A stretch of DNA of 64,000 nt from Tropicimonas marinistellae (lineage in GTDB: Bacteria > Pseudomonadota > Alphaproteobacteria > Rhodobacterales > Rhodobacteraceae). The number at the start of each line of letters is the position of its first letter. Positions within the stretch are counted from its first letter, which is position 1. A program made the position numbers and the translations under genes. Below, piece after piece: positions 1-64,000 of this stretch. The DNA lies in NCBI RefSeq assembly GCF_001509585.1, contig NZ_LNCI01000003.1, forward strand, positions 372,001 through 436,000. Reading direction: 5' to 3'. The notes beneath the pieces are model-generated. The model made no database searches. It had not been told where the DNA came from and saw only the letters and a list, made by a program, of their open reading frames with translations.

Positions 1-101
1 GGGTGTGACGGATGCACGTTGTCCATGCCTGTATTGTTCTTGCCCCTAGGTCTGTTACAAGATTGACAGACCGATGAAAAACGGTGGGGCAGAAGGGCAG
101 C

Positions 102-452
102 ATGGCAAAAAGAGAATTGGTAGCTATCGCGATTGTGCTCGGTGTCGGTGCGACTGCCGCCTGGGCTCAAGAAAACGATCCGGTGGCCTACTCGGTCGCG
201 GCGAAGCAGGATGCGTGCGACGGCCGGCAGATTGAAAAAGCCTATTTCATTGAGCCAAAGCGGATTGCGGTCGAGTGCGAGACCGACGAGGGGGCTGCGA
301 TCCTTCTTGGCGGGGCCGGCGCGGCAGTAGGTGGCGCGGGAAGCGGCGCACTTGCCGCTGGTTCACTGGTTCTTCTCGGGGCCTTCGCGTCCGGCAAGGG
401 CGACGGAATTGGATCCACCGCCTCGACGGGATCCACAACCGGCACGAACTGA
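102..452 (+). CDS. Small exported glycine-rich protein of unknown function
   Basis: A 116-residue protein. The N-terminus is basic (MAKRE) followed by a hydrophobic segment ending in an AWA-Q type cleavage site, which reads as a Sec signal peptide. The mature part has two cysteines (near residues 39 and 59) that could form a disulfide, then a glycine/alanine stretch around residues 68-95 that resembles a glycine-zipper membrane segment, and a low-complexity Gly/Ser/Thr tail. I chose the ATG at 102 because a purine-rich AGAAGGGC lies just upstream; a GTG at 84 is in frame but adds residues in front of the signal peptide. Export is inferred from the sequence; no function is recognised. Its downstream neighbour, a YdcF-like protein, is separated by about 150 bases. 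Confidence 0.6.
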   Translation: MAKRELVAIAIVLGVGATAAWAQENDPVAYSVAAKQDACDGRQIEKAYFIEPKRIAVECETDEGAAILLGGAGAAVGGAGSGALAAGSLVLLGAFASGKGDGIGSTASTGSTTGTN

Positions 453-598
453 GACTCCGCCCCGACGTCGCGGCGCGGTTGTTGCCAACGCTCGGATCCA
501 AGTGATCCAGGCGGCAAGCAACCGCCTCGTTGCAGGCGTTGAAGCGCGGATACCGACGCCTCCCCAAGTCACGCAAGCTACGGGTTCACTGTGCGTCC

Positions 599-1369
599 AT
601 GCAAAACGTCTTCTTCGTTGCTTCGAAGGTATTCTGGAGCATCGCGAAACCGGAAAGCCTGATTGCATTCTGCCTTCTCGCGGCATGCTGTTTCCTATGG
701 TTTCGGAGGATCTGGGCCGCGCGCGTCTTCGCGACCCTTTCCTTCCTGCTCGTGGCCGGGATCGGCACCTTTCCCGTGGGACAATGGATGCTGAGGCCGC
801 TCGAAGCGAGATATCCGGTTGCTCCCGATCTGACGCGCGTCGATGGGATCGTCGTGCTCGGTGGGGGCGAACGATTGCCATACCGTGGCCAAGCACAGGT
901 CAATGAGGGGGGCGAGCGGCTGATCGAGACCATGGCGCTCGCGCTTCGGTTCCCAGATGCCAAGGTGATGTTCACGGGCGGCAGCGGTGCCATGCGAAAC
1001 ACGGGCCGTAAGCCCGCAGCCAATGCGAAATCGGCAGAGTTGTTCTTTCTGGGGCAGGGGTTGGAGCCCGCGCGTCTGCTGCTCGAAAACCGATCCCGCA
1101 ACACCGCCGAGAATGCGGCACTCGGCTTCGCGGTGGCGACACCGGGGCCAGACGAAACCTGGGTTCTGGTGACCTCCGGCTATCATATGCCACGCGCAAT
1201 GCGGTCGTTCCAGCGCGCCGGTTGGCAAAACCTTGTGCCGTGGCCGGTCGATTTCCTCGCGCCGTACGGCCGGTCTTTCCGTTGGGATTTTTCGGAGAAC
1301 CTGAACGCGCTGGATACGGCGATGAAGGAGTATATCGGCCTGTTTGCCTACGAGATCAGCGGGCGCTAG
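599..1369 (+). CDS. YdcF/ElyC-family (DUF218) membrane protein
   Basis: A 256-residue protein. Two hydrophobic segments lie at about residues 18-35 and 42-60, followed by a periplasmic or cytoplasmic DUF218 domain from about residue 80. The domain shows the family landmarks in order: VDGIVVLGGG, MFTGGSG, an ENRSRNTAENA segment and VTSGYHMPRAM. These define the YdcF/SanA/ElyC family, whose members act in envelope or undecaprenyl-phosphate homeostasis; the biochemical activity is poorly defined. The ATG at 599 places the first membrane segment properly; an upstream in-frame ATG at 530 would add 23 basic, non-hydrophobic residues. The gene lies outside the tRNA-Cys island and seems intact. Confidence 0.85.
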   Translation: MQNVFFVASKVFWSIAKPESLIAFCLLAACCFLWFRRIWAARVFATLSFLLVAGIGTFPVGQWMLRPLEARYPVAPDLTRVDGIVVLGGGERLPYRGQAQVNEGGERLIETMALALRFPDAKVMFTGGSGAMRNTGRKPAANAKSAELFFLGQGLEPARLLLENRSRNTAENAALGFAVATPGPDETWVLVTSGYHMPRAMRSFQRAGWQNLVPWPVDFLAPYGRSFRWDFSENLNALDTAMKEYIGLFAYEISGR

Positions 1370-1567
1370 GACGGCGGCAGCAGCAGCTCGGCCGGCTACA
1401 TTAACGTTTGCCTGCCGACGCTTGTTGGGGTGTCTTCGACGTGGAAGCGAAGCGAGATGCTACCCACAGTGCAAAAAGGCTCGGCGCCAGTGCGGAGGGT
1501 CCGCCTGGCGCCGTGTTTTTTGGTTCGCAGCTACCCGGGAGACGCCGAACGCTGACCGCGGATTTGG

Positions 1568-1903
1568 CTACGACGTGCTGGAATCCGAAACAACCGCAAG
1601 AAGCCCGAGCATTACGAGTATACTGGCGGCCAGAACCGTGGCCCAATTGCCGATCGAAATTGGAACCGCGTTCGTTTCTGTCCCGTATTCGTAGGTGGCT
1701 ATCCCCAACAGAACGCAAAGAAATACTGCGGAGGTGACCAGCATGGGAAGAAGGATTCTCTCCAGCGCGCTACGACCTGATTCCTGATCGCGGCGTGATG
1801 ACCGTTTATGTCCGCTGGTCGCTTTTCCCATGTCGTTCAAGTTGAAGTTGTATTCGGATCCGGAAATGTTTTTTTCAAAGTTCTTGTTGGACTTGATCTT
1901 CAC
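1568..1903 (-). CDS. Small two-TM membrane protein, unknown
   Basis: A 111-residue reading frame on the minus strand. The first 50 residues are polar and charged (Lys, Asn, Arg, Ser), followed by two clear hydrophobic segments at about residues 51-70 and 82-104 separated by a short polar loop. This hydropathy pattern is hard to get by chance and supports a real small inner-membrane protein. An internal ATG at residue 25 (MGKATS) is an alternative start. No family is recognised. It is convergent with the YdcF-like gene. The call rests only on the hydropathy pattern, so confidence is moderate. Confidence 0.45.
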   Translation of the reverse strand: MKIKSNKNFEKNISGSEYNFNLNDMGKATSGHKRSSRRDQESGRSALERILLPMLVTSAVFLCVLLGIATYEYGTETNAVPISIGNWATVLAASILVMLGLLAVVSDSSTS

Positions 1904-3476
1904 AATTTAATTCCCTGGCTGTTCGCGCTCTTAATAGCAACCGGTCACACTCCGACTGATCACGCAACATTCATGTGCGTGTGCCTGACCGGAGGAACGG
2001 CTGCCTGCTCTGTGTCGTTAATAGCCTGCCTGACCGTGACCTGAACGTTATCCCACGGGGGTAAGCAGGGTAGTGGTGCATTCGCGCATCGGTCATCCGG
2101 GAACTTCGGGCGACATTTCGCCAATGCTGCCGATGATCGGCGAAAACTCACTCAAACGATGCCGTCGGACGTTCTATGCGAGTCTCGTCAGGCCCCGCAT
2201 GGGGCGCCGACACACCCGGTTCGCGCATGTCCCCACGGAGAAGAAGCGGGTGTCGCTCGTCGCAGCCGGTCTGTTGCGGTCCGTTGTTCGCCGCGCGGCG
2301 AGTCAGGCCGCAGAGGGCAGAGCAGGAAGGAGACTGAGCGTCCGGAGTGGCAGGAGCCATCACCTTGGCGCGCCGCTCGTGTTGGCTCACGCAATCGCGA
2401 CAGGTTTACTGCGCAGCGTAACACGCAGGTCTGGATGGACGGCGGACAAATCTGAGAACATGTGGTCTGGATCTGACAGCCTGTGCTGCCGGTCTTTTCC
2501 TAGAAGCGGGCGGCGCATGCTGTGTCGTCCGGGCGAGGAGCGATTGCGGATAGGCCCACGCGCGGCATATTGGCCAAGATCAGCCGTGTGTAGGTATGAC
2601 CTTTCCGTCGCCTGCGCCCGAATGGGTGGTACGTTTTATCTCGATACCGGTCGATATCCTACAGTCGTGGCTTGGGGCCTCGTGCTGCATGGGTTTGACC
2701 TCGATGAGCCGGAGTGAGACCCCGGCGATTGGCCGCTGTTCCCGCCGACGAAGGTCAGGACGCACATTCAATCGTGGGTATTCAGAAAGCGGAACGGCCG
2801 CCATCTCGACATCAAGCCAGGGCATTGCGAGACGCAGAACTCCCTGTTGGACGAAACGTACCTGAAACATGCTCCACGCAATGCCGGGCTCCTGGTCCAC
2901 TCCGAGATCGTGAAATGGTTGCGGGGAATATTCTGTATTCAATCGCACGGCACGGTGGTTTAGCATGTGCCCGGGGACTCCAATCCAACGCGTTGAAAAG
3001 GCGCATCCCGATTGCTGGCGAAAACGTATTCCTATTTATCGATGCGGTAGATCTAATTGAGAAGTAGATTTGGGAAATATGTGAATAATTTGGATGGCTG
3101 AGCTTCAGGCTAATTCAAGTGCTAAAGAAATCAGCAGAATTCAGAAGGTCCAACAATAACCGCTGCGAAGTGAGGTTGTGACGCCGAAGCAGGGGCGACG
3201 GTTTGTGAAACTTGCCAGCGCCGCGCATCACGTGTGCCGCAGTATCCACGTAATTGTCGACCACGGTAAGAGCCAATCGTTGAAACGAGGGCTGGCAGCG
3301 CGTCGTCGCCGCATTGGTGACATCCGTCGCAGATGCGGAACACAGTGCCGGTCAAACGGTGACGCCGCGCGGCCAACAGGGCGACGCGAAACGCCAGGGA
3401 TCGCAAACAACATACGTATGCCGGGATTTGGAGGTTGACGTCGTTTGGTTCTGAACCTACCAAGCGGGACCACTTG
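1904..3476. other. Long stretch without a convincing gene
   Basis: About 1.57 kb in which open frames exist on both strands but all are arginine- and serine-rich and look like antisense or random frames. The part around 2580-2970 is somewhat protein-like on either strand, so a decayed gene may lie there, but I recognise no family. The segment 3020-3130 is clearly more AT-rich than its surroundings. It ends at the tRNA-Cys gene. It could be the relic of an earlier insertion beside the tRNA. Confidence 0.5.
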
Positions 3477-3550
3477 GGCGAGTTGGCGGAGTGGTGACGC
3501 AGCGGATTGCAAATCCGTGTACACCGGTTCGATTCCGGTACTCGCCTCCA
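3477..3550 (+). tRNA. tRNA-Cys (anticodon GCA)
   Basis: A complete cloverleaf can be folded by eye. The seven-base acceptor strand GGCGAGT (3477-3483) pairs with ACTCGCC (3540-3546); T at 3547 is the discriminator and CCA (3548-3550) is encoded. The anticodon stem 3502-3506 pairs with 3514-3518 and presents GCA at 3509-3511 after T3508. The T-arm has CCGG-TTCGATT-CCGG. It is the functional copy and the likely integration target of the neighbouring mobile element: an integrase pseudogene begins within 100 bases of its 3' end. Confidence 0.97.
3504..3550 (+). repeat. Left attachment-site repeat (3' part of tRNA-Cys)
   Basis: These 47 bases, from the anticodon arm to the CCA end of the tRNA-Cys gene, are repeated in direct orientation at 29961-30007 with 44 of 47 positions identical. 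The differences are at 3516/29973, 3532/29989 and 3545/30002. Tyrosine recombinases of prophages and integrative elements often use exactly this part of tRNA genes and leave such a repeat at the far end of the insertion. With an integrase relic immediately downstream, this copy is interpreted as attL. Confidence 0.85.
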
Positions 3551-3645
3551 ATATTTTCAATAACTTAGCGGATTTTCGAGCGTAGCGCGGAAACGTTTGG
3601 GATTGGTTTTTGGAGATTCGCGTTCCGTTCATGTTCCGGTCTAAG

Positions 3646-4722
3646 CTAGGGAAAGTGCGAAAACGGGTAGAGCCCGAACCCGTCACCATCTTCTGCGCCG
3701 GGGAAACGCATTCGAACCACCGCGACAATTTCCGGTCTCCATGCTGCGGCGTCTGTCGGTATAGACTGGAACTCTATTCCTTCACATGGATCACAGCGCG
3801 CGATGATCTTCCCGGCGACTGCATATTCGCCGCTCATGCCGTCTGAGACCAGATCAAAAGCGGCTCCGCGTAGCCCGTCTAATTCCGCCTCATCGCGGTC
3901 AATATCAACCGAATCCGGGTCGACCTTGGCGCCCCGCGTCAAGTAAACGCCTATTGTTCTCTTCCTTCTCCGTTTCTTCGCAGCTTCCCGCGCCCGCATG
4001 ATCTGCCGCACCTTGCCCGCGTGCTTCTGAATGATCTGCTTGGTCGTGTGGCCGCTGTAGCTGGCGATGTCGTCGTCATCGCAGCCAGCCCGCGCCAATT
4101 CCATCTCCCCACGATGGCGCAGCGCGTGCTGGTCGTAGGCTTGCAAACCAAGCCGCTCACGCTAGCGTCGCATGATTTCCGCCATGCGCCTGTAGTACAT
4201 GGGGGAGCCGTCTTGCAGGGTGATGATGGTGCGCGCCGGGTGAGGGGTAAGCCGTGCCGCTTCAGTGTCCAGAACAGCTTTGAGCGGGGACGTAAAGGGC
4301 GACAGTCGCTCCACGTCCGTCTTGCCTTGCGTCAGCCACAGGTTCTCGCCGTCGTCGTCGCCCCAATTGAACGCCACCCAATCTCCGGGGCGTTGCACAC
4401 TTCCCGCGCCGATCTCGAATATCAGCCGGTGCAAGGCACCAGCATCCGCGCGCCATTTGTCCATCGCTCAATTCGGCCAAGGCTCGTGCACCTGTTTCTT
4501 GGCATCCGGCGTCTTGAGTAGCGGCATGCGCCAGGCCGGGTTAACGGTGTGCCTGCCCTCGTCGTAGGTGTGTTCCATCATCACGCGGAACATCTGAACG
4601 ATATTGTTTGCGAACTGCACCGCATCCGCGTTGGCGCGCTGCGCCCGGATAATGTCCTTGCGCTGGATCTTCACCGCTAACAGGTCGCCAACAGATTCCT
4701 CGATGTAGAACAGAACCTTGTC
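3646..4722 (-). pseudogene. int: Tyrosine recombinase/phage integrase, inactivated
   Basis: One reading frame on the minus strand carries a phage-type integrase catalytic domain interrupted by in-frame stops at 4465-4467 (within a PWP-W-type segment, apparently Trp to TGA) and 4159-4161 (after the AEIMRR segment). The core-binding part (KIQRKDIIRA ... YDEGRHTVNPA) is followed by the catalytic domain with FEIGAGSVQRPGDW, the H-x-x-R box HALRHRG and SGHTT. At the position where relatives have the nucleophile Tyr (KYAG), this copy has His (KHAG, codon at 4021-4023). An upstream TAA at 4723-4725 cuts the N-terminal part. The C-terminus runs about 100 residues beyond the usual end. It sits next to tRNA-Cys, as expected for the integrase of an element inserted there, and cannot be functional as it stands. 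Confidence 0.9.
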
Positions 4723-4725
4723 TTA

Positions 4726-5386
4726 GTCCTGGCGGGGGGCGGAGGGGTGGCCGTCAACCAATGCTGCGCCACCATTCCGTCTGGAGCCTGCCGATATACC
4801 TGCGGCCGACGTTCGACAGCGCTCGAAGCGCTTCGTCATCCTTTCGCATTTACCCTTTCGCCATGCCAGCAGCCAAGGAGTTGCCCGCAACCCCACTCGG
4901 CGCATTTCGGCTTCGTCCTGTCTCCTGCAAGCGTCACAGCAGTACCTCTGCCACGGGGGCGTGGAACTTGTCGGTCGCCTGCATGCCCGAGCGCACGGTG
5001 TTGATGTCGATGAAGTCGCCCGTCTGTGCCTGCGTGTCGCCCTCGCTAATGACGGCCGGCACTTCGGAGATCCCGAGGATATGTGCGGCGATGGCGCGGT
5101 GCTGCCCGTCGATGATGGCGAAGTCCTCGCCCATGCGCGCGACCGAGATCGCGCCGAAGCGCGGCCAGGCGAAGCTGCGGACGATGCGCCCGATCTCCCG
5201 GCAACCGCGCTTCGTGACCCGGCGCAGGTAAGACGGATCGATGCGCAGGCGGTCGACCGGAAGCATGGCGAGCCGCAAGTCCGCAAACGCCGCGGGCGGG
5301 GCTCTGACCTCGCTGAAGGCCGACCGGTCGGGGACGGCGGCGCGGCTGGCCAGCGCGATCGGGATCGGTGCGGGCGCGTCGCTCAT
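4726..5386 (-). pseudogene. ParB-like nuclease-fold protein (DUF6551 type), frameshifted
   Basis: From an ATG at 5384-5386, behind a good GGAAGGTGA ribosome site, the frame reads a ParB-like domain: LPVDRLRIDPSYLRRVTKRG, then DFAIIDGQHRAIAAHILG, the typical substrate-loop motif of ParB/sulfiredoxin-fold proteins. It stops at 4934-4936 after HAPVAEVLL. The expected continuation (DEAEMRRVGLRATPWLL ... ERMTKRFERC) is found directly downstream in another frame, up to the TAA at 4723-4725, so one frameshift is the simplest explanation. DUF6551-like proteins are common in alphaproteobacterial prophages. With the integrase and terminase relics on either side it fits a prophage remnant. A shortened but still translated 150-residue protein cannot be excluded. 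Confidence 0.65.
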
Positions 5387-5832
5387 GGCTTCACCTTCCC
5401 GTCGATCATATCCGCAAGCCACGGCGTTGGGAGCAACTTGGGTCGCCGGAGAACGCGTTCCATCGCGAGAACAGCGGTAAGGGCAGGCGTGAACAACTTC
5501 ACTCGCTATTCCGGTTCCATCGTACCCGCGATTAGCACTTCGCGCTCGACCTCGGAGACTATCTCAACGGCCGTTGCCAGCCCCCGGTGGGGGAAAAGGC
5601 TGCGCTGCCGCTAGGGCCGTGGCCACATCCGTAATGGTGATCGTCTCGTGAATGTTCGCGAGGGCCGGATGCCCGCCGCGAGCGGAACCCTGACCACGAG
5701 TGTTGGTGTGGGATATTGCACGGTCTGTCATCTGTCGCTCTCTTTCGGCGGTTCATTTAGGCTCAGCGGCTCGCCCGAAAGGGCCGGTTCTCTCCCTCTT
5801 CTCGGCTCTGCTCATTTTCTGGATCTCTCACC
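5387..5832. other. Non-coding or fully eroded gap inside the prophage remnant
   Basis: About 445 bases between the ParB-like relic and the terminase relic. Short frames exist on both strands, but none has a recognisable motif, signal peptide or membrane segment. In intact prophages, small-terminase and other early genes would be expected in this position, so it probably holds decayed phage sequence. No promoter or terminator is evident. Confidence 0.4.
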
Positions 5833-6553
5833 GTGAACGGCTCAACTCGACGTTTTCCAGGTTGGCACCGGGACCTCGTGGGCGTGCCCCAGGTGTTCGC
5901 TAACGAATGGGTTCGGCGGGGCCGTACCGGTTTCACCAGGCTCATTGCAATCCTGTGGCTCGACCATGCGCTCTTCTTGGCCAACCAGCGCTGCGGGAGC
6001 GTCGCTCACACCAAGGACGACGCCGAGGTTATCTTCCGGAAGAAGGTGAAGTTCGGGTACGACAGTTTACCAGACGGCGTGCGCCAACTCTTCCCGGTCA
6101 AGGAGCAAACCCAGTCGGAAGTCCTGTTTGACCGCATCTGGCGTGCGTGTGGCGATTTCCATACGCTCAGGTACTAGTCACCGGCTGCACGTGTCCGAGA
6201 TGGGCAAGATGGGCGCGAAACACCCCGAAAAGGCTGTCGAGGTGGTCACAGGCTCGCTGCCTGCCGTCCCAGACGACGGTATTGCCATCATCGAGTCCAC
6301 GGCCGAGAGACAATCCGGCGAGTTCCACAACATCGCCATCCGGGCTGAAGAACTGCATGAACTCGGCCGCGAACTGGCGCCGCAGGAGTTCGCGTTCCAC
6401 TTCTTCCCCTGGCACGAAGAGCCAGCCTACGTCGTAGACGAGAGCGAACGAGCAGCGCTTCCGGCGCATGCGGAGTTTGCAGAAATCTGCTTCCGTCCAC
6501 GCTTCTGTCTTCAACCACAACAGTTCGTAGCGCAGCCTCTCTTCACGGGGTGA
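5833..6553 (+). pseudogene. Phage large terminase subunit, N-terminally truncated and frameshifted
   Basis: Two overlapping plus-strand frames together give a terminase-like protein. The first (to about 6130) reads GFTRLIAILWLDHALF, then CGSVAHTKDDAEVIFR and KVKFGYDSLPDGVRQ, matching the part just after the ATPase P-loop in large terminases. The second (from about 6134) continues with VRVAISIRSGTSHRLHVSEM, KAVEVVTGSLPAV, AIIESTAERQSGEF and FHFFPWHEEP, the segment with the acidic Walker B-like and coupling motifs. A single frameshift near 6130-6140 joins them. The P-loop region is missing upstream and the nuclease domain downstream. This is solid evidence that a tailed phage once occupied the left end of the island. 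Confidence 0.85.
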
Positions 6554-6693
6554 TTGCAAGAAGAACCGCGCCGCCGCTCTCGCCGAGTGGCGTCAACTCG
6601 GCATGGCAAATGGGCAGGGCTTCTTTCCGACCCAAGACTGCTTCGAATCTGTCTGGCACCTCTGTTCGAATCGGTCTGACAGCGCACGGTGAC

Positions 6694-8286
6694 CTATGCG
6701 AAGGGAACATCGCTAATCCAGCCCGGGTCGATGTCGTCCTCCGCGACGATGTATCCCGGACCGAGAACGGAATCCTCAATCCCGCCGCCCCATCCGAAGC
6801 TGTCGTTGTAGTATACTGTTTCGACGCCGGAATAGGTGTTTTCCTGAACGATCACCTCGCGGGTCGCCATCTCGAACTCGGTGTATTCGTTGGCGATCAT
6901 TATCCCTCGACCAGGCTCGCCATCGCGGAAGAACTCCTCGTCACCAGTGTGGAAAACCTTGTTTCCTGTCACGAGCATGTCTTGCGTGTTGTCGAGGTAA
7001 ATCTGCACGCTGAAGTTATCGTATACGATATTGTCGAGGATCTCGACATCGCTGGAAGAGAGCGCACCGATACCTTCGCCATAGTTTTTGAAGACGACGT
7101 TGTCGCGAACGGTTGTGTCCGTGGAGACGTCGACGCCGATGCCACGTGGCCAGCCGCCGTCTGCATCGCGCGCTTCGTTCATGAGGCAGGTATTGTAGAC
7201 GACATTCCCCTCGATCAGATGTCCGGTACTGTCGCCAAGCCGGTCCGACCCCATCCAAATGCCACCCTTGTAGGTGTCGTGGATGATATTGTCGGAAATC
7301 GTGACATACTGGGTCGACCACAGCGATACTCCGCTGCCAGTGGCATTCTGGATCTCGAAACCAGTGAACGTGACATAGGGCTCGGAAATCACCACCAGGC
7401 TGGTGCCGGGAGGTGTTTCACTGCCATCGATAATGGGCCGTTCTCCCGGATACCCCATAATGGTGAGATCCGCGGTGGCATCGCCGCCGGCCCAGATATC
7501 CAGTTGCTCCTTATAGGTACCATCCCGAACGACGATCGTGTCGCCGGCGCCCGCCATGCTGATTGCCTTCTGGATAGTGGCCAGCGGCGCGTCTTTCGTT
7601 CCAGCCGCGGAATCGTCGCCGCCCACGGCAACGTAAATCGCGTTTTCCGGCAGGGTCGGATCGGCCGAGGCCGGATCGCCTGTGTCCTGTGACGTCTCGC
7701 TGGAGGTGTCTTCTGGCTGGGTAGGTACGGGGACGGGATCCGGGTCGTCCTCCTGCGTCGGCGGTTCGTCGGGGGAGGGCGCCGGATCGCTCGGGGCAGC
7801 TTCGCCGCTCGTGCCGGTGTCAGTCGTGCCGGTGTCAGTCGTGCCCGGGTCAGTCGCGCCCGGGTCAGTTGTGCCCGGATCAGTTGCGCCCGGATCAGTT
7901 GCGCCGGTGTCACTCGTGCCCGTATCGGTTGTGCCTGTGTCGGTCGTTCCAGTATCGGACGTATCGGTTGCACTCGTGTCAGTTGCGCCAGTGTCGGATG
8001 GCTCTGATGTGGGGGTGTCGGGATCGGGGTCGTCGGAACTCCCGTCGTCCAGTGACGATTCCCGCTCGAAATCCCGAACCAGCCGTTTGAGTTGTCCGTG
8101 AGAAAAATCGCCAAGACTTTCCGGGGAGCCGCCGCTCCCACTGTACCAGTCGACGAATGCTTGAAGTTCTTCTTCGCTCCAAGACACGAACGACAAACCG
8201 TCAAGGTATCCAGTCGTGTCGCTTTCGGGAGAGCTTACAACGTCGCTGTCGATGGAAGTGGTGTCCGTCTTTTGTTTTCTACCCAT
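6694..8286 (-). CDS. Right-handed beta-helix protein with DTG-repeat linker
   Basis: A 530-residue protein in three parts. Residues 1-95 are acidic and contain WSEEELQAFVDWYSG; there is no Sec signal peptide. Residues about 99-158 are a minisatellite-encoded chain of T-D-T/P-G-T/A units, followed by a Pro/Glu/Asp-rich linker to about residue 215. From residue 220 a parallel beta-helix domain starts with IYVAVGGDDSAAGTKDAPL, the common entry of DUF1565/pectate-lyase-like proteins, and continues with ladder-type repeats (SGVSLWSTQYVTISDN, GIGALSSSDVEILDN). Such domains bind, cleave or epimerise polysaccharides, so a role in modifying or binding the local exopolysaccharide is likely; catalysis is not shown. 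Lack of a signal peptide suggests type I export or another route. It is divergent from the glycosyltransferase gene downstream. Confidence 0.85.
   Translation of the reverse strand: MGRKQKTDTTSIDSDVVSSPESDTTGYLDGLSFVSWSEEELQAFVDWYSGSGGSPESLGDFSHGQLKRLVRDFERESSLDDGSSDDPDPDTPTSEPSDTGATDTSATDTSDTGTTDTGTTDTGTSDTGATDPGATDPGTTDPGATDPGTTDTGTTDTGTSGEAAPSDPAPSPDEPPTQEDDPDPVPVPTQPEDTSSETSQDTGDPASADPTLPENAIYVAVGGDDSAAGTKDAPLATIQKAISMAGAGDTIVVRDGTYKEQLDIWAGGDATADLTIMGYPGERPIIDGSETPPGTSLVVISEPYVTFTGFEIQNATGSGVSLWSTQYVTISDNIIHDTYKGGIWMGSDRLGDSTGHLIEGNVVYNTCLMNEARDADGGWPRGIGVDVSTDTTVRDNVVFKNYGEGIGALSSSDVEILDNIVYDNFSVQIYLDNTQDMLVTGNKVFHTGDEEFFRDGEPGRGIMIANEYTEFEMATREVIVQENTYSGVETVYYNDSFGWGGGIEDSVLGPGYIVAEDDIDPGWISDVPFA
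7811..7990 (-). repeat. 15-bp coding minisatellite (about 12 units)
   Basis: Tandem 15-bp units of the form GTGCCGGTGTCAGTC and close variants run in register on the plus strand. Read on the minus strand inside the beta-helix gene they encode five-residue units such as T-D-T-G-T and T-D-P-G-A. The units at the low-coordinate end (7811-7870) are most alike and those at the other end are more diverged, which suggests recent expansion at one end. Because 15 is divisible by three, copy-number changes keep the frame. Confidence 0.9.
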
Positions 8287-8762
8287 GAACGTCGATCCAA
8301 CTATTCCGGCACATCAAGCACGGCTCCATAGGGAAGAGGCGACTTGAGGGCCACGCAGCAAGGGACAAAGTGCGGCAATCGAGCAAAGTCTTGCCGACGA
8401 TGCGACTAAACCTGGAGTTGAACGCCAGAAAGCAGCAGAACTTGGGCGGAAACCGGGCGAAGACTCGACAGGTCGCTCGGATGCGGCCGATTCGGCTGAT
8501 TCTTGCCGCAACCTCCGGGTGTATCGCGCACCCTCGTCGCCTGGGCGACAGAGCGGGAAGAGCCCGTCGCTCCCAGATTGTCGCGGCAATCGCTCGCCCC
8601 GACGGGGAGGGAAGGCGCCAATCCAGCCCTTGGCGATCTTGGTTCGGACCCGACCGCCAGCGCCCTTCAACTCCCTCCCGCGCATCAATGAGAAATTTCT
8701 TTCTTGCCAGAACCGGTGTCCCGACAGGACATTGGGGCAATTGAGCGTGCAGGTGTCTTGCC
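8287..8762. other. Divergent intergenic region, 476 bases
   Basis: Lies between the beta-helix gene (minus) and the first glycosyltransferase gene (plus), so it must hold promoters for both. No gene is supported. No clear -35/-10 pair, inverted repeat or riboswitch can be identified by eye; an AGAAATTTCTTTC segment at about 8690-8703 is the most AT-rich part and lies 60 bases before the glycosyltransferase start. Confidence 0.4.
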
Positions 8763-9905
8763 ATGAGCCGAAGGCTAATGTTCTTCATTCACTCCCTGTC
8801 CCCGGGCGGTGCGGAGAGAGTGACGGCGTTGCTGGCCAACCACTGGGCGAAGATCGGATGGGATGTCTCGGTCGTGACGACCGCTTCGGCAGCCAAGGAT
8901 TTCTATCCGTTGGAGCCATCGGTCAAACGATATTCCCTGGACCTTGAGAGGACACGGACCAATGTGGCGGCATCCGTGCTCGCGAATATCCTCAGGATCC
9001 GTCGTCTCTACCGGATCCTTCGCAAAGCGAAGCCGGACGTCGCGATTGCGATGATGCCGACCTCGAATATTCTTCTCTCCATTGCTGGGAAACTGTCGGG
9101 GACCCCTGTTATCGGGTCGGAGCGTGTTCATCCGCCGAGCATGCCGCTGGGACGACTTTGGGAAAGGCTGAGGCGCGTATTCTACCCATTCTTGTCTGCA
9201 CTCGTGGCACAGACTGAAACAAGCGCGGATTGGCTCAGAGCGAACACGGGGACGGCTCGCGTCGTGGTTATTCCCAATCCTGTCCAGCATCCGCTGGCGT
9301 CGCACAGTCCGCGTCTGCCGCCGAAAGACTGCCTTAGCCGTCTGAACAAGACGAAGCTTCTTCTCGCAATTGGGCGACTGGAGCATCAGAAGGGTTTCGA
9401 CCTCCTGCTGAGTGCATTCGCGGATATCCAAGACGACCACCCCGACTGGGCACTTGTCATACTTGGCGATGGTGCGCTTCGGAGCGAGCTTGCGGTGCAG
9501 ATCCGCAAGCTGGACCTTCAAGAGGTGGTTTTATTACCCGGGCTGGCCGGAAACTTGGGAGAATGGTTCGACGCCGCCGACGTTTACGTGCTGGCGTCCC
9601 GTTTCGAGGGGTTTCCCAACACTTTGCTTGAGGCGATGGCGTATGGTGTGCCCTCCGTCGCCGTAGATTGCGCGACCGGTCCGAGCGACATCATTCGGCA
9701 CGATGTCAACGGGCTATTGGTCCAACAAGGAGATGCGACCGCGTTGGCCGGGACTCTGTCGCGCTTGATGAAAGACAGTCGCTTACGACTCCGGCTTTCG
9801 TCAAAGAGCATCCAGGTACGGGAGGATTTTTCGGTTTCTCGTGTCGCGGGACATTGGGAAGATCTGGTCTCCAAAGTTCTATCCCAAAACGAAACGCGCG
9901 TGTAA
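8763..9905 (+). CDS. GT4-family glycosyltransferase
   Basis: A 380-residue GT-B enzyme. The N-terminal acceptor domain begins MFFIHSLSPGGAERVT, the typical GT4 glycine loop at residues 14-19. The nucleotide-sugar domain contains LLLAIGRLEHQKGFDLLL (about residues 200-217), VILGDGALR, then SRFEGFPNTLLEAMAYGVP, the E-x7-E donor-binding motif, and VDCATGPSDII. It would transfer a sugar from an activated donor to the lipid-linked repeat unit at the cytoplasmic face. Donor and linkage cannot be read from the sequence. It is followed after 13 bases by asnB, so the two are probably one operon. Confidence 0.9.
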   Translation: MSRRLMFFIHSLSPGGAERVTALLANHWAKIGWDVSVVTTASAAKDFYPLEPSVKRYSLDLERTRTNVAASVLANILRIRRLYRILRKAKPDVAIAMMPTSNILLSIAGKLSGTPVIGSERVHPPSMPLGRLWERLRRVFYPFLSALVAQTETSADWLRANTGTARVVVIPNPVQHPLASHSPRLPPKDCLSRLNKTKLLLAIGRLEHQKGFDLLLSAFADIQDDHPDWALVILGDGALRSELAVQIRKLDLQEVVLLPGLAGNLGEWFDAADVYVLASRFEGFPNTLLEAMAYGVPSVAVDCATGPSDIIRHDVNGLLVQQGDATALAGTLSRLMKDSRLRLRLSSKSIQVREDFSVSRVAGHWEDLVSKVLSQNETRV

Positions 9906-9918
9906 GTCTGTTAAGGAT

Positions 9919-11829
9919 ATGTGCGGCATAGCAGGCGTGCTTAACAAACGCGGAGCCAAAGCCTCGGTGAGCGAGCAAGTCCTCGGCAAGATGGGACAAA
10001 GACTTGCGCATCGTGGCCCCGATGACTTTGGCCTGTGGTCGGATGTCGATGCCGGTATCGGACTTGCGCACACACGGCTTTCCATCGTCGATTTGTCAGC
10101 GGCCGGACATCAGCCAATGATGTCCGAGTCCGGCCGTTACGTGATCGTCTTCAATGGAGAGATTTACAATCATCTCGACATTCGGAAAGAAATCGACAGG
10201 CAGGCGACGTCGAGTTGGAGAGGACGATCCGATACCGAAACACTGCTTGCCGCGATCGACCTGTGGGGGTTTGGAGCGGCACTTGAAAAGTCCGTTGGAA
10301 TGTTCGCGCTGGGCGTTTGGGACCGCCGGGACCGCCAATTGCTACTGGCGCGCGACCGTATGGGTGAAAAGCCACTCTTTTACGGTTGGGTTGGCGGTAC
10401 CTTCCTGTTCGGATCAGAACTGAAAGCGCTTCGGTGCCATCCGGATTTCGATTGCGAGATCGAAAGCGCCGCTCTGCCGCTATACATGCGCCATGGCTAC
10501 ATTCCGGCGCCGTGGAGCATATGGAAGGGCGTGCGAAAGCTCCTTCCGGGCACCTGGATCGCGATCTCGCCCGAGCGGTCCGGCGAACTCCCCGAGCCCG
10601 CCCCATATTGGGCGCTTTCCGATGTCGCGATAGCGGGACAGAAGAACCGCTTCGACGGCTCCCTGTCGGAAGCTGTCGACGAACTGGAGAAGATGTTGGC
10701 GGCGGCGATCTCCGGTCAGCGTCTGGCGGACGTGCCACTTGGCGCCTTCCTCTCCGGCGGTATTGATTCCTCGACCGTCGTGGCCTTGATGCAGTCTCAA
10801 TCCACGCAACCGGTCAAAACGTTCACAATTGGTTTCGACGAAACCGGCTTTAACGAGGCCGAGCACGCCAGGTCGGTGGCACGGCATCTCGGGACGGTTC
10901 ACACCGATATGTACGTCACTCCGGCTGAGGCCCGCGAAGTTATTCCCGACTTGCCGGGAATCTACGATGAGCCATTCGGCGATTCTTCGGCAATACCGAC
11001 CTATCTCGTCTCCCATCTGGCGCGCGAGCACGTGACCGTTGCTCTGAGCGGCGACGGCGGCGACGAACTGTTCGGAGGATACGACCGATACAGCCTTTTC
11101 GCGCGATGGCAAAACAGGATGGCTTCGACCCCTGATCCCCTCCGTAAGATGTTGCACTTCGGAGTTCGGCAGTTGCCCATCAGCCCAGACAGTCGGCACC
11201 GCCGGCGATGGCTCGTCTTGTCAGACGTCCTCGGTGCCCGCCACGATGCCGAACTTTACCGTGCCCTTTCCGCACATTGGTTACCCGCTGACGACGTCGT
11301 TCGCGACCCATCTGAGGTCCCTTACTGGCTGACCGAAGAGGCGGTTAACCTCACTCTGTCGGAGCCGCTCGATCACGCGGTTATGGGCGACATGAAAACC
11401 TACTTGCCCGAAGATGTCTTGACTAAGGTTGACCGGGCGGCGATGGCAGTTTCACTAGAAACAAGGGTTCCTTTACTTGACCACCGCATCGTCGAATGGT
11501 CATGGACCCTTCCTGTGAAGTTCAAGTGCGGTACTGGGCACGAAAAGCGAGTCCTGAGAGATTTGTTGTACCGCTACGTGCCCCGGGAGATGATGGACCG
11601 ACCCAAGATGGGCTTCGGCGTTCCGATCGGTGCGTGGCTACGAGGGCCATTGCGTGATTGGTCCGAAGATCTGCTCGATCCCGCTGCCCTCAAAGACGCT
11701 GGATGGTTTGATCCCAAGGCAATTGGGCGCAAGTGGCGCGCGCATCAGGATCAAACTGGACGCTGGGAGTACCTTTTGTGGGATGTTCTGATGTTTCAGG
11801 CATGGTTGCACGAACAGAGATCAATGTGA
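9919..11829 (+). CDS. asnB: Asparagine synthase (glutamine-hydrolysing)-type amidotransferase
   Basis: A 636-residue protein. The start at 9919 is fixed by the need for Cys at position 2 (MCGIAGVL), the glutaminase nucleophile after Met removal. The GATase type 2 domain carries LAHRGPDD, HTRLSIVDLS and VFNGEIYN. The synthetase domain has the PP-loop SGGIDSS near residue 280 and ALSGDGGDELFGGYDRY. Housekeeping asparagine synthesis is possible, but asnB paralogues in capsule and EPS loci are thought to amidate uronic acids or other sugar carboxylates; the location between a glycosyltransferase and the polymerase favours that. Length and motifs are complete, so it should be active. Confidence 0.88.
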   Translation: MCGIAGVLNKRGAKASVSEQVLGKMGQRLAHRGPDDFGLWSDVDAGIGLAHTRLSIVDLSAAGHQPMMSESGRYVIVFNGEIYNHLDIRKEIDRQATSSWRGRSDTETLLAAIDLWGFGAALEKSVGMFALGVWDRRDRQLLLARDRMGEKPLFYGWVGGTFLFGSELKALRCHPDFDCEIESAALPLYMRHGYIPAPWSIWKGVRKLLPGTWIAISPERSGELPEPAPYWALSDVAIAGQKNRFDGSLSEAVDELEKMLAAAISGQRLADVPLGAFLSGGIDSSTVVALMQSQSTQPVKTFTIGFDETGFNEAEHARSVARHLGTVHTDMYVTPAEAREVIPDLPGIYDEPFGDSSAIPTYLVSHLAREHVTVALSGDGGDELFGGYDRYSLFARWQNRMASTPDPLRKMLHFGVRQLPISPDSRHRRRWLVLSDVLGARHDAELYRALSAHWLPADDVVRDPSEVPYWLTEEAVNLTLSEPLDHAVMGDMKTYLPEDVLTKVDRAAMAVSLETRVPLLDHRIVEWSWTLPVKFKCGTGHEKRVLRDLLYRYVPREMMDRPKMGFGVPIGAWLRGPLRDWSEDLLDPAALKDAGWFDPKAIGRKWRAHQDQTGRWEYLLWDVLMFQAWLHEQRSM

Positions 11830-12583
11830 CACACTGCGACGGACGCGTCCGCCCTTGCGGCTTGATCCGCGAGTTTAGCCGCGCCTGCACAGGCAAGTTA
11901 TCGGAGCCGAAATGGTAGTACCCGTCCGCGTTGCAATGGCATCCCAACGCTACCTGCCTTCATCGAGACTGCGGAGAAACAACTTACCGTCGTTCGCAGG
12001 GCACTTTCCGAGCGTAGGTTCAAAGTGTGGGCGATCACGCAATGTAAAGGTGACATCCCGGTTGCCGAATGCGGGGATAGTAGCAACGTCCGGCGCTTCG
12101 AGAACGGTCATGCAAGTGTCGGCGCATTTCTCGCATTCAGCGTCGCCGGAGTGACGGAAGTGAACTACTGTCGCCTTGATGTCGTGCGGGCAACTGAATT
12201 GCGATGGCCACCGATTACCCAAATCTTTGTTTGGAGCATCCCCGACTCCCCCGTCGCCACGAATGCCCTCCGCGGTGGCGACCCGGTCTACTCTCGGGTT
12301 TTTCCAGGAAGGCATCTCAATCGGTTCCTGTTTCGAGCCCCGGTGAACGGTGGGAACGCACCCGGTCCGGTGCCGCGCCGGCGTTCGCATTTGACTGAAG
12401 GACCGCCGAGGGAGAAAGCTAGCGGACGTTTGGAACGAAGTCTTGGTGGGACACGATTGTGGAGGAGCGGAACATGCCGATTGCCTTGCTCGATGTGATC
12501 CGTCGAGTGCAAGCCGGTCAAGAAGCGAATGGCTCACCGAGCAAGGACGCGGCTACCATTCGCCTTTCCGAAGTGAGCTTGCC
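11830..12583. other. 750-base gap without a supported gene
   Basis: Between asnB and the polymerase gene. Frames of up to 195 residues exist on both strands, but their composition is Arg/Ser/Pro-rich and no motif is recognised. A degraded gene of the EPS locus is likely, since flanking genes are tightly packed elsewhere. No terminator with a T-run is visible after asnB. Confidence 0.4.
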
Positions 12584-13885
12584 GTGACGGGGAAATACTC
12601 AGCCTGGGCCGTGTTTGCGATTGTCTTCTTCATCGGCATCAACGGAAACTACGTGCTTTCCACCCGGTTCGGTGTCGGCATCGCACACCCTGTTGTTTTT
12701 GCAGCATCCACGGGCCTCGCGTTGCTGTTACTAATTCGCTTTGGAGAGCAACCGGCCGGTGCCGCCCGCTATTTTCTGGCGATGACGCTGTGGTTGATTG
12801 CTGTTCTTCTGTCGATCATGTTTTCTGCAACGCCGGGTCAGAGCCTCGAAGCGCTCCGGGATTTCGCTCCAATCCCGATGATCAGCTTCGCGCTCTTCTT
12901 TCTCATTAACGATCGGGATAGGTTTCTAAGCGCATGTTGGGCGCTTGCATCGGCCGCCTTCCTGGTGTCCGCCTTGACCGTTTTCCAGAAACTGAGCGGA
13001 ACAACCAGCAACGACTACTTCGGGTTGGCACGCGGCGTTGTCGCGCATGTCTCTGGAGATAGCGACAGTTTCCGGCCGAGTGGGCCGATCGAAAACCCGA
13101 ACTACTATGCTCAGATGTTGCTTCCCGGACTGGCGATTAGCCTCGGCAGCGCAATGAGTGAGATCCAGCGCTGGCAACGCGTTGTTTTCGCGATCATGTC
13201 GAGCGTCATCGCTGCAGCGGTTTTGATGACTCTGTCGCGTGGTGGCGCGGTTGCCATGGTGGCAATGATCATTGTCGTGATGGTATATACGCGGAAGGCT
13301 TACCTGATTGCCTTGCTCGCGCCGCCCGCACTGGCGGTGATTATGCTCACCCCTGGAAAACTCGAACGCTTCGAGGACGCATTCACAGCGGTTTCCGAGG
13401 CAGCGACCGGTCAACGGATTTCTGAGATTTCTGTTTCAGGCCGGATCTCCGAGATGAAGGTCGCCGCGATCGCATTTTCCGAGGCTCCCTGGACCGGTGT
13501 CGGCTTTGGGCAAGTCGAGTTCAATTATCAGGCGATTTCGGTTCAGAGGGATCTCGATCTACGCTCCACGGACCGGGCTGCCCACAGCCTGTATCTCGAG
13601 GTCGCGGCTGAACAGGGCATTGCCGGACTGATTGCTCTTTTCGCCGTCATCTGGCTCGCATTCACTGCGGCAAAGCGCCGTGATGGAACCGACACAAGGC
13701 TGGAACTTCATCGCAGTATGGTGGTCTCAGGCACTGTGGGCATGTTGATCTCTGCGGTGTTTCTCCACGACGCCTACTTCAATCTGATGTGGCTCATGCT
13801 GACCCTTCTTTACGCCTTCGAGCGGGTCGATACGGTGCGGCAACCTTGGAAAGCGCGGTTTATGGGCGATGTCCGCCATGCCTGA
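12584..13885 (+). CDS. O-antigen/EPS polymerase or ligase family membrane protein (Wzy/WaaL-like)
   Basis: About 433 residues with some ten to twelve hydrophobic segments and a large periplasmic loop. Landmarks are FRPSGPIENPNYYAQMLLPG before a pair of TM segments, FSEAPWTGVGFGQVEFNYQ and, near the C-terminus, AAHSLYLEVAAEQGIAGLIA, the typical Wzy_C/O-antigen ligase signature. It would polymerise lipid-linked repeat units in the periplasm, or ligate them. I place the start at GTG 12584, just before the first membrane segment; an ATG at 12443 in frame would add 47 charged residues that do not look native. Its end overlaps the next gene by 17 bases, showing translational coupling with the co-polymerase. 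Confidence 0.85.
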   Translation: MTGKYSAWAVFAIVFFIGINGNYVLSTRFGVGIAHPVVFAASTGLALLLLIRFGEQPAGAARYFLAMTLWLIAVLLSIMFSATPGQSLEALRDFAPIPMISFALFFLINDRDRFLSACWALASAAFLVSALTVFQKLSGTTSNDYFGLARGVVAHVSGDSDSFRPSGPIENPNYYAQMLLPGLAISLGSAMSEIQRWQRVVFAIMSSVIAAAVLMTLSRGGAVAMVAMIIVVMVYTRKAYLIALLAPPALAVIMLTPGKLERFEDAFTAVSEAATGQRISEISVSGRISEMKVAAIAFSEAPWTGVGFGQVEFNYQAISVQRDLDLRSTDRAAHSLYLEVAAEQGIAGLIALFAVIWLAFTAAKRRDGTDTRLELHRSMVVSGTVGMLISAVFLHDAYFNLMWLMLTLLYAFERVDTVRQPWKARFMGDVRHA

Positions 13886-14996
13886 AGAAGGTCGCGCTCG
13901 GCCGCGCAGCTTTGCCGAAGCCGAAATTGTTCGCCCGATACTCGCGAATATCTTGCCGATACTCCTTTCTTCCACCCTCTTGTCCCTTGCGGTCTATTTT
14001 CTCACGTCGAACGCTGCTCCGATCCACAGGGCCACCACGGAAGTCATGATCCGCATTGGGTACGAGTACACACCGTCGCCTTCGGACGTTGGAGGAGATT
14101 TCCAGCAGGTGCTATTTGACGCCGACGACGTGCTCGGTACAGAGGTTCAAATACTGTCCAGTCCGCGAGTGGTTTCTGAAGCCGCCAGCCAATTGTCGAT
14201 ACCGGCAGAGGGTCCTTCGCCATCGGTCGAGGGAATGCTGGGACGGATTGCGATCCAGCGTCTCGAGGGCAGTAACATCTTGTCTGTATCGGTGATTGGA
14301 GAAGATCCAGATCTCTCGCTCAGGTTTCTTGAGGGCCTGACGAACGCCTACTTCAAAAGGCACGAGGAACTCAGCAAACGGTCGCACTATTCCGGGTACG
14401 TGCGAGACCGTCTTTCGGCGCTGAGGGCAGAGAACGAAGTACTGTCGCGCGAGCGTGACCTGTTGGTGCAAGTCGCTGGTCGTGAACTTCCGTTGTTTTG
14501 GGATGGTCTAAGCGTGCTCCGCGACGATGCTGCCGAACGAGAGAACTCGAGGAGTCTCAACGACAATTTGGTTAAGCTCAGGGTGCGGATGTCTACGCTT
14601 CCCGGTTGGCGAGAATTGCAATCGGAGTTCGATCAGATCGAAACTGCGGAGAGCGACGCGCCGGAAGTTGGCACTTCCGCAGCTCCTGACGTGCAGATCG
14701 CGGTTCTCAACGAAAGGCTGAGTTCTTTGGAAAGTGCGTTCGAGCGCGTCACCGATATTGATCGAACCGTGGCGACCAACACGCGCAGAGCGGTTTTTCT
14801 GCACTCTGCCTTGCAGCGCGACAGCCTGCGCAAAGCCGCAAGCCACAACATTTCCGTTGTCACACCGCCCTATGTGGAGTTCGACAGCATAGGACTCCGT
14901 CCACCAGAAAAAGCACTCATGGCGGGCATAATTGGTATTCTAGCAGGTTGCGCGCTCGCAGTCGCAGCGCCGATGCTTATTGTTCGCCGTGGCTAG
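13869..14996 (+). CDS. Wzz-like polysaccharide co-polymerase without kinase domain (copy 1)
   Basis: A 375-residue protein with a TM segment at about 26-47 and a second at about 346-368, enclosing a periplasmic domain with predicted coiled coil (residues about 180-300). After TM1 comes MIRIGYEYTPSPSD and ADDVLGTEVQILSS, the start of a Wzz/GumC-like domain. No Walker motifs or Tyr-rich tail follow TM2, so there is no attached BY-kinase. It should control chain length or polymerase activity of the Wzy-like protein it is coupled to. A clear paralogue is at 18763-19887 on the other strand, sharing YEYTP and ADDV-G-E-QVLS. Confidence 0.85.
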   Translation: MSAMPEEGRARPRSFAEAEIVRPILANILPILLSSTLLSLAVYFLTSNAAPIHRATTEVMIRIGYEYTPSPSDVGGDFQQVLFDADDVLGTEVQILSSPRVVSEAASQLSIPAEGPSPSVEGMLGRIAIQRLEGSNILSVSVIGEDPDLSLRFLEGLTNAYFKRHEELSKRSHYSGYVRDRLSALRAENEVLSRERDLLVQVAGRELPLFWDGLSVLRDDAAERENSRSLNDNLVKLRVRMSTLPGWRELQSEFDQIETAESDAPEVGTSAAPDVQIAVLNERLSSLESAFERVTDIDRTVATNTRRAVFLHSALQRDSLRKAASHNISVVTPPYVEFDSIGLRPPEKALMAGIIGILAGCALAVAAPMLIVRRG

Positions 14997-15311
14997 GCCC
15001 TGGCTGGAAGATTCCGCGCCCGACGCACATTCCCAAATCGATGACCAAGACAGCGAGATCCGGGCCCGCAAACTCTCGCAAAGCATGCGGGATCCTTGGG
15101 GAGAGGTCAAAACTGTACTAGCCATCTCCATCGCTTCGAGTACCGTGGCGGCCGATTCCACCGAACGCTGACTGTGCACGCAGGTCCCATCACTTGACGA
15201 AAAAGTCGACGATGGCGCAATCGCGTCCGGCGAACGTGGGGCTTGCGCCCGTAGCTACCAGAAGGCAATGGTTGACATCGAGCGAGCGCTGAACCGGCGG
15301 GACGAGCAGGG
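14997..15311. other. 315-base gap, no supported gene
   Basis: Lies between the co-polymerase and the PL9-like gene. A 63-codon frame (14980-15171) overlaps the end of the co-polymerase but shows no motif. A promoter for the downstream exported protein probably lies here, but none can be pointed to. Confidence 0.35.
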
Positions 15312-16280
15312 ATGACGAATTCACGGGTAGAACCATCGAGGGTCGGGTGGTGTCTGATGTCGGCCGTCATGGTGCTATTTGCTACCGCGCAGGCCTCCTG
15401 TACCGCTACCGGCACGGGGGCCTCCACGGAGACGAAGACCGGTACGGAAATCAGGGTGACGATGGCAGAGGGCGCACGCGGACTCAAGCAAGCGGTTTCT
15501 ACTGCCCGACCTGGCGATGTCATTCTTCTCGAGCCCGGACAGTACGTTTTTTCCGGCGACGAAGCAGTAGGTCTGGCTCTTTCGAACAGCGGCCGGCAGA
15601 ACGCCTCGATTACGCTTCGCGGCGACGGTGGCAACGCAATCCTGAATTGCGGCGAGATGAGCCGCGAAGCCGGAGTGACCTGTCTCCAGATCACAGGGGA
15701 TTGGTGGAACCTTGAGAAACTGGGAGTGACGCGCGCACGGCAGAACGCACAAGGAGCGTGGTCGATCGGAATCCACTTGGAGGGTGCTTCGCACAATCGA
15801 TTGACCGACGTGGAAAGCTTTGCAAACGAGGGCCCCGGGATCCTCGTCACCGGGCGATCGGCCAGCAATCTAATCGAACAATGCACTTCGCATGACAATT
15901 ACGACCCGCTTGCGACGCCGCCCGGTGGAAACGCCGATGGGATACAGCTGGCCTACTTGACGACTGACGCCGTCGGGAACGTCGTGTCGAACTGTAAATC
16001 CTTTTCCAACTCCGACGACGGCTTCGATCTATGGGAAGCCGAGGCCCCCGTCACGATCCACAATTCCGAAGCCACGCGAAATGGCTACGTGCCGGGAACA
16101 AGCAACCCGGCGGGCGATGGAAATGGATTCAAACTCGGTCGAAACAAGACAGGCCCGGCTCATTTCATCGTCCAGAACGTCGCATCCAACAATCGGTATC
16201 ACGGCTTCGTCGCGAACCAAGCATCACTACCTGCGATTATGCGCGACAATCAATCCTTCGGGAACGGAGTTCCAAATTGA
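15312..16280 (+). CDS. Exported PL9-like parallel beta-helix protein, possibly truncated
   Basis: A 322-residue protein. Residues 13-30 form a hydrophobic signal segment ending ATAQASC; the Cys may be lipidated although the lipobox is not ideal. The mature domain is a right-handed beta-helix: GLKQAVSTARPGDVILLEPGQY, then repeats with NRLTDVESFANEGPGI and the sequence SNSDDGFDLWEA followed by GDGNGFKLG, which is characteristic of family 9 polysaccharide lyases (pectate-lyase type, including EPS depolymerases). It would act in periplasm or outside on acidic polysaccharide. Family members are usually longer; this one stops at FGNGVPN, only 54 bases before an IS3 orfA fragment, so the C-terminus may have been lost through insertion. 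Whether it is active is uncertain. Confidence 0.8.
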   Translation: MTNSRVEPSRVGWCLMSAVMVLFATAQASCTATGTGASTETKTGTEIRVTMAEGARGLKQAVSTARPGDVILLEPGQYVFSGDEAVGLALSNSGRQNASITLRGDGGNAILNCGEMSREAGVTCLQITGDWWNLEKLGVTRARQNAQGAWSIGIHLEGASHNRLTDVESFANEGPGILVTGRSASNLIEQCTSHDNYDPLATPPGGNADGIQLAYLTTDAVGNVVSNCKSFSNSDDGFDLWEAEAPVTIHNSEATRNGYVPGTSNPAGDGNGFKLGRNKTGPAHFIVQNVASNNRYHGFVANQASLPAIMRDNQSFGNGVPN

Positions 16281-16333
16281 CGGCCTGGATCCCGCTCCGA
16301 TTCGATGGACTCCCATGATAGGGATTCGAGCGT

Positions 16334-16528
16334 ATGGACCGGATACCCGATGGGAGAGCGAAGCGCCGGGGTGTTCCGGATGAGTTCAAGCGTCCGGCCG
16401 CTGAGCAAATTGAGGCGGGCGGTTTGAGGACCTTGAATGTTGCGGCGGAACTTGGAGTTCAAGAGACACAGTTGCGACGCTGGAAAAGCCAAGTCTGCAC
16501 GAAGGGGGCGAGGTTCGCATTGAAATAG
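16334..16528 (+). pseudogene. IS3-family transposase OrfA fragment
   Basis: A 64-codon frame contains RRGVPDEFKRPAAEQIEAGG, then LNVAAELGVQETQLRRWKSQ, the N-terminal helix-turn-helix of IS3/IS911-type OrfA. The frame ends soon after and no OrfB (DDE domain) follows, nor are terminal inverted repeats apparent. It is a scar of an insertion between the PL9-like gene and the convergent glycosyltransferase gene. Confidence 0.8.
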
Positions 16529-16563
16529 AATGTGGGCTACAAGAGCCTTTTTCTCTCCATCTG

Positions 16564-17739
16564 TCAGGTTCTCTCGACCAAAGCCGTTTCGTAGGCAGCT
16601 AGCGTCTCGTCAATCGCGCGCTTCGCTCCGAGTTTCTCTTCGAACATGGCGTGCGCTGCGGAGCCGATGCGACGCAGCATTGCCGGGTCGTCGATGGCTC
16701 TTGCGAGCGCGTGACCAAGGGCTTCAACGTCACGGGCAGGCGTGAACAAAATGGTCTCGCCATCAACGAACGTGTCATCGGTCCCTTCCAGTCTCGACGC
16801 CAGAACGGGGACGCCCTGCCGGGCGGCTTCAAGAACCACATAGGGCAAGCCCTCACTGGTTGACGGCAGGCAGAGGAGATCGGCGGCAGCCAGGATCGAG
16901 GTCACGTCCTGACGAAAACCGGCGAAATGCACCCGGTCGGTCAAGTTGTAGCGAGCGACCATGTCCCGCAGTGGTCCTTCTTCGCCGCCGGTACCGGCGA
17001 TGAACAGGTGCGGGCGCGTATCGCCGTTTGCCGCAAGCTCCCGAAGGGCTTCCAGCAGAAAACGGTGACCTTTACGTGGATAAAGTCGCCCAATCATCGC
17101 TATCAAAAACGCGTCTGGGGCCCAGCCAGCTTCCGCGCGCAGGTCAGCCGGGACAGGGAGCGCTTCAAGCCGTTCGAGGCCGTTGCGAGACAACACCGTA
17201 TTCTCTTGGGGAATGCCGAGGACTTCTATCAGATATCGCTGCACGTTGGACGAAACGCATACAAACCGAAAACCCGAACGAGCACACAATCGCAATGCGG
17301 ATTCATGCATTCGGCACCGAATGGCGCTGGCGTATTCCTCGCGATAGACGGAATGCACAGTGGCAATCCGGGCCGGGATCCGTGCCGCGACGGCGACGAG
17401 CCCGCTCCAGAATTGCGATTGCGTGTTGTGGGCATCGATCACCGATAGCCCGAATTCCCTTGCAAGGCGCATCAGGTCAAACACGATACGCGGGTCCGAC
17501 CTGCGTCGTCCGATCGGTGCGACCGCCAGCCCCAGGTCGCGTAATGACGCGTGAAGCGGTGCGCCTTCAATCACGGCTACCCGGTAGGGTATACCGAGTT
17601 GCGCTAGTGCGCGCGCCGTCTGGATGATCCGAACGTCCACCCCTCCGTGCCGGATAGCTAAGCAAACAAGCAGAACGCCACTGTCTTTCAGGGTATCGAG
17701 ATCCCTGTCGGCCGCCTCGCCGATGAAGGCCCTATCCAT
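16564..17739 (-). CDS. GT4-family glycosyltransferase
   Basis: About 391 residues, GT-B fold. N-terminal part: GVLLVCLAIRHGGVDVRIIQ, with the GT4 glycine loop, and VIDAHNTQSQFW. C-terminal donor domain: AMIGRLYPRKGHRFLLEAL, LFIAGTGGEEGPL and STSEGLPYVVLEAARQGVP with the E-x7-E pair, then SRLEGTDDTF. ATG 17739 gives a sensible 20-residue lead; an in-frame ATG at 17799 is an alternative. It adds a sugar to the lipid-linked intermediate; donor unknown. It is the last gene of a minus-strand block. Confidence 0.85.
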   Translation of the reverse strand: MDRAFIGEAADRDLDTLKDSGVLLVCLAIRHGGVDVRIIQTARALAQLGIPYRVAVIEGAPLHASLRDLGLAVAPIGRRRSDPRIVFDLMRLAREFGLSVIDAHNTQSQFWSGLVAVAARIPARIATVHSVYREEYASAIRCRMHESALRLCARSGFRFVCVSSNVQRYLIEVLGIPQENTVLSRNGLERLEALPVPADLRAEAGWAPDAFLIAMIGRLYPRKGHRFLLEALRELAANGDTRPHLFIAGTGGEEGPLRDMVARYNLTDRVHFAGFRQDVTSILAAADLLCLPSTSEGLPYVVLEAARQGVPVLASRLEGTDDTFVDGETILFTPARDVEALGHALARAIDDPAMLRRIGSAAHAMFEEKLGAKRAIDETLAAYETALVERT

Positions 17740-18762
17740 CCCTTTTTGCCGCCCGTGATGACGTGAAATGTTGCCGAGTGCGAAACACTCTGTTGCCATT
17801 CTCGGCTGTGTAGCGACCGGCGTTCATAGTGAACAACTCGGTTCGCTTGTCCGCGATTCGCTCGATCGGCCGAGTAAACCGACCATCAGTGCCCGGAAGC
17901 GCACTTGCCTGATCAAGCGCAGTAATCATTGGCGCTCACCGATGTTCCGAAACAGAGGGATGTTCTTGAAGCAACACCTGATGCCGCGGTAAGCGACGGT
18001 GTCGATGAGTTCGCGGACGTCGCATTGTGAACGTTCACCAGTGAAACTGTATCTTGTGTGGTCGTGGCGCCCTGTCGCGCAGCCTTCGGGCTCGGACAGA
18101 TAAATATCGGGCCGAACCAGTCGGACGCGTTGCTGCTGCCGATTTGAAAGTGCTGTAGGAATGGGAGCATGTCGGAGCAGTTGCAGGTCGTTTCGGACTG
18201 GTTTCGGCAGATACTTCCACCTTGCGAGCCCCACTCGCATCACGATGTGCGAACCCAGCATCAAATTGCTACGGACTGTGGCATAGGCGTTGAGGAGAGC
18301 GATGCGTTTCGTTCCCGGTAGAACGGCAGCGACTCCGCAACCGGGTGAATACCGATCGGCAATGAGTATTTCGGGGTTAGTCCCTTCTGACATGCCAGGG
18401 TGATCAGTAACGTGTCGCCGCCATGATGGTCGCGCTGGCCGTTCGCTAGTGCTTTCCAAACGTCCCATAGTCTCATCTTACCGGCTTCGACGAATTTTTC
18501 GATGTCTTGGTTGCTTTCGACGTAGAGCATGGTCTGCGAAGGCAGTTCCTGCTGAACGTCAACCTTGAGCGGAAAAGCGACGATGATGGCCAAGAGCGGG
18601 TGCATCTGCGTCGAGGCGCAACGCATTCCGGATGGATGTGGGAGTGACGCGCGGGTCGGCGAAGGCATCGTCATGGAAGTATCGCGTCGCAACTTGCTAC
18701 TGACAATACGGGATGTTGCCGTCGCCCATGTTTTTTGGTGGGAGGTCTCCATTGCCTCGGCT
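17740..18762. other. 1-kb stretch with probable gene relics
   Basis: Between a glycosyltransferase gene and the second co-polymerase, both on the minus strand. Minus-strand frames at 18261-18782 and 17926-18468 carry protein-like stretches in different frames (for example RLWDVWKALANGQRDHHGGD, then DRYSPGCGVAAVLPGTKRIA), which suggests one gene broken by frameshifts. I do not recognise the family. The context implies a former EPS biosynthesis or modification enzyme. Confidence 0.4.
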
Positions 18763-19887
18763 CTAGGACTGGCGGGCACCATTCACGATAATGGTAAGGA
18801 CCGACAACGTGGCCATTGCCAACAACCCTGCCAGAAACGCTTTGCCCAGTGGTGGCAAGGTCGCGCCATTCGGATCGACGTAAGGAGAGGAGAGAACGAT
18901 GATAGGCTCGCTTGCAGCTTGTCGGAGATCGTGGCGCAGCGTCACGTCTTCAAGCGCGCTGATTTTCTGATCCAGAACCGCCAACGTGTTGGTCAGCGCC
19001 TCGCGCCTGACTGCTCGGAAGAACATCCGGTCGACAACTGTCAGCACTTCATCAACGCTGGGTTCCGCCGGTTGCGAAGATGTTTGCGGCAGACGATCCG
19101 TTTCGTTGGAGAGTTCGGAAAGTTGCATGAATCCTCTAGGTGCGTCCAACTGTAGAAGGCGTGCAGCGAACCTCGTTTCCAACGAGCGAACATCGTCTGC
19201 CCGCGTGGGATTGGCCTGCAGGATTTGAAGATGCTGTAGCCATTCGGCAAAATCGTTTGCGATCGTCGTCGAGATGCCGACAATGTTGGTCTGCAATTCT
19301 TCGCGTTCGTCTTCCAGCGCCTCTAATTGCTCCTGCAGGCGGGAGGTGTAGGCATTCCTAGAGAAGACCTCCTTTCGTGCAGTCACATAGTTTTCGAGCA
19401 TGCGGGTCAGGAAACGGGTGCCCCATTCCGGATCGTCGACCATCATCGACACTTCCACCACGGTGCTTCCATCTATGTGTTTCACGCCCAGCGACTCCAT
19501 TAGCTCGGCCGCCGTCTCGGGCGCCTCCGGTACCTCGTCGTCTGCCGTCATAGCGGCCGTCGGCTTGGGAACATCGGCTAGGGTGCCTTCAAAGAGTTCG
19601 GTTTTGGAGAGTACCTGGATCTCGTTGCCGATTACATCGTCCGCGTTGACCGCTACTTGCTGGTAAGCGCCGCCGCTTTCCACCGGTGGCGGGGTGTATT
19701 CGTAGCTTGGCCGCACGAGAATCTCGGCCCGAACGAGGTCCAAGCGCGGCTCATGCATCGCGCGGTAGTACATGCCTGCGCCGACGGCTGCGGACAGGAC
19801 AAGGATCCACCAAAGGTTGCGCAGCAGGGGCCGCAAGATTGGCCAGGCCGCGGCTTCACGACTTGATTTGTAGGCTGTGCTAGACAC
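18763..19887 (-). CDS. Wzz-like polysaccharide co-polymerase without kinase domain (copy 2)
   Basis: A 374-residue protein from GTG 19887, which has a GAGAGAGG ribosome site ahead. TM1 lies at about residues 22-40 (WWILVLSAAVGAGMYY), TM2 near the C-terminus (FLAGLLAMATLSVLTIIV). After TM1 it reads EILVRPSYEYTPPPVES and ADDVIGNEIQVLSK, closely matching copy 1, and has a central coiled coil (RLQEQLEALEDEREELQ). No kinase domain follows. Relative to copy 1 it has a longer acidic insert with TADDEVPEAPETAAEL. Having two such proteins suggests two chain-length settings or a hetero-oligomer; which is used with the single polymerase is unknown. Confidence 0.85.
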   Translation of the reverse strand: MSSTAYKSSREAAAWPILRPLLRNLWWILVLSAAVGAGMYYRAMHEPRLDLVRAEILVRPSYEYTPPPVESGGAYQQVAVNADDVIGNEIQVLSKTELFEGTLADVPKPTAAMTADDEVPEAPETAAELMESLGVKHIDGSTVVEVSMMVDDPEWGTRFLTRMLENYVTARKEVFSRNAYTSRLQEQLEALEDEREELQTNIVGISTTIANDFAEWLQHLQILQANPTRADDVRSLETRFAARLLQLDAPRGFMQLSELSNETDRLPQTSSQPAEPSVDEVLTVVDRMFFRAVRREALTNTLAVLDQKISALEDVTLRHDLRQAASEPIIVLSSPYVDPNGATLPPLGKAFLAGLLAMATLSVLTIIVNGARQS

Positions 19888-20325
19888 GGTCTGACCTCTC
19901 TCTCGATTGCGGTGGGACACCGTCAAGAAGTGCCATCCTCTCACAAGTGAACATGTGCACAAGTATCAACCACAGGAAATTTCTGGAAAAGAATCTGTCG
20001 GCTACTCCGATGACGAATGACACGGGCATCGCGTCAAACAACCTGTATTTCGGGGTCGAGAATATTGCGGTGTTGAACGCCAACCGCAACAGGACCATCG
20101 GGACGTCCAGCCTGATATTGCGCTGTTCGGCAGCGGCTTCCGGAATTCGGCCATGCGCGCTGCGGTCGAGGTCGCGCGGAAATGGGATATACGGTGCCAA
20201 CATGGACTACTCGCCACCGTCGAAAATATCGTTCCGTGACGCAACCGGTACGACCAGTCGAATGTGCCTTGCCGCAAGAAAGTTGGCGACGCAAAGGCAC
20301 AATAAGATCCGGTGACTCGTCACCT
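19888..20325. other. Gap of 438 bases; possible small hydrophobic ORF
   Basis: A minus-strand frame 19880-20203 (TTG start) would give 107 residues with a hydrophobic centre (SFVIGVADRFFSRNFLWLIL) and would overlap the co-polymerase start by eight bases. It could be a small membrane protein or the remains of a longer one; there is no recognised family and no good ribosome site. Otherwise nothing is seen here. Confidence 0.3.
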
Positions 20326-21552
20326 TCATTCGGTGGTTCCGCGGTCATTTCGGAGTTCAAGGTCGGCCATATGGTTTTGATCGATGCTCTGGAACCAGCC
20401 AGCCACATCCGTATATGGACGCACTGCTTCTACAGCGCCCGAGCCAAGAGCCTGTCGTCGTTTCGAATCTCTGGAAAGCGCAACCAGCGCATTGGCAAAC
20501 TCGTCGGGTCGTCCGTGCGTCACGAGAATGCCGGCTGCGTCGCCGACGACGGTCGCGACATGTCCGACGTCGGTCGCAACGATCGGTAGTCCGGCGGCCA
20601 TCGCTTCGAGCAGCCAGACAGACAGGTCTTCACTGGCTGAACTGAGAGCGTAGACATCTGACAGGGCGAGCAACTCCCGAACGTCCTGCCGATCCTCAAG
20701 AAATCGGACCCGGTCATTCAGTCCCAGCGTATCGCATATTTTGTTCAGCTTCCTGTCGAGTTCTCCGCGACCGGCAATCAGCAGGAGGGCCTCAGGAACG
20801 CTTTCGATGACATCTGCGAATGCCGCGAGGAGCGTGATGTGCTCTTTCTGCTCGCTCAAACGGCCGGTGGCGATGATGGCGATGTCGTTGTCGGCAATCC
20901 CGAGTTTTTGACGTCGGTCTGATCTCTCCGCGGCGGTCATGGCGGGATTGGGAGCCACCAGCTCGGGCATCGCCATGCCCACCGTCGTTCCAATACGATG
21001 GCGGTTCGCGGCGGCGGCCCGGTCCCCGACGAACAGGGCGGTGTCACAGAAGTGACCAAGGGCGAGACGTTCCAGCCAGTTCAGAACCAGCGATTTCGGC
21101 CAAGTGATGGGCACCGTGTCGGCATCGTAGATGGAGACGAGAACCCGCTTTCCAAGGAGCTTGGCAACGGGCGCTGCGAGAATGGTCGTTTGCGTCAGAT
21201 GGATATGCACAGTCGGAGCGCCGCTCTTACGGAGAAACCGGGCGATTTTCAGGTAGGACCCAGGCCACCATATCCGCATTCCCGATAGTTCCGATATCTG
21301 CGCGCCCGACGCCTCGAGCGATGCTTGCACAGCAACGCTTCTCGCGCAGAGAGACAGGACATTCACCGGGGTTTCGGGTGTCAGGCAACGCGCCAGCGCC
21401 AGCACAATCGTTTGGGCGCCACCGGTATCGAGACTGTCGATGACATGGATGACATCTGCGGCAGCTTGGCGAACACTTGGTGTCTCCACATCAGCAGCGC
21501 GGGCATTCGAAGCGGCTCGGCTCTGACGGTCTACTCTCGTGCTCGCGCTCAC
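20326..21552 (-). CDS. GT4-family glycosyltransferase
   Basis: A 408-residue GT-B enzyme starting at GTG 21552, four bases after the stop of the upstream sugar-1-phosphate transferase gene, so the two are coupled. The first 30 residues are polar and probably disordered. Motifs: VIDSLDTGGAQTIVLALA (residues about 36-53), AIIATGRLSEQKEHITLLA, LLIAGRGELDRKL, and SSASEDLSVWLLEAMAAGLP with the paired glutamates, followed by VATDVGH. It likely adds an early sugar to the lipid carrier after the priming enzyme. Donor specificity cannot be read. Confidence 0.87.
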   Translation of the reverse strand: MSASTRVDRQSRAASNARAADVETPSVRQAAADVIHVIDSLDTGGAQTIVLALARCLTPETPVNVLSLCARSVAVQASLEASGAQISELSGMRIWWPGSYLKIARFLRKSGAPTVHIHLTQTTILAAPVAKLLGKRVLVSIYDADTVPITWPKSLVLNWLERLALGHFCDTALFVGDRAAAANRHRIGTTVGMAMPELVAPNPAMTAAERSDRRQKLGIADNDIAIIATGRLSEQKEHITLLAAFADVIESVPEALLLIAGRGELDRKLNKICDTLGLNDRVRFLEDRQDVRELLALSDVYALSSASEDLSVWLLEAMAAGLPIVATDVGHVATVVGDAAGILVTHGRPDEFANALVALSRDSKRRQALGSGAVEAVRPYTDVAGWFQSIDQNHMADLELRNDRGTTE

Positions 21553-21556
21553 CGCG

Positions 21557-22252
21557 CTATTTTCCGTTTGCGCGGGTCATCAACATCTGCACCGTGCCGA
21601 GAATGATCTTCAAATCGCCTGGAATCGACTTGTTGCGCACATAGTCCAGATCCATCAGGCAGCGCTTTTCGAAATCGACCGGCTTGTTCCGCGCAATCTG
21701 CCAGGTGCCGGTCATTCCCGGTTTGACACTGAGCCGAACACGTTGCCAGGGCTTGTAGCTTGAGGGCGGCGCCGAGTTCGCGCGAGGGCCTACCACGGAC
21801 ATATCGCCTTTCAGAACATTCCAGAACTGAGGAATCTCGTCGAAGTAGTACCGGCGGAGGACCCGTCCGACCGGCGTGACGCGAGGATCGTTTTCAAGTT
21901 TGAAGCCCGGTCCCTTGTCCTCGCTGTGTTCGAGAAGACCCTGCTTTAGCGCGTCCGCGCCGGGGAACATGGTCCTGAACTTCAGGATCGAAAAGGGGCG
22001 TCCGTTACGACCGTAGCGCGTCTGCGTGTACAGGATCGGCTGTTTCGGTGCCTCCAGCTTGATCATCAGCGCGAGGATAACGATCAACGGCGCGTAGACG
22101 AGCAATGCCAGGCACGCGAGCACTATGTCGATCATTCGAGCCGCGGCATCTGTCGGCCATTCGATTTGTTTGCGAACACCAAGACTACCGGCGTCCAAAA
22201 CCACACGATCGGCTATCAAATCGTTCCCCAATTCAACTCTCCGCACACACAC
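21557..22252 (-). CDS. Polyprenyl-phosphate sugar-1-phosphate transferase (priming enzyme)
   Basis: A 231-residue bacterial sugar transferase of the small ExoY/WcaJ-C-terminal type. A single membrane re-entrant or TM segment (MIDIVLACLALLVYAPLIVI) lies at about residues 40-60. Catalytic landmarks: ILKFRTMFPGA, FDEIPQFWNVLKGDMSVVGP and KPGMTGTWQI. The enzyme moves a hexose-1-phosphate from its nucleotide donor to undecaprenyl phosphate and so starts each repeat unit at the inner membrane. GTG 22252 is used; no good ATG lies upstream of the TM segment. It heads the minus-strand pair with the GT4 gene at 20326-21552. Confidence 0.92.
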   Translation of the reverse strand: MCVRRVELGNDLIADRVVLDAGSLGVRKQIEWPTDAAARMIDIVLACLALLVYAPLIVILALMIKLEAPKQPILYTQTRYGRNGRPFSILKFRTMFPGADALKQGLLEHSEDKGPGFKLENDPRVTPVGRVLRRYYFDEIPQFWNVLKGDMSVVGPRANSAPPSSYKPWQRVRLSVKPGMTGTWQIARNKPVDFEKRCLMDLDYVRNKSIPGDLKIILGTVQMLMTRANGK

Positions 22253-22671
22253 GCGACAAAACCATCAACCGATATACACTGCGGCAAGGGCCAACCACGC
22301 AGCGCAAACTTGCAGGTTTCGCCGAAAATCTCTCTCCCATTAAGCGACCAAATCCATCGCTATTTTTCGGGGAACCGCCACATTCTCTTCGAGGCTCGTC
22401 GTTGCGCGAAACAAGCGGGCCGATGAAAGCGCTAACACTGCTTTCACAAGCCGCCATCCCGTCGAATGAGACGACCATCGATCTAGTGGGATACCCCCAT
22501 ACTCCCCCCTCACGGAGCCATAAGAAATTATTATTATTTAGCTTACCACGTCTGTCAACGATTTCTGGCCTCGGCTTGGAGCACCGGCTCGGAAATGCCA
22601 ACGCGTTGGGCGACCTCGCCGAATCCACATTGGGACGTGCAAGTCACCCCGGGGAGGGTGGTATGCCTCTA
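22253..22671. promoter_or_regulatory. Likely promoter region of the priming-enzyme operon, 419 bases
   Basis: No gene is supported. A short strongly AT-rich island (around 22526-22545, TAAGAAATTATTATTATTTA) stands out and is flanked on one side by a C-rich segment at 22496-22509. AT-rich patches like this are typical upstream of horizontally acquired EPS genes and may be a target for nucleoid proteins. No exact -35/-10 assignment is made. Confidence 0.35.
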
Positions 22672-23829
22672 CTAACGCGGGCTTCCCGGTGATCGCCTCT
22701 CGGCAAGTTCCGTGTAGAGCGCCGCTAGTCGTGCCGTGGTGTTGGCAAGGCTATAATCGGAGGCAATCCGTTCATGGCGCGCCTCAACGCTTCGAAATTC
22801 TTCATCTGCGCTCGCTACCAGTGCAGTCTCTATGGCATCCAGAAGGGCGCGATCGTCACCCACCGGGACAAGGAAGCCAAGTCCACCGGAAAGCAGATCC
22901 GGAGCAGCGCCAACGCGGGTGGCAACGCAAGTAAGTCCCATTGCCATCGCTTCCAGCAATGCGTTTGACAGACCTTCGGATCGCGATGGCAACACAAAGC
23001 AATCCGCTGCAGCATACCACGGGAGAAGGTCGTCCGTCTTGCCAGCGACGACGATACCATCCGGTCCAGGCGCGCGCAGGCGCGTTTCTAGCGAGCCAGT
23101 GCCGACGATGGCCAATGTTGCGCGGGGCAGCCGCTCGCGGATATGCGGCCAGATCCCGGCAAGTTCCAGAAAACGTTTTTCAGGCTCAAGCCTGCCGACG
23201 CACAGAGCGACTGGCCCGGAAGGCAGCCCGAGCGCAGCGCGGGCCGCTGCCTTCCGTTCAGAGCCGACAGGCCGGTAAAGGTCGATGTCGACACCATTTG
23301 GGATGAAATGCCGGCGCGTTTCCGGAACCCCTGCGGCGGCCAACTCGTCGTCGATCTCCTGACTAATGACGTTGAACGCATCGACGCGGGACAACATGAA
23401 CGCAAGCCGCCGCCGGTCTAACGGGCGCCGAGACAGGGCTGAGATATCGCCCAAGGAGCCACCGCGCAGAACCTTCGCGACAACCGGCGTTCCCGTCAGG
23501 GCCCGATATGCCACCGCGGTCAATGTCGGCGAGCGGAGTTCGAAAGCATGGACCACGTTCGGGCGTATGCGATGTAGTTCGCGAAGACACATCGCGGTGT
23601 AACTCAGCGATGCGACGGGCTTTGGCCCGCGGACCTGCAATCGACGAACCGGAATGCCGTCGACGGTGTCGCGCTCGGGGCTATCGTCGAGACGTCGCGT
23701 GATGACTGTAGACTCGATGCCCTTTGTTCTAAGGCGTGGCAGGATTGCCGCCAATTGCTTCTCCGCGCCGCCAATGAACGGTAGGTAGCATTGGGTGAGC
23801 ATGGCGGCGCGCACTGATATCATACCCAT
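22672..23829 (-). CDS. GT4-family glycosyltransferase
   Basis: A 385-residue GT-B enzyme. It opens with MLTQCYLPFIGGAEKQLAAI, where the IGGAEKQ loop is the GT4 N-terminal signature, then ITRRLDDSPERDTVDGIPV. The donor domain has ALCVGRLEPEKRFLELAG, LAIVGTGSLETRL and SRSEGLSNALLEAMAMGLTC with both glutamates, then ATRVGAAPDLL. ATG 23829 is used, with ATGs at 23823 and 23802 also possible. It acts on the lipid-linked repeat unit; donor unknown. Confidence 0.87.
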   Translation of the reverse strand: MGMISVRAAMLTQCYLPFIGGAEKQLAAILPRLRTKGIESTVITRRLDDSPERDTVDGIPVRRLQVRGPKPVASLSYTAMCLRELHRIRPNVVHAFELRSPTLTAVAYRALTGTPVVAKVLRGGSLGDISALSRRPLDRRRLAFMLSRVDAFNVISQEIDDELAAAGVPETRRHFIPNGVDIDLYRPVGSERKAAARAALGLPSGPVALCVGRLEPEKRFLELAGIWPHIRERLPRATLAIVGTGSLETRLRAPGPDGIVVAGKTDDLLPWYAAADCFVLPSRSEGLSNALLEAMAMGLTCVATRVGAAPDLLSGGLGFLVPVGDDRALLDAIETALVASADEEFRSVEARHERIASDYSLANTTARLAALYTELAERRSPGSPR

Positions 23830-24346
23830 TTGCAGGCAGTGCGATCGCGCCTAGCGGTCGTCTCGGGAGGAGAAGGTGAGCCGGACGTCGACGCTCGGTC
23901 CCTGTTAAATGGAACGTCGCATGCGAGGTGGAATTCATGATCGAACCGGCGTTTGCGGGCGAGTAGTCCTTGCTCATTGCCCGAGCCTATTTCTCCATCG
24001 AGTGGCTCGACACGAACCGGCGAATCCGAAATATGTGATGCCGCTGCGTCTTCGCCATGCAGATTGCAGCCCAAGGCACCGAATAAACCGAACATCGCGA
24101 GCTCCCAAAAAGGACCGTCAAAGTATAGCGCAAGCAGCACAGATCGCAGCGTAGTGCCGGCGGGCACGCAAATTCAACTGCCTATGGCATCGGCAGCCGC
24201 GCCCGGTCGGGTGGTCTGCGGCGGATTGTCACGGATTCCCGTCGGTGTCGAGAAGTGATCTAGTACCTCCCGTTCGGATGTCTGACGGTCTTTGAGGGAA
24301 CCGAACGGCGGATCGTCATTCGGCCAAGTGTCGAGGAAGGAGGGTC
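23830..24346. other. 517-base divergent region; doubtful small ORF
   Basis: Separates the minus-strand GT4 gene from the plus-strand flippase gene. A minus-strand frame 23820-24167 could give 115 residues with one hydrophobic stretch (FWELAMFGLFGALGC) and a polar tail, overlapping the glycosyltransferase start by ten bases. This may be a real small protein but has no family and no clear ribosome site. Promoters for both flanking genes must lie here. Confidence 0.3.
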
Positions 24347-25777
24347 ATGGCGATCGGTGGACGCAGGTTGCTGCTTGGGGCGGGATGGACCTATGTCGCC
24401 CATCTGACCCCTCGCATTGTAACCTTTTTCAGCACCATCGTTCTGGCGCGCATTCTCGGGCCGGAGGCATTCGGCGCTATGGGGGCCGCTATGATTATCC
24501 TGCGGTATCTCGAACCGATCGCTGATGCTGGAGCTGGCGAGGGCATGGTGCAACGGCAGGGTGACGAGGAAGCGGCGGCGGACGCCGCGTTCACTCTTTC
24601 GTTGTTGGTTGGCGGAGCGTTGGCAGCGCTCATGTTTCTCGCGGCGCCCTACGCCGCGGCTTTCTTCGAACAACCGGAACTAACTGGGATCATTCGTGTC
24701 CTGTCACCAGTCTTGCTGGTGGTTGCAGCCGGCAGCAGCCAAGACGCCTGGTACCGCAAAAATTTCATGTTCTCGCAAAGGGTGGTTCCGCGGGTCGCCA
24801 GAAGCATAGTGCGGGCAGTGGTCTCGATTGCCCTCGCTTTAGCCGGCTTCGGCGTTTGGAGCCTGGTGGGCGGCTTCATTGCTGGCCAAGTTTCCGCAAC
24901 CCTTCTCTACTGGCTGCTATCCACCCGCCGTCACAGGCTCGGTCTCAATCCGGACGTGGCGCGCAGCTTGCTTGGTTTCGGCTTACATGTCTCGATGGTA
25001 ACGCTCTTCGGGGTTTTCGTCGAAACGATGGATCAGGTGATCGTCGCCCGGTTATTCGATGCGGCGTTGCTGGGCATATATGTGCTTGCGGCGATGTTCC
25101 CCGAACTGGTCGTGATGGGCATTTGCTATGCCGGCAGCCAGGTCGCTTTTCCCGCGTTTAGCAAAATGCAGAACCACCCGCGCTTGCTCAGAAACGGCTA
25201 CCTAATCAGCAACCGGTACATCACTCTGTTGTGCTTCGCGTCGGCTGCCGGCCTTGCATGTGTGGCGGAAGACTTCATCGACCTCGCGTATTCGGATGAA
25301 TGGCGCCCGGCGATCGCGGTGATCCAAGTACTTGCATTGGGTGCCGCGGTGCGTTCCATTGGATTCAATGCCGGCGACGTGTTCAAGGCCAAGGGAAATC
25401 CCGGCGTTCTCAATTTGTTGACGGCTGGTCGGCTCGTTCTCGTCGTTCCGCTGATGCTCGTGCTGTCGCCACTCGGATTGACTGGTGTCGCGATTGGGAA
25501 AACGCTTGCGGATCTGATTGTTACCGGTGCCACGATTTGGGTGGCGCAGCGCATGATTGGGTTTTCACTGCGCGAGTTTTTCTTGAGCCTCCGACCGCCG
25601 CTGATTGGCATGGCGCTTGTCGCTTGCACCTGCATCCTGGTTGGCATCCTTGGCGAAGAAGCCGAAATCTGGGTAAGGTTAATCTCAAAGGTCATCTGCG
25701 GAGGAATGGTCTTTGCTTTCTTCCTAGTGTCACAGAAGGCGCATCTTCAAATGCGCTCTGCGGCCAAACGACGGTGA
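24347..25777 (+). CDS. Polysaccharide flippase of the MOP superfamily (Wzx/WzxC-like)
   Basis: A 476-residue polytopic protein with about 12-14 hydrophobic segments. N-terminal MAIGGRRLLLGAGWTYVAH is followed by FSTIVLARILGPEAFGAMGA, a hallmark of Wzx/PST family proteins, then DAGAGEGMVQR. The middle segment has VETMDQVIVARLFDAALLGI, also typical. It would flip the undecaprenyl-diphosphate-linked repeat unit to the periplasm for polymerisation. It begins a plus-strand block followed by sugar-nucleotide and glycosyltransferase genes. The GTCGAGGAAGGAGGGTC stretch just before the ATG is a strong ribosome site. Confidence 0.92.
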   Translation: MAIGGRRLLLGAGWTYVAHLTPRIVTFFSTIVLARILGPEAFGAMGAAMIILRYLEPIADAGAGEGMVQRQGDEEAAADAAFTLSLLVGGALAALMFLAAPYAAAFFEQPELTGIIRVLSPVLLVVAAGSSQDAWYRKNFMFSQRVVPRVARSIVRAVVSIALALAGFGVWSLVGGFIAGQVSATLLYWLLSTRRHRLGLNPDVARSLLGFGLHVSMVTLFGVFVETMDQVIVARLFDAALLGIYVLAAMFPELVVMGICYAGSQVAFPAFSKMQNHPRLLRNGYLISNRYITLLCFASAAGLACVAEDFIDLAYSDEWRPAIAVIQVLALGAAVRSIGFNAGDVFKAKGNPGVLNLLTAGRLVLVVPLMLVLSPLGLTGVAIGKTLADLIVTGATIWVAQRMIGFSLREFFLSLRPPLIGMALVACTCILVGILGEEAEIWVRLISKVICGGMVFAFFLVSQKAHLQMRSAAKRR

Positions 25778-26000
25778 CGCAGCGACTGGCGGGTAACGGG
25801 AGCGCCCAGATCGTTCTTTCGGCGCAGAGAGAGAAGAGAGGCTTGGAACTTTGCTCACAATCGGTCAGGCATTCGTTGTTGCGCCAATGATTTGCTTGGG
25901 ACGATTCGTGATGTATAGAAACGACATGACAGAGATGATTGGCCGTCGTACGTGCGAATACTACGATGACAAGATCACTGTTACCTAGTCGCAAGAGCAC

Positions 26001-27119
26001 ATGAAAGACCAACATCATCTCACTACGCCCCGACGCTTTCTACTTGTAGGTTGCTCTGGGTTTATTGGAAGTCACCTGCTGGAGCGGCTACTAAAGGACG
26101 TAGGTCTTGAAGTGGTAGGGTTCGACCTCGAAGCCGGAAAGATCGAGCACCTGCTGGGCCACGACAACTTCACGCTTCATCGCAAGTCGATTGACGAGGC
26201 TGTTGCCGACGGATCGATGCAGGAAGCGGTCGCCTGGGCGGATGTGGTCGTCAACCTTGCTGCGATCTGTAATCCCTACGAATACGCAATTCGTCCATCC
26301 GCGGTGATCAAGTCCAGTCTGTTCGACGCGCTGCCGATCGTAGATCTGTGTTGCGAGCTGAATACCTGGTTGATCCAGTTCTCGACATGCGAAGTCTATG
26401 GCCGCACGGTGTCGAGCTATGTCCCCGAGGAGGGGTATTCGGATCCCGATCTCTACGTACAGTCGGAGTCGCGCACGCCTCTCGTGATGGGGCCGGTGTC
26501 TAAGCAGCGGTGGTGTTATGCCTCGGCCAAGCAGACACTGGAACGCTATGTCTATGCGCTCGGATTCGAGCGCCAGATGCCGTTTACCATAATCCGCCCA
26601 TACAATTTCTTCGGTCCGCGGATGGACTTCATTCCTGGGCGCGACGGCACCGGAATTCCTCGTGTCCTTGCATGCTTCATTACGGCGCTGCTCGACGACG
26701 AACCCTTGCTGCTGGTTGACGGTGGTACAGCACGTCGGACGATCACCTCGATCCACGACGCCATCGACGCGATGATGGCAATGTTCGATCGACCCCACGC
26801 CGCCACCGGGCAGATCTTCAATATCGGAGCTGACGGGAACGAGTTGACCATCAGTGAGCTGGCCCACCGGATGCGAGAGATCTACGCCGACGTTTCCTGC
26901 GATCCGCGAAAGCGCAACCTTCCGATTCTCAATGTGACCGGCGAAGAGTTCTATGGAAAGGGGGGGTACGAAGATTGCGATCGTCGTGTCATCGACTCCA
27001 CGAACGCGACATCCCTTCTCGGTTGGTCCGCAAAGATCGGAATTGACGAAATCCTTAGGGAGACGATCTCCTACTATTATGAGATCTACGCCGACAAGAC
27101 TGCCGTTGCGACGCGGTGA
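26001..27119 (+). CDS. Extended SDR, ArnA-dehydrogenase-like UDP-uronate decarboxylase/epimerase
   Basis: A 372-residue extended SDR. Residues 12-20 hold LVGCSGFIG, the NAD-binding GxxGxxG loop. The catalytic triad region reads FSTCEVYGR and, later, WCYASAKQTLER (YxxxK). Features that point to the ArnA C-terminal/decarboxylase group rather than simple epimerases are NLAAICNPYEYAIRP, GPVSKQRWCYASAKQ, IIRPYNFFGPRMD and, near the end, GKGGYEDCDRRVIDSTNATS. ArnA-type enzymes oxidise and decarboxylate UDP-glucuronate to a 4-keto-pentose; related proteins make UDP-xylose or UDP-apiose. A pentose in the polymer is therefore plausible. No ArnA formyltransferase domain is attached. Confidence 0.8.
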   Translation: MKDQHHLTTPRRFLLVGCSGFIGSHLLERLLKDVGLEVVGFDLEAGKIEHLLGHDNFTLHRKSIDEAVADGSMQEAVAWADVVVNLAAICNPYEYAIRPSAVIKSSLFDALPIVDLCCELNTWLIQFSTCEVYGRTVSSYVPEEGYSDPDLYVQSESRTPLVMGPVSKQRWCYASAKQTLERYVYALGFERQMPFTIIRPYNFFGPRMDFIPGRDGTGIPRVLACFITALLDDEPLLLVDGGTARRTITSIHDAIDAMMAMFDRPHAATGQIFNIGADGNELTISELAHRMREIYADVSCDPRKRNLPILNVTGEEFYGKGGYEDCDRRVIDSTNATSLLGWSAKIGIDEILRETISYYYEIYADKTAVATR

Positions 27120-27217
27120 CTGCCGGCGACATGCGGAAATGATCTGCAACACAGCATCCCGGTTGAGAAATCGCCCCGTCGAAACTGGGTCTTGGGCAAT
27201 GCGCGCTGGAGAGATCG

Positions 27218-28216
27218 GTGTCTAGTTCCGGCGGAATCGGAACCACATTCAATGGATTCCGGGTCATCGGTTTCAAGCACCCGATCGACACGATAGAAAC
27301 CTGCTACATTCCACCGGAAAAGCACCGCCTGGTTGATGAGATACACCGCGTTTTTCAGATCCTCGGTCAATCTGGCGACAAAACGTGCCTCATACTGAAC
27401 AGCGCCTCGGGGCGTTTGCAGCCCGATGTCCTGGCCGCGCTTTGCCTTCGCATTTGGCGGCGGCGACCTCACATCGTGCTTGCCGGCGATATGTGGGAGC
27501 CATCCGGAGGCCTCAGGGGGCATGTGGAGAGCCTGGTGGTTCGGATGGTCGACTCCGCTATCTCAGCCTACGTCGTGCACACGTCCGACGAGCTCCGGGC
27601 CTTCCCTGAAAAGTGGGGGATACGTTCCGAGAAAGTCCACTGGGCGCCCTATTACCATTATGTTACTTCGGACATCCTGGAGCAGGACGTCCAAGAGAAG
27701 GGCTTTGTCTTTTCTGGTGGCAATTCTAAGCGCGACTATCATCCTTTGATCGAGGCAGCTCGCATGTTGCCGGATATCGAGTTCGTCATCGCGACGAACC
27801 GGCTGGAAAAACGCACGGACATTCCGGCAAATGTCACTTTCGGACCAATGAGTCACGTAGATTACTATCTCTCAATGAAATCTGCCGCTGCCGTCGTTAC
27901 GCCGATCCGAACCAACCTGGTGCGCGCGGCGGGTCAACAAACATACCTGAACGCGATGCGGCTGGGGCGGCCGGTGATCGTGAACGACACCTATGGGGTG
28001 AGAGATCACATTCGCGATAACGTGGACGGTATCATCGTGGACGGATCGCCGCAGTCCTATCGCGATGCAATTTGCCATGTTCTCGACCCTGCCAACGAGA
28101 AGCACGTCCGATCGATGGTGGAATCGGCTTTGCAGCGCGTGGAGGCCGAGTTCACGCGGAGCCGCTATCTCGAACGATTGTACGACGTTGCTCGGACGGT
28201 TAGCTCCGGATCGTGA
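27218..28216 (+). CDS. GT4-like glycosyltransferase (divergent)
   Basis: A 332-residue protein from GTG 27218, preceded by GGAGAGATC. The N-terminal half is unlike the usual GT4 form but includes LVVRMVDSAISAYVVHT. The C-terminal half shows GFVFSGGNSKRDYHPLIEAA, a donor-domain start seen in divergent GT-B enzymes, FVIATNRLEK, and ALGQ-like segment AAGQQTYLNAMRLGRPVIV, then GVRDHIRDNVDGIIV. The missing classic E-x7-E motif makes the family call less certain. It follows the ArnA-like gene by about 100 bases, so it may transfer the sugar that enzyme makes. Confidence 0.7.
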   Translation: MSSSGGIGTTFNGFRVIGFKHPIDTIETCYIPPEKHRLVDEIHRVFQILGQSGDKTCLILNSASGRLQPDVLAALCLRIWRRRPHIVLAGDMWEPSGGLRGHVESLVVRMVDSAISAYVVHTSDELRAFPEKWGIRSEKVHWAPYYHYVTSDILEQDVQEKGFVFSGGNSKRDYHPLIEAARMLPDIEFVIATNRLEKRTDIPANVTFGPMSHVDYYLSMKSAAAVVTPIRTNLVRAAGQQTYLNAMRLGRPVIVNDTYGVRDHIRDNVDGIIVDGSPQSYRDAICHVLDPANEKHVRSMVESALQRVEAEFTRSRYLERLYDVARTVSSGS

Positions 28217-28417
28217 ACTGAAGGCCACCGCGCGGCTTGTCTTCTGTTGGGGCTGGCCAACCCGTCGTAAGAGTGACTCGGAGAGAGGTAAGATTAACCG
28301 TCGAGGCGAGAGACTTGATCGGCCGTAACGCACGCGCACGTCACAAAGTGAATATGCACTCTGAACAAATGTCGCCGAAGCGGTGACGGTAATCAGATCC
28401 GCGCAGCCAAACGCTAC

Positions 28418-29581
28418 CTAGCGAGAAACCTTCGCCCAGCGGACGTGATCGCGACCGACAATCACATCCCAGATCGCGAGTAGTGTGACCAAGCTCGACG
28501 ACATAACGTGGAAGAAAAGGTGTGGTATTCGCCAACGTTTCTGATGCCTTTCGGCGATGGCGCCGATGATTGCCAACGCGATTGCCGAAAGTTGAAGGGC
28601 AAGCAACCCGACCATGAGTCTGTCGGTTGGGTCGAGGATTACGGCGATCACATTGGCGGCGAGGCCTGCCACGAAGAGTAGAGGAACGAAAAGCCTCAGA
28701 ACTTTGTGCGCGATGAATGCCGCCAGTACGGCGGGACGATTGAGCGGCCATATTTCGCGCCGTGTGAGAAGCCGTAGCCGACCTGCGCTGATGCGACGTC
28801 GGCGCCCTCTTTCCTCTCTCACGCTTTGGGACGCGTCTTCCCATCCTATAGCATGCCGAGCGTAGCGAACATCCATGCCCCGCGTGAGAGTTGTCATGCC
28901 GATCCAGGCATCGTCATTCACGACCCCACTCGGGATGGGGTTCCACGCATCACGCCGGATCGCGAGCATCGATCCCACCGTAGCCACGGTCGCTCCCAGA
29001 TCACTTTCCGCTCTTCGGACAAGGTCCTCGTAGCGCCAGTACATCCCTTCCGACCCGCCCGCGAGTTCCTTCGCGACAGACCCCTCGACGAAGCTTTTCC
29101 TGTGCGAGCCGGAGACCACTGCAACCTTCGAATCCGCGAATGGCGTAGTCAGGTAGGCAATCGCGTCGGTTGCGTACATCTCGGACGCGTCCGAGAATAC
29201 CAGAATATCGCCGGAAGCTGCCTCCGCGCCGACGTTCATCGCGGCCGCCTTTCCCGCCCTTGGAGAGCGTTCAATCAGATACCAATTTGGTGTTTGCTCC
29301 ATGGCTGCGCGCACAAGAGTCCCAGTTCCGTCTTCCGAACCGTCGTCGACGACAATCACTTCGTTGGGCAAAGGATTGAGCTCGGCGCAGTTCGCAAGCT
29401 TCTCGCCAATGATCCCAGCTTCATTGTGGGCGCATATGATAAGCGAGATGCGTGCGTCCGGAGCCGCGAAGTCATTGCGGTTGGGTCGCAGTATGCGAGA
29501 AGCGATAATCACGATGCCCGGATAGATTACGTAGTGGAAAAGCTGCAGGCCGATGCAGGCTAGAACAAAAAGGGCAATCAT
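28418..29581 (-). CDS. GT2-family membrane glycosyltransferase
   Basis: A 387-residue processive-type GT-A enzyme. TM1 at residues 1-22, then the catalytic domain: SLIICAHNEAGIIGEKL, VIVVDDGSEDGTGTLV (UDP-binding DD), ERSPRAGKAAAMNVGAEAA, LVFSDASEMY (the D-x-D-like position), GVVNDDAWIGM (base) and SQSVREERGRRRRISAG, which resembles the Q/R-x-x-R-W region of this family. Three or four TM segments close the C-terminus. Enzymes with this layout add a sugar at the membrane and some extrude the product. It is the last gene before the right attachment repeat and is on the minus strand, convergent with the preceding block. Confidence 0.87.
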   Translation of the reverse strand: MIALFVLACIGLQLFHYVIYPGIVIIASRILRPNRNDFAAPDARISLIICAHNEAGIIGEKLANCAELNPLPNEVIVVDDGSEDGTGTLVRAAMEQTPNWYLIERSPRAGKAAAMNVGAEAASGDILVFSDASEMYATDAIAYLTTPFADSKVAVVSGSHRKSFVEGSVAKELAGGSEGMYWRYEDLVRRAESDLGATVATVGSMLAIRRDAWNPIPSGVVNDDAWIGMTTLTRGMDVRYARHAIGWEDASQSVREERGRRRRISAGRLRLLTRREIWPLNRPAVLAAFIAHKVLRLFVPLLFVAGLAANVIAVILDPTDRLMVGLLALQLSAIALAIIGAIAERHQKRWRIPHLFFHVMSSSLVTLLAIWDVIVGRDHVRWAKVSR

Positions 29582-30384
29582 AACGCCTCCAGTCGCGCAG
29601 AAGTCGGAGCTCCCATGAAGCGATCTTGCTCGAATGATCTGGCCCCGTCCAGTTTGCCCTGCGCGAGTGCACGTCCGCTACAAGGGTCATCTTGGGGTGG
29701 CAGAGAATTGGTTAAGCGGGGCAGGGCGGTCTTGTTGCGTCTCAGGATGAAGAAGGATGACGCGTTTAAGTGCTTCCGCACCAGCCGCGAGATCATCCGC
29801 CTGGCGGCAATGCTCTGCGTTCGCTTCCCTCTGTCGCTCCGGACCGGCGAAGACTTGCAGCATGAGCGCGACGTCGGCCTTTGGGACTTTCCCGGAAAGT
29901 TCTCGGTTTGTCGGTGCATGTTTTGAAACAGTTTCCCTTGGTCTCCTTGTGTTTCAGGCCGGATTGCAAATCGGTGTACACCGGTTCGCTTCCGGTACTC
30001 GGCTCCAGATTCCTCACCCGTCAATCGATCGGCAACAACCAACTTGCAGTCCCTTGGCGCGCGCGGGATCGAAATCGTTGTGTAGACGCGACTACCCTGC
30101 ACGCGTGATTCGCCACGTGCGCCTCTGAATGGGGTATTGAGTGTGCCTTCGCCTCTCAGCCGACTGAGCCTGATAGCGCGCGCTGAAAAGGGCATGACTC
30201 AAAGGCGATACTTTTTTTACCGGCTGGAGAAATCGAAGCCGTATCAGGTGCGGTGACCGGTTTACACGGAGCCAATAGTTGACCTTGTCTCTTCTCCCGA
30301 CAGAGGTGCGACAGGCGCGAAGAGCCGGCAATAACGCTGGGTGCTCGCCGCTTCTCGCGGCCGGATGAGAGCAGGAGGACCCCA
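29582..30384. other. Right island boundary region, no gene
   Basis: About 800 bases with no supported CDS. It contains the right attachment repeat (29961-30007). To its right, up to the xylitol dehydrogenase start, a promoter for the pentitol operon should lie; a T-run TACTTTTTTTACC is seen at about 30209-30221, but no promoter elements can be fixed. GGAGGACCCC directly precedes the next gene. Confidence 0.45.
29961..30007 (+). repeat. Right attachment-site repeat (degenerate tRNA-Cys 3' fragment)
   Basis: A direct copy of the last 47 bases of tRNA-Cys, with three substitutions: C to G in the 3' strand of the anticodon stem, A to C in the T-loop, and C to G in the acceptor stem. No 5' half of a tRNA precedes it, so it is not a gene. 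The two substitutions in stems break base pairs, which fits drift of a copy that is under no selection. Interpreted as attR of the element whose attL lies in the intact tRNA. Confidence 0.88.
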
Positions 30385-31428
30385 ATGGCAAAGGCACTCG
30401 TACTTGAAGAAAAGGGTAAACTGTCGCTGAGGGAGTTTGCCTTGACCGACGAAGTTGGGCCCGAGGACGTGAAGGTCGCGATACGTACTGTGGGTGTCTG
30501 CGGATCGGACGTTCACTACTACACGCACGGCAAGATCGGGCATTTCGTTGTTGAGGAGCCGATGGTGCTCGGACACGAGGCGGCCGGCGTCGTGGTAGCA
30601 GCGGGGCCGGAGGTCAGGCATCTCAAGCCGGGGGATCGCGTTTGTATGGAGCCGGGTATCCCGAACCCGACGTCGCGCGCCTCGAAGCTCGGGATCTACA
30701 ATGTCGATCCGTCGGTGCGCTTCTGGGCGACGCCGCCGATCCACGGTTGCCTGACGCCGGAGGTCGTTCATCCGGCCGCCTTCACCTACAAGATCCCTTC
30801 GACGGTCTCCTTTGCTGAAGGCGCGATGGTGGAACCCTTCGCCATCGGCATGCAGAGTGCCCTGCGCGCAAAAATCCAGCCTGGGGATATCGGCGTTGTC
30901 ACGGGTGCTGGGCCGATCGGCATGATGGTGGCACTTGCCGCGCTGGCGGGCGGCTGCGCCAAGGTCTTCATTGCCGATCTTGCCCAGCCGAAGCTCGACA
31001 TCATCGGAAAGTACGAGGGTATCGAGACGATCAACATAACCCACCAGCCGGTATCGCAGGCGATTGCCGAGGCGACGGATGGCTGGGGCGCCGATGTTGT
31101 CTTTGAATGCTCAGGTGCCGCGCCCGCCGTGCTGGACCTGCCTGCGCTGGCCCGCCCTGGTGGCGCCATCGTGCTCGTGGGGATGCCGGTGGACCCTGTT
31201 CCGATGGATATCGTCGGGTTGCAGGCCAAGGAGCTGCGGCTGGAGACGGTGTTCCGCTACGCCAATATCTATGACCGGGCGATTGCACTGATCGGTGCCG
31301 GAAAGGTCGACCTCAAGCCGCTGATTTCCGCGACGCTGCCGTTCGAGAAGAGCATCGAGGCTTTCGACCGCGCGGTTGAGGCGCGCGACAGCGACGTGAA
31401 AATCCAGATCGAAATGCCGGTCGCCTGA
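30385..31428 (+). CDS. xdh: Xylitol dehydrogenase, zinc-type MDR family
   Basis: A 347-residue medium-chain dehydrogenase that should oxidise xylitol to D-xylulose with NAD. Catalytic zinc ligands are visible: Cys39 ([10 protein letters not shown]), His64-Glu65 (LGHEAAG) and a Glu in AMVEPFAIG. The Rossmann motif is [10 protein letters not shown]. The loop that in sorbitol dehydrogenases carries four structural-zinc cysteines reads [16 protein letters not shown], with none of them, as in a subgroup of alphaproteobacterial xylitol dehydrogenases. The xylulokinase gene follows after 19 bases, supporting xylitol as substrate; sorbitol or another polyol remains possible. GGAGG lies upstream of the ATG. 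Confidence 0.87.
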
Positions 31429-31447
31429 AGCCCTTGGGAGGCGAATT

Positions 31448-32896
31448 ATGTACCTTGGACTCGATATCGGGACATCCGGCGTCAAGGCGATGCTGGTGGA
31501 CGAGAGCTTCGCCAGTGTTGCTGTCGCCCAGGCCCCACTCACTGTTTCACGGCCGCATCCAGGATGGTCGGAGCAGGACCCCCTCGATTGGATCACGGCT
31601 TGCGAGACGGCCATTGCGGAACTTGCAAAGGGGCAGGGCGCTGCATTGGCCCGGCTGAAGGCCATTGGGCTTTCGGGCCACATGCACGGCGCGACGTTGC
31701 TCGACAGCGCCGACAAACCGCTGCGTCCCTGCATTATGTGGAACGACGGCCGCTCCGGGAAGCAGTGTCGGACCCTGGAAGCGCGGGCCGATTTTCGCGG
31801 GATTGGCGGGAATATCGTCATGGCCGGGTTCACGGCACCCAAACTGCTCTGGGTCGCTGAGAATGAGCCGGACGTCTTCGAGAAAACAGCGAAAGTACTG
31901 TTGCCGAAGGATTTCGTCCGGCTGTGGCTGACTGGCGAGCATGTTGCCGAGATGTCCGATGCCGCGGGAACGCTCTGGCTCGATGTCGCGCGGCGACAAT
32001 GGTCAGAGTCCCTGCTTGAGGCGACAGGCCTGACGATCGCGCAGATGCCGTCGCTCGTCGAAGGGTCTGACGTCTCCGGCATGTTGCGCCCGGAGCTGGC
32101 CGAAAAGTGGGGCGTGCCCCAGGTGCCGGTTGCGGGTGGCGGTGGTGACAATGCAGCCACGGCTTGCGGCATGGGCGTCATCTCACCGGGAACTGGGTTC
32201 CTGTCGCTTGGCACGTCCGGCGTGCTCTTTGCCGTCACGGACCGATATGCACCGAATACTGACGAGGCCGTGCATGCCTTTTGCCATGCCGTCCCGGAGA
32301 CCTGGCACCAGATGGGGGTGATCCTCTCGGCCACGGACAGTCTCACCTGGTTGTCGGAAATAACCGGAAGGTCGCCCGCGGATCTGGCGGCGCTGCTGCC
32401 GGAGAGGATCACGGAGCCATCCGGCATCGGGTTCCTGCCGTACCTGTCCGGCGAGCGGACGCCGCATAACGACCCCGACGCGACCGGCGCTCTGTTTGGT
32501 TTGCAACGGGTGTCGCAACTCCCCGATCTCGTTCAGGCGACGATGGAGGGCGTGGCCATGGCATTCGGCGATTGCGTGCGGGCGCTGCGCCTTGCGGGCA
32601 CGGAGATTGAGGCGGCTTACGCAGTTGGCGGCGGCGCGCGCTCAACACAGTGGCTGCAAATCATGGCGGCGGTTACTGGGCTGACGCTTCTGCAACCGGA
32701 GGACGGAGATTTCGGCGCGGCGTTTGGCGCCGCCAAGCTCGCGGCTTCCTGTGCAACCGGGGATGTCTCCTCCGAGGTATTTGCGCCCCCGAAAGTTGCG
32801 GGCAGGATCGAGCCCGATGCGGATCTCGCGGAAAAGTATCTGCCGCACTACAGCAAATATCGGGAAAGCTATCGCGCCCTTTGCCCGTTGAGCTGA
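31448..32896 (+). CDS. xylB: Xylulokinase
   Basis: A 482-residue FGGY-family kinase that phosphorylates D-xylulose to D-xylulose-5-phosphate. N-terminal MYLGLDIGTSGVKAMLVD binds ATP; GLSGHMHGATLLD and MWNDGRSGKQC hold substrate contacts typical of XylB; the catalytic base region is GGGDNAATACGMG, and GGGARSTQWLQIMA is the C-terminal FGGY signature. Length fits the family. It is coupled with the xylitol dehydrogenase upstream and followed by a strong terminator, so the two form a unit separate from the transporter genes. Confidence 0.95.
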   Translation: MYLGLDIGTSGVKAMLVDESFASVAVAQAPLTVSRPHPGWSEQDPLDWITACETAIAELAKGQGAALARLKAIGLSGHMHGATLLDSADKPLRPCIMWNDGRSGKQCRTLEARADFRGIGGNIVMAGFTAPKLLWVAENEPDVFEKTAKVLLPKDFVRLWLTGEHVAEMSDAAGTLWLDVARRQWSESLLEATGLTIAQMPSLVEGSDVSGMLRPELAEKWGVPQVPVAGGGGDNAATACGMGVISPGTGFLSLGTSGVLFAVTDRYAPNTDEAVHAFCHAVPETWHQMGVILSATDSLTWLSEITGRSPADLAALLPERITEPSGIGFLPYLSGERTPHNDPDATGALFGLQRVSQLPDLVQATMEGVAMAFGDCVRALRLAGTEIEAAYAVGGGARSTQWLQIMAAVTGLTLLQPEDGDFGAAFGAAKLAASCATGDVSSEVFAPPKVAGRIEPDADLAEKYLPHYSKYRESYRALCPLS

Positions 32897-32966
32897 GGCT
32901 CGCCATCAGGCAGATACCGCGCCTCAAGCCTCTTGGGTTTGCTTGTGCGCTCTTGAACCACGTGAA

Positions 32967-33005
32967 AGCAGGAAGGGCAGTGCCCATCCTGCTTTTTTAC
33001 TTTTT
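32967..33005 (+). terminator. Rho-independent terminator after xylB
   Basis: An inverted repeat (32967-32978 with 32982-32993, one A-A mismatch, three-base loop) is followed by a T-rich run interrupted by AC. Position 70 bases after the xylB stop supports it as the end of the xdh-xylB transcript. Confidence 0.85.
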
Positions 33006-33373
33006 TTCATACCGTTACGGGCTGGTTTGCCGAGTTGCTTCTCGTGTGCGGCGTTCCTCCGGCTCGCCACATGCGTGTGAGCCAAGCAGGTCAACTCGCC
33101 TATGGCATGCGGTGGGGATTCGACGCGCGTAATGTGCACGACGCGTGAACTCGGGCGATTCTGGTGGAATCGGCGGTGACGATGCGTAGCGCATCCCCGC
33201 CCAAAAGTTCTGCGATGTGCGTTTTTTTCCCTGTTTCGGGCAAAAAACTATCAGCGAAAGCTCTGTCGTAGCGTGGAAGCGGCTATTCCAACTTTGCTAG
33301 GAATACAGGCACCGCTCGGGGGCATATCCGTTGGAGGAGGGTCGGCCCGGAGCGAAACAAGGGAGAGAGAACC
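33006..33373. other. Intergenic region before the AraC-type gene
   Basis: About 370 bases without a gene. It should hold the promoter of the regulator and maybe operator sites for it, but no convincing repeat is seen by eye. A purine-rich GGGAGAGAGAA precedes the GTG start of the regulator. Confidence 0.35.
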
Positions 33374-34258
33374 GTGCAACCAGATCTGGAACTCGTGCAT
33401 ATCAGGAAAGGCGAGTCCTTCGCCGCCTGGCAGCATGGTTACCCGTTCCGGACGGTGCGCTGGCACTATCACCCCGAATACGAGATCCATCTTGTCGTCG
33501 CCACGACCGGCAAGTTCTACATCGGCGATCACGTCGGGCATTTTGAACCCGGCCAGCTCGTCATGACGGGGCCGAATCTGCCACAGAACTGGATCAGCAA
33601 TGTTCCGGAGGGCAGGGTAGAACCGCGCCGTAGCCGGGTCATTCAGTTCCCCGAGTCGTTTATCGAGGAGACAATGGCGGCAGTCCCGGAAATGGCCGCA
33701 CTGCGCCCAATATTGGAGCGCAGTCGGCGGGGCCTGCTTTTTGCCCCTGAAACCGGGCGCGCAATCGAACCATTGATGGGCCGGCTCGTGGAGACCCGCG
33801 GCATTCAACGCATCGCACTCTTCTGCGAGATCGTCGACATGCTGATCCATGCTCCCGAGCCTCAAATCCTGGCGAGCCTGAACTTCCAGCTCAACATGGG
33901 CAAAGCCGACGACACGACGATGAACCGTGCGATCGCCTACTTGCGGGAAAACCTGACCGATCAGGTGAGCGAGGCCGATCTTGCCGACCTGACCGATATG
34001 AGCCTGAGCAGTTTCTCGCGTGCCTTCAAGCGGCACACGGGCATGACGCTCGTGCGTTACAAGAACCAGCTTCGCATCGATCTGGCTTGCCAGATGCTAC
34101 TGACCGACCCCGAAACGCGGGTGGCGGACATCTGCTTCGACGTCGGCTTTGCAAACCTGTCGAACTTCAACCGTCACTTTCTGAAACTGAAAGGAATGTC
34201 TCCGTCATCATTCCGAGCGACGTTCGCCGCCAACGATGCCGTTCGAATGACCGGATAG
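33374..34258 (+). CDS. AraC-family transcriptional regulator
   Basis: A 294-residue regulator starting at GTG. The N-terminal part is a cupin sensor: HGYPFRTVRWHYHPEYEIHL (His-x-His metal or sugar-binding strand) and GHFEPGQLVMTGPNLPQNW. The C-terminal 100 residues form two helix-turn-helix units: VSEADLADLTDMSLSSFSRA and RVADICFDVGFANLSNFNRH. Regulators of this build commonly activate polyol or sugar operons; its place between xdh-xylB and the ABC transporter makes the pentitol genes on both sides the natural target, with a pentitol as effector. Confidence 0.9.
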   Translation: MQPDLELVHIRKGESFAAWQHGYPFRTVRWHYHPEYEIHLVVATTGKFYIGDHVGHFEPGQLVMTGPNLPQNWISNVPEGRVEPRRSRVIQFPESFIEETMAAVPEMAALRPILERSRRGLLFAPETGRAIEPLMGRLVETRGIQRIALFCEIVDMLIHAPEPQILASLNFQLNMGKADDTTMNRAIAYLRENLTDQVSEADLADLTDMSLSSFSRAFKRHTGMTLVRYKNQLRIDLACQMLLTDPETRVADICFDVGFANLSNFNRHFLKLKGMSPSSFRATFAANDAVRMTG

Positions 34259-34352
34259 CTCCGACACACATGAAACCGATTTCCACGCGACGGGCATGGG
34301 GCCCGCCGCGAACGGGTGAGACTTGTCAATCTTCAGCAAAGGGAGGAACCCA

Positions 34353-35270
34353 ATGAAGACCCTCATGAAAACCGTATCCGCCGCAGCGCTCGGCATCATC
34401 GCATCTGCGGCGGTCGCAACCGCAGACGACGGGAAACTCAAAATCGGCATGACGTTCCAGGAGATGAACAACCCCTACTTCGTCTCCATGCTCGAGGCGC
34501 TCAAGGAAGCCTCGGCGGTGCTGGGTGCCGACCTCGTCGTCACCGATGCGGCGCACGACGTTGCCAAGCAGATCTCGGATGTCGAAGACATGCTCCAGCA
34601 GGACATCGACATCCTGTTGCTGAACCCGACCGACAGCGCCGGGATCGAGTCGGCGGTCAAGATGGCCAAGGACGCCGGCGCTATCGTGGTTGCCGTCGAC
34701 GCCAACGCCAATGGTCCGGTCGATACCTTCGTCGGCTCCAAGAACCGCGACGCCGGGTACATGTCCTGCAAGTACATGGCCGAGGCCCTTGGCGGCGACG
34801 GTGAAGTGGCCATTCTCGACGGTATTCCGGTTATCCCGATCCTGCAGCGTGTCGAAGGTTGCAAGGCCGCGCTGGAAGAATTCCCCGGCATCGCATTGGT
34901 CGACACCCAGAACGGCCGCCAGGACCGTTCGGTGGCGCTCGGCGTCGTCGAGAACATGATCCAGGCCCACCCGAACCTCGAAGGCATCTTCTCGGTCAAT
35001 GATGGTGGCGCCATGGGCGCTTTGGCTGCCATCCAGGGCTCTGGCCGCGACATCAAGCTGACGTCGGTCGACGGCGCGCCGGAAGCGGTCGATGCGATTG
35101 CCAAGGGCACGCCCTTCATTGAAACCACTGCGCAATTCCCGCGCGATCAGGTCCGCGTCGGCCTCGGTATGGCGCTGGCGCAACTCTGGGGTGCCCGTGT
35201 GGTGCCTTCCGAAGTGCCGATCGACGTGATGGTGGTGGACGCCAAGAACGCCGAGGGCTTTGGCTGGTAA
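34353..35270 (+). CDS. Sugar/polyol ABC transporter periplasmic binding protein
   Basis: A 305-residue type I periplasmic binding protein (ribose/galactose family). ATG 34353, behind AAAGGGAGG, gives an Ala-rich signal peptide cleaved near TADDG. The mature protein starts GKLKIGMTFQEMNNPYFVSM, the usual ribose-binding opening, with DAAHDVAKQISDVEDMLQQD and FSVNDGGAMGALAAIQGSG. It delivers a pentose or pentitol to the membrane permease. Xylitol or ribitol is the likely ligand given the catabolic genes; ribose or xylose cannot be excluded. It is the first gene of an operon with the ATPase and permease. Confidence 0.92.
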   Translation: MKTLMKTVSAAALGIIASAAVATADDGKLKIGMTFQEMNNPYFVSMLEALKEASAVLGADLVVTDAAHDVAKQISDVEDMLQQDIDILLLNPTDSAGIESAVKMAKDAGAIVVAVDANANGPVDTFVGSKNRDAGYMSCKYMAEALGGDGEVAILDGIPVIPILQRVEGCKAALEEFPGIALVDTQNGRQDRSVALGVVENMIQAHPNLEGIFSVNDGGAMGALAAIQGSGRDIKLTSVDGAPEAVDAIAKGTPFIETTAQFPRDQVRVGLGMALAQLWGARVVPSEVPIDVMVVDAKNAEGFGW

Positions 35271-35342
35271 CGAGTTCCCTCCCCAGGTCACTCCCGCGTC
35301 AACGGCGGGGGTGGCCTCCCTGACAACGATGCGGAGCGTCCC

Positions 35343-36845
35343 ATGCTGGAAATGAAGAACATCAAGAAAAGTTTCGGCAAGGTCGAGGTCCTGCGCGGCG
35401 TGGATCTCGAAGTGCGTGCGGGCGAAGTACATGCGCTGCTTGGCGAAAACGGTGCCGGAAAGTCGACACTGATGAAGGTGCTCTGCGGCATAATCTCGGC
35501 CAGCGCTGGTACGATCAGGATCGACGGCGAGGAATGTGCGTTTGCCAATTACGACGCGGCCATCGCCGCCGGCGTCGGGATCGTTTTCCAGGAATTCAGC
35601 CTCATCCCCTATCTTTCCGCGGTTGAGAACATGTTCCTCGCACGGGAATTGCGCAATCGCTTCGGTCTGCTGGATCGGCGTGCAATGCGGAAGAGGGCGC
35701 AGGAGATCCTGCAGCAACTCGATGTGGATGTCCCGCTCAACGCGCCTGTTTCGCGTCTGTCCGTTGCCGAACAGCAATTCGTCGAGATTGCGAAAGCGCT
35801 CTCGCTGGATGCGCGGATACTGGTGCTGGACGAGCCCACCGCAACCCTGACGCCTACCGAGGTGGAGCGCCTGTTCAAGGTTATCCGGGAGCTTCGGCGC
35901 AAGGGTGTGGCCATCGTCTTCATTTCGCACCATCTGGAAGAGATTTTCCAGATCTGCGACCGGATCACGGTGCTGCGCGACGGCGACTACATCGGTACAT
36001 GCGACGTGGCCGATGTGAACAATGATACGCTGGTCGAAATGATGGTCGGCCGCAGGATCGAACAGAGCTTCCCGCCGAAGCTGGAGATCCTGGCCGAGAC
36101 AGACATCGTGCTGGATGTGGAGGCCGTGCAGCTCAAGCGCGGCGGGCCGGTTTCCTCCTTCGCGCTCCGGCGCGGCGAAATCATCGGTTTTGCGGGCCTC
36201 GTGGGATCGGGGCGCAGCGAGACGGCCATGGCGCTGCTCGGGGCCTTTCCCGGCGCGACGTGCCGGATGAAACTCGAAGGCAAGGATGTGAAATTCACCG
36301 AACCGGCCGACGCGTTGGCCGCCGGTATCGGGTTGCTGCCCGAGAGCCGCAAGGAGCAGGGGCTGATCACCAGCTTCTCGATCCTGCGAAATATCTCGAT
36401 CAACAACTACGGGAAGTACCGTAAGAACCACTGGTTCATCGATCTCAAGAAAGAGCTCGCCTGCACGCAGAAAGCGATGCGCCAGGTCAGTGTGAAGGCG
36501 ACCGGCCCGAACGACCGGTTGGATACGCTCTCGGGCGGCAACCAGCAAAAGGTCGTGGTGGCGCGTTGGATCAACCACGACATGAAGATCCTGATCTTCG
36601 ACGAACCCACGCGGGGCATCGACGTCGGGGCGAAAGCAGAAATCTATCAACTCATGCGCGAGCTGACCAAACAGGGCTGCTCGATCATCATGATCTCCTC
36701 GGAGCTTCCGGAAGTTCTTGGGATGTCCGACCGGGTCTGCGTTTTCCGCGGCGGCGGTATTGTGGCGACCGTAGAGGGCGAGGACATCACCTCCGAAAAG
36801 ATCATGACGCATGCAACGACCGGGAGGCAGGACCATGCCGCATGA
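35343..36845 (+). CDS. Sugar ABC transporter ATP-binding protein, two-domain
   Basis: A 500-residue double ATPase of the RbsA/XylG type. Domain 1: Walker [16 protein letters not shown], signature [15 protein letters not shown], Walker [14 protein letters not shown]. Domain 2: a degenerate Walker A ([12 protein letters not shown]), signature [15 protein letters not shown], Walker [13 protein letters not shown], as is normal for this subfamily. It powers import by the neighbouring permease. Its stop lies inside the permease start region (11-base overlap), showing tight coupling. Confidence 0.95.
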
Positions 36846-37821
36846 TACGACGCTCAACAGCCCCGAGAAGGCGCGCAAGTCGGGGGGGCTGAACATTGCC
36901 CAGGTGCTGCATTCACCCCTGGTGCTGCCACTGGCCGGGCTGATCGTGGTTTCGATCCTCATGGGGTTGGCGAGCGAAAACTTCTTCAGCGTTTCCAATA
37001 TCATGAACGTACTCCGCCAGGTCTCTATCAACGGGATACTCGCGGTCGGCATGACGTTCGTCATCCTAACCGGCGGGATCGACCTTTCGGTCGGTGCGGT
37101 GATGGCGCTGTCCGGGACGATCTGCGCGGGACTCGTGGTGAACATGGGGCTTCCCGGCGCGGTCGGGCTCGCCGGCGGCATGCTGGTCGGCGTGGTCTTC
37201 GGACTCTTCAACGGGGCTCTCGTGGCCTGGGGCCGGATGCCCGCAATCATCGTGACGCTGGCCACAATGGGCGTCGCGCGTGGGCTTGGTCTCATCTACT
37301 CTGGCGGGTATCCGATCAGCGGCCTACCGCCCTGGATGTCGTGGTTCGGCATCGGCCGGATCGGGATTGTTCCGGTCCCGGTGATCCTGATGTTCGTGAT
37401 CTACGTGATCGCCTGGGTGCTTCTGCAACGGACCCCCTTCGGACGCCACGTCTATTCCATTGGTGGAAACGAGACGGCCGCGCGGCTCTCCGGCGTGAAG
37501 ACGCAATGGATCAAACTGGCGATCTACACCATCTCCGGGCTGACCTCGGCACTGGCGGCGGTCATCCTGACCGGGCGCCTGATGAGCGGCCAGCCCAATG
37601 CGGGTGTTGGCTTCGAGCTTGACGCGATTGCCGCCGTGGTGCTGGGCGGCACGGCCATCGCTGGCGGGCGCGGGCTGATCTTCGGAACGCTGATCGGCGC
37701 GGTCCTGCTCGGCATTCTGAACAACGGTCTGAACCTCATGGGGATCAACCCCTACCTGCAGGACGTGATCAAAGGCTTCATCATCCTGCTCGCCATCTAC
37801 ATCGGGCGCGAGTGGCGATGA
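36835..37821 (+). CDS. Sugar ABC transporter permease (RbsC type)
   Basis: A 328-residue membrane protein with about nine to ten hydrophobic segments. ATG 36835 ([12 protein letters not shown]) is used. Landmarks of the ribose-type permeases: [20 protein letters not shown], then [20 protein letters not shown] and, near the end, [20 protein letters not shown]. The pore is presumably a homodimer that accepts substrate from the binding protein encoded upstream. It overlaps the ATPase gene by 11 bases. Confidence 0.94.
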
Positions 37822-38102
37822 TGAACGGGGCGGGGGTCGCAGCGGTATCGAGCGCGATCTCCCGCGGCATCCGGGGCGGTACCGCCCCGCGAGACCCGCC
37901 CGCACCGATTTAGGCCGTCCGCCCGGTTGGTATCGGGCCCGCGGAAATCGACCGACATGCACGAAGTGCAACCACCGCCGGGCGGTGGGCCAGTCGGGCT
38001 TTGCCGCGCACCAGGCATGTGACCGGCGCCCGATGGGCGGGCACCGATCCGGAATACCCCAGCCCGGCCTTGAGTGGTCGCGCAAAGATCGTGAGGAAAA
38101 CC
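37822..38102. other. 281-base gap between permease and SDR genes
   Basis: No gene. The stretch is GC-rich with several short inverted repeats but no T-run, so I cannot say whether transcription stops here or reads into the dehydrogenase genes. GTGAGGAAA precedes the next ATG. Confidence 0.35.
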
Positions 38103-38828
38103 ATGGATTTCAAGGGCAAAACTGTCATCGTCACAGGCGCTGGAAAGGGCATTGGCCGCGTCGCTGCACGCCTGCTGGCCGATCGTGGTGCCAGCATCGT
38201 CGGCATGAGCCGGACGCTGGATGAACTCGCCGGATTACCAGAGGAGACCGGCGCCCGTGTCATCGCCGCCGACTTCGCCGATGCCGCCTCTGTGCGCGGG
38301 GCGATGAAGGAGGCTGGAACCGCCGACTACCTCGTCAACTGCGCCGGTATCAATGTGCTGGAAACGGTGCTGGACATGACCGATGCCGGGTGCGACGCGG
38401 TTCTCAACATCAACCTGCGCGCGGCACTGATCGTCGCGCAGGAATTCGCACGCGCCCGCGTGGAGGCCGGCGGCGGCGGCGCCATCGTCAATATCACCTC
38501 GATTGCCGGCCACCGCGGCTTCCCGGAGCATGTGTGCTATGCGGCGTCCAAGGCTGGTTTGGAAGGCGCGACACGCGTGATGGCCAAGGAACTCGGGCCA
38601 CACGGTATCCGCGTGGTGGCGCTTGCGCCCACGATCACCATGACCGAACTCGCAGCCGAAGCATGGAGCGATCCGGTCAAGAGCGAGCCGATGATGGTGC
38701 GTCACCCCGTCGGCCGCTTCGCCGAGCCCGACGATATCGCGCGTGCCATCGCCATGCTGCTCAGCGACGACGCGGCCATGGTGACCGGCTCGGTTCTTTC
38801 GGTTGACGGCGGTTTCCTCGCCGTCTGA
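38103..38828 (+). CDS. SDR-family L-xylulose reductase-like dehydrogenase
   Basis: A 241-residue classical SDR. MDFKGKTVIVTGAGKGIGR gives the nucleotide-binding TGxxxGIG; NCAG is NCAGIN; the active site has ITSIAG (Ser) and CYAASKAG (YxxxK); the C-terminus is GSVLSVDGGF. The opening and overall length are like dicarbonyl/L-xylulose reductase. That enzyme interconverts L-xylulose and xylitol (or L-arabitol-derived ketoses), which fits a pentitol operon. The basic residues in SRTLDEL favour NADP, but cofactor and substrate are inference. Confidence 0.82.
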   Translation: MDFKGKTVIVTGAGKGIGRVAARLLADRGASIVGMSRTLDELAGLPEETGARVIAADFADAASVRGAMKEAGTADYLVNCAGINVLETVLDMTDAGCDAVLNINLRAALIVAQEFARARVEAGGGGAIVNITSIAGHRGFPEHVCYAASKAGLEGATRVMAKELGPHGIRVVALAPTITMTELAAEAWSDPVKSEPMMVRHPVGRFAEPDDIARAIAMLLSDDAAMVTGSVLSVDGGFLAV

Positions 38829-38863
38829 GCGGCCGCTTTCAACGTCAAACAAGGAGAATGAAA

Positions 38864-39595
38864 ATGGCTGAATCGCTCGAAGGCAAGATCGCCGCAATCA
38901 CCGGTGCCGCGTCCGGCATAGGGTTGGCCACGACCGAGGCGTTGATCGAGGCTGGCGCGACCGTCGTCATGGTGGATTACGATGAAAAGGCGTTGGCCGA
39001 GCAGACCGCCCGGCTCGGTGACAAGGCAATCGCGCAAGTCACCAACCTGATCGATCCCGATAGCTGCGCGGCGATGGTGCCGGAGATCCTGGAAAAGGTC
39101 GATCACGTCGATATCCTCTACTGCAACGCGGGGACCTATATCGGCGGCGATCTGGTGGAGACGGACACCGCCACCATCGATCGGATGCTCAACCTGAACG
39201 TGAATGCGGTGATGAAGAACGTGCGTGACATCGCACCGCACATGATCGAGCGTGGCACCGGGGATATCGTCGTAACCTGCTCCATCGCCGGGCATTTTCC
39301 GACCTATTGGGAACCCGTCTATGCCGGCTCCAAGTGGGCGGTGACCTGCTTCGTTCAGACGATGCGGCGCCAGATGATCCCGCATGGCATCCGCGTCGCG
39401 CAGGTCTCGCCGGGGCCGGTCATCTCCGCGCTCCTCGCCGACTGGCCGGAAGAAAACCTGCGCAAGGCCAAGGAATCCGGCTCGCTCATCGAGGCGTCCG
39501 AGGTGGCCGATGCGGTGATGTACATGTTGACGCGTTCTCGTACCGTCACGATCCGGGATATGTTGGTTCTGCCGACCAACTTTGACCGAGTCTGA
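38864..39595 (+). CDS. rbtD: Ribitol 2-dehydrogenase (SDR family)
   Basis: A 243-residue SDR. An AAGGAG at 38850-38855 fits ATG 38864 better than the ATG two codons upstream. Motifs: ITGAASGIG (NAD loop) with an acidic MVDYDEK after beta-2, favouring NAD; YCNAGTYIGGD; TCSIAGHFPTYWEPVYAGSK with Ser, Tyr and Lys of the active site. The sequence pattern, including PVYAGSKWAVTCFVQTMRRQ, is that of ribitol 2-dehydrogenases, converting ribitol to D-ribulose. The ribulokinase-type gene immediately downstream completes a two-step entry into the pentose phosphate pathway. Confidence 0.85.
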   Translation: MAESLEGKIAAITGAASGIGLATTEALIEAGATVVMVDYDEKALAEQTARLGDKAIAQVTNLIDPDSCAAMVPEILEKVDHVDILYCNAGTYIGGDLVETDTATIDRMLNLNVNAVMKNVRDIAPHMIERGTGDIVVTCSIAGHFPTYWEPVYAGSKWAVTCFVQTMRRQMIPHGIRVAQVSPGPVISALLADWPEENLRKAKESGSLIEASEVADAVMYMLTRSRTVTIRDMLVLPTNFDRV

Positions 39596-39603
39596 CGCCT
39601 GCG

Positions 39604-39633
39604 CCGCGGCTGCCTCCTCCCGGGCAGCCGCGG
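39604..39633 (+). terminator. Strong GC hairpin between ribitol dehydrogenase and kinase genes
   Basis: An 11-base perfect stem (39604-39614 with 39623-39633, eight-base loop) directly after the dehydrogenase stop. There is no T-run, so it may attenuate or protect mRNA rather than end transcription. Confidence 0.55.
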
Positions 39634-39696
39634 TCCGGGGCTTGCGTCCGGAGATCTCGTTCGAGGCCCGTCGATCAGGATAATGGAGTAACGAAA

Positions 39697-41310
39697 ATGA
39701 CCCAATTCTACATGGGTATCGACGTCGGAACAGGCAGTGCCCGGGCCGGCGTTTTTGATTCTGCAGGGACCTTGTTGGGGACCGACAAGCGCGACATCAC
39801 CCTCTTTCAGGAGCCCGGCTCCATTGTCGAGCAATCCTCCGACGAGATCTGGGCGGCTGTGTGCAGTGCCAGCAAGGGCGCTATCGCTGCTGCGGGTGTC
39901 GATCCGGCCGCGATCAGGGGCGTCGGTTTCGATGCGACCTGTTCGCTCGTGGTGTTGGGGGAGGGGGGCGCGCCGCTCGCCGTCGGTCCATCCGATGAAC
40001 CGTCGCGCAACATCATCGTCTGGATGGACCATCGGTCGGTCGCGCAGGCGGAGCGGATCAACGCCATGGGTCACCGGGTACTGGACTATGTCGGTGGACG
40101 CATCTCGCCGGAGATGGAGACGCCCAAGCTCTTGTGGCTTAAGGAAAACCGCCCGAACACATTTGATGCGGCCTGGCGATTCTTCGATCTCACCGATTTC
40201 CTCACCTGGAAATCCACCGGCAGCGAGGCGAGGTCGATCTGCACCGTTACCTGCAAGTGGACCTACATGGGGCACGAGGCCGCCTGGGACGAAAGCTATT
40301 TCAGGGAGATTGGACTTGGGACCTTCGCCGACGAAGGATTCATCCGTATCGGTACCGAGGTCGTGGAACCTGGAACACCGCTTGGCGGCGGGTTGACGGA
40401 GGCCGCAGCAGCGGACCTGGGGTTGGTGGCCGGCACGAAGGTTGGCGCCGGACTGATCGATGCCCATGCCGGAGGTATCGGGACTGTCGGTGCAGAGGGA
40501 GCCGGCGGGCCGGAGGCCAACCTTGCCTTTGTCTTTGGTACCTCGTCCTGCACGATGACGACCACGCGGGACCCGGTTTTCGTGCCCGGAGTCTGGGGAC
40601 CGTATTACTCGTCGATGGTGCCGGGTACGTGGCTCAACGAGGGCGGGCAATCCGCGGCCGGTGCAGCAATCGCGCAGTTGCTCACCCATCATCCCGCGAC
40701 CGCGGAAGCTTCAGATGCTGCGAAGGCAGCGGGCAAGTCCCTTCCGGATTGGTTGGCGGAGCGTGCGACGGACGCCGGAAAATCCGCGGCCGGGGCGGCC
40801 CGGCTTGCGGACGGCGTTCACGTGGTGCCTGAGTTCCTCGGGAACCGCGCGCCTCACGCCGATCCGCATACCCGTGCCGTGATTGCCGGGCTCGGGATGG
40901 ATAGCGATGTCGACAGCCTTGTACGCCTCTACATCGCCGGTATTTGCGGGTTGGGCTATGGGCTGCGCCAGATCATCGACACGCAGGCCGAGAATGGTGC
41001 GCACATCAAGACCATCGTCATCAGTGGTGGCGCGGGGCGGAGCGATCTGGTGCGCCAGTTGCTTGCCGATACGACGGGCGTGCCCGTTGCGGCGCCCAAG
41101 ACGGAAGAGCCGGTCTTGCTGGGCTCGGCGATACTTGGCGCGGTGGCGGCAGGTGGTTTCTCCGACATGCCTGCGGCGATGGCGGCGATGTCGGCCAACG
41201 CGGCTGAATACAAGCCGAGTGGGGCGGATGTTCGCGCCTACCATGATCGCCGGTTCGAGATGTATGGGAAATTCCAGGCGCTCGCCCGAGAGGCGGCCGT
41301 CCGGGATTGA
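39697..41310 (+). CDS. FGGY-family pentulose kinase, D-ribulokinase type
   Basis: A 537-residue FGGY kinase. N-terminal YMGIDVGTGSARAGVFD, then GVGFDATCSLVVL and NIIVWMDHRSVAQAERIN, the hallmark of the long FGGY-type ribulokinases. The substrate region has GLIDAHAGGIGTVGAEG, and the C-terminal signature is KTIVISGGAGRSDLVRQLL. The enzyme should make D-ribulose-5-phosphate from D-ribulose formed by the ribitol dehydrogenase encoded upstream. L-ribulose or xylulose are less likely because xylB is separate. Length fits the subfamily. GGAG lies ten bases before the ATG. Confidence 0.87.
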   Translation: MTQFYMGIDVGTGSARAGVFDSAGTLLGTDKRDITLFQEPGSIVEQSSDEIWAAVCSASKGAIAAAGVDPAAIRGVGFDATCSLVVLGEGGAPLAVGPSDEPSRNIIVWMDHRSVAQAERINAMGHRVLDYVGGRISPEMETPKLLWLKENRPNTFDAAWRFFDLTDFLTWKSTGSEARSICTVTCKWTYMGHEAAWDESYFREIGLGTFADEGFIRIGTEVVEPGTPLGGGLTEAAAADLGLVAGTKVGAGLIDAHAGGIGTVGAEGAGGPEANLAFVFGTSSCTMTTTRDPVFVPGVWGPYYSSMVPGTWLNEGGQSAAGAAIAQLLTHHPATAEASDAAKAAGKSLPDWLAERATDAGKSAAGAARLADGVHVVPEFLGNRAPHADPHTRAVIAGLGMDSDVDSLVRLYIAGICGLGYGLRQIIDTQAENGAHIKTIVISGGAGRSDLVRQLLADTTGVPVAAPKTEEPVLLGSAILGAVAAGGFSDMPAAMAAMSANAAEYKPSGADVRAYHDRRFEMYGKFQALAREAAVRD

Positions 41311-41357
41311 ACCCGAACCGGTCTCGGTCCGTCCATCTGGCATCTAAAGGAGCTGAC

Positions 41358-42062
41358 ATGCCGCCAGTGCAAGCCATTCTCTTTGATCTCGACGGCTGCC
41401 TTGTCGACAGCGAGCCACTGTCGCTGGCCGCGCTTGCTGCCGAAATTCGCGCGGCCGGTCTTGCCGAAGTGACGTTCGAAGACATGCGGGATCGCTACCT
41501 CGGGGTGTCGATGCCGCTTGTCTGCGAGGAGGTGTCACAGCGCCTCGGCCGCCCCTGTCCGCCGGATTTCCGGGAGAACTACGTGCGGCGCCTGTTTGCC
41601 GCCTACGACGAGACCCTGCCGCGGATTGAGGACATGGTCGAGGTTCTGGACCGGTTTCAGGACGAGGGACTGGCAACATGCATCGTGTCCGGCGGCGGGC
41701 TCTCGCGGATCCGCCACACGCTCGACCGGGCCGGGCTGTCGGCCCGGTTCGGCCCGCGGATATACAGTGGCGAGGAGGTACCCTGCGGCAAACCTGCGCC
41801 TGACCTCGTATTGCACGCGGCCGCCGAGCTTGGTGTGGAGCCGCGATCCTGTGTCGTGATCGAGGACTCGCCCCATGGCATCGTCGGCGCAATCGCGGCC
41901 GGAATGCGAGCGATTGGCTTCACCGGGGGGCAGCACCTCGAAGGGATCCGGGACCAGCATGCGAAAGTGCTGCGCGATGCGGGCGCGGAATTCGTTTCGG
42001 AACAGGCGTCCGAGCTCTTTTTCGCGGCGCGGCCCTTTGATCGGGCGGCGGGGCAGAACTGA
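41358..42062 (+). CDS. HAD-superfamily phosphatase (beta-phosphoglucomutase/sugar-phosphatase-like)
   Basis: A 234-residue HAD protein. Motif I is ILFDLDGCLVDSEPL with nucleophile Asp10 and acid/base Asp12; motif II CIVSGGG; motif III Lys in PCGKPAPDLVL; motif IV VIEDSPHGIVGA. A helical cap follows motif I. It likely dephosphorylates a sugar or polyol phosphate, for example to relieve accumulation of toxic pentitol phosphates, but substrate is not defined. AAAGGAGC precedes ATG 41358. It closes the pentitol block and is convergent with the LuxR-type gene. Confidence 0.85.
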   Translation: MPPVQAILFDLDGCLVDSEPLSLAALAAEIRAAGLAEVTFEDMRDRYLGVSMPLVCEEVSQRLGRPCPPDFRENYVRRLFAAYDETLPRIEDMVEVLDRFQDEGLATCIVSGGGLSRIRHTLDRAGLSARFGPRIYSGEEVPCGKPAPDLVLHAAAELGVEPRSCVVIEDSPHGIVGAIAAGMRAIGFTGGQHLEGIRDQHAKVLRDAGAEFVSEQASELFFAARPFDRAAGQN

Positions 42063-42144
42063 TCCGGTTCGCCTGTCCAAATCGATTCAATGTGAGCTGA
42101 GGGTGACGCCTGGCGGGGGCGTACCAAATTCCGTCGGCCGCGAA

Positions 42145-42990
42145 TTACTCTGACAACAATGGCATGACGAGCGAGAACAATTCAGCCTGCGAGGAGATCC
42201 CGCACTTGCGATAGAGCTGTTTGCGGAAAACCTTCACCGTTTGCGGGCTTATCCCCAAACGCAGCCCGATGGAAACGGAGCTGTGTCCGCGCAGGATGAG
42301 CAGGGCCACTTCCGATTGGCGTTGGCTGAGGGAGATGCCGTTGCGCACCACGAGTTCGTCGCGGAGTCGCCGAACGAGCGCGGCGTCCGTGTAGTCGCCG
42401 CTGGAGGAGAGGCCGGCCCATTGCTTTCTGATCAACCCGCAGGCAATCGCGCTCAGTCTTTGTGCAACCTCTAGGTCGCGAGGCGAAAAGACCCGTCCCG
42501 AACTCGAGTCGCGACCGAGGCAGATTTGAACGGAAACGCCATCTGCCGGGTAGGCCACATAGGCGACTTCGTCGATCAATGTCGTGCGGCGATAGTAGCT
42601 TGCGTAGTACTCGTTTCGCTGGAACTGGTCAGGCGCGAATTCACGCAAGCGATAGAGCCCCTCTGCAACCCTCGCCACATGTAACTCATGGAACGGGTCC
42701 AGAAGGTAAGCGCCTGAAATATAATCTGTTTCTATCTTCTCGTGGACCTGCGGCATGCGCGATTGCGTGAACAGGATCTCCGGGCGGCGGGTTTGGAAAT
42801 ACGCCAGCATTGTCGTATTATCGATCTCGAAACTACGGTGCAGCCAGCCATAGAGAGCGGCGGTAAAACCCTCTGTCCCAAGGGCTGAGATTGCGGCGCC
42901 GAGATGTGCCTCGGTTGCGTTTGGCAGGGCTCTGATAATACCCCCTTGGGGGTATATACCCCCCGTTGAGCCGGTCTTTAGCGTTATCAT
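42145..42990 (-). CDS. LuxR-family transcriptional regulator
   Basis: About 281 residues. The C-terminal 65 residues form a LuxR/GerE helix-turn-helix: [20 protein letters not shown], then [20 protein letters not shown]. The N-terminal 200 residues show no receiver-type phosphorylation site and no clear autoinducer-binding signature; a segment [20 protein letters not shown] is typical of a group of alphaproteobacterial LuxR regulators near polyamine and amine genes. The ATG at 42990 puts GGGGGTAT palindromes inside codons 10-18, which is unusual; a later non-ATG start is possible. It is divergent from the potABCD-like operon and likely regulates it. Confidence 0.82.
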
Positions 42991-43007
42991 TGTCAATCTG
43001 GGGGTAT
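42938..43007. promoter_or_regulatory. Clustered GGGGGTAT/ATACCCCC inverted repeats at the luxR-potA junction
   Basis: Four copies of an eight-base unit are visible: ATACCCCC at 42938-42945, GGGGGTAT at 42948-42955, ATACCCCC at 42956-42963 and GGGGGTAT at 43000-43007. The second and third make a perfect 16-base palindrome (42948-42963); the first and second make an inverted repeat with a two-base centre. The last copy is 17 bases before the potA ATG. This is the arrangement of an operator for a dimeric regulator, probably the divergently encoded LuxR-type protein. Confidence 0.7.
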
Positions 43008-43023
43008 GCCGCAAGAGGGGTCG

Positions 43024-44096
<1,073 letters not shown>

Positions 44097-44097
<1 letters not shown>

Positions 44098-45014
44098 TGG
44101 CCGCGGCCGCGCCGGCCGGCGCAACCCGATCCGAGATCTACCGTGGCAACGGCCCGCGGTTAATGCTGCCCGTCTGGGCTTTCATCGGCATTTTCCTGGT
44201 CCTCCCCGTATTGCTGATGGCGATCTATTCCTTCCTCACCAAGGAATTCCGTGGTGGAGTGATCTGGGAAATCACACTTGCGGCCTACGACCAGTTCTTC
44301 CTCGACCGGGGCCTTTTCGGCGACGAGCCGCCGCAGATCGAGTGGACGTATATCGGCATTTTCTGGCGTTCGATCTGGCAGGCGGGGCTCGCAACGTTTT
44401 TTTGCCTGCTGATCGGCTTCCCGACGGCTTGGTTCATCGCCACCCGGAATGCGGCGGTGCGGCCCGTATGGCTGTTTCTCGTCACCATTCCCTATTGGGT
44501 GAACCTGCTGATCCGCACGGTTTCGATGAAATTCCTGATCCGCGATACCGGCCCGCTCAACGAGTTCCTGCTCTGGCTTGGCGTGATCTCCGAGCCGTTG
44601 TCGCTCATCAACACAAACTTCGCTGTGCAGCTCGGGCTCTTCTACTCCTATCTGCCATTCATGGTCCTGCCGGTCTATGCCGCGGTTGAGCGCTACGATT
44701 TTGCGCTGTCGGAGGCCGCCGCAGACCTCTACGCGGACAACTGGACGACCCTGCGGCTCGTAATCCTGCCGGTGGTCAAGCCCGGTATCGTGGCGGGGTG
44801 CATTCTCGTTTTCGTTCCCTCGCTCGGCGCGTTTCTCGCACCCGACCTGCTCGGAGGCGCCAAGACCTTCATGATCGGATCGCTCATTGAGGAGCAGTTC
44901 AAGGGCGCGGCGGGAAACTGGCCCTTTGGGGCGGCAGCCGCGATGATCCTTTTGACCATCGTTTTGGGGGTGCTGCTGTTGCATGCCCGAGCGCAAGCGA
45001 AAGGGGGGCGGTGA
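44097..45014 (+). CDS. potB: Polyamine-type ABC transporter permease (PotB-like)
   Basis: A 305-residue permease with six main TM segments. The start overlaps the potA stop (TGATG). It has the inner-membrane permease EAA loop (ALSEAAADLYADNWTTLRLV ... LPVVKPGIVAG) that docks to the ATPase, and NLLIRTVSMKFLIRDTGPLN as in PotB proteins. It pairs with the PotC-like permease. Substrate is inferred from family and gene context, not from the sequence itself. Confidence 0.9.
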
Positions 45015-45234
45015 TGGGGTTCCGGCAGAATTTCGAACCGTGTCGGCTCGGCGCGCTGAAACGCCCGTTAACAAGCCCAAGGCGCCGGACGAACGCTTTG
45101 TCACCCATCCGCGCAACTCGGATGTTCGCAGGCTTTGGCTGCACTAAAGCGCCCCGTTCGGATGTCGCCGCGCCCCCTCGCGGCCAGGTGCTCGCCCGGC
45201 GCGTGGGTGGCGATCAGCCCGGGGGCCGTTGCCG

Positions 45235-46044
45235 ATGATCAAACCCCTCGATTTGCGCCGCTTCACGGGTTTCCGCGCCCTGACGATCCTCTGCCTCGTC
45301 GTGCTCTACGCGCCTCTGATCATCGTCGCGATCTACAGTTTCAACGACAGCACCTCGATCACCCGGTGGGGCGGCTTCTCGCTCAAGTGGTACGTGGATG
45401 TCTTCACCGGGCCCGATGCGCCGAAATTCCGCAACGCGGCAATCAATTCCTTCACCATCGCCATTGGTGCGGCGACCTGCGCCACTATCATCGCCACGGC
45501 TGCCGCCGTCGCCATGAACCGTGCCGGGCGCTTCAGGGGCAAGGTGGCGAGCCTTGCGCTCATCAACCTGCCGCTGATGGTGCCGGAGATCGTCACGGCC
45601 GTTGCCTCGCTGATCTTCTTCATCACCATCGGGTTCAAGACCGGGTTGATGACCATTTTCATTGCCCACCTCGTCTTCTGCATCCCGTTCGCCTATCTGC
45701 CGATTTCGGCGCGGATGCAATCTGTGCCGGATGTCTACGAACAGGCGGCGATGGATCTCTATGCGACACCCTGGGAAGCCTTCCGGCTGATCCTGCTGCC
45801 ACTGATGATCCCGGGCATTCTCTCGGGCTTCCTGCTCGCCTTCATCATCTCGCTCGACGATTTCCTGATCACGAACTTCGTCAAGGGTGCGGGGATCGAG
45901 ACCCTGCCCACGGCGATTTTCGGATCGGTCAAACAGGGCATCAAGCCCAACATCATGGCCATCTCGACGCTGCTTCTTGGCGTCTCGGTGGTCTTCGTCA
46001 CGCTCTCCTGGTTCATCGGCCGGGCGGGTCAATCAAAAAACTAA
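45235..46044 (+). CDS. potC: Polyamine-type ABC transporter permease (PotC-like)
   Basis: A 269-residue permease with six TM segments. ATG 45235 ([10 protein letters not shown]) is chosen over a TTG six bases earlier. Typical PotC features: [20 protein letters not shown], with the conserved Tyr-Ser-Phe-Asn segment, and the EAA loop [21 protein letters not shown] gap of 220 bases separates it from potB, which is unusual for this operon type. Forms the heterodimeric pore with PotB. Confidence 0.9.
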
Positions 46045-46072
46045 CCACGATATCCAACAGCGGAGTAACGCC

Positions 46073-47098
46073 ATGAAAACCTTTCTGACCACCACGGCCC
46101 TCGCGCTCGCCCTTGCGGGCACTGCCCACGCCGAAGGAAAGCTCTCGATCTATCACTGGTTCGAGTACATCCCGCAAGAACTGCTCGACAAGTTCGCCGC
46201 GGAATACGACGTCGAGGTCACGATGGACACCTACGACAGCAACGAGGCGCTTCTGGCGGCGCTCAAGGCGGGCAAGCTTGGCGAATACGACGTCGCGGTG
46301 CCGGGTGACTACATGGTCAAGATCATGGGCGACGAGGGGATGCTGGACACGTTCGAGCCCTCCGAACTGTCGAACTTCGGCAATATCGAGGATCAGTGGC
46401 TCGACGTCGCCTTCGATCCCGGCCGCAAATCCTCCATCCCTTACCAGTGGGGCTCGACATCGTTTTCGGTTAACAAGGAGGTCTATGGCGGCGATCTCGA
46501 CAGCCTCGGGCTGATCTTCGAGCCGCCGGCGGAACTGAAGGGCAAGATCAACGTGCTCGACACCGCGGGCGAGACGCTGACGCTCGCCTCGCTTTACCTT
46601 GGCATCCCGCAATGCACCGCCGACCGCGACCAGCTCAAGGCGCTCAACGATCTGGTGCAGACCGCCAAGGCCGATTGGGCCTCCTTCGGCTCCGATGTCG
46701 CCAAGGACGTGCTGGTCTCCGGCGACGCTGCGGCCGGCATGATCTGGTCCGGCTTTTCGGCCAAGGCCCGTTCGGAAGGCGCGCCGATCGAGTATGTCTT
46801 CCCCAAGGAAGGCATGATCGTTTGGATGGACAACGTTGTCCTGCTGAAGGATGCCCCGAACCGCGACAACGCGCTGAAATTCATGAACTTCCTGCTGGAG
46901 CCCGAAAACGCGGCGGCCGTGACGAACTACGCCCAGTATACCGCAGGCGTGAAGGATGTCGCGCCATTGCTCGACCCGGAGGTCGCCAACTCGCCGGAAT
47001 CCAACCCGCCGGAAGGGGTGACCGGTGTCTTTGTGGAAGCCTGCCCGGAAGAGGTGCAGGTCATGTACGACGCGATCTGGACGAACCTGAAGAAGTGA
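46073..47098 (+). CDS. potD: Polyamine-type ABC transporter substrate-binding protein (PotD/PotF-like)
   Basis: A 341-residue periplasmic protein. ATG 46073 gives a 20-residue signal peptide (ALALAGTAHA cleavage). The mature chain starts GKLSIYHWFEYIPQELLDKF, close to PotD/PotF openings (YNWxxYIP), with DTYDSNEALLAALKAG and IPYQWGSTSF, the latter the region that contacts the ligand. It supplies the PotABC complex with a polyamine (putrescine or spermidine likely). The stop overlaps the GTG start of the nitrilase gene, so uptake and metabolism are co-translated. Confidence 0.9.
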   Translation: MKTFLTTTALALALAGTAHAEGKLSIYHWFEYIPQELLDKFAAEYDVEVTMDTYDSNEALLAALKAGKLGEYDVAVPGDYMVKIMGDEGMLDTFEPSELSNFGNIEDQWLDVAFDPGRKSSIPYQWGSTSFSVNKEVYGGDLDSLGLIFEPPAELKGKINVLDTAGETLTLASLYLGIPQCTADRDQLKALNDLVQTAKADWASFGSDVAKDVLVSGDAAAGMIWSGFSAKARSEGAPIEYVFPKEGMIVWMDNVVLLKDAPNRDNALKFMNFLLEPENAAAVTNYAQYTAGVKDVAPLLDPEVANSPESNPPEGVTGVFVEACPEEVQVMYDAIWTNLKK

Positions 47099-47862
47099 GC
47101 CTCACGCTCGCCCTCTACCAGGGGCCGCCCGCTATGGGCGACCCCGAGGCGGCGCTGCTTCGTCTCGGCCGCCAGCTTCGTGCTGCGACCGCGGCGGGCG
47201 CGCATATGCTGGTCGCGCCGGAACTGTTCCTGCCCGGATACAACCGGCCAGACCTGCATGGGCCTCTTGCGCAACTGCAAGGCGGAGAGTGGTGTGAGCG
47301 TCTTGCCGACATGGCGCGGCAAACGGGCTGTGCGGTGACCGTCGGCTGGGCCGAGCGGTCAGGGGATTCTGTTTACAACGCCGCTTCTGCATGGAGCAGG
47401 GACGGTCGCCTACTCGGGCACTACCGAAAAATCCAGCTCTTTGGCGCAATGGAGAAGGCGAGTTTCGCCGCTGGCCGCGACTATTGTCTGTTCGATCTCG
47501 ATGGCGTGCCGACCGGATTGTTGATCTGCTATGACGTGGAATTCGCTCCCCATGTGCGGGCACTGGCCGAACGCGGGGCGAAACTGTTGCTGGTGCCGAC
47601 GGCCAACCCTGCCGGATTTGACCATGTTTCGGAAACCTTCGTTCCGGCCCGTGCCGCCGAGATGGACATGACCATCGTTTACGCAAACTACTGCGGGTCC
47701 GAAGGCGAAATTGCCTTTGGCGGCCTGTCTCGGATCGTTGGCCCCGATGCCCGTACACTGGCCTGTGCCGACCGCTCAGAAGCGTTGCTTGTTGCCGCTC
47801 CCGCCCCATCTGTCGACCCGGCCTTGCGGTCCACCCAACTCACCGATTTTCGAAAGGTCTGA
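47095..47862 (+). CDS. Carbon-nitrogen hydrolase (nitrilase/amidase family)
   Basis: A 255-residue nitrilase-superfamily protein starting at a GTG that overlaps the potD stop (GTGA). The catalytic triad is visible: Glu43 in VAPELFLPGY, Lys112 in HYRKIQLFG and Cys145 in LLICYDVEF. The superfamily includes amidases, N-carbamoylputrescine amidase and omega-amidases. In this operon, hydrolysis of an amide or carbamoyl group on an imported amine is plausible, giving acid plus ammonia. The aminotransferase gene follows after four bases. Confidence 0.88.
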   Translation: MSLTLALYQGPPAMGDPEAALLRLGRQLRAATAAGAHMLVAPELFLPGYNRPDLHGPLAQLQGGEWCERLADMARQTGCAVTVGWAERSGDSVYNAASAWSRDGRLLGHYRKIQLFGAMEKASFAAGRDYCLFDLDGVPTGLLICYDVEFAPHVRALAERGAKLLLVPTANPAGFDHVSETFVPARAAEMDMTIVYANYCGSEGEIAFGGLSRIVGPDARTLACADRSEALLVAAPAPSVDPALRSTQLTDFRKV

Positions 47863-47866
47863 CGCA

Positions 47867-49231
47867 ATGTCTCTCGATCTCGACATGTCCACCGACGGCG
47901 TCCTCACCGCCGATACCCATCTCGTGCAATCCTTCGCGGACCTCAACGCACTCAAGCAGGACGGGGCGCGGACCGTCATTGTGGGTGCCGAAGGGGCCTA
48001 TGTTACCGACAGTGAGGGCAATCGCCTCATCGACGGCATCGGCGGGCTCTGGTGCGTCAATGCAGGTCACCGGCGGCCGGAGATCATCGCCGCCATCACC
48101 GAGCAACTGGAAACGCTCGACTACTACTCGACGTTTTACAATTTTACCCATCCGACAGCCGCCACGCTCGCCGCGAAACTGGCCGAACTCGCGCCCGGGC
48201 CGCTCAACAAGGTGCATTTCGGGAATTCCGGCTCGGTAGCCAACGACTCCGCGGTGCGTATCCTCCACCACTACTACAACCGCCTCGGCCAACCGAAGAA
48301 GAAGCAGGTCCTGAGCCGCCATGGCGCCTATCACGGCTCGACCCACCTCGCCATCGCGATGACCACGCCCGGCTATTCCGAGGGCTGGGACAAGGCCGAG
48401 GGGCTGGTGCACCATCTGCGTTGCCCGCACCATTGGCGCGAAGGCGCGGACATGAGCGAGGCGGAGTTCCTCGACGCGCTGATCGACGACGCGAAGGACA
48501 AGGTCGAGGAAATTGGCGCAGAGAATATCGCCTGTTTCATCGCCGAGCCCATCATGGGGGCAGGGGGCATCATCGTGCCGCCCGCAGGGTATCACGCTGC
48601 CATGGGCGCGCTCTGCCGCGACTACGAGATCAAGTACATCTCCGACGAGGTTGTGACGGCCTTCGGCCGGTTGGGTCATTTCTTTGCCTCGAAGGACGTG
48701 TTCGACGTCCAGCCAGACATCATCACCACCGCCAAGGGGCTCACCTCCGGTTACCAACCGCTCTCTGCCACGATCCTCAGCGACGAGATCCACGAAGTCA
48801 TCTCCGACGAAGGCGCGATGTTCCTGCACGGCATGACCTATTCCGGGCATCCGGCGGCCTCGGCGGCGGCACTTGCCAACATCGCGCTGATGGAGCGCGA
48901 GGGCATTCCGGAAAGGGTGCGCATAACCGGAAAACGGTTTGAGACAAACCTGTGCGCTCTTTCGGATCTGGAGATGGTGGGCGAGGTGCGCGGCAGCCAT
49001 TTCATGATGGGGATCGAATTCGTCCGCGACAAGGCGGCCAAGACTCCATTCGCATCCGAAGACCAGATTGGGCTCAAGGTGGCGCGCCAGGCGCAGAAAC
49101 GCGGACTGATCGCGCGGCCGCTGGGCAACATCCTCATTCTGTCGCCGACACTGGTAATGGACGAGACCATGATAGATTCCACCGCCGAAATCCTGCGCGA
49201 GAGTATTGTCGAGGTACAATCCGGGCTCTGA
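47867..49231 (+). CDS. Class III (omega) aminotransferase, putrescine/beta-alanine type
   Basis: A 454-residue PLP enzyme. Landmarks: GLWCVNAGHRRPEI, the YYSTFYNFTHP segment, FGNSGSVANDSAVRILHHYY (phosphate binding; relatives have SGSEANDTA), SRHGAYHGST, the Asp-containing ISDEVVTAFGRLG and Lys290 in TTAKGLTSGY as the Schiff-base lysine. It transfers the terminal amino group of a diamine or omega-amino acid to pyruvate or 2-oxoglutarate. SpuC-like putrescine-pyruvate transamination fits the polyamine transporter; beta-alanine or GABA are alternatives. Confidence 0.9.
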   Translation: MSLDLDMSTDGVLTADTHLVQSFADLNALKQDGARTVIVGAEGAYVTDSEGNRLIDGIGGLWCVNAGHRRPEIIAAITEQLETLDYYSTFYNFTHPTAATLAAKLAELAPGPLNKVHFGNSGSVANDSAVRILHHYYNRLGQPKKKQVLSRHGAYHGSTHLAIAMTTPGYSEGWDKAEGLVHHLRCPHHWREGADMSEAEFLDALIDDAKDKVEEIGAENIACFIAEPIMGAGGIIVPPAGYHAAMGALCRDYEIKYISDEVVTAFGRLGHFFASKDVFDVQPDIITTAKGLTSGYQPLSATILSDEIHEVISDEGAMFLHGMTYSGHPAASAAALANIALMEREGIPERVRITGKRFETNLCALSDLEMVGEVRGSHFMMGIEFVRDKAAKTPFASEDQIGLKVARQAQKRGLIARPLGNILILSPTLVMDETMIDSTAEILRESIVEVQSGL

Positions 49232-49520
49232 CATCTGCCGACCGAATTGCGGCCCGCCCTGAGCAGTCCGTTTCGGGTCCCGGCACGAAGGTGACCCCAT
49301 TGCACTGCATCGGTGAACCCTGCGCGGTGCTATGACACTGCCATGACACCGCAGCATAGCAGATTGCCAAAAACCGCCGAAATGGCCGCTTTGTGGCGGC
49401 AAAAGGCGCTGTGGGAGCGCCCAAACTGCGACTTAGCGACCCTTTTCGGTCATCCGGCTTGCGCGCTCCCCGGCGGGCTTTTACGCCGCTCGTGCAATCC
49501 ACAGCATAGGGATCGAATCC
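49232..49520. other. Intergenic region before the aldolase gene
   Basis: 289 bases, no supported gene. It should contain the promoter of the aldolase. No T-run terminator after the aminotransferase was found. Confidence 0.35.
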
Positions 49521-50450
49521 ATGAAAGCCACCAGAGCTGTTAGCCGTATCCTCGCCAATTACGAGGGCGAGACGCCGGGCGTGAAGGCAAACCTTTGCCG
49601 CATGCTCATGGCCGGCAAGCTGGGCGGTACCGGCAAGATGATTATTCTTCCCGTCGACCAGGGTTTCGAGCACGGCGGCCACCGCTCGTTCTGCCCGAAC
49701 CCCGCCGGTTTTGACCCGCACTATCACTACCAGCTGGCCATCGATGCCGGGCTGAACGCCTATGCCGCCCCGCTCGGCTCGCTGGAAGCCGGCGCCGACA
49801 CCTTCGCCGGTCAGATCCCGACGATCCTCAAGGTGAACTCGGCCAACTCGCTGATGTCGGGCACCGCCGCCAAGAACCAGGCGATCACCGCCTCGGTCGA
49901 CGACGCGCTGCGCATCGGCGCCTCGGCCATCGGCTTCACCATCTACCCCGGCTCCGACGTGATGTTCGACATGTTCGAAGAGATCGTCGAGATGCGCAAG
50001 GAAGCCGCCGCCAAGGGCATCGCCACGGTGATCTGGTCCTACCCGCGCGGCGAAGGCGTGACCAAGGATGGCGAGACCGCGATCGATGTCGGTGCCTATG
50101 CCGCCCATATTGCCGCCCTGCTCGGCGCGCATATCATCAAGATCAAGCTGACCACCGATCACGTCATGCAGGACGAGGCCCGCAAGGTCTACGAGGAGAA
50201 TGGTGTCGATATCTCCACCCTGCCGGCCCGCGTGAAGCACTGCGTCGACAACTGCTTCAACGGTAAGCGTATCGTCGTCTTCTCGGGCGGCGCCAAGAAG
50301 GGCGCCGACAGCGTCTATGACGATGCCCGCGCGATCCGCGACGGCGGCGGCAACGGTTCGATCATCGGCCGGAACTCCTTCCAGCGCCCGCGCGAAGAGG
50401 CCCTGCAGCTCTTTGCCAACCTTGTCGACATCTACAAGGGCAAGGCCTGA
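49521..50450 (+). CDS. Class I fructose-bisphosphate aldolase (DhnA type)
   Basis: A 309-residue archaeal/bacterial-type class I aldolase. MIILPVDQGFEHGGHRSF near residue 40 is the family opening; QIPTILKVNSANSLM and AIGFTIYPGSDVMFDMFEE follow; the Schiff-base lysine should be in GAHIIKIKLTT; FSGGAKKGADSVYDDARAI and GSIIGRNSFQRP form the phosphate site. It cleaves or makes fructose-1,6-bisphosphate in glycolysis/gluconeogenesis. Codon use is strongly biased to C/G-ending codons, in line with high expression. A strong terminator follows, so it is probably monocistronic. Confidence 0.93.
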   Translation: MKATRAVSRILANYEGETPGVKANLCRMLMAGKLGGTGKMIILPVDQGFEHGGHRSFCPNPAGFDPHYHYQLAIDAGLNAYAAPLGSLEAGADTFAGQIPTILKVNSANSLMSGTAAKNQAITASVDDALRIGASAIGFTIYPGSDVMFDMFEEIVEMRKEAAAKGIATVIWSYPRGEGVTKDGETAIDVGAYAAHIAALLGAHIIKIKLTTDHVMQDEARKVYEENGVDISTLPARVKHCVDNCFNGKRIVVFSGGAKKGADSVYDDARAIRDGGGNGSIIGRNSFQRPREEALQLFANLVDIYKGKA

Positions 50451-50473
50451 AGCCATTTCTTGACACGGATGTT

Positions 50474-50503
50474 CGGCCCGGTGCGTTTGCGCCGGGCCGT
50501 TTC
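50474..50503 (+). terminator. Rho-independent terminator after the aldolase gene
   Basis: An 11-base stem (50474-50484 with 50489-50499, one G-T pair, four-base loop) followed by TTTCATTT. It lies 24 bases after the aldolase stop codon. Confidence 0.9.
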
Positions 50504-50696
50504 ATTTGGCTAGTCACTCTCCAGCAGGCAGATTGCGCCGCTTTCCGGGTCCCGGCGTACCACCCTCCCGAAGCGTTGCCAAACCGGGTAGGGACCGGCA
50601 TTGTGCTTTGGGCGGAGGCCGTTCGCCGTGCGAGATCCAGTCGGGGGCGGATCTTTTCGTTTCGGGCATTGTGCGATCGGCAGGAGGGTGAGGAGA

Positions 50697-51269
50697 ATGA
50701 CTTTCGATCCGACCGAAAAGCGGGTGGCGGCGATTTGGTGCCTGGGATTGCGCCCGGGCGCGGCCAGGATTGGCGGCCCTGTCCTCGCGTTCTTTGCGCT
50801 GCTGATCGGGGCTCAAGCAGCCTTGGCCACGTCGAACGACGAAGCGCGTGCGCTGTGCCGGGACGAACTTCTTGCAAACCGGGGTGCCGTGACAGTGGAC
50901 ATCTCGAATCTGAGGCGGCACAACGGCGTGCCCTATGTCTACGGAACAGCGGATTTCCAGGATGTCGACCGGGTACGCATTCGCTGTCGGGTCTACGACG
51001 ACGAGGTCCGCGAGGTGTCCTACCTCTTGGCAGACCCCGCGTTGTTGCGGGGAGTGGTCTGGTCGGAGGAACGCCCTGTGGGAACCGGGCATACCGACCT
51101 GATGCTGGACGAGGCTTCGATGGCGCCGCCGCCTGCGCTGAGCATGAACCCCGGCCCGGTCGAAGTTCCGCGACTGGACGATGGCAGCACGACGGAAGCC
51201 CCCTCTCAAGCGGCCGCGCCAGCGGATTTCGAACCGCATTTCGAGAAACCGCCGCAGGCAAGCGATTGA
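50697..51269 (+). CDS. Exported or membrane-anchored hypothetical protein
   Basis: A 190-residue protein. ATG 50697 has AGGAG nearby. After a 20-residue basic lead, a hydrophobic segment (GPVLAFFALLIGAQAALA, about residues 23-40) can be a signal peptide or anchor, ending with an ALAT-type cleavage site. The mature domain has Cys residues in ALCRDELL and RIRCRVYDDEVR that may form a disulfide, and the tail is rich in Pro, Ala and Glu, perhaps disordered. No family is recognised. Confidence 0.7.
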   Translation: MTFDPTEKRVAAIWCLGLRPGAARIGGPVLAFFALLIGAQAALATSNDEARALCRDELLANRGAVTVDISNLRRHNGVPYVYGTADFQDVDRVRIRCRVYDDEVREVSYLLADPALLRGVVWSEERPVGTGHTDLMLDEASMAPPPALSMNPGPVEVPRLDDGSTTEAPSQAAAPADFEPHFEKPPQASD

Positions 51270-51444
51270 CGTGATCCTGTCGGTCCGCGCAACCTGTATT
51301 GTCGCGGCGCAATGACAGATCCAAGGCGTTGGGGAGAAGGCGCAGCGGTTATGGGGGCGCCGGGCAACACGAGCCCACCGGGCGTTTCGCACGTGCTCTG
51401 ATCCGTGGTGCACGGCAACCGGCGGGACTGGGGAGGACGAACGG

Positions 51445-53259
51445 ATGGGGGTAGATCTGATCCCGGCGGCGCAGGCCGGCACGCTGTACGGCCTGCTTTG
51501 CAAACGCACGGAGCGAATGCCTGACGCCGTTGCCTATCGCGAGGTGGATCGCACGTCCGGCGAGTGGGTGGCGCTTACCTGGCGAGAGGTGCTGGCGCGG
51601 GTCGATCGCATTGCAGGTGCGCTTGCCGCCACCGGTGTCGGGCGCGGCGACAGGGTCGCGATATTTCTACAGAATTGCGCCGACTGGATCTGCTACGACA
51701 TGGCGGCGCACAAGCTGGGTCTGCCGGTCGTGCCGCTCTATACGAACGACGCGGTCGCGAACACGGCCTACGTGCTCTCCGATGCCCGGCCGCGTGTTTT
51801 GCTTTTAGACACTGCCGCGCGATGGGAGGCCGTGGCTACCGCCTTGGAGGATACGAGCTTCATTGAGGCGGTTTGGATTCACGACGCGGGCGCGACGGAC
51901 GAGGGAATGGAGGCTTTGCCCGGGAACTGCAGTCCATGGTCCACCGTGATCGAGGCCGCGTCTGGTTTCGGGACCGAGGCCTGCAGCACACCGGACGATC
52001 CTGCTGCGCTGATCTATACCTCGGGCACCACCGGTGCGCCGAAAGGGGCCGTGCTCACCCACCGGGCGCTTCTGGCGAATGCAGAAGGGGTGGCGCAGGT
52101 CTTTCCGCCGCGTACAGACGACACCTTCCTCTCGGTTCTGCCGCTGGCGCATGGGTTCGAGCGCACTATGGGCTACGTGTTGCCGCTGCTCGGCGGTTCC
52201 TGCGTCGCCTATGCGCAATCAGTCCTCAGGCTACGGCAGGACCTCGCAACGATCCGACCGACCGCACTCATGGGCGTGCCGCGGCTCTACGAGTCGATCT
52301 ACTCGTCCGCCCGGCGCGCGGCCGCCGAGAGCCCCTTGCGTCTCCGCCTCTTCGACATGACCGCACGAATCGGATGGCAGCGCTTTGCGGCGCGCGGCGG
52401 GTTAGGTCCGGGACCCGGCGTGTTGGAGCGGATGATCTGGCCATTACTCGACCGGCTCGTGGCGCGGAAGGTCAAGGCGGCCTTCGGTGGCAACCTGCGT
52501 GTCGCCGTATCGGGGGGCGCCAGTTTCCCGCCCGAGATTTCGCGGGCGCTGATTGGGCTCGGCGTGCCGATGGTAGAGGGATATGGCCTGACGGAAGCCG
52601 GCCCCGTGGTGACCGCTTCGTTGCAGGAAGAATACGTGCCGGGGTCCGTTGGATACGCGCTTCCGGGGATTGAGATTGCGTGCACCGATGCCGGCGAACT
52701 GGAAATACGCTCGCCGGGATGCATGACAGGCTATTGGCGAAACCCGGAAGCCACCGCCAACCTGATCGACAGCAAGGGGTGGATGCAAACCGGAGATTTG
52801 GCCCAACTGGACGGGAGATGGATACGGATCACAGGGCGCCTCAAGCACATACTGGTCCTTTCCAACGGTGAAAATGTAAACCCGAGGCCAATCGAAACGG
52901 CGCTGGAGAGCGATCCGCTGTTCGAACAGATCTGCGTGGCCGGGGACGGGCGCCCCTACCTAACGGTGCTGCTCGTCCTGAACAAGGATGTCTGGCAAGA
53001 GGTGGCGGGTGCGGCTGGCGTCGATGCAGGTGACCCCAATTCCCGCGAGGCGCGGGCGTTGATCCAGCCGCGGATCAAGGACCGGCTTGCGGGCTTCCCT
53101 TCCTACCAGCAGGTCCGTGGCTATCATGCGAGTCTGGACGAATGGACGGTGCAGCAACGGCTCGTCACGCCGACCCTGAAGTTGCGTCGTGACCGAATCC
53201 TGGCAGCCTACGGCGACGAAATCGCGGCTCTCTACACGCGCGAGGGCGGTTCGGGCTGA
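51445..53259 (+). CDS. Long-chain acyl-CoA synthetase (AMP-forming)
   Basis: A 604-residue ANL-superfamily ligase of the FAA1 type. The P-loop is IYTSGTTGAPKGAVLTH (about residues 190-206); LPLAHGFERTMGYVLPLLGG is the long-chain-type gate; GYGLTEAGPVV is motif A5, GWMQTGDLAQLDGRW and ITGRLKHILVLSNGENVNP hold the hinge and fatty acyl-CoA synthetase motifs. The usual catalytic Lys region near the end reads LVTPTLKLRRDRI. It activates long-chain fatty acids to acyl-CoA for degradation or lipid synthesis. GGAGGACGAACGG precedes the ATG. Confidence 0.9.
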   Translation: MGVDLIPAAQAGTLYGLLCKRTERMPDAVAYREVDRTSGEWVALTWREVLARVDRIAGALAATGVGRGDRVAIFLQNCADWICYDMAAHKLGLPVVPLYTNDAVANTAYVLSDARPRVLLLDTAARWEAVATALEDTSFIEAVWIHDAGATDEGMEALPGNCSPWSTVIEAASGFGTEACSTPDDPAALIYTSGTTGAPKGAVLTHRALLANAEGVAQVFPPRTDDTFLSVLPLAHGFERTMGYVLPLLGGSCVAYAQSVLRLRQDLATIRPTALMGVPRLYESIYSSARRAAAESPLRLRLFDMTARIGWQRFAARGGLGPGPGVLERMIWPLLDRLVARKVKAAFGGNLRVAVSGGASFPPEISRALIGLGVPMVEGYGLTEAGPVVTASLQEEYVPGSVGYALPGIEIACTDAGELEIRSPGCMTGYWRNPEATANLIDSKGWMQTGDLAQLDGRWIRITGRLKHILVLSNGENVNPRPIETALESDPLFEQICVAGDGRPYLTVLLVLNKDVWQEVAGAAGVDAGDPNSREARALIQPRIKDRLAGFPSYQQVRGYHASLDEWTVQQRLVTPTLKLRRDRILAAYGDEIAALYTREGGSG

Positions 53260-53430
53260 AGCTCTGATATGCCGGACACGCGTTCGGGACCCGTTGTGTT
53301 GCATCCGCGACTCACATCGCACCGGAGGTTTTTACTCGCCCGATTGTGCCTTTCTTCAGGATTCACAAGCTGCCGTCAGTGTGACACTGTGCCTGCACGC
53401 CGCCCGAAGAGGTGGCACCGAGGCAGAGAC

Positions 53431-53733
53431 ATGAACACAAGCCATTCCCGCCCCGCGGTGAAATCCGCGGTCTTCCTGACCGTTAGCTTCTCGCTGGCGA
53501 TGTATTTCACGTTTGCCGCCGTGCAAGGCGATTTCGGTCTGTTTCGACGTGTTGAGATCGAAGCTGAAATCCGCCGGATGGAAGCGGAAAAGGCGGATCT
53601 GGAACGCGAGGTGGCGGTTATGCGGAACAAGACGCACCGGCTCTCGGAAGAATTCCTCGACCTCGATCTTCTGGATCAGCAGGCGCGCGACGTTCTGGGC
53701 CTCATCCGCGCCGACGAGATCGTCGTGCGGTAG
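53431..53733 (+). CDS. ftsB: FtsB-like septum formation initiator protein
   Basis: A 100-residue bitopic protein. TM at about residues 12-30 (AVFLTVSFSLAMYFTFAAV), a GDFGLFRRVEIEAEI junction, then a heptad coiled coil (RRMEAEKADLEREVAVMRNK) and a conserved tail LLDQQARDVLGLIRADEIVV. This is the alphaproteobacterial FtsB/DivIC form that links divisome proteins in the periplasm. In many relatives it sits between eno and pdhA; here it stands between an acyl-CoA synthetase gene and trpS. An upstream in-frame ATG at 53269 is rejected because it would bury the TM segment. Confidence 0.88.
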   Translation: MNTSHSRPAVKSAVFLTVSFSLAMYFTFAAVQGDFGLFRRVEIEAEIRRMEAEKADLEREVAVMRNKTHRLSEEFLDLDLLDQQARDVLGLIRADEIVVR

Positions 53734-54110
53734 ACAAGACGACGTACCCAAGAGTGGCGCGAAAAGAGGTCGCCAGAAGCGATAGATGGGCATGTGCGGC
53801 GTCCATGGCGCGCGGATGTCCCCGGCAGGTCAAGCCCAAAATGGTGTCACCGCGAGAACGCGTCCCCGACCCGGGGGGGTGCCGGAGACGCGTGGCGCAA
53901 GGCCTTTAGAGTGCACCGACGCCCTCCAAACGGAAAGACGCGTAGCTGCGCTACAACCAGGCGAGGTACCAGGGTGCGCGAGATTGGCGGGTGGCATCGC
54001 GTGCCGTGCCCGTACGGTGCGCAATCTGAAGCGCGATGGTTTCGATTCCATGTCGGTCAGGAATCGGATTTGTGAAGACAATCCGCACCGGAGCGCGTCG
54101 ATCGGCGGCC
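53734..54110. other. 377-base convergent gap, no gene
   Basis: Between ftsB (plus) and trpS (minus). Short frames only, with shadow-like composition. No hairpin plus T-run was found for either gene. Confidence 0.4.
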
Positions 54111-55139
54111 TCAGCGACCGACGAGCCCGACAATCTCGAAGGTGCGGCGAAGGATCGGGTCCGCAACCGTGCGAGCCTGATCCGCACCATGCGCCAGCGT
54201 ACGATCGATTTCCGCCGGGTCGGACATCAGGCGCGCCATTTCAGCCGAGATCGGTGCCAGTTTTTCAACCGCGAGGTCAGCCAGCGCTGGTTTGAACCGG
54301 CCCCAACCGGCACCGGCGTATTCGGCGATCACCGCCTCGTCGGTCTTGCCGGACAGACCGGCGTAGATGTCCACGAGGTTCTTCGCCTCCGGCCGTCCGG
54401 TCAGCCCTTCCAATGTCTCGGGGAGCGGCTCGGGGTCTGTCTTGGCCTTCTTGATCTTCTTGGCGATCGTGTCGGCATCGTCTGTCATGTTGATGCGTTC
54501 CATGTCACTTTCGCCGGATTTCGACATTTTCTTGGTGCCGTCGCGGAGATTCATCACCCGCGTTGCCGGCCCCTCGATCACCGGGACGGTTTCGGGGAAG
54601 AAATCGACTTTGAAGTCGTGGTTGAACTTCTGGGCGATGTCGCGGGTCAGCTCCACGTGCTGCTTTTGATCCTCGCCCACGGGCACGTGGGTAGCATGGT
54701 AGAGGAGAATGTCAGCCGCCATGAGGGCAGGATACGCATAGAGCCCGAGGCTCGCCTTTTCGGCATTGGCACCGGCCTTGTCCTTAAACTGGGTCATCCG
54801 GTTCATCCAGCCAACGCGTGCAACGCAGTTGAAGATCCAGGCAAGCTCCGCGTGGGCCGACACCTGGCTCTGGTTGAACAGGATTGACTTGGTCGGATTG
54901 ATCCCGGAGGCGATGAAACCGGCGGCCACCTCGCGCGTCGCCGCGTGCAGTTCAGCAGGGTCTTGCCATACGGTGATCGCGTGCAGGTCGACGACGCAAT
55001 AGACCGTTTCGTGGGTGCCGGCCTCTTGCCAGTCGACAAAACGCTTGATCGCGCCGAGGTAATTGCCCAGCGTCAGACCGCCAGAAGGCTTGATCCCCGA
55101 GAAGACACGGGGTGTGAATTTGCTGGCGGCTTCCGACAT
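54111..55139 (-). CDS. trpS: Tryptophanyl-tRNA synthetase
   Basis: A 342-residue class Ic synthetase that charges tRNA-Trp. The HIGH-type motif is [16 protein letters not shown] (residues about 15-30) and the KMSKS motif is [11 protein letters not shown] (about 201-211). Other conserved parts are LIDLHA-like [33 protein letters not shown] and [14 protein letters not shown]. Length fits the bacterial family. It is divergent from the rhomboid-fold gene (75 bases apart). Confidence 0.97.
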
Positions 55140-55214
55140 CAGATGAACTCCGGCTGGTCATACGGGTCTCGCTCGCTTACCCATGGCTCGAAATGGCGTC
55201 AACCGGAGGCAGCG

Positions 55215-55916
55215 ATGCAAACTGACCCACAGGGGCCAAACCACGACAATCCGTTCAATGCCCTGCCGCCGGTGGTGGTGGTGCTCGCGCTCGCGATCTT
55301 TGGAGTCGAGGTGCTGTTTCAACTGGTCAAGTCGGGGTTCATTGGCGGCACGCGCGGGGGAGACGACTGGCGCATGATCGCGATCCAGACATTCGCCTTT
55401 TCCGGCGAAATCCTGAATTGGATGATCGAGACAGGCCGATGGCCGCTTGAACAGGTGCAGCGGTTCGTGACCTACCTGTTTGTACACGGCAGTTTCACCC
55501 ACGCCGTCATGGTTTGCGTATTCGTGTTAGCCCTTGGCAAGCTGGTGGGCGAGACGTTTTCACAGGTGGCGGTGGTCGGCGTTTTCTTTGGCGCAGGAAT
55601 CGTTGGCGCGGCGGTCTACGGGCTCGTGCTCGACACACCCTATCCACTGATCGGCGGCTATACAGGCGCCTATGGGCTGATCGGGGCCTTCACCTATATC
55701 CTTTGGGTCGGATACCGGCATACCGGACAGAACCAGCTACAGGCGTTTCGACTGATCGGCTTCCTGCTCGGGCTGCAACTTCTCTTCGGTTTGATCTTCG
55801 GCACCAACAAGGATTGGATCGCCGAGCTTGCCGGATTCGTCACCGGATTCGTGCTGTCCGGCATTCTGCGGCCCGGTGGCTGGGCGCAGATTCTGGCGAG
55901 TATCCGCAACCGCTGA
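55215..55916 (+). CDS. Rhomboid-fold membrane protein, probably not a protease
   Basis: A 233-residue protein with about six TM segments after a short polar N-terminus. ATG 55215 has CGGAGG before it. The rhomboid core is recognisable: FVTYLFVHGSFTHAVMV (rhomboid proteins have HxxxxH-like WxxxxHxxxxH here), then GGYTGAYGLIGAF where active enzymes have GxSG; the Ser position is Thr. The later TM that should carry the catalytic His reads WIAELAGFVTGF, with Glu in its place. The fold is clear, activity is doubtful; it may work as a pseudoprotease binding membrane proteins. No operon partner is obvious. Confidence 0.82.
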   Translation: MQTDPQGPNHDNPFNALPPVVVVLALAIFGVEVLFQLVKSGFIGGTRGGDDWRMIAIQTFAFSGEILNWMIETGRWPLEQVQRFVTYLFVHGSFTHAVMVCVFVLALGKLVGETFSQVAVVGVFFGAGIVGAAVYGLVLDTPYPLIGGYTGAYGLIGAFTYILWVGYRHTGQNQLQAFRLIGFLLGLQLLFGLIFGTNKDWIAELAGFVTGFVLSGILRPGGWAQILASIRNR

Positions 55917-55990
55917 CTTTGCTCCTTGGGTGTCGATCCATCGCGTGCCGCCGCCGGTGGCAACTTGCAGCCGTCTTTCGGTGTCGGCGC

Positions 55991-56674
55991 CTAAGGCACC
56001 GAAGCGTTGCGGCACTTCGGTGGAGCCGGTTGTGTGAGTATACCCTCCTTGAGGCGTAGTGACCGGGTGCCGAGACGGCGCCGGAAGTGCGGGTCGTGGC
56101 TGACGATGACCATGGCCTGGGGCAGGGCGTCCAGAACCTCGACAAGCCGCGCCTCGTTTTCCTCGTCAAGCGCATTGGTCGGCTCGTCGAGCAGCAGCAC
56201 ATCTGGTTCCATCGCCAAAACGGTTGCAAGCGTTACGAGTCGTTTTTCGCCGCCGGAAAGCCGGTGGGTGACCCGGTCGCGCAAATGCATCAGGTCAAGG
56301 CGTGTCAGTACGGAGTCGACGATCTCAATCGCGGAGGCGCGCGAGGCGCCGAGATTGAGGGGGCCAAAGGCGATATCCTCTGCGACCGTGGGGCAGAAGA
56401 GTTGGTCGTCCGGATCCTGAAAAACCAACCCCGCGCGTCTGCGCACGTCGTGGAAATCCGCTTCCTCGCGGCGGCTCTGGCCGAATGCAGCGACGGTTCC
56501 GCCGGTTGGGCGCAGCAATCCCACCATGATCCGCAGCAGGGTCGACTTGCCGGCGCCGTTATGCCCGGTAACGCAGACGCGTTCGCCGGCGTCGAGCACC
56601 ATGTCCGCGCCAGCCAGGATCGGTGGCCGGTGCGGATAGCCAAAGTGAATGTCGGAGAGTTCAAACAGCGGCAT
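55991..56674 (-). CDS. cbiO: ECF cobalt/nickel transporter ATPase (CbiO type)
   Basis: A 227-residue ABC ATPase. Walker [14 protein letters not shown] (about residues 37-49), Q-loop LVFQDPDDQLFCPTVAEDIA, a stretch typical of ECF ATPases, signature HRLSGGEKRLVTLATVLAM, Walker B VLLLDEPTNALDEE and His in VIVSHDPHF. One subunit presumably forms a homodimer. It is the last gene of the minus-strand transporter operon and overlaps cbiQ by 14 bases. Confidence 0.93.
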   Translation of the reverse strand: MPLFELSDIHFGYPHRPPILAGADMVLDAGERVCVTGHNGAGKSTLLRIMVGLLRPTGGTVAAFGQSRREEADFHDVRRRAGLVFQDPDDQLFCPTVAEDIAFGPLNLGASRASAIEIVDSVLTRLDLMHLRDRVTHRLSGGEKRLVTLATVLAMEPDVLLLDEPTNALDEENEARLVEVLDALPQAMVIVSHDPHFRRRLGTRSLRLKEGILTQPAPPKCRNASVP

Positions 56675-57455
56675 GCAGCGCTTCCCCGACGAGTAAGGTG
56701 ACGATCAGGAGCGAGAATAACGCCGCAAAAACAATGTCATTTTGGCTAAGGCAGAAGCGCTTCATAAGCGGGATATGGCCGGTAAATCCGCGGCATTTCA
56801 TGGCGTCCATAATGCGTTCCGATCGCTCCACCGAACGTACCAGCATCATCCCCAGAAGGTAGCCGACGCTCCTGTAGGTGTGCCAGCATGTTGAGGGGCG
56901 GAACCCACGTGCTTTCATCGCAAGGCGCAGGCGCATGTATTCCTGCCGCAATACCTCGATGTAGCGCACCGTGAACATCAGCAGATGAACAAGGCCAGCC
57001 GGTACCCGCAGGCTGTGAAGCGCGTGGCCGAGCACGACCGGTTCCATCGTGCCAACCAGTGCCATCAAGGCCAGTATCACCGCATTTGCCTTCAGCGCGA
57101 TCCGCGTCGCCTGCGCTAACCCCTCCCAGGAAGCGCTTATTCCCCAGATGGTTAGAATCGGTTCTCCCGGTACCGTGAAGGGCAACAGGATCAGCATGAA
57201 GAGAATAAAGCTGTCCATCGCCACCATTCGTCGAAGCGTTTGGCGCGGCGGCAGGCGAGAGGCCACCAGGAGCGCAAGGGCGATAGCGACGGCCGCAACC
57301 AGTGTGCCGAAGCTATCGCAGGTCACCACGGTCACCGCGAAGCCGACTGCGCAGAGAATGCGCGCACGGGGGTCGAGCTGTGCCAGCCAGCCGGTCTGAT
57401 GGCCCGGTGCGTTGGAGGGCAGCGCGGTGCCGGTGATGGTGGGAATGCCGCTCAT
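56661..57455 (-). CDS. cbiQ: ECF transporter T component (CbiQ type)
   Basis: A 264-residue membrane protein with about five to six TM segments. The two T-component coupling motifs are present as LRLAMKARGFRPST and RIMDAMKCRGFTG, each with the A-x-R-G/ARG-type signature that contacts the ATPases. N-terminal LDPRARILCAVGFAV is also typical. It links the ATPase to the CbiM-like S component. Its start overlaps the stop of the upstream gene (ATGA). Confidence 0.92.
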   Translation of the reverse strand: MSGIPTITGTALPSNAPGHQTGWLAQLDPRARILCAVGFAVTVVTCDSFGTLVAAVAIALALLVASRLPPRQTLRRMVAMDSFILFMLILLPFTVPGEPILTIWGISASWEGLAQATRIALKANAVILALMALVGTMEPVVLGHALHSLRVPAGLVHLLMFTVRYIEVLRQEYMRLRLAMKARGFRPSTCWHTYRSVGYLLGMMLVRSVERSERIMDAMKCRGFTGHIPLMKRFCLSQNDIVFAALFSLLIVTLLVGEALHAAV

Positions 57456-58090
57456 GTGGCGCTCCGCAGCCGGTGACGCGCGGCGACGTAGAAGCCGAGA
57501 CCAAAGAGACCGACGATGTAGCCAATCCCGCCAAGAATGCTCTGAAGGTCGTTCTTCTCCTTGTAGGCCGCGATCTCCTTGCGCAGCGGGCGCATCTCAT
57601 CTCGAACGATCCGAGCGATATCATCGGCGCCAAGGGCGGGAGGGGCTGAGGTAAGTTGAGCCGTGTTCGGTTCCGCAGCAATGGCAATGGTGGCGGCGGC
57701 TCCCGGTGTTTCGGGAGCGGCAGCATTTGCGACGGATGAGGCCGCCGCGCCCACGACGGACGTTCCCAATAGGGCGGCCACTTCGTCGGCGGGCATTGTT
57801 GCCTCACCAACATGACCCGCGCCCAGGTTGGCGCGGAACACATGGGTCACCGCCGTGCGCGGCGTGAAGACGAAGAATCCGTCTGCGTCGGTCACGGTCT
57901 CGCCGAGCTTCGTGCCGTTCTCATCGAAAACCTCGATCGGGGTTCCTTCCTTGGCAGTATCACCGCTGGAGAAACCCAACTCGCCTTCGATCTGAGTGCC
58001 GGACGGGAAAACCCCCATCACCACCTTGTGCGCGACGGCAGGCAAAGGCAGCAATGCCAACGAAAGGGCAAGGCAAACAGCGCGTATCAT
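57452..58090 (-). CDS. Additional periplasmic/anchored component of ECF metal transporter (NikL/CbiL-like)
   Basis: A 212-residue protein with a signal peptide (LALSLALLPLPAVAHK), an extracytoplasmic domain with carboxypeptidase-regulatory-like features (TPIEVFDENGTKLGETVTDADG, FFVFTPRTAVTH), an Ala-rich linker, and a C-terminal TM (LGGIGYIVGLFGLGFYVAA). The His directly after the cleavage site (AHK) is typical of these metal transporter extras and may bind metal. NikL-like proteins replace CbiN in NikMKLQO systems. It overlaps cbiM by four bases. Confidence 0.82.
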   Translation of the reverse strand: MIRAVCLALSLALLPLPAVAHKVVMGVFPSGTQIEGELGFSSGDTAKEGTPIEVFDENGTKLGETVTDADGFFVFTPRTAVTHVFRANLGAGHVGEATMPADEVAALLGTSVVGAAASSVANAAAPETPGAAATIAIAAEPNTAQLTSAPPALGADDIARIVRDEMRPLRKEIAAYKEKNDLQSILGGIGYIVGLFGLGFYVAARHRLRSAT

Positions 58091-58704
58091 GATCTGGCTC
58101 CCTCGAAAACGTCGAAAAGCTCCGGTTTGACCTGTCGGGCGAGGTACACCGCGGCCCCCGTCAAAAGGGCCTCGATCACCATCACCGGGATATGGGCGAA
58201 GAAGACGAGCTTGGCAGGGGCGAAGAATTCCTCGCCAGTCAGTGCCAGCGATAGGGCCACGAAGATCGTGGTCAGGGCGATTGCCATGGCTCCGCCGATG
58301 GCACCCCAGATGGCGCCAGTCGCCGGTGTGCCTGATAGCACCAGACGCCGTAGGATCACGCCGACGATCACGGCCGGCATCGCGATATTGAACGTATTGA
58401 CGCCGAGCACCGTGACCCCGCCAAAGCCGAAGAACACCGCCTGAAGCAGCAGTCCGACAAACAGCGCGGGAAATGCGGCCCAGCCGAGCACAAGCCCGGC
58501 CAGACCGTTCATGATCAGGTGTACCGACGACGGTCCGATGGGCACATGGACAAGCGACGCCACGAAGAACGTGGCCGACAGAACCCCGGCGACCGGGATC
58601 TTTTCCATCGGCAGGCGTCGCAGCCCGAGCGCCAGTCCGCCCAGGGTGAGTACGGCGCCGCCGATCACCACCGGGTTAGAGAGAGCTCCGTCGACGACGT
58701 GCAT
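58087..58704 (-). CDS. cbiM: ECF transporter S component, cobalt/nickel (CbiM/NikM type)
   Basis: A 205-residue membrane protein with about six to seven TM segments. The N-terminus MHVVDGALSNPVV contains the essential metal-binding Met-His-x-x-Asp-Gly of CbiM/NikM, where His2 coordinates Co or Ni. HVPIGPSSVHLIMNGLAG supplies further ligand residues (two His). The gene lies between nikK- and nikL-like genes. Metal choice between Co and Ni cannot be read from the sequence; the riboswitch upstream argues for cobalt. Confidence 0.93.
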   Translation of the reverse strand: MHVVDGALSNPVVIGGAVLTLGGLALGLRRLPMEKIPVAGVLSATFFVASLVHVPIGPSSVHLIMNGLAGLVLGWAAFPALFVGLLLQAVFFGFGGVTVLGVNTFNIAMPAVIVGVILRRLVLSGTPATGAIWGAIGGAMAIALTTIFVALSLALTGEEFFAPAKLVFFAHIPVMVIEALLTGAAVYLARQVKPELFDVFEGARS

Positions 58705-58707
58705 CGT

Positions 58708-59499
58708 TCACTCCATGTCCCAGGCGCGGATCCAGATGACGGCATCCTGGCTGAGTTCCTTGCCTTCGAATTCCGTTTCCGGCCCCGAACCGAGCGCGGC
58801 GAACCCCCAGAAGCCGGACTTCGGGATGCCGAAGGTGAAATAGCCCGCGTCGTCCGACACCGCGACAAGCGGACCCCCGGGCATGGGCGCGGAAGTCGGT
58901 GCGAGTGTCTTATTGCTCTCCATGTCTGGTGCGGCGGCGATATACTCCACCTCGATCTCGGCTCCGGCCACCGGCTCACCGTTCGACAGGACCCGGCCGG
59001 TAAAGGTGGAGCCGGTGACGACGTTCGTGGGCTTGTTGAGCGGCACGATCTCCGTCTTCAGGCCCTGCGGTTCGGTCCAATCCGTCGGCATCTCGTTGCG
59101 GTTGAGATAGCTCTTGGTGATCTGCTGGATGTAGATATCCTCGCTCTCCTCGTAATAGGGCGCGGGCACCAGCACGAGCACGTAGTCGCCCGACCGCTTC
59201 ACCGGAACGGTGGCGTCGTAGGCGGCGGCGGAATTTCCAGTGCCGGTGAAGGTGATCGGGGCGAGCCTGTCCTTGAGGTCGATCGTCTCGCCGCGATGGA
59301 CGGCGTAGAATTCGAGAGGCTCACCCATATCCATCACGTGGCCGTTTTCAAACGGATGCCAGAAGACCAGTTTCAGTGGCAGTTCCACGGGCGCTTCGAT
59401 GATCGTATCGGGCGAATAAATGAGCTGGAAATGCGCGAAAGCCGCCTGGGAAAGGCCGAGGCTGGCGAGGCTCGCCAGAAGGAAGCTACGTACAGTCAT
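58708..59499 (-). CDS. NikK-like periplasmic component of ECF metal transporter (DUF4198)
   Basis: A 263-residue exported protein. Signal peptide MTVRSFLLASLASLGLSQAA with cleavage before AHFQLIYSP, giving an early His. The mature protein is a DUF4198-type domain (KLVFWHPFENGHVMDMGEP with several His/Met that may hold metal), and NVVTGSTFTGRVLSNGEPV in a carboxypeptidase-regulatory-like fold. NikK proteins are found with NikM and NikL in ECF nickel/cobalt transporters. It is the first gene of the operon behind the cobalamin riboswitch. Confidence 0.83.
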   Translation of the reverse strand: MTVRSFLLASLASLGLSQAAFAHFQLIYSPDTIIEAPVELPLKLVFWHPFENGHVMDMGEPLEFYAVHRGETIDLKDRLAPITFTGTGNSAAAYDATVPVKRSGDYVLVLVPAPYYEESEDIYIQQITKSYLNRNEMPTDWTEPQGLKTEIVPLNKPTNVVTGSTFTGRVLSNGEPVAGAEIEVEYIAAAPDMESNKTLAPTSAPMPGGPLVAVSDDAGYFTFGIPKSGFWGFAALGSGPETEFEGKELSQDAVIWIRAWDME

Positions 59500-59644
59500 G
59501 TGTCGTCTCTCACTCGATAGTGCCGCGCGTGACGGCAGGTGTGAAAGGATCGACGGGGTATTTGGCTCGAAACGGGGGAAGGTACTTGCCCGGCTCGCGC
59601 CAGACGCTCACCCCGGCGTCCGGTTGGACCACAGAGCGGGCTCC

Positions 59645-59835
59645 GTGCGGCCTCGGCAGGTCTCCTGACTTGCGGGTCGATGCTCGGCTGGCCTTCCCGG
59701 GGCTCGTCGCGCCCAGTGGCTTTTTCAGCTTCGCTCTCCGCTCACAGTTGCGGGGGCAGTCACGGATTTGGTCCCTGATGGGTACGCCACACCGTGTTCC
59801 CTTTTTCATCCCCGGTGCGCTTGCATCCGACCGGG
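59645..59835 (-). ncRNA. Cobalamin (B12) riboswitch upstream of the ECF transporter operon
   Basis: Reading the minus strand, the conserved parts of the AdoCbl aptamer come in the expected order: GCGCACCGG and AAAAAGGGAAC near the 5' side, CCCGCAACTGTGAGCGG, AAAGCCACTGGGC, GGGAAGGCC, and CAAGTCAGGAGACCTGCCG at the 3' side (the B12 box). The 3' end lies about 150 bases before the nikK-like start. High cobalamin should switch off the transporter. The exact ends and P1 stem are estimated. Confidence 0.92.
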
Positions 59836-60219
59836 AAACCGAAGATGACGTCTTGTGTCCCCGCGCATGGCCAGTTGTCAATCTCGTAGTGCCGGGGGCG
59901 GCGATTTCACCCAATCGGGTTGCGCAGCCCTCCCGGCAGGCACCGAGAATCGTGCCGATGGGGTCAGAAGCGCCGGTCGACCGGACTGCGATCCTGCGTC
60001 GCTTGCCGTTCGAGCCGGGCGCTGCTAGGGGACGGGCGACGATGCCGGAAGGCGGAACGGGAGAAAGGCGGCTCCGACCCACACCGGGGGAGCGGCCGAT
60101 CATCGTCTGAGCGGGCGCGTTCGGTGCCCGCGCTGGCCCCGTATTGCAGCCGGTTTGGGCAAGCGAAGGAGCCAGGCCATGACCACTGTCCAAAATGTGC
60201 GATCAGCGGAACCCGGCCG
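59836..60219. other. Upstream region of the cobalamin biosynthesis operon
   Basis: About 380 bases on the plus strand before cbiX. No gene is supported and no second B12 box in plus orientation is seen, so the biosynthetic operon seems not to share the riboswitch. A plus-strand open frame here (59520-60110) runs antisense through the riboswitch and is taken as chance. Confidence 0.45.
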
Positions 60220-61332
60220 ATGAGCAAGATCGGTGTGATGCTCTGCGGGCATGGCTCCCGATCGCAGGCGGCGGTGGACGAATTCGCCGTGCTGGCCCGA
60301 AAATTACCGGCCTTGCTGCCCGATGACTGGATGGTCGACTACGGTTACCTGGAATTCGCCAATCCGGTCATCCGGGCCGGGCTCGACAACCTGCGCGAGG
60401 CGGGATGCGAGCGTATCCTTGCAGTTCCGGGCATGCTGTTCGCCGCGATGCACGCGAAGAACGACATCCCGTCGGTTCTCAACGCTTATGCCGCCGAACA
60501 CGGAATCGCGGTGGATTACGGACGCGATCTTGGCGTCGATGCGCGGATGATTGCAGCGGCGGCCGACCGGATTGCCGACGCTATGGCACAGGCCGACGCA
60601 GCCGAAGGTGCCGTTCCGGTGCAGGAAACCTGCCTGGTTGTGATCGGGCGCGGTGCATCGGACCCGGATGCCAATGCCAACGTTTCCAAGATTGCGCGCA
60701 TGCTCTGGGAGGGGATGGGATTCGGCTGGTGCGAGGTAGGGTATTCCGGTGTGACCTTTCCGCTGGTGGAACCCGCGTTGGAACAGGCCGCGAAGCTCGG
60801 ATTCCGGCGATACATCGTCTTCCCGTACTTTCTCTTCACGGGCATCCTGATCGACCGGATCTACGGGTTCACGGACATGGTCGCGGCGGCCAATCCGCAG
60901 GCGCAATGGGTGAAGGCGGGATACCTGAACGACCATCCGAAGGTGTTGGAGACATTTGCCGAACGTGTGACCGAGATCCTTGACGGTGACACCGCGATGA
61001 ACTGTGGCTTGTGCAAGTACCGGACACAGGTCCTCGGTTTCGAGGCCGAGGTGGGCATGGCACAGGAAAGCCATCATCACCACGTGGAGGGGCAGGGGGC
61101 GAGCGCGCCGGGTTCCAACGTGGAGGATTGCGAGAAGTGCGATACCTTCTGCACTGGCGCGTGCCGGCTGGATAGCGGAGGACATTCCCACCAGCACACG
61201 CACGGGCATCATCACAACCATGCGCACGGACATCATCACGGGCATGATCACGATCATCACCATCCGCCCTATCCCCACGCCGATCATCCGATGGGGCCGG
61301 AGAGCGTGCGCAAGCACCTGAAATCCAGCTGA
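60220..61332 (+). CDS. cbiX: Sirohydrochlorin cobaltochelatase-like CbiX with His-rich tail
   Basis: A 370-residue protein. Two CbiX-type chelatase domains: the first begins IGVMLCGHGSRSQAAVDEFA, with the metal-binding His in CGHGS; the second has LVVIGRGASDPDANANVSK and VGYSGVTFPLVEPAL. After them come CGLCKYR and CEKCDTFCTGACR, clusters of cysteines that may bind an Fe-S centre or metal, and a tail with more than twenty His (residues about 325-358) that may store cobalt. It inserts cobalt into sirohydrochlorin or a related precursor. The stop overlaps the next gene's ATG by one base. Confidence 0.87.
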   Translation: MSKIGVMLCGHGSRSQAAVDEFAVLARKLPALLPDDWMVDYGYLEFANPVIRAGLDNLREAGCERILAVPGMLFAAMHAKNDIPSVLNAYAAEHGIAVDYGRDLGVDARMIAAAADRIADAMAQADAAEGAVPVQETCLVVIGRGASDPDANANVSKIARMLWEGMGFGWCEVGYSGVTFPLVEPALEQAAKLGFRRYIVFPYFLFTGILIDRIYGFTDMVAAANPQAQWVKAGYLNDHPKVLETFAERVTEILDGDTAMNCGLCKYRTQVLGFEAEVGMAQESHHHHVEGQGASAPGSNVEDCEKCDTFCTGACRLDSGGHSHQHTHGHHHNHAHGHHHGHDHDHHHPPYPHADHPMGPESVRKHLKSS

Positions 61333-62051
61333 TGTTGGACTACGAGCGCGATCCGGCGGCGATCTATCGGCAGAGCTTCGCAACAATCGAAGCGGAAGCC
61401 GACTTATCGGCGCTTCCTGCGGCGGCGCGGCCCATGACTGTGCGCTTGATCCATGCCTGCGGCATGGTGGAGATTGCCGCCGACCTGCGTTTTTCGGACG
61501 GGGCGTTCGAGGCAGGGCGGGCGGCTCTGGCAAGTTGCCTGCATGCTGATCAATCCGACGTCTCTCCGCGCGTTGCGTCCGCCATTTCGCGCGAGACCGT
61601 TTCTGTCGGTTCTCGTGGCCTTCCCATACTCTGCGACAGCGAAATGGTGGCCCGCGGCATTATCGGGCGCGCTTTGCCCAAGGAGGCAGCCCCTGTGGTT
61701 ACGCTGAACGATCCGCGCACGTCCGAACTTGCCAATCGTCTCGGGACGACACGGTCAGCAGCGGCCACCGAGTTGTGGAGTGACCGGCTGGAAGGCAGCA
61801 TTGTCGCCATCGGCAATGCACCCACGGCGCTGTTTCACCTGCTGGAAGGGCTGGAGCGGGGCTGGCCGCGCCCGGCATTGATCCTCGGCTTTCCGGTTGG
61901 CTTCGTGGGGGCTGCGGAGAGCAAGCAGGCGCTCGCCGAATTGCCTCACGGCGTGCCGTTCGTCACACTGCTGGGCCGCCGCGGCGGATCGGCGATGGCT
62001 GCCGCGGCGGTCAACTCCCTGACCCTCGGGCTGAGGGGAGATGGAACGTGA
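61332..62051 (+). CDS. cobH: Precorrin-8X methylmutase
   Basis: A 239-residue CobH/CbiC protein that moves the C11 methyl to C12 to form hydrogenobyrinate. The catalytic His is His41 in RLIHACGMVEIAADL. Other family parts: ILCDSEMVARGI, TLNDPRTSELANRLGTTRSA, IGNAPTALFHLLE and GFPVGFVGAAESKQAL. It overlaps cbiX upstream and cobL downstream (four bases), showing operon structure. Confidence 0.95.
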   Translation: MLDYERDPAAIYRQSFATIEAEADLSALPAAARPMTVRLIHACGMVEIAADLRFSDGAFEAGRAALASCLHADQSDVSPRVASAISRETVSVGSRGLPILCDSEMVARGIIGRALPKEAAPVVTLNDPRTSELANRLGTTRSAAATELWSDRLEGSIVAIGNAPTALFHLLEGLERGWPRPALILGFPVGFVGAAESKQALAELPHGVPFVTLLGRRGGSAMAAAAVNSLTLGLRGDGT

Positions 62052-63241
62052 GCGCATGGCTTGACGTAATCGGCATGGGCGACGATGGCTGGGACGGACT
62101 TGCACCCGCCGCCCGGTCGCGACTGCAAGAGGCAGAGGTGATCGTCACCGGCCCGCGCCTGGATGCGAAACTCCCGGAATTGAACGCGGAACGAAAACTC
62201 TGGCCATCTCCCTTCCGCGACCTTGCCGACGAACTCGCACGGCATCGCGGCCGTCGTGTCGCCGTTCTGGTGACCGGCGATCCTCTCTGGTATTCCGCCG
62301 GAGCGCTCTTTCTACGCCGCTTTGGACCCGACGAGATCACCTACTACCCGCAGCTTTCGGCTTTCCAACTCGCCGCCGCACGCATGAAATGGAGCCTCGC
62401 CGATGCGGAGACCCTCACCATTCACGGCAGACCGGCTGAACAGGCGATCCCATTCTTCACCCCCGGTGCGCGCCTGCTGATCCTGACCAAGGATGGCAAG
62501 TCGCCCGCAAAGGTGGCGACGATGCTGACAGAACGCGGGATGGGCGCCAGCCGGCTGACAGTGCTGGCCAGTCTGGGCGGGTCGGCGGAGAGCCGGACCG
62601 AGGGGACCGCGGTGGATTGGTCGGGCGAGGCGCCGGATTTCCACGTTCTCGCGGTCGAGTGCCTTGGTGCGCCGGGTGGAGTGGTCTTGCCGCGCACGGG
62701 GCTGCCCGACGCGGCCTTCTCGCATGATGGACAACTCACCAAGCGCGAATTGCGGGTGTTGACGCTGGCCGCGCTCGCGCCCCGGCGCGGCCAATTGCTG
62801 TGGGACATCGGCACCGGCTGTGGCTCGGTCGCAATCGAATGGATGCGCGCGGACCGGGACATGCGGGCGATTGGCTTTGACCGGTCCGCGGAGCGGTTGG
62901 CCATGGCCTCTGAAAACGCGACCCGGCTTGGGGCGCCGCGTCTCGATCTTCGCCATGCGGAAGTACCGGATGCACTCACCGATTTGCCCGCACCCGATGC
63001 CGTTTTCATTGGCGGCGGCCTGTCCGAACAGACGGCTGCGGCGGCGCTGGGTGCTTTGCGACCGCATGGTCGCCTCGTCGCCAATGCGGTCACTCTGGAC
63101 AGCGAGGCGGCATTGGCGCGCCTGCATGCGCAGCACGGCGGCAGCCTCATCCGGGTTTCGGTCGCCCGCGCGACCCCCGTGGGCCGCATGCGCGGCTGGA
63201 AGCCGATGATGCCCGTCACGCAATGGAGTTTCACGAAATGA
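62048..63241 (+). CDS. cobL: Precorrin-6Y C5,15-methyltransferase (decarboxylating), CbiE-CbiT fusion
   Basis: A 397-residue fusion. The N-terminal CbiE part (to about residue 200) has VIGMGDDGWDGLAPAA and VLVTGDPLWYSAGALF; the C-terminal CbiT part has RELRVLTLAALAPRRGQ and the SAM site LWDIGTGCGSVAIEWMR. Together they methylate C5 and C15 and remove the acetate carboxyl at C12. Start and stop overlap the neighbours as ATGA. Confidence 0.94.
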   Translation: MSAWLDVIGMGDDGWDGLAPAARSRLQEAEVIVTGPRLDAKLPELNAERKLWPSPFRDLADELARHRGRRVAVLVTGDPLWYSAGALFLRRFGPDEITYYPQLSAFQLAAARMKWSLADAETLTIHGRPAEQAIPFFTPGARLLILTKDGKSPAKVATMLTERGMGASRLTVLASLGGSAESRTEGTAVDWSGEAPDFHVLAVECLGAPGGVVLPRTGLPDAAFSHDGQLTKRELRVLTLAALAPRRGQLLWDIGTGCGSVAIEWMRADRDMRAIGFDRSAERLAMASENATRLGAPRLDLRHAEVPDALTDLPAPDAVFIGGGLSEQTAAAALGALRPHGRLVANAVTLDSEAALARLHAQHGGSLIRVSVARATPVGRMRGWKPMMPVTQWSFTK

Positions 63242-63936
63242 GCGGCACACTCTACGGGCTGGGTCTTGGCCCTGGCGATCCGGAGTTGATGACCCTGAAA
63301 GCGCATCGTCTGATCTCCACCGCCGAAGTCATTGCCTATCCGGCCCCAGACAGCGGTGACAGCTTCGCCCGCTCGATTGCCGCGAGTTTCATACCGGTCG
63401 GCGCGCGCGAGATACCAATCGTGATCCCCATGCGCAGCGCGCGCTTTCCGGCGCAGGAAGTCTATGACGCAGCCGCCGGAGAGATCGCGGCGGTGCTGGA
63501 AACCGGCGGGGATGTGGTCGTGCTCTGCGAAGGCGATCCGTTCTTCTACGGCTCTTTCATGTATCTGTTCGCCCGGCTGGCGGATCGGTTCCCGACGGAG
63601 GTCGTGCCCGGCGTTTCGTCGTTGTGCGCCGTCACCGCCGCCGCAGGCCTGCCGCTCATTGCACGTGACGAGGTGCTGACGGTATTGCCGGCAACCTTGC
63701 CGGCCGCCGAACTGGAGGCGCAGATCCGCAAATCGAACGCCGTGGCCATCATGAAACTCGGACGCCATTTCGCCAAGGTCCGGTCCATGCTGGACGGATT
63801 GGGGTTGGGTGAAAGGGCCGTATTCGTCTCCCACGCCTCGCTGCCGGAACAGAACGTCTGTCCGCTCTCGCGCGCCCCGGAGACGGTGCCCTACTTCTCG
63901 ATGGTCGTTCTGCCGGGGAGGGATTCGCATGTCTGA
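63238..63936 (+). CDS. cobI: Precorrin-2 C20-methyltransferase
   Basis: A 232-residue SAM-dependent methyltransferase. ATG 63238 overlaps the cobL stop (ATGA). GLGLGPGDPELMTLKAHRLI is the N-terminal tetrapyrrole methylase signature; CEGDPFFYGSFMYLFARL and VVPGVSSLCAVTAAAGLPL follow. It makes precorrin-3A from precorrin-2, which indicates the aerobic type of cobalamin route in combination with CobH and CobL. Confidence 0.94.
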   Translation: MSGTLYGLGLGPGDPELMTLKAHRLISTAEVIAYPAPDSGDSFARSIAASFIPVGAREIPIVIPMRSARFPAQEVYDAAAGEIAAVLETGGDVVVLCEGDPFFYGSFMYLFARLADRFPTEVVPGVSSLCAVTAAAGLPLIARDEVLTVLPATLPAAELEAQIRKSNAVAIMKLGRHFAKVRSMLDGLGLGERAVFVSHASLPEQNVCPLSRAPETVPYFSMVVLPGRDSHV

Positions 63937-64000
63937 GCCGGTGCCAGTCATCGTCTCGCTGACGTCGCACGGTGACCTGGCCGCGCGGATTGCCGCAGCA
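63929..64000 (+). CDS. Partial gene at window edge, probably cobalamin biosynthesis (CbiG/CobJ-type N-terminus)
   Basis: Starts at ATG 63929, overlapping the cobI stop by eight bases, and runs out of the window after 24 codons: PVPVIVSLTSHGDLAARIAA. This looks like the N-terminal strand-helix of CbiG-like domains, which in some Rhodobacterales are fused in front of CobJ (precorrin-3B C17-methyltransferase). With so few residues the identity is a guess from position. Confidence 0.45.
   Translation, partial: MSEPVPVIVSLTSHGDLAARIAAA

Follow-up and report, generated by a model that had tools for sequence, protein, structure and literature searches.

The window analyzed here, a 64,000-nucleotide stretch of the Tropicimonas marinistellae genome, contains a minus-strand gene for a LuxR-type regulator (42145..42936, counted from the conserved start place, ATC at 42936-42934; an alternative start is ATG 42990) that diverges from a plus-strand gene, potA, encoding the ATPase of a polyamine-type ABC transporter (43024..44097; TIGR01187 above cut-off). 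potA is followed on the same strand by potB (44097-45014), potC (45229-46044), and a gene for a potD-like binding protein (about 46079 to 47098), all with Pfam/NCBIfam matches below the NCBIfam equivalog cut-offs, and then by genes for a carbon-nitrogen hydrolase (47101-47862) and a class III aminotransferase (47861-49231), each with an NCBIfam match below the equivalog cut-off.

Between luxR and potA lies a cluster of four copies of the half-site GGGGGTAT, at 42938(-), 42948(+), 42956(-), and 43000(+), all inside 42938-43007. The two middle copies (H2 and H3) form GGGGGTATATACCCCC, a perfect 16-base palindrome at 42948-42963 that we presume to be a LuxR dimer site given its conservation beside luxR orthologues. 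The third half-site, H1 (42938..42945, -), is 2 bp off the palindrome and coincides in position with the ribosome-binding site that precedes luxR in relatives. The distal half-site, H4 (43000..43007, +), is 36 bp off the palindrome and directly upstream of potA. A sequence-only reading of the window had reported four half-site copies within 70 bases, one perfect palindrome among them, and both were confirmed. H4 at 43000 runs into ATG 43006, an earlier possible start of potA, but ATG 43024 behind AAGAGGGG looks the better start, and an equivalent start was seen by eye in several relatives. In the window as a whole GGGGGTAT occurs five times against 0.77 expected, a number reached in 0 of 100 shuffles; the isolated fifth copy (22491-22498, -) is within chance expectation. 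In T. marinistellae's own genome (5.4 Mb), GGGGGTATATACCCCC has no exact copy except that at 42948-42963.

The C-terminus of the regulator matched the GerE helix-turn-helix (PF00196) at 44.1 bits against a cut-off of 23.5; this was its sole Pfam match at E <= 0.001, and an autoinducer-binding domain was not recognised by Pfam. In a structure model with a mean pLDDT of 93.7, the sensor domain best matched the ligand-binding domain of VqsR (PDB 5xhx; Foldseek E 4.6e-10), to which it aligned over 163 residues with Z 20.0 and rmsd 2.5, while AHL receptors showed a similar fold at Z 13.6 and below. VqsR of Pseudomonas aeruginosa, described as a binder of the qscR promoter (PMC4211393), is thus the closest sensor-domain fold, yet it is 24% identical to the window's regulator. 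For the luxI family (PF00765), the genome gave a single match above cut-off, on contig C1, plus a weak match on C41. The window's own contig, C23, had none, which classes the regulator as a LuxR solo, and as judged from the model its sensor domain is VqsR-like.

Exact copies of GGGGGTATATACCCCC were found in 19 of 394 genomes of the family, as compared to 0 for the reversed control, and each of the 19 lay directly in front of a gene orthologous to this luxR (47-100% identity). A protein search (E <= 1e-40) of the same sampling placed the LuxR orthologue in 32 of the 394 genomes, including every genome with an exact site, an overlap with a hypergeometric probability of 3e-24 when genomes are treated as independent. 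Fourteen of the 19 exact-site loci also contained potA. Since the other five had no potA inside the 3-kb locus, the site tracks luxR rather than potA. When matched against RGGGGTATATACCCCY, the site was present at no fewer than 15 of 16 positions in 29 of 30 orthologue loci of the family sample, the one exception being L160, whose orthologue is 42% identical. A scan of named genomes yielded 429 relatives, and analysis was performed on the best 80 (48-81% identity). The sequence-only reading had made its case dependent on conservation of the palindromes upstream of orthologous pot operons; in these best 80 of 429, the palindrome was found at 13 or more of 16 positions in 80/80 loci, with potA as the divergent neighbour of luxR in 73. 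With the window added (81 rows), 41 rows had the exact palindrome and 32 had one change, although such rows are related by descent and the counts are therefore not independent events. Among 69 non-redundant rows, pairwise identity was 94% in the palindrome and 32% in the gap.

Read in luxR orientation, the common layout was ATACCCCY, a gap of 34-36 bp, RGGGGTATATACCCCY, 2 bp, RGRGGTAT, and the luxR start. The gap was 35 bp in 53 of the 81 rows, 36 bp in 19, and 34 bp in nine. H4 matched at 7 or more of 8 positions in 72 rows (0.155 expected from shuffles) and was weaker in the remaining nine, while the place of H1 read AGAGGTAT in 39 of 81. The first five letters of H1 are the ribosome-binding site of luxR; its TA was invariant and its last T was retained in 91% of rows, and a ribosome-binding site needs neither. 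H1 would combine a half-site with a ribosome-binding site, and the dual role of these bases is unusual and strongly conserved.

Among 11 distant homologue loci (26-38% identity), matches to the R/Y consensus peaked at 13/16 (two loci), with the others at 9-11. The 29 loci of the phylum sample gave a single near match, GGGGGTATATAACCCC, at 15/16 in L178 (44% identity); L180 of the same sample had a 14/16 match, but about 290 bp off. In the class sample, RGGGGTATATACCCCY occurred in 3 of 385 genomes, i.e., T. marinistellae itself, L176 (with a luxR-potA cassette), and L175 (without luxR or potA). A search of the own genome allowing up to three mismatches to RGGGGTATATACCCCY returned 21 sites as compared to 14 in the reversed control, which gives no sign of a genome-wide regulon, and none of the locus's 12 proteins was matched in the 3 kb at the second-best site (C37:467649, two mismatches). 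Upstream of the farther homologues L186, L180, and L181 lie related palindromes, among them GGTATATACC, GGGGATATATCCCC, and AAAAGGCATATGCCTTTT, which perhaps represent a common half-site theme.

In the 80 loci, some of which are incomplete, potA was matched in 77, potB in 76, potC in 75, potD in 72, the carbon-nitrogen hydrolase in 58, and the aminotransferase in 55. The first divergent gene was the hydrolase instead of potA in L069 and the aminotransferase in L103, L107, and L121. In L105, L109, and L120 it was a flavoprotein gene (L120:3825-5891 (-)). The best solved match of the L120 flavoprotein was histamine dehydrogenase, followed by trimethylamine dehydrogenase, and those of L105 and L109 were judged to be like it by eye only. 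Identification of these flavoproteins as trimethylamine dehydrogenase was rejected since, for L120, histamine dehydrogenase matches better. Genes for FGGY kinase, HAD, and SDR proteins, which lie on the luxR side of the window, were likewise rejected as members of the system (FGGY and HAD in 0/80 loci, SDR1 in 1/80). The neighbouring genes of the 80 loci point to a function in importing and degrading biogenic amines, one of which would be the putative ligand of the regulator.

Because of its conservation, its spacing, its co-occurrence with luxR, the gene neighbourhood, and the predicted fold, the cluster is very probably the operator of the adjacent LuxR, controlling both luxR and the divergent operon. 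An operator with autoregulation had been proposed in the sequence-only reading and is well supported by conservation and luxR co-occurrence; what follows on binding by this LuxR, on its ligand, on the promoters, and on activation versus repression is inferred. A LuxR dimer would occupy the palindrome RGGGGTATATACCCCY, with extra subunits or a second dimer on the flanking half-sites. At H1, the contact would be separated from the palindrome by 2 bp and would fall on the ribosome-binding site of luxR; at H4, it would precede potA, at a distance of 51-52 bp, or about five helical turns, to the matching half of the palindrome. Two divergent promoters appear, from the positions of -10-like hexamers in the 81 rows, to overlap within the 34-36 bp gap (42964..42999 in the window). 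On the potA strand, the best such hexamer begins 14-15 bp past the palindrome in 47 rows, and the window's candidates are TAGCGT (42979-42984) or TATCAT (42985-42990); on the luxR strand it begins 16-17 bp ahead of the palindrome in 22 rows. The palindrome would thereby cover the potA -35 region and the luxR transcript start, and H4 the reverse. When a frequency table of textbook values was used for scoring, the best -10 hexamers (4.4 for potA and 4.6 for luxR) were barely above those of shuffled gaps (4.0), although their places cluster, and a scan of 42850-43100 for consensus sigma-70 promoters found none. The faintness of these promoters counts against the operator reading, as does the behaviour of pseudomonad LuxR solos located by polyamine transporters, PjeR and PolR (subgroup E), whose reporters were not induced by putrescine, spermidine, or spermine (PMC8546723).

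The regulator would sense a biogenic amine that the products of the operon import or degrade, and would most likely activate the pot/catabolic operon while repressing its own gene; the chances that the pot operon is under activation are, in our estimate, about even. Somewhat short of even are the chances that the pot operon is under repression, i.e., that the regulator acts at the same operator to repress both promoters until the amine releases it. The centre of the palindrome lies about 35 bp ahead of the putative potA transcription start, and repressors often sit about 35 bp before transcription start, which fits such dual repression. However, the -35 hexamer is unrecognisable, suggesting that an activator is needed.

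A further question is whether operator and coding sequence overlap. The sequence-only reading drew attention to an ATG at 42990, which is indeed present on the minus strand and in frame with luxR, and which, if used, would place three half-sites inside the first codons of the gene. As a general feature this was not supported, since all 80 relatives have an in-frame start within 20 codons after H1 (ATG in 64, GTG in 13, and TTG in three); it may apply in this strain alone. The window is the sole row of 81 without ATG, GTG, or TTG in that interval, and the frame is open upstream. A precedent is found in PipR, whose predicted site overlaps its own 5' coding end (PMC4981722). However, nothing resembling a ribosome-binding site was seen by eye ahead of ATG 42990, the codon is upstream of the putative luxR -10, and the conserved start place holds ATC behind AAGGGGG. 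Furthermore, L003, a close relative on the same contig as L051 (Aliiruegeria lutimaris), lacks such a start, and its luxR begins past the palindrome. We therefore regard initiation at ATG 42990 as rather doubtful. An in-frame start codon inside the operator span was found in 27 of the 81 rows (window included) and is not rare. The ATC at 42936-42934 (-), which alignment to relatives puts at the usual luxR start place, could possibly be a non-AUG start, or could reflect a shifted start or early decay.

Binding of the site by another transcription factor is quite improbable; binding by this LuxR is deduced, which leaves some room for another protein, but all 19 exact family sites adjoin this luxR, and homologues below about 42% identity are without the site. 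That the repeats act instead as RNA, with hairpins in the luxR leader hiding or exposing the ribosome-binding site, is barely credible: pairing is possible between H2 and H3 and, in the window, along the full length of H3 and H1, the latter of which covers that site. However, H3 matches H1 at all eight places in just 11 of the 81 rows, 21 rows have A-C, which does not pair, at the outer positions of the palindrome, and H4 is retained too although it would be outside such a hairpin. With the cluster taken as the operator of the adjacent luxR, its parts can be combined into a single scheme, in which an amine-sensing regulator would bracket two overlapping divergent promoters at contacts about five helical turns apart and switch between them, with the ribosome-binding site of luxR incorporating a half-site and with ATC making this regulator a rare non-AUG-initiated one in this strain. 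The scheme is unlikely to hold in all of these parts together.

The 16-mer had been described as unlike any familiar LuxR-type box, and we agree; neither this motif nor an operator for this group of LuxR proteins was found described in the open-licence PMC literature. By gene neighbourhood, the window's LuxR can be likened to PjeR and PolR, as all are flanked by polyamine transport genes (potABCD-like in the window); in contrast to the present locus, the excerpted text of PMC8546723 gives no operator for them. Like PipR and OryR, LuxR solos that respond to plant signals, the window's LuxR solo adjoins an ABC-transporter operon, but the site described for those regulators is a 20-bp OryR-type inverted repeat and their response involves peptides or plant compounds (PMC4981722). 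The cluster represents a predicted operator for a widespread group of LuxR solos linked to polyamine uptake, in which signals and targets are difficult to identify. Since the motif is present across several genera, targets could be predicted and reporters built, and the histamine-dehydrogenase-like neighbour in some loci suggests candidate amines. Records that carry the motif are titled Salipiger, Roseibium, Thalassospira, Tabrizicola, and Kiloniellaceae, together with two titled uncultured Granulosicoccus (Gammaproteobacteria; L075 and L077). In these two the entire luxR-operator-pot cassette is present, which suggests either horizontal transfer or mislabelled assemblies.
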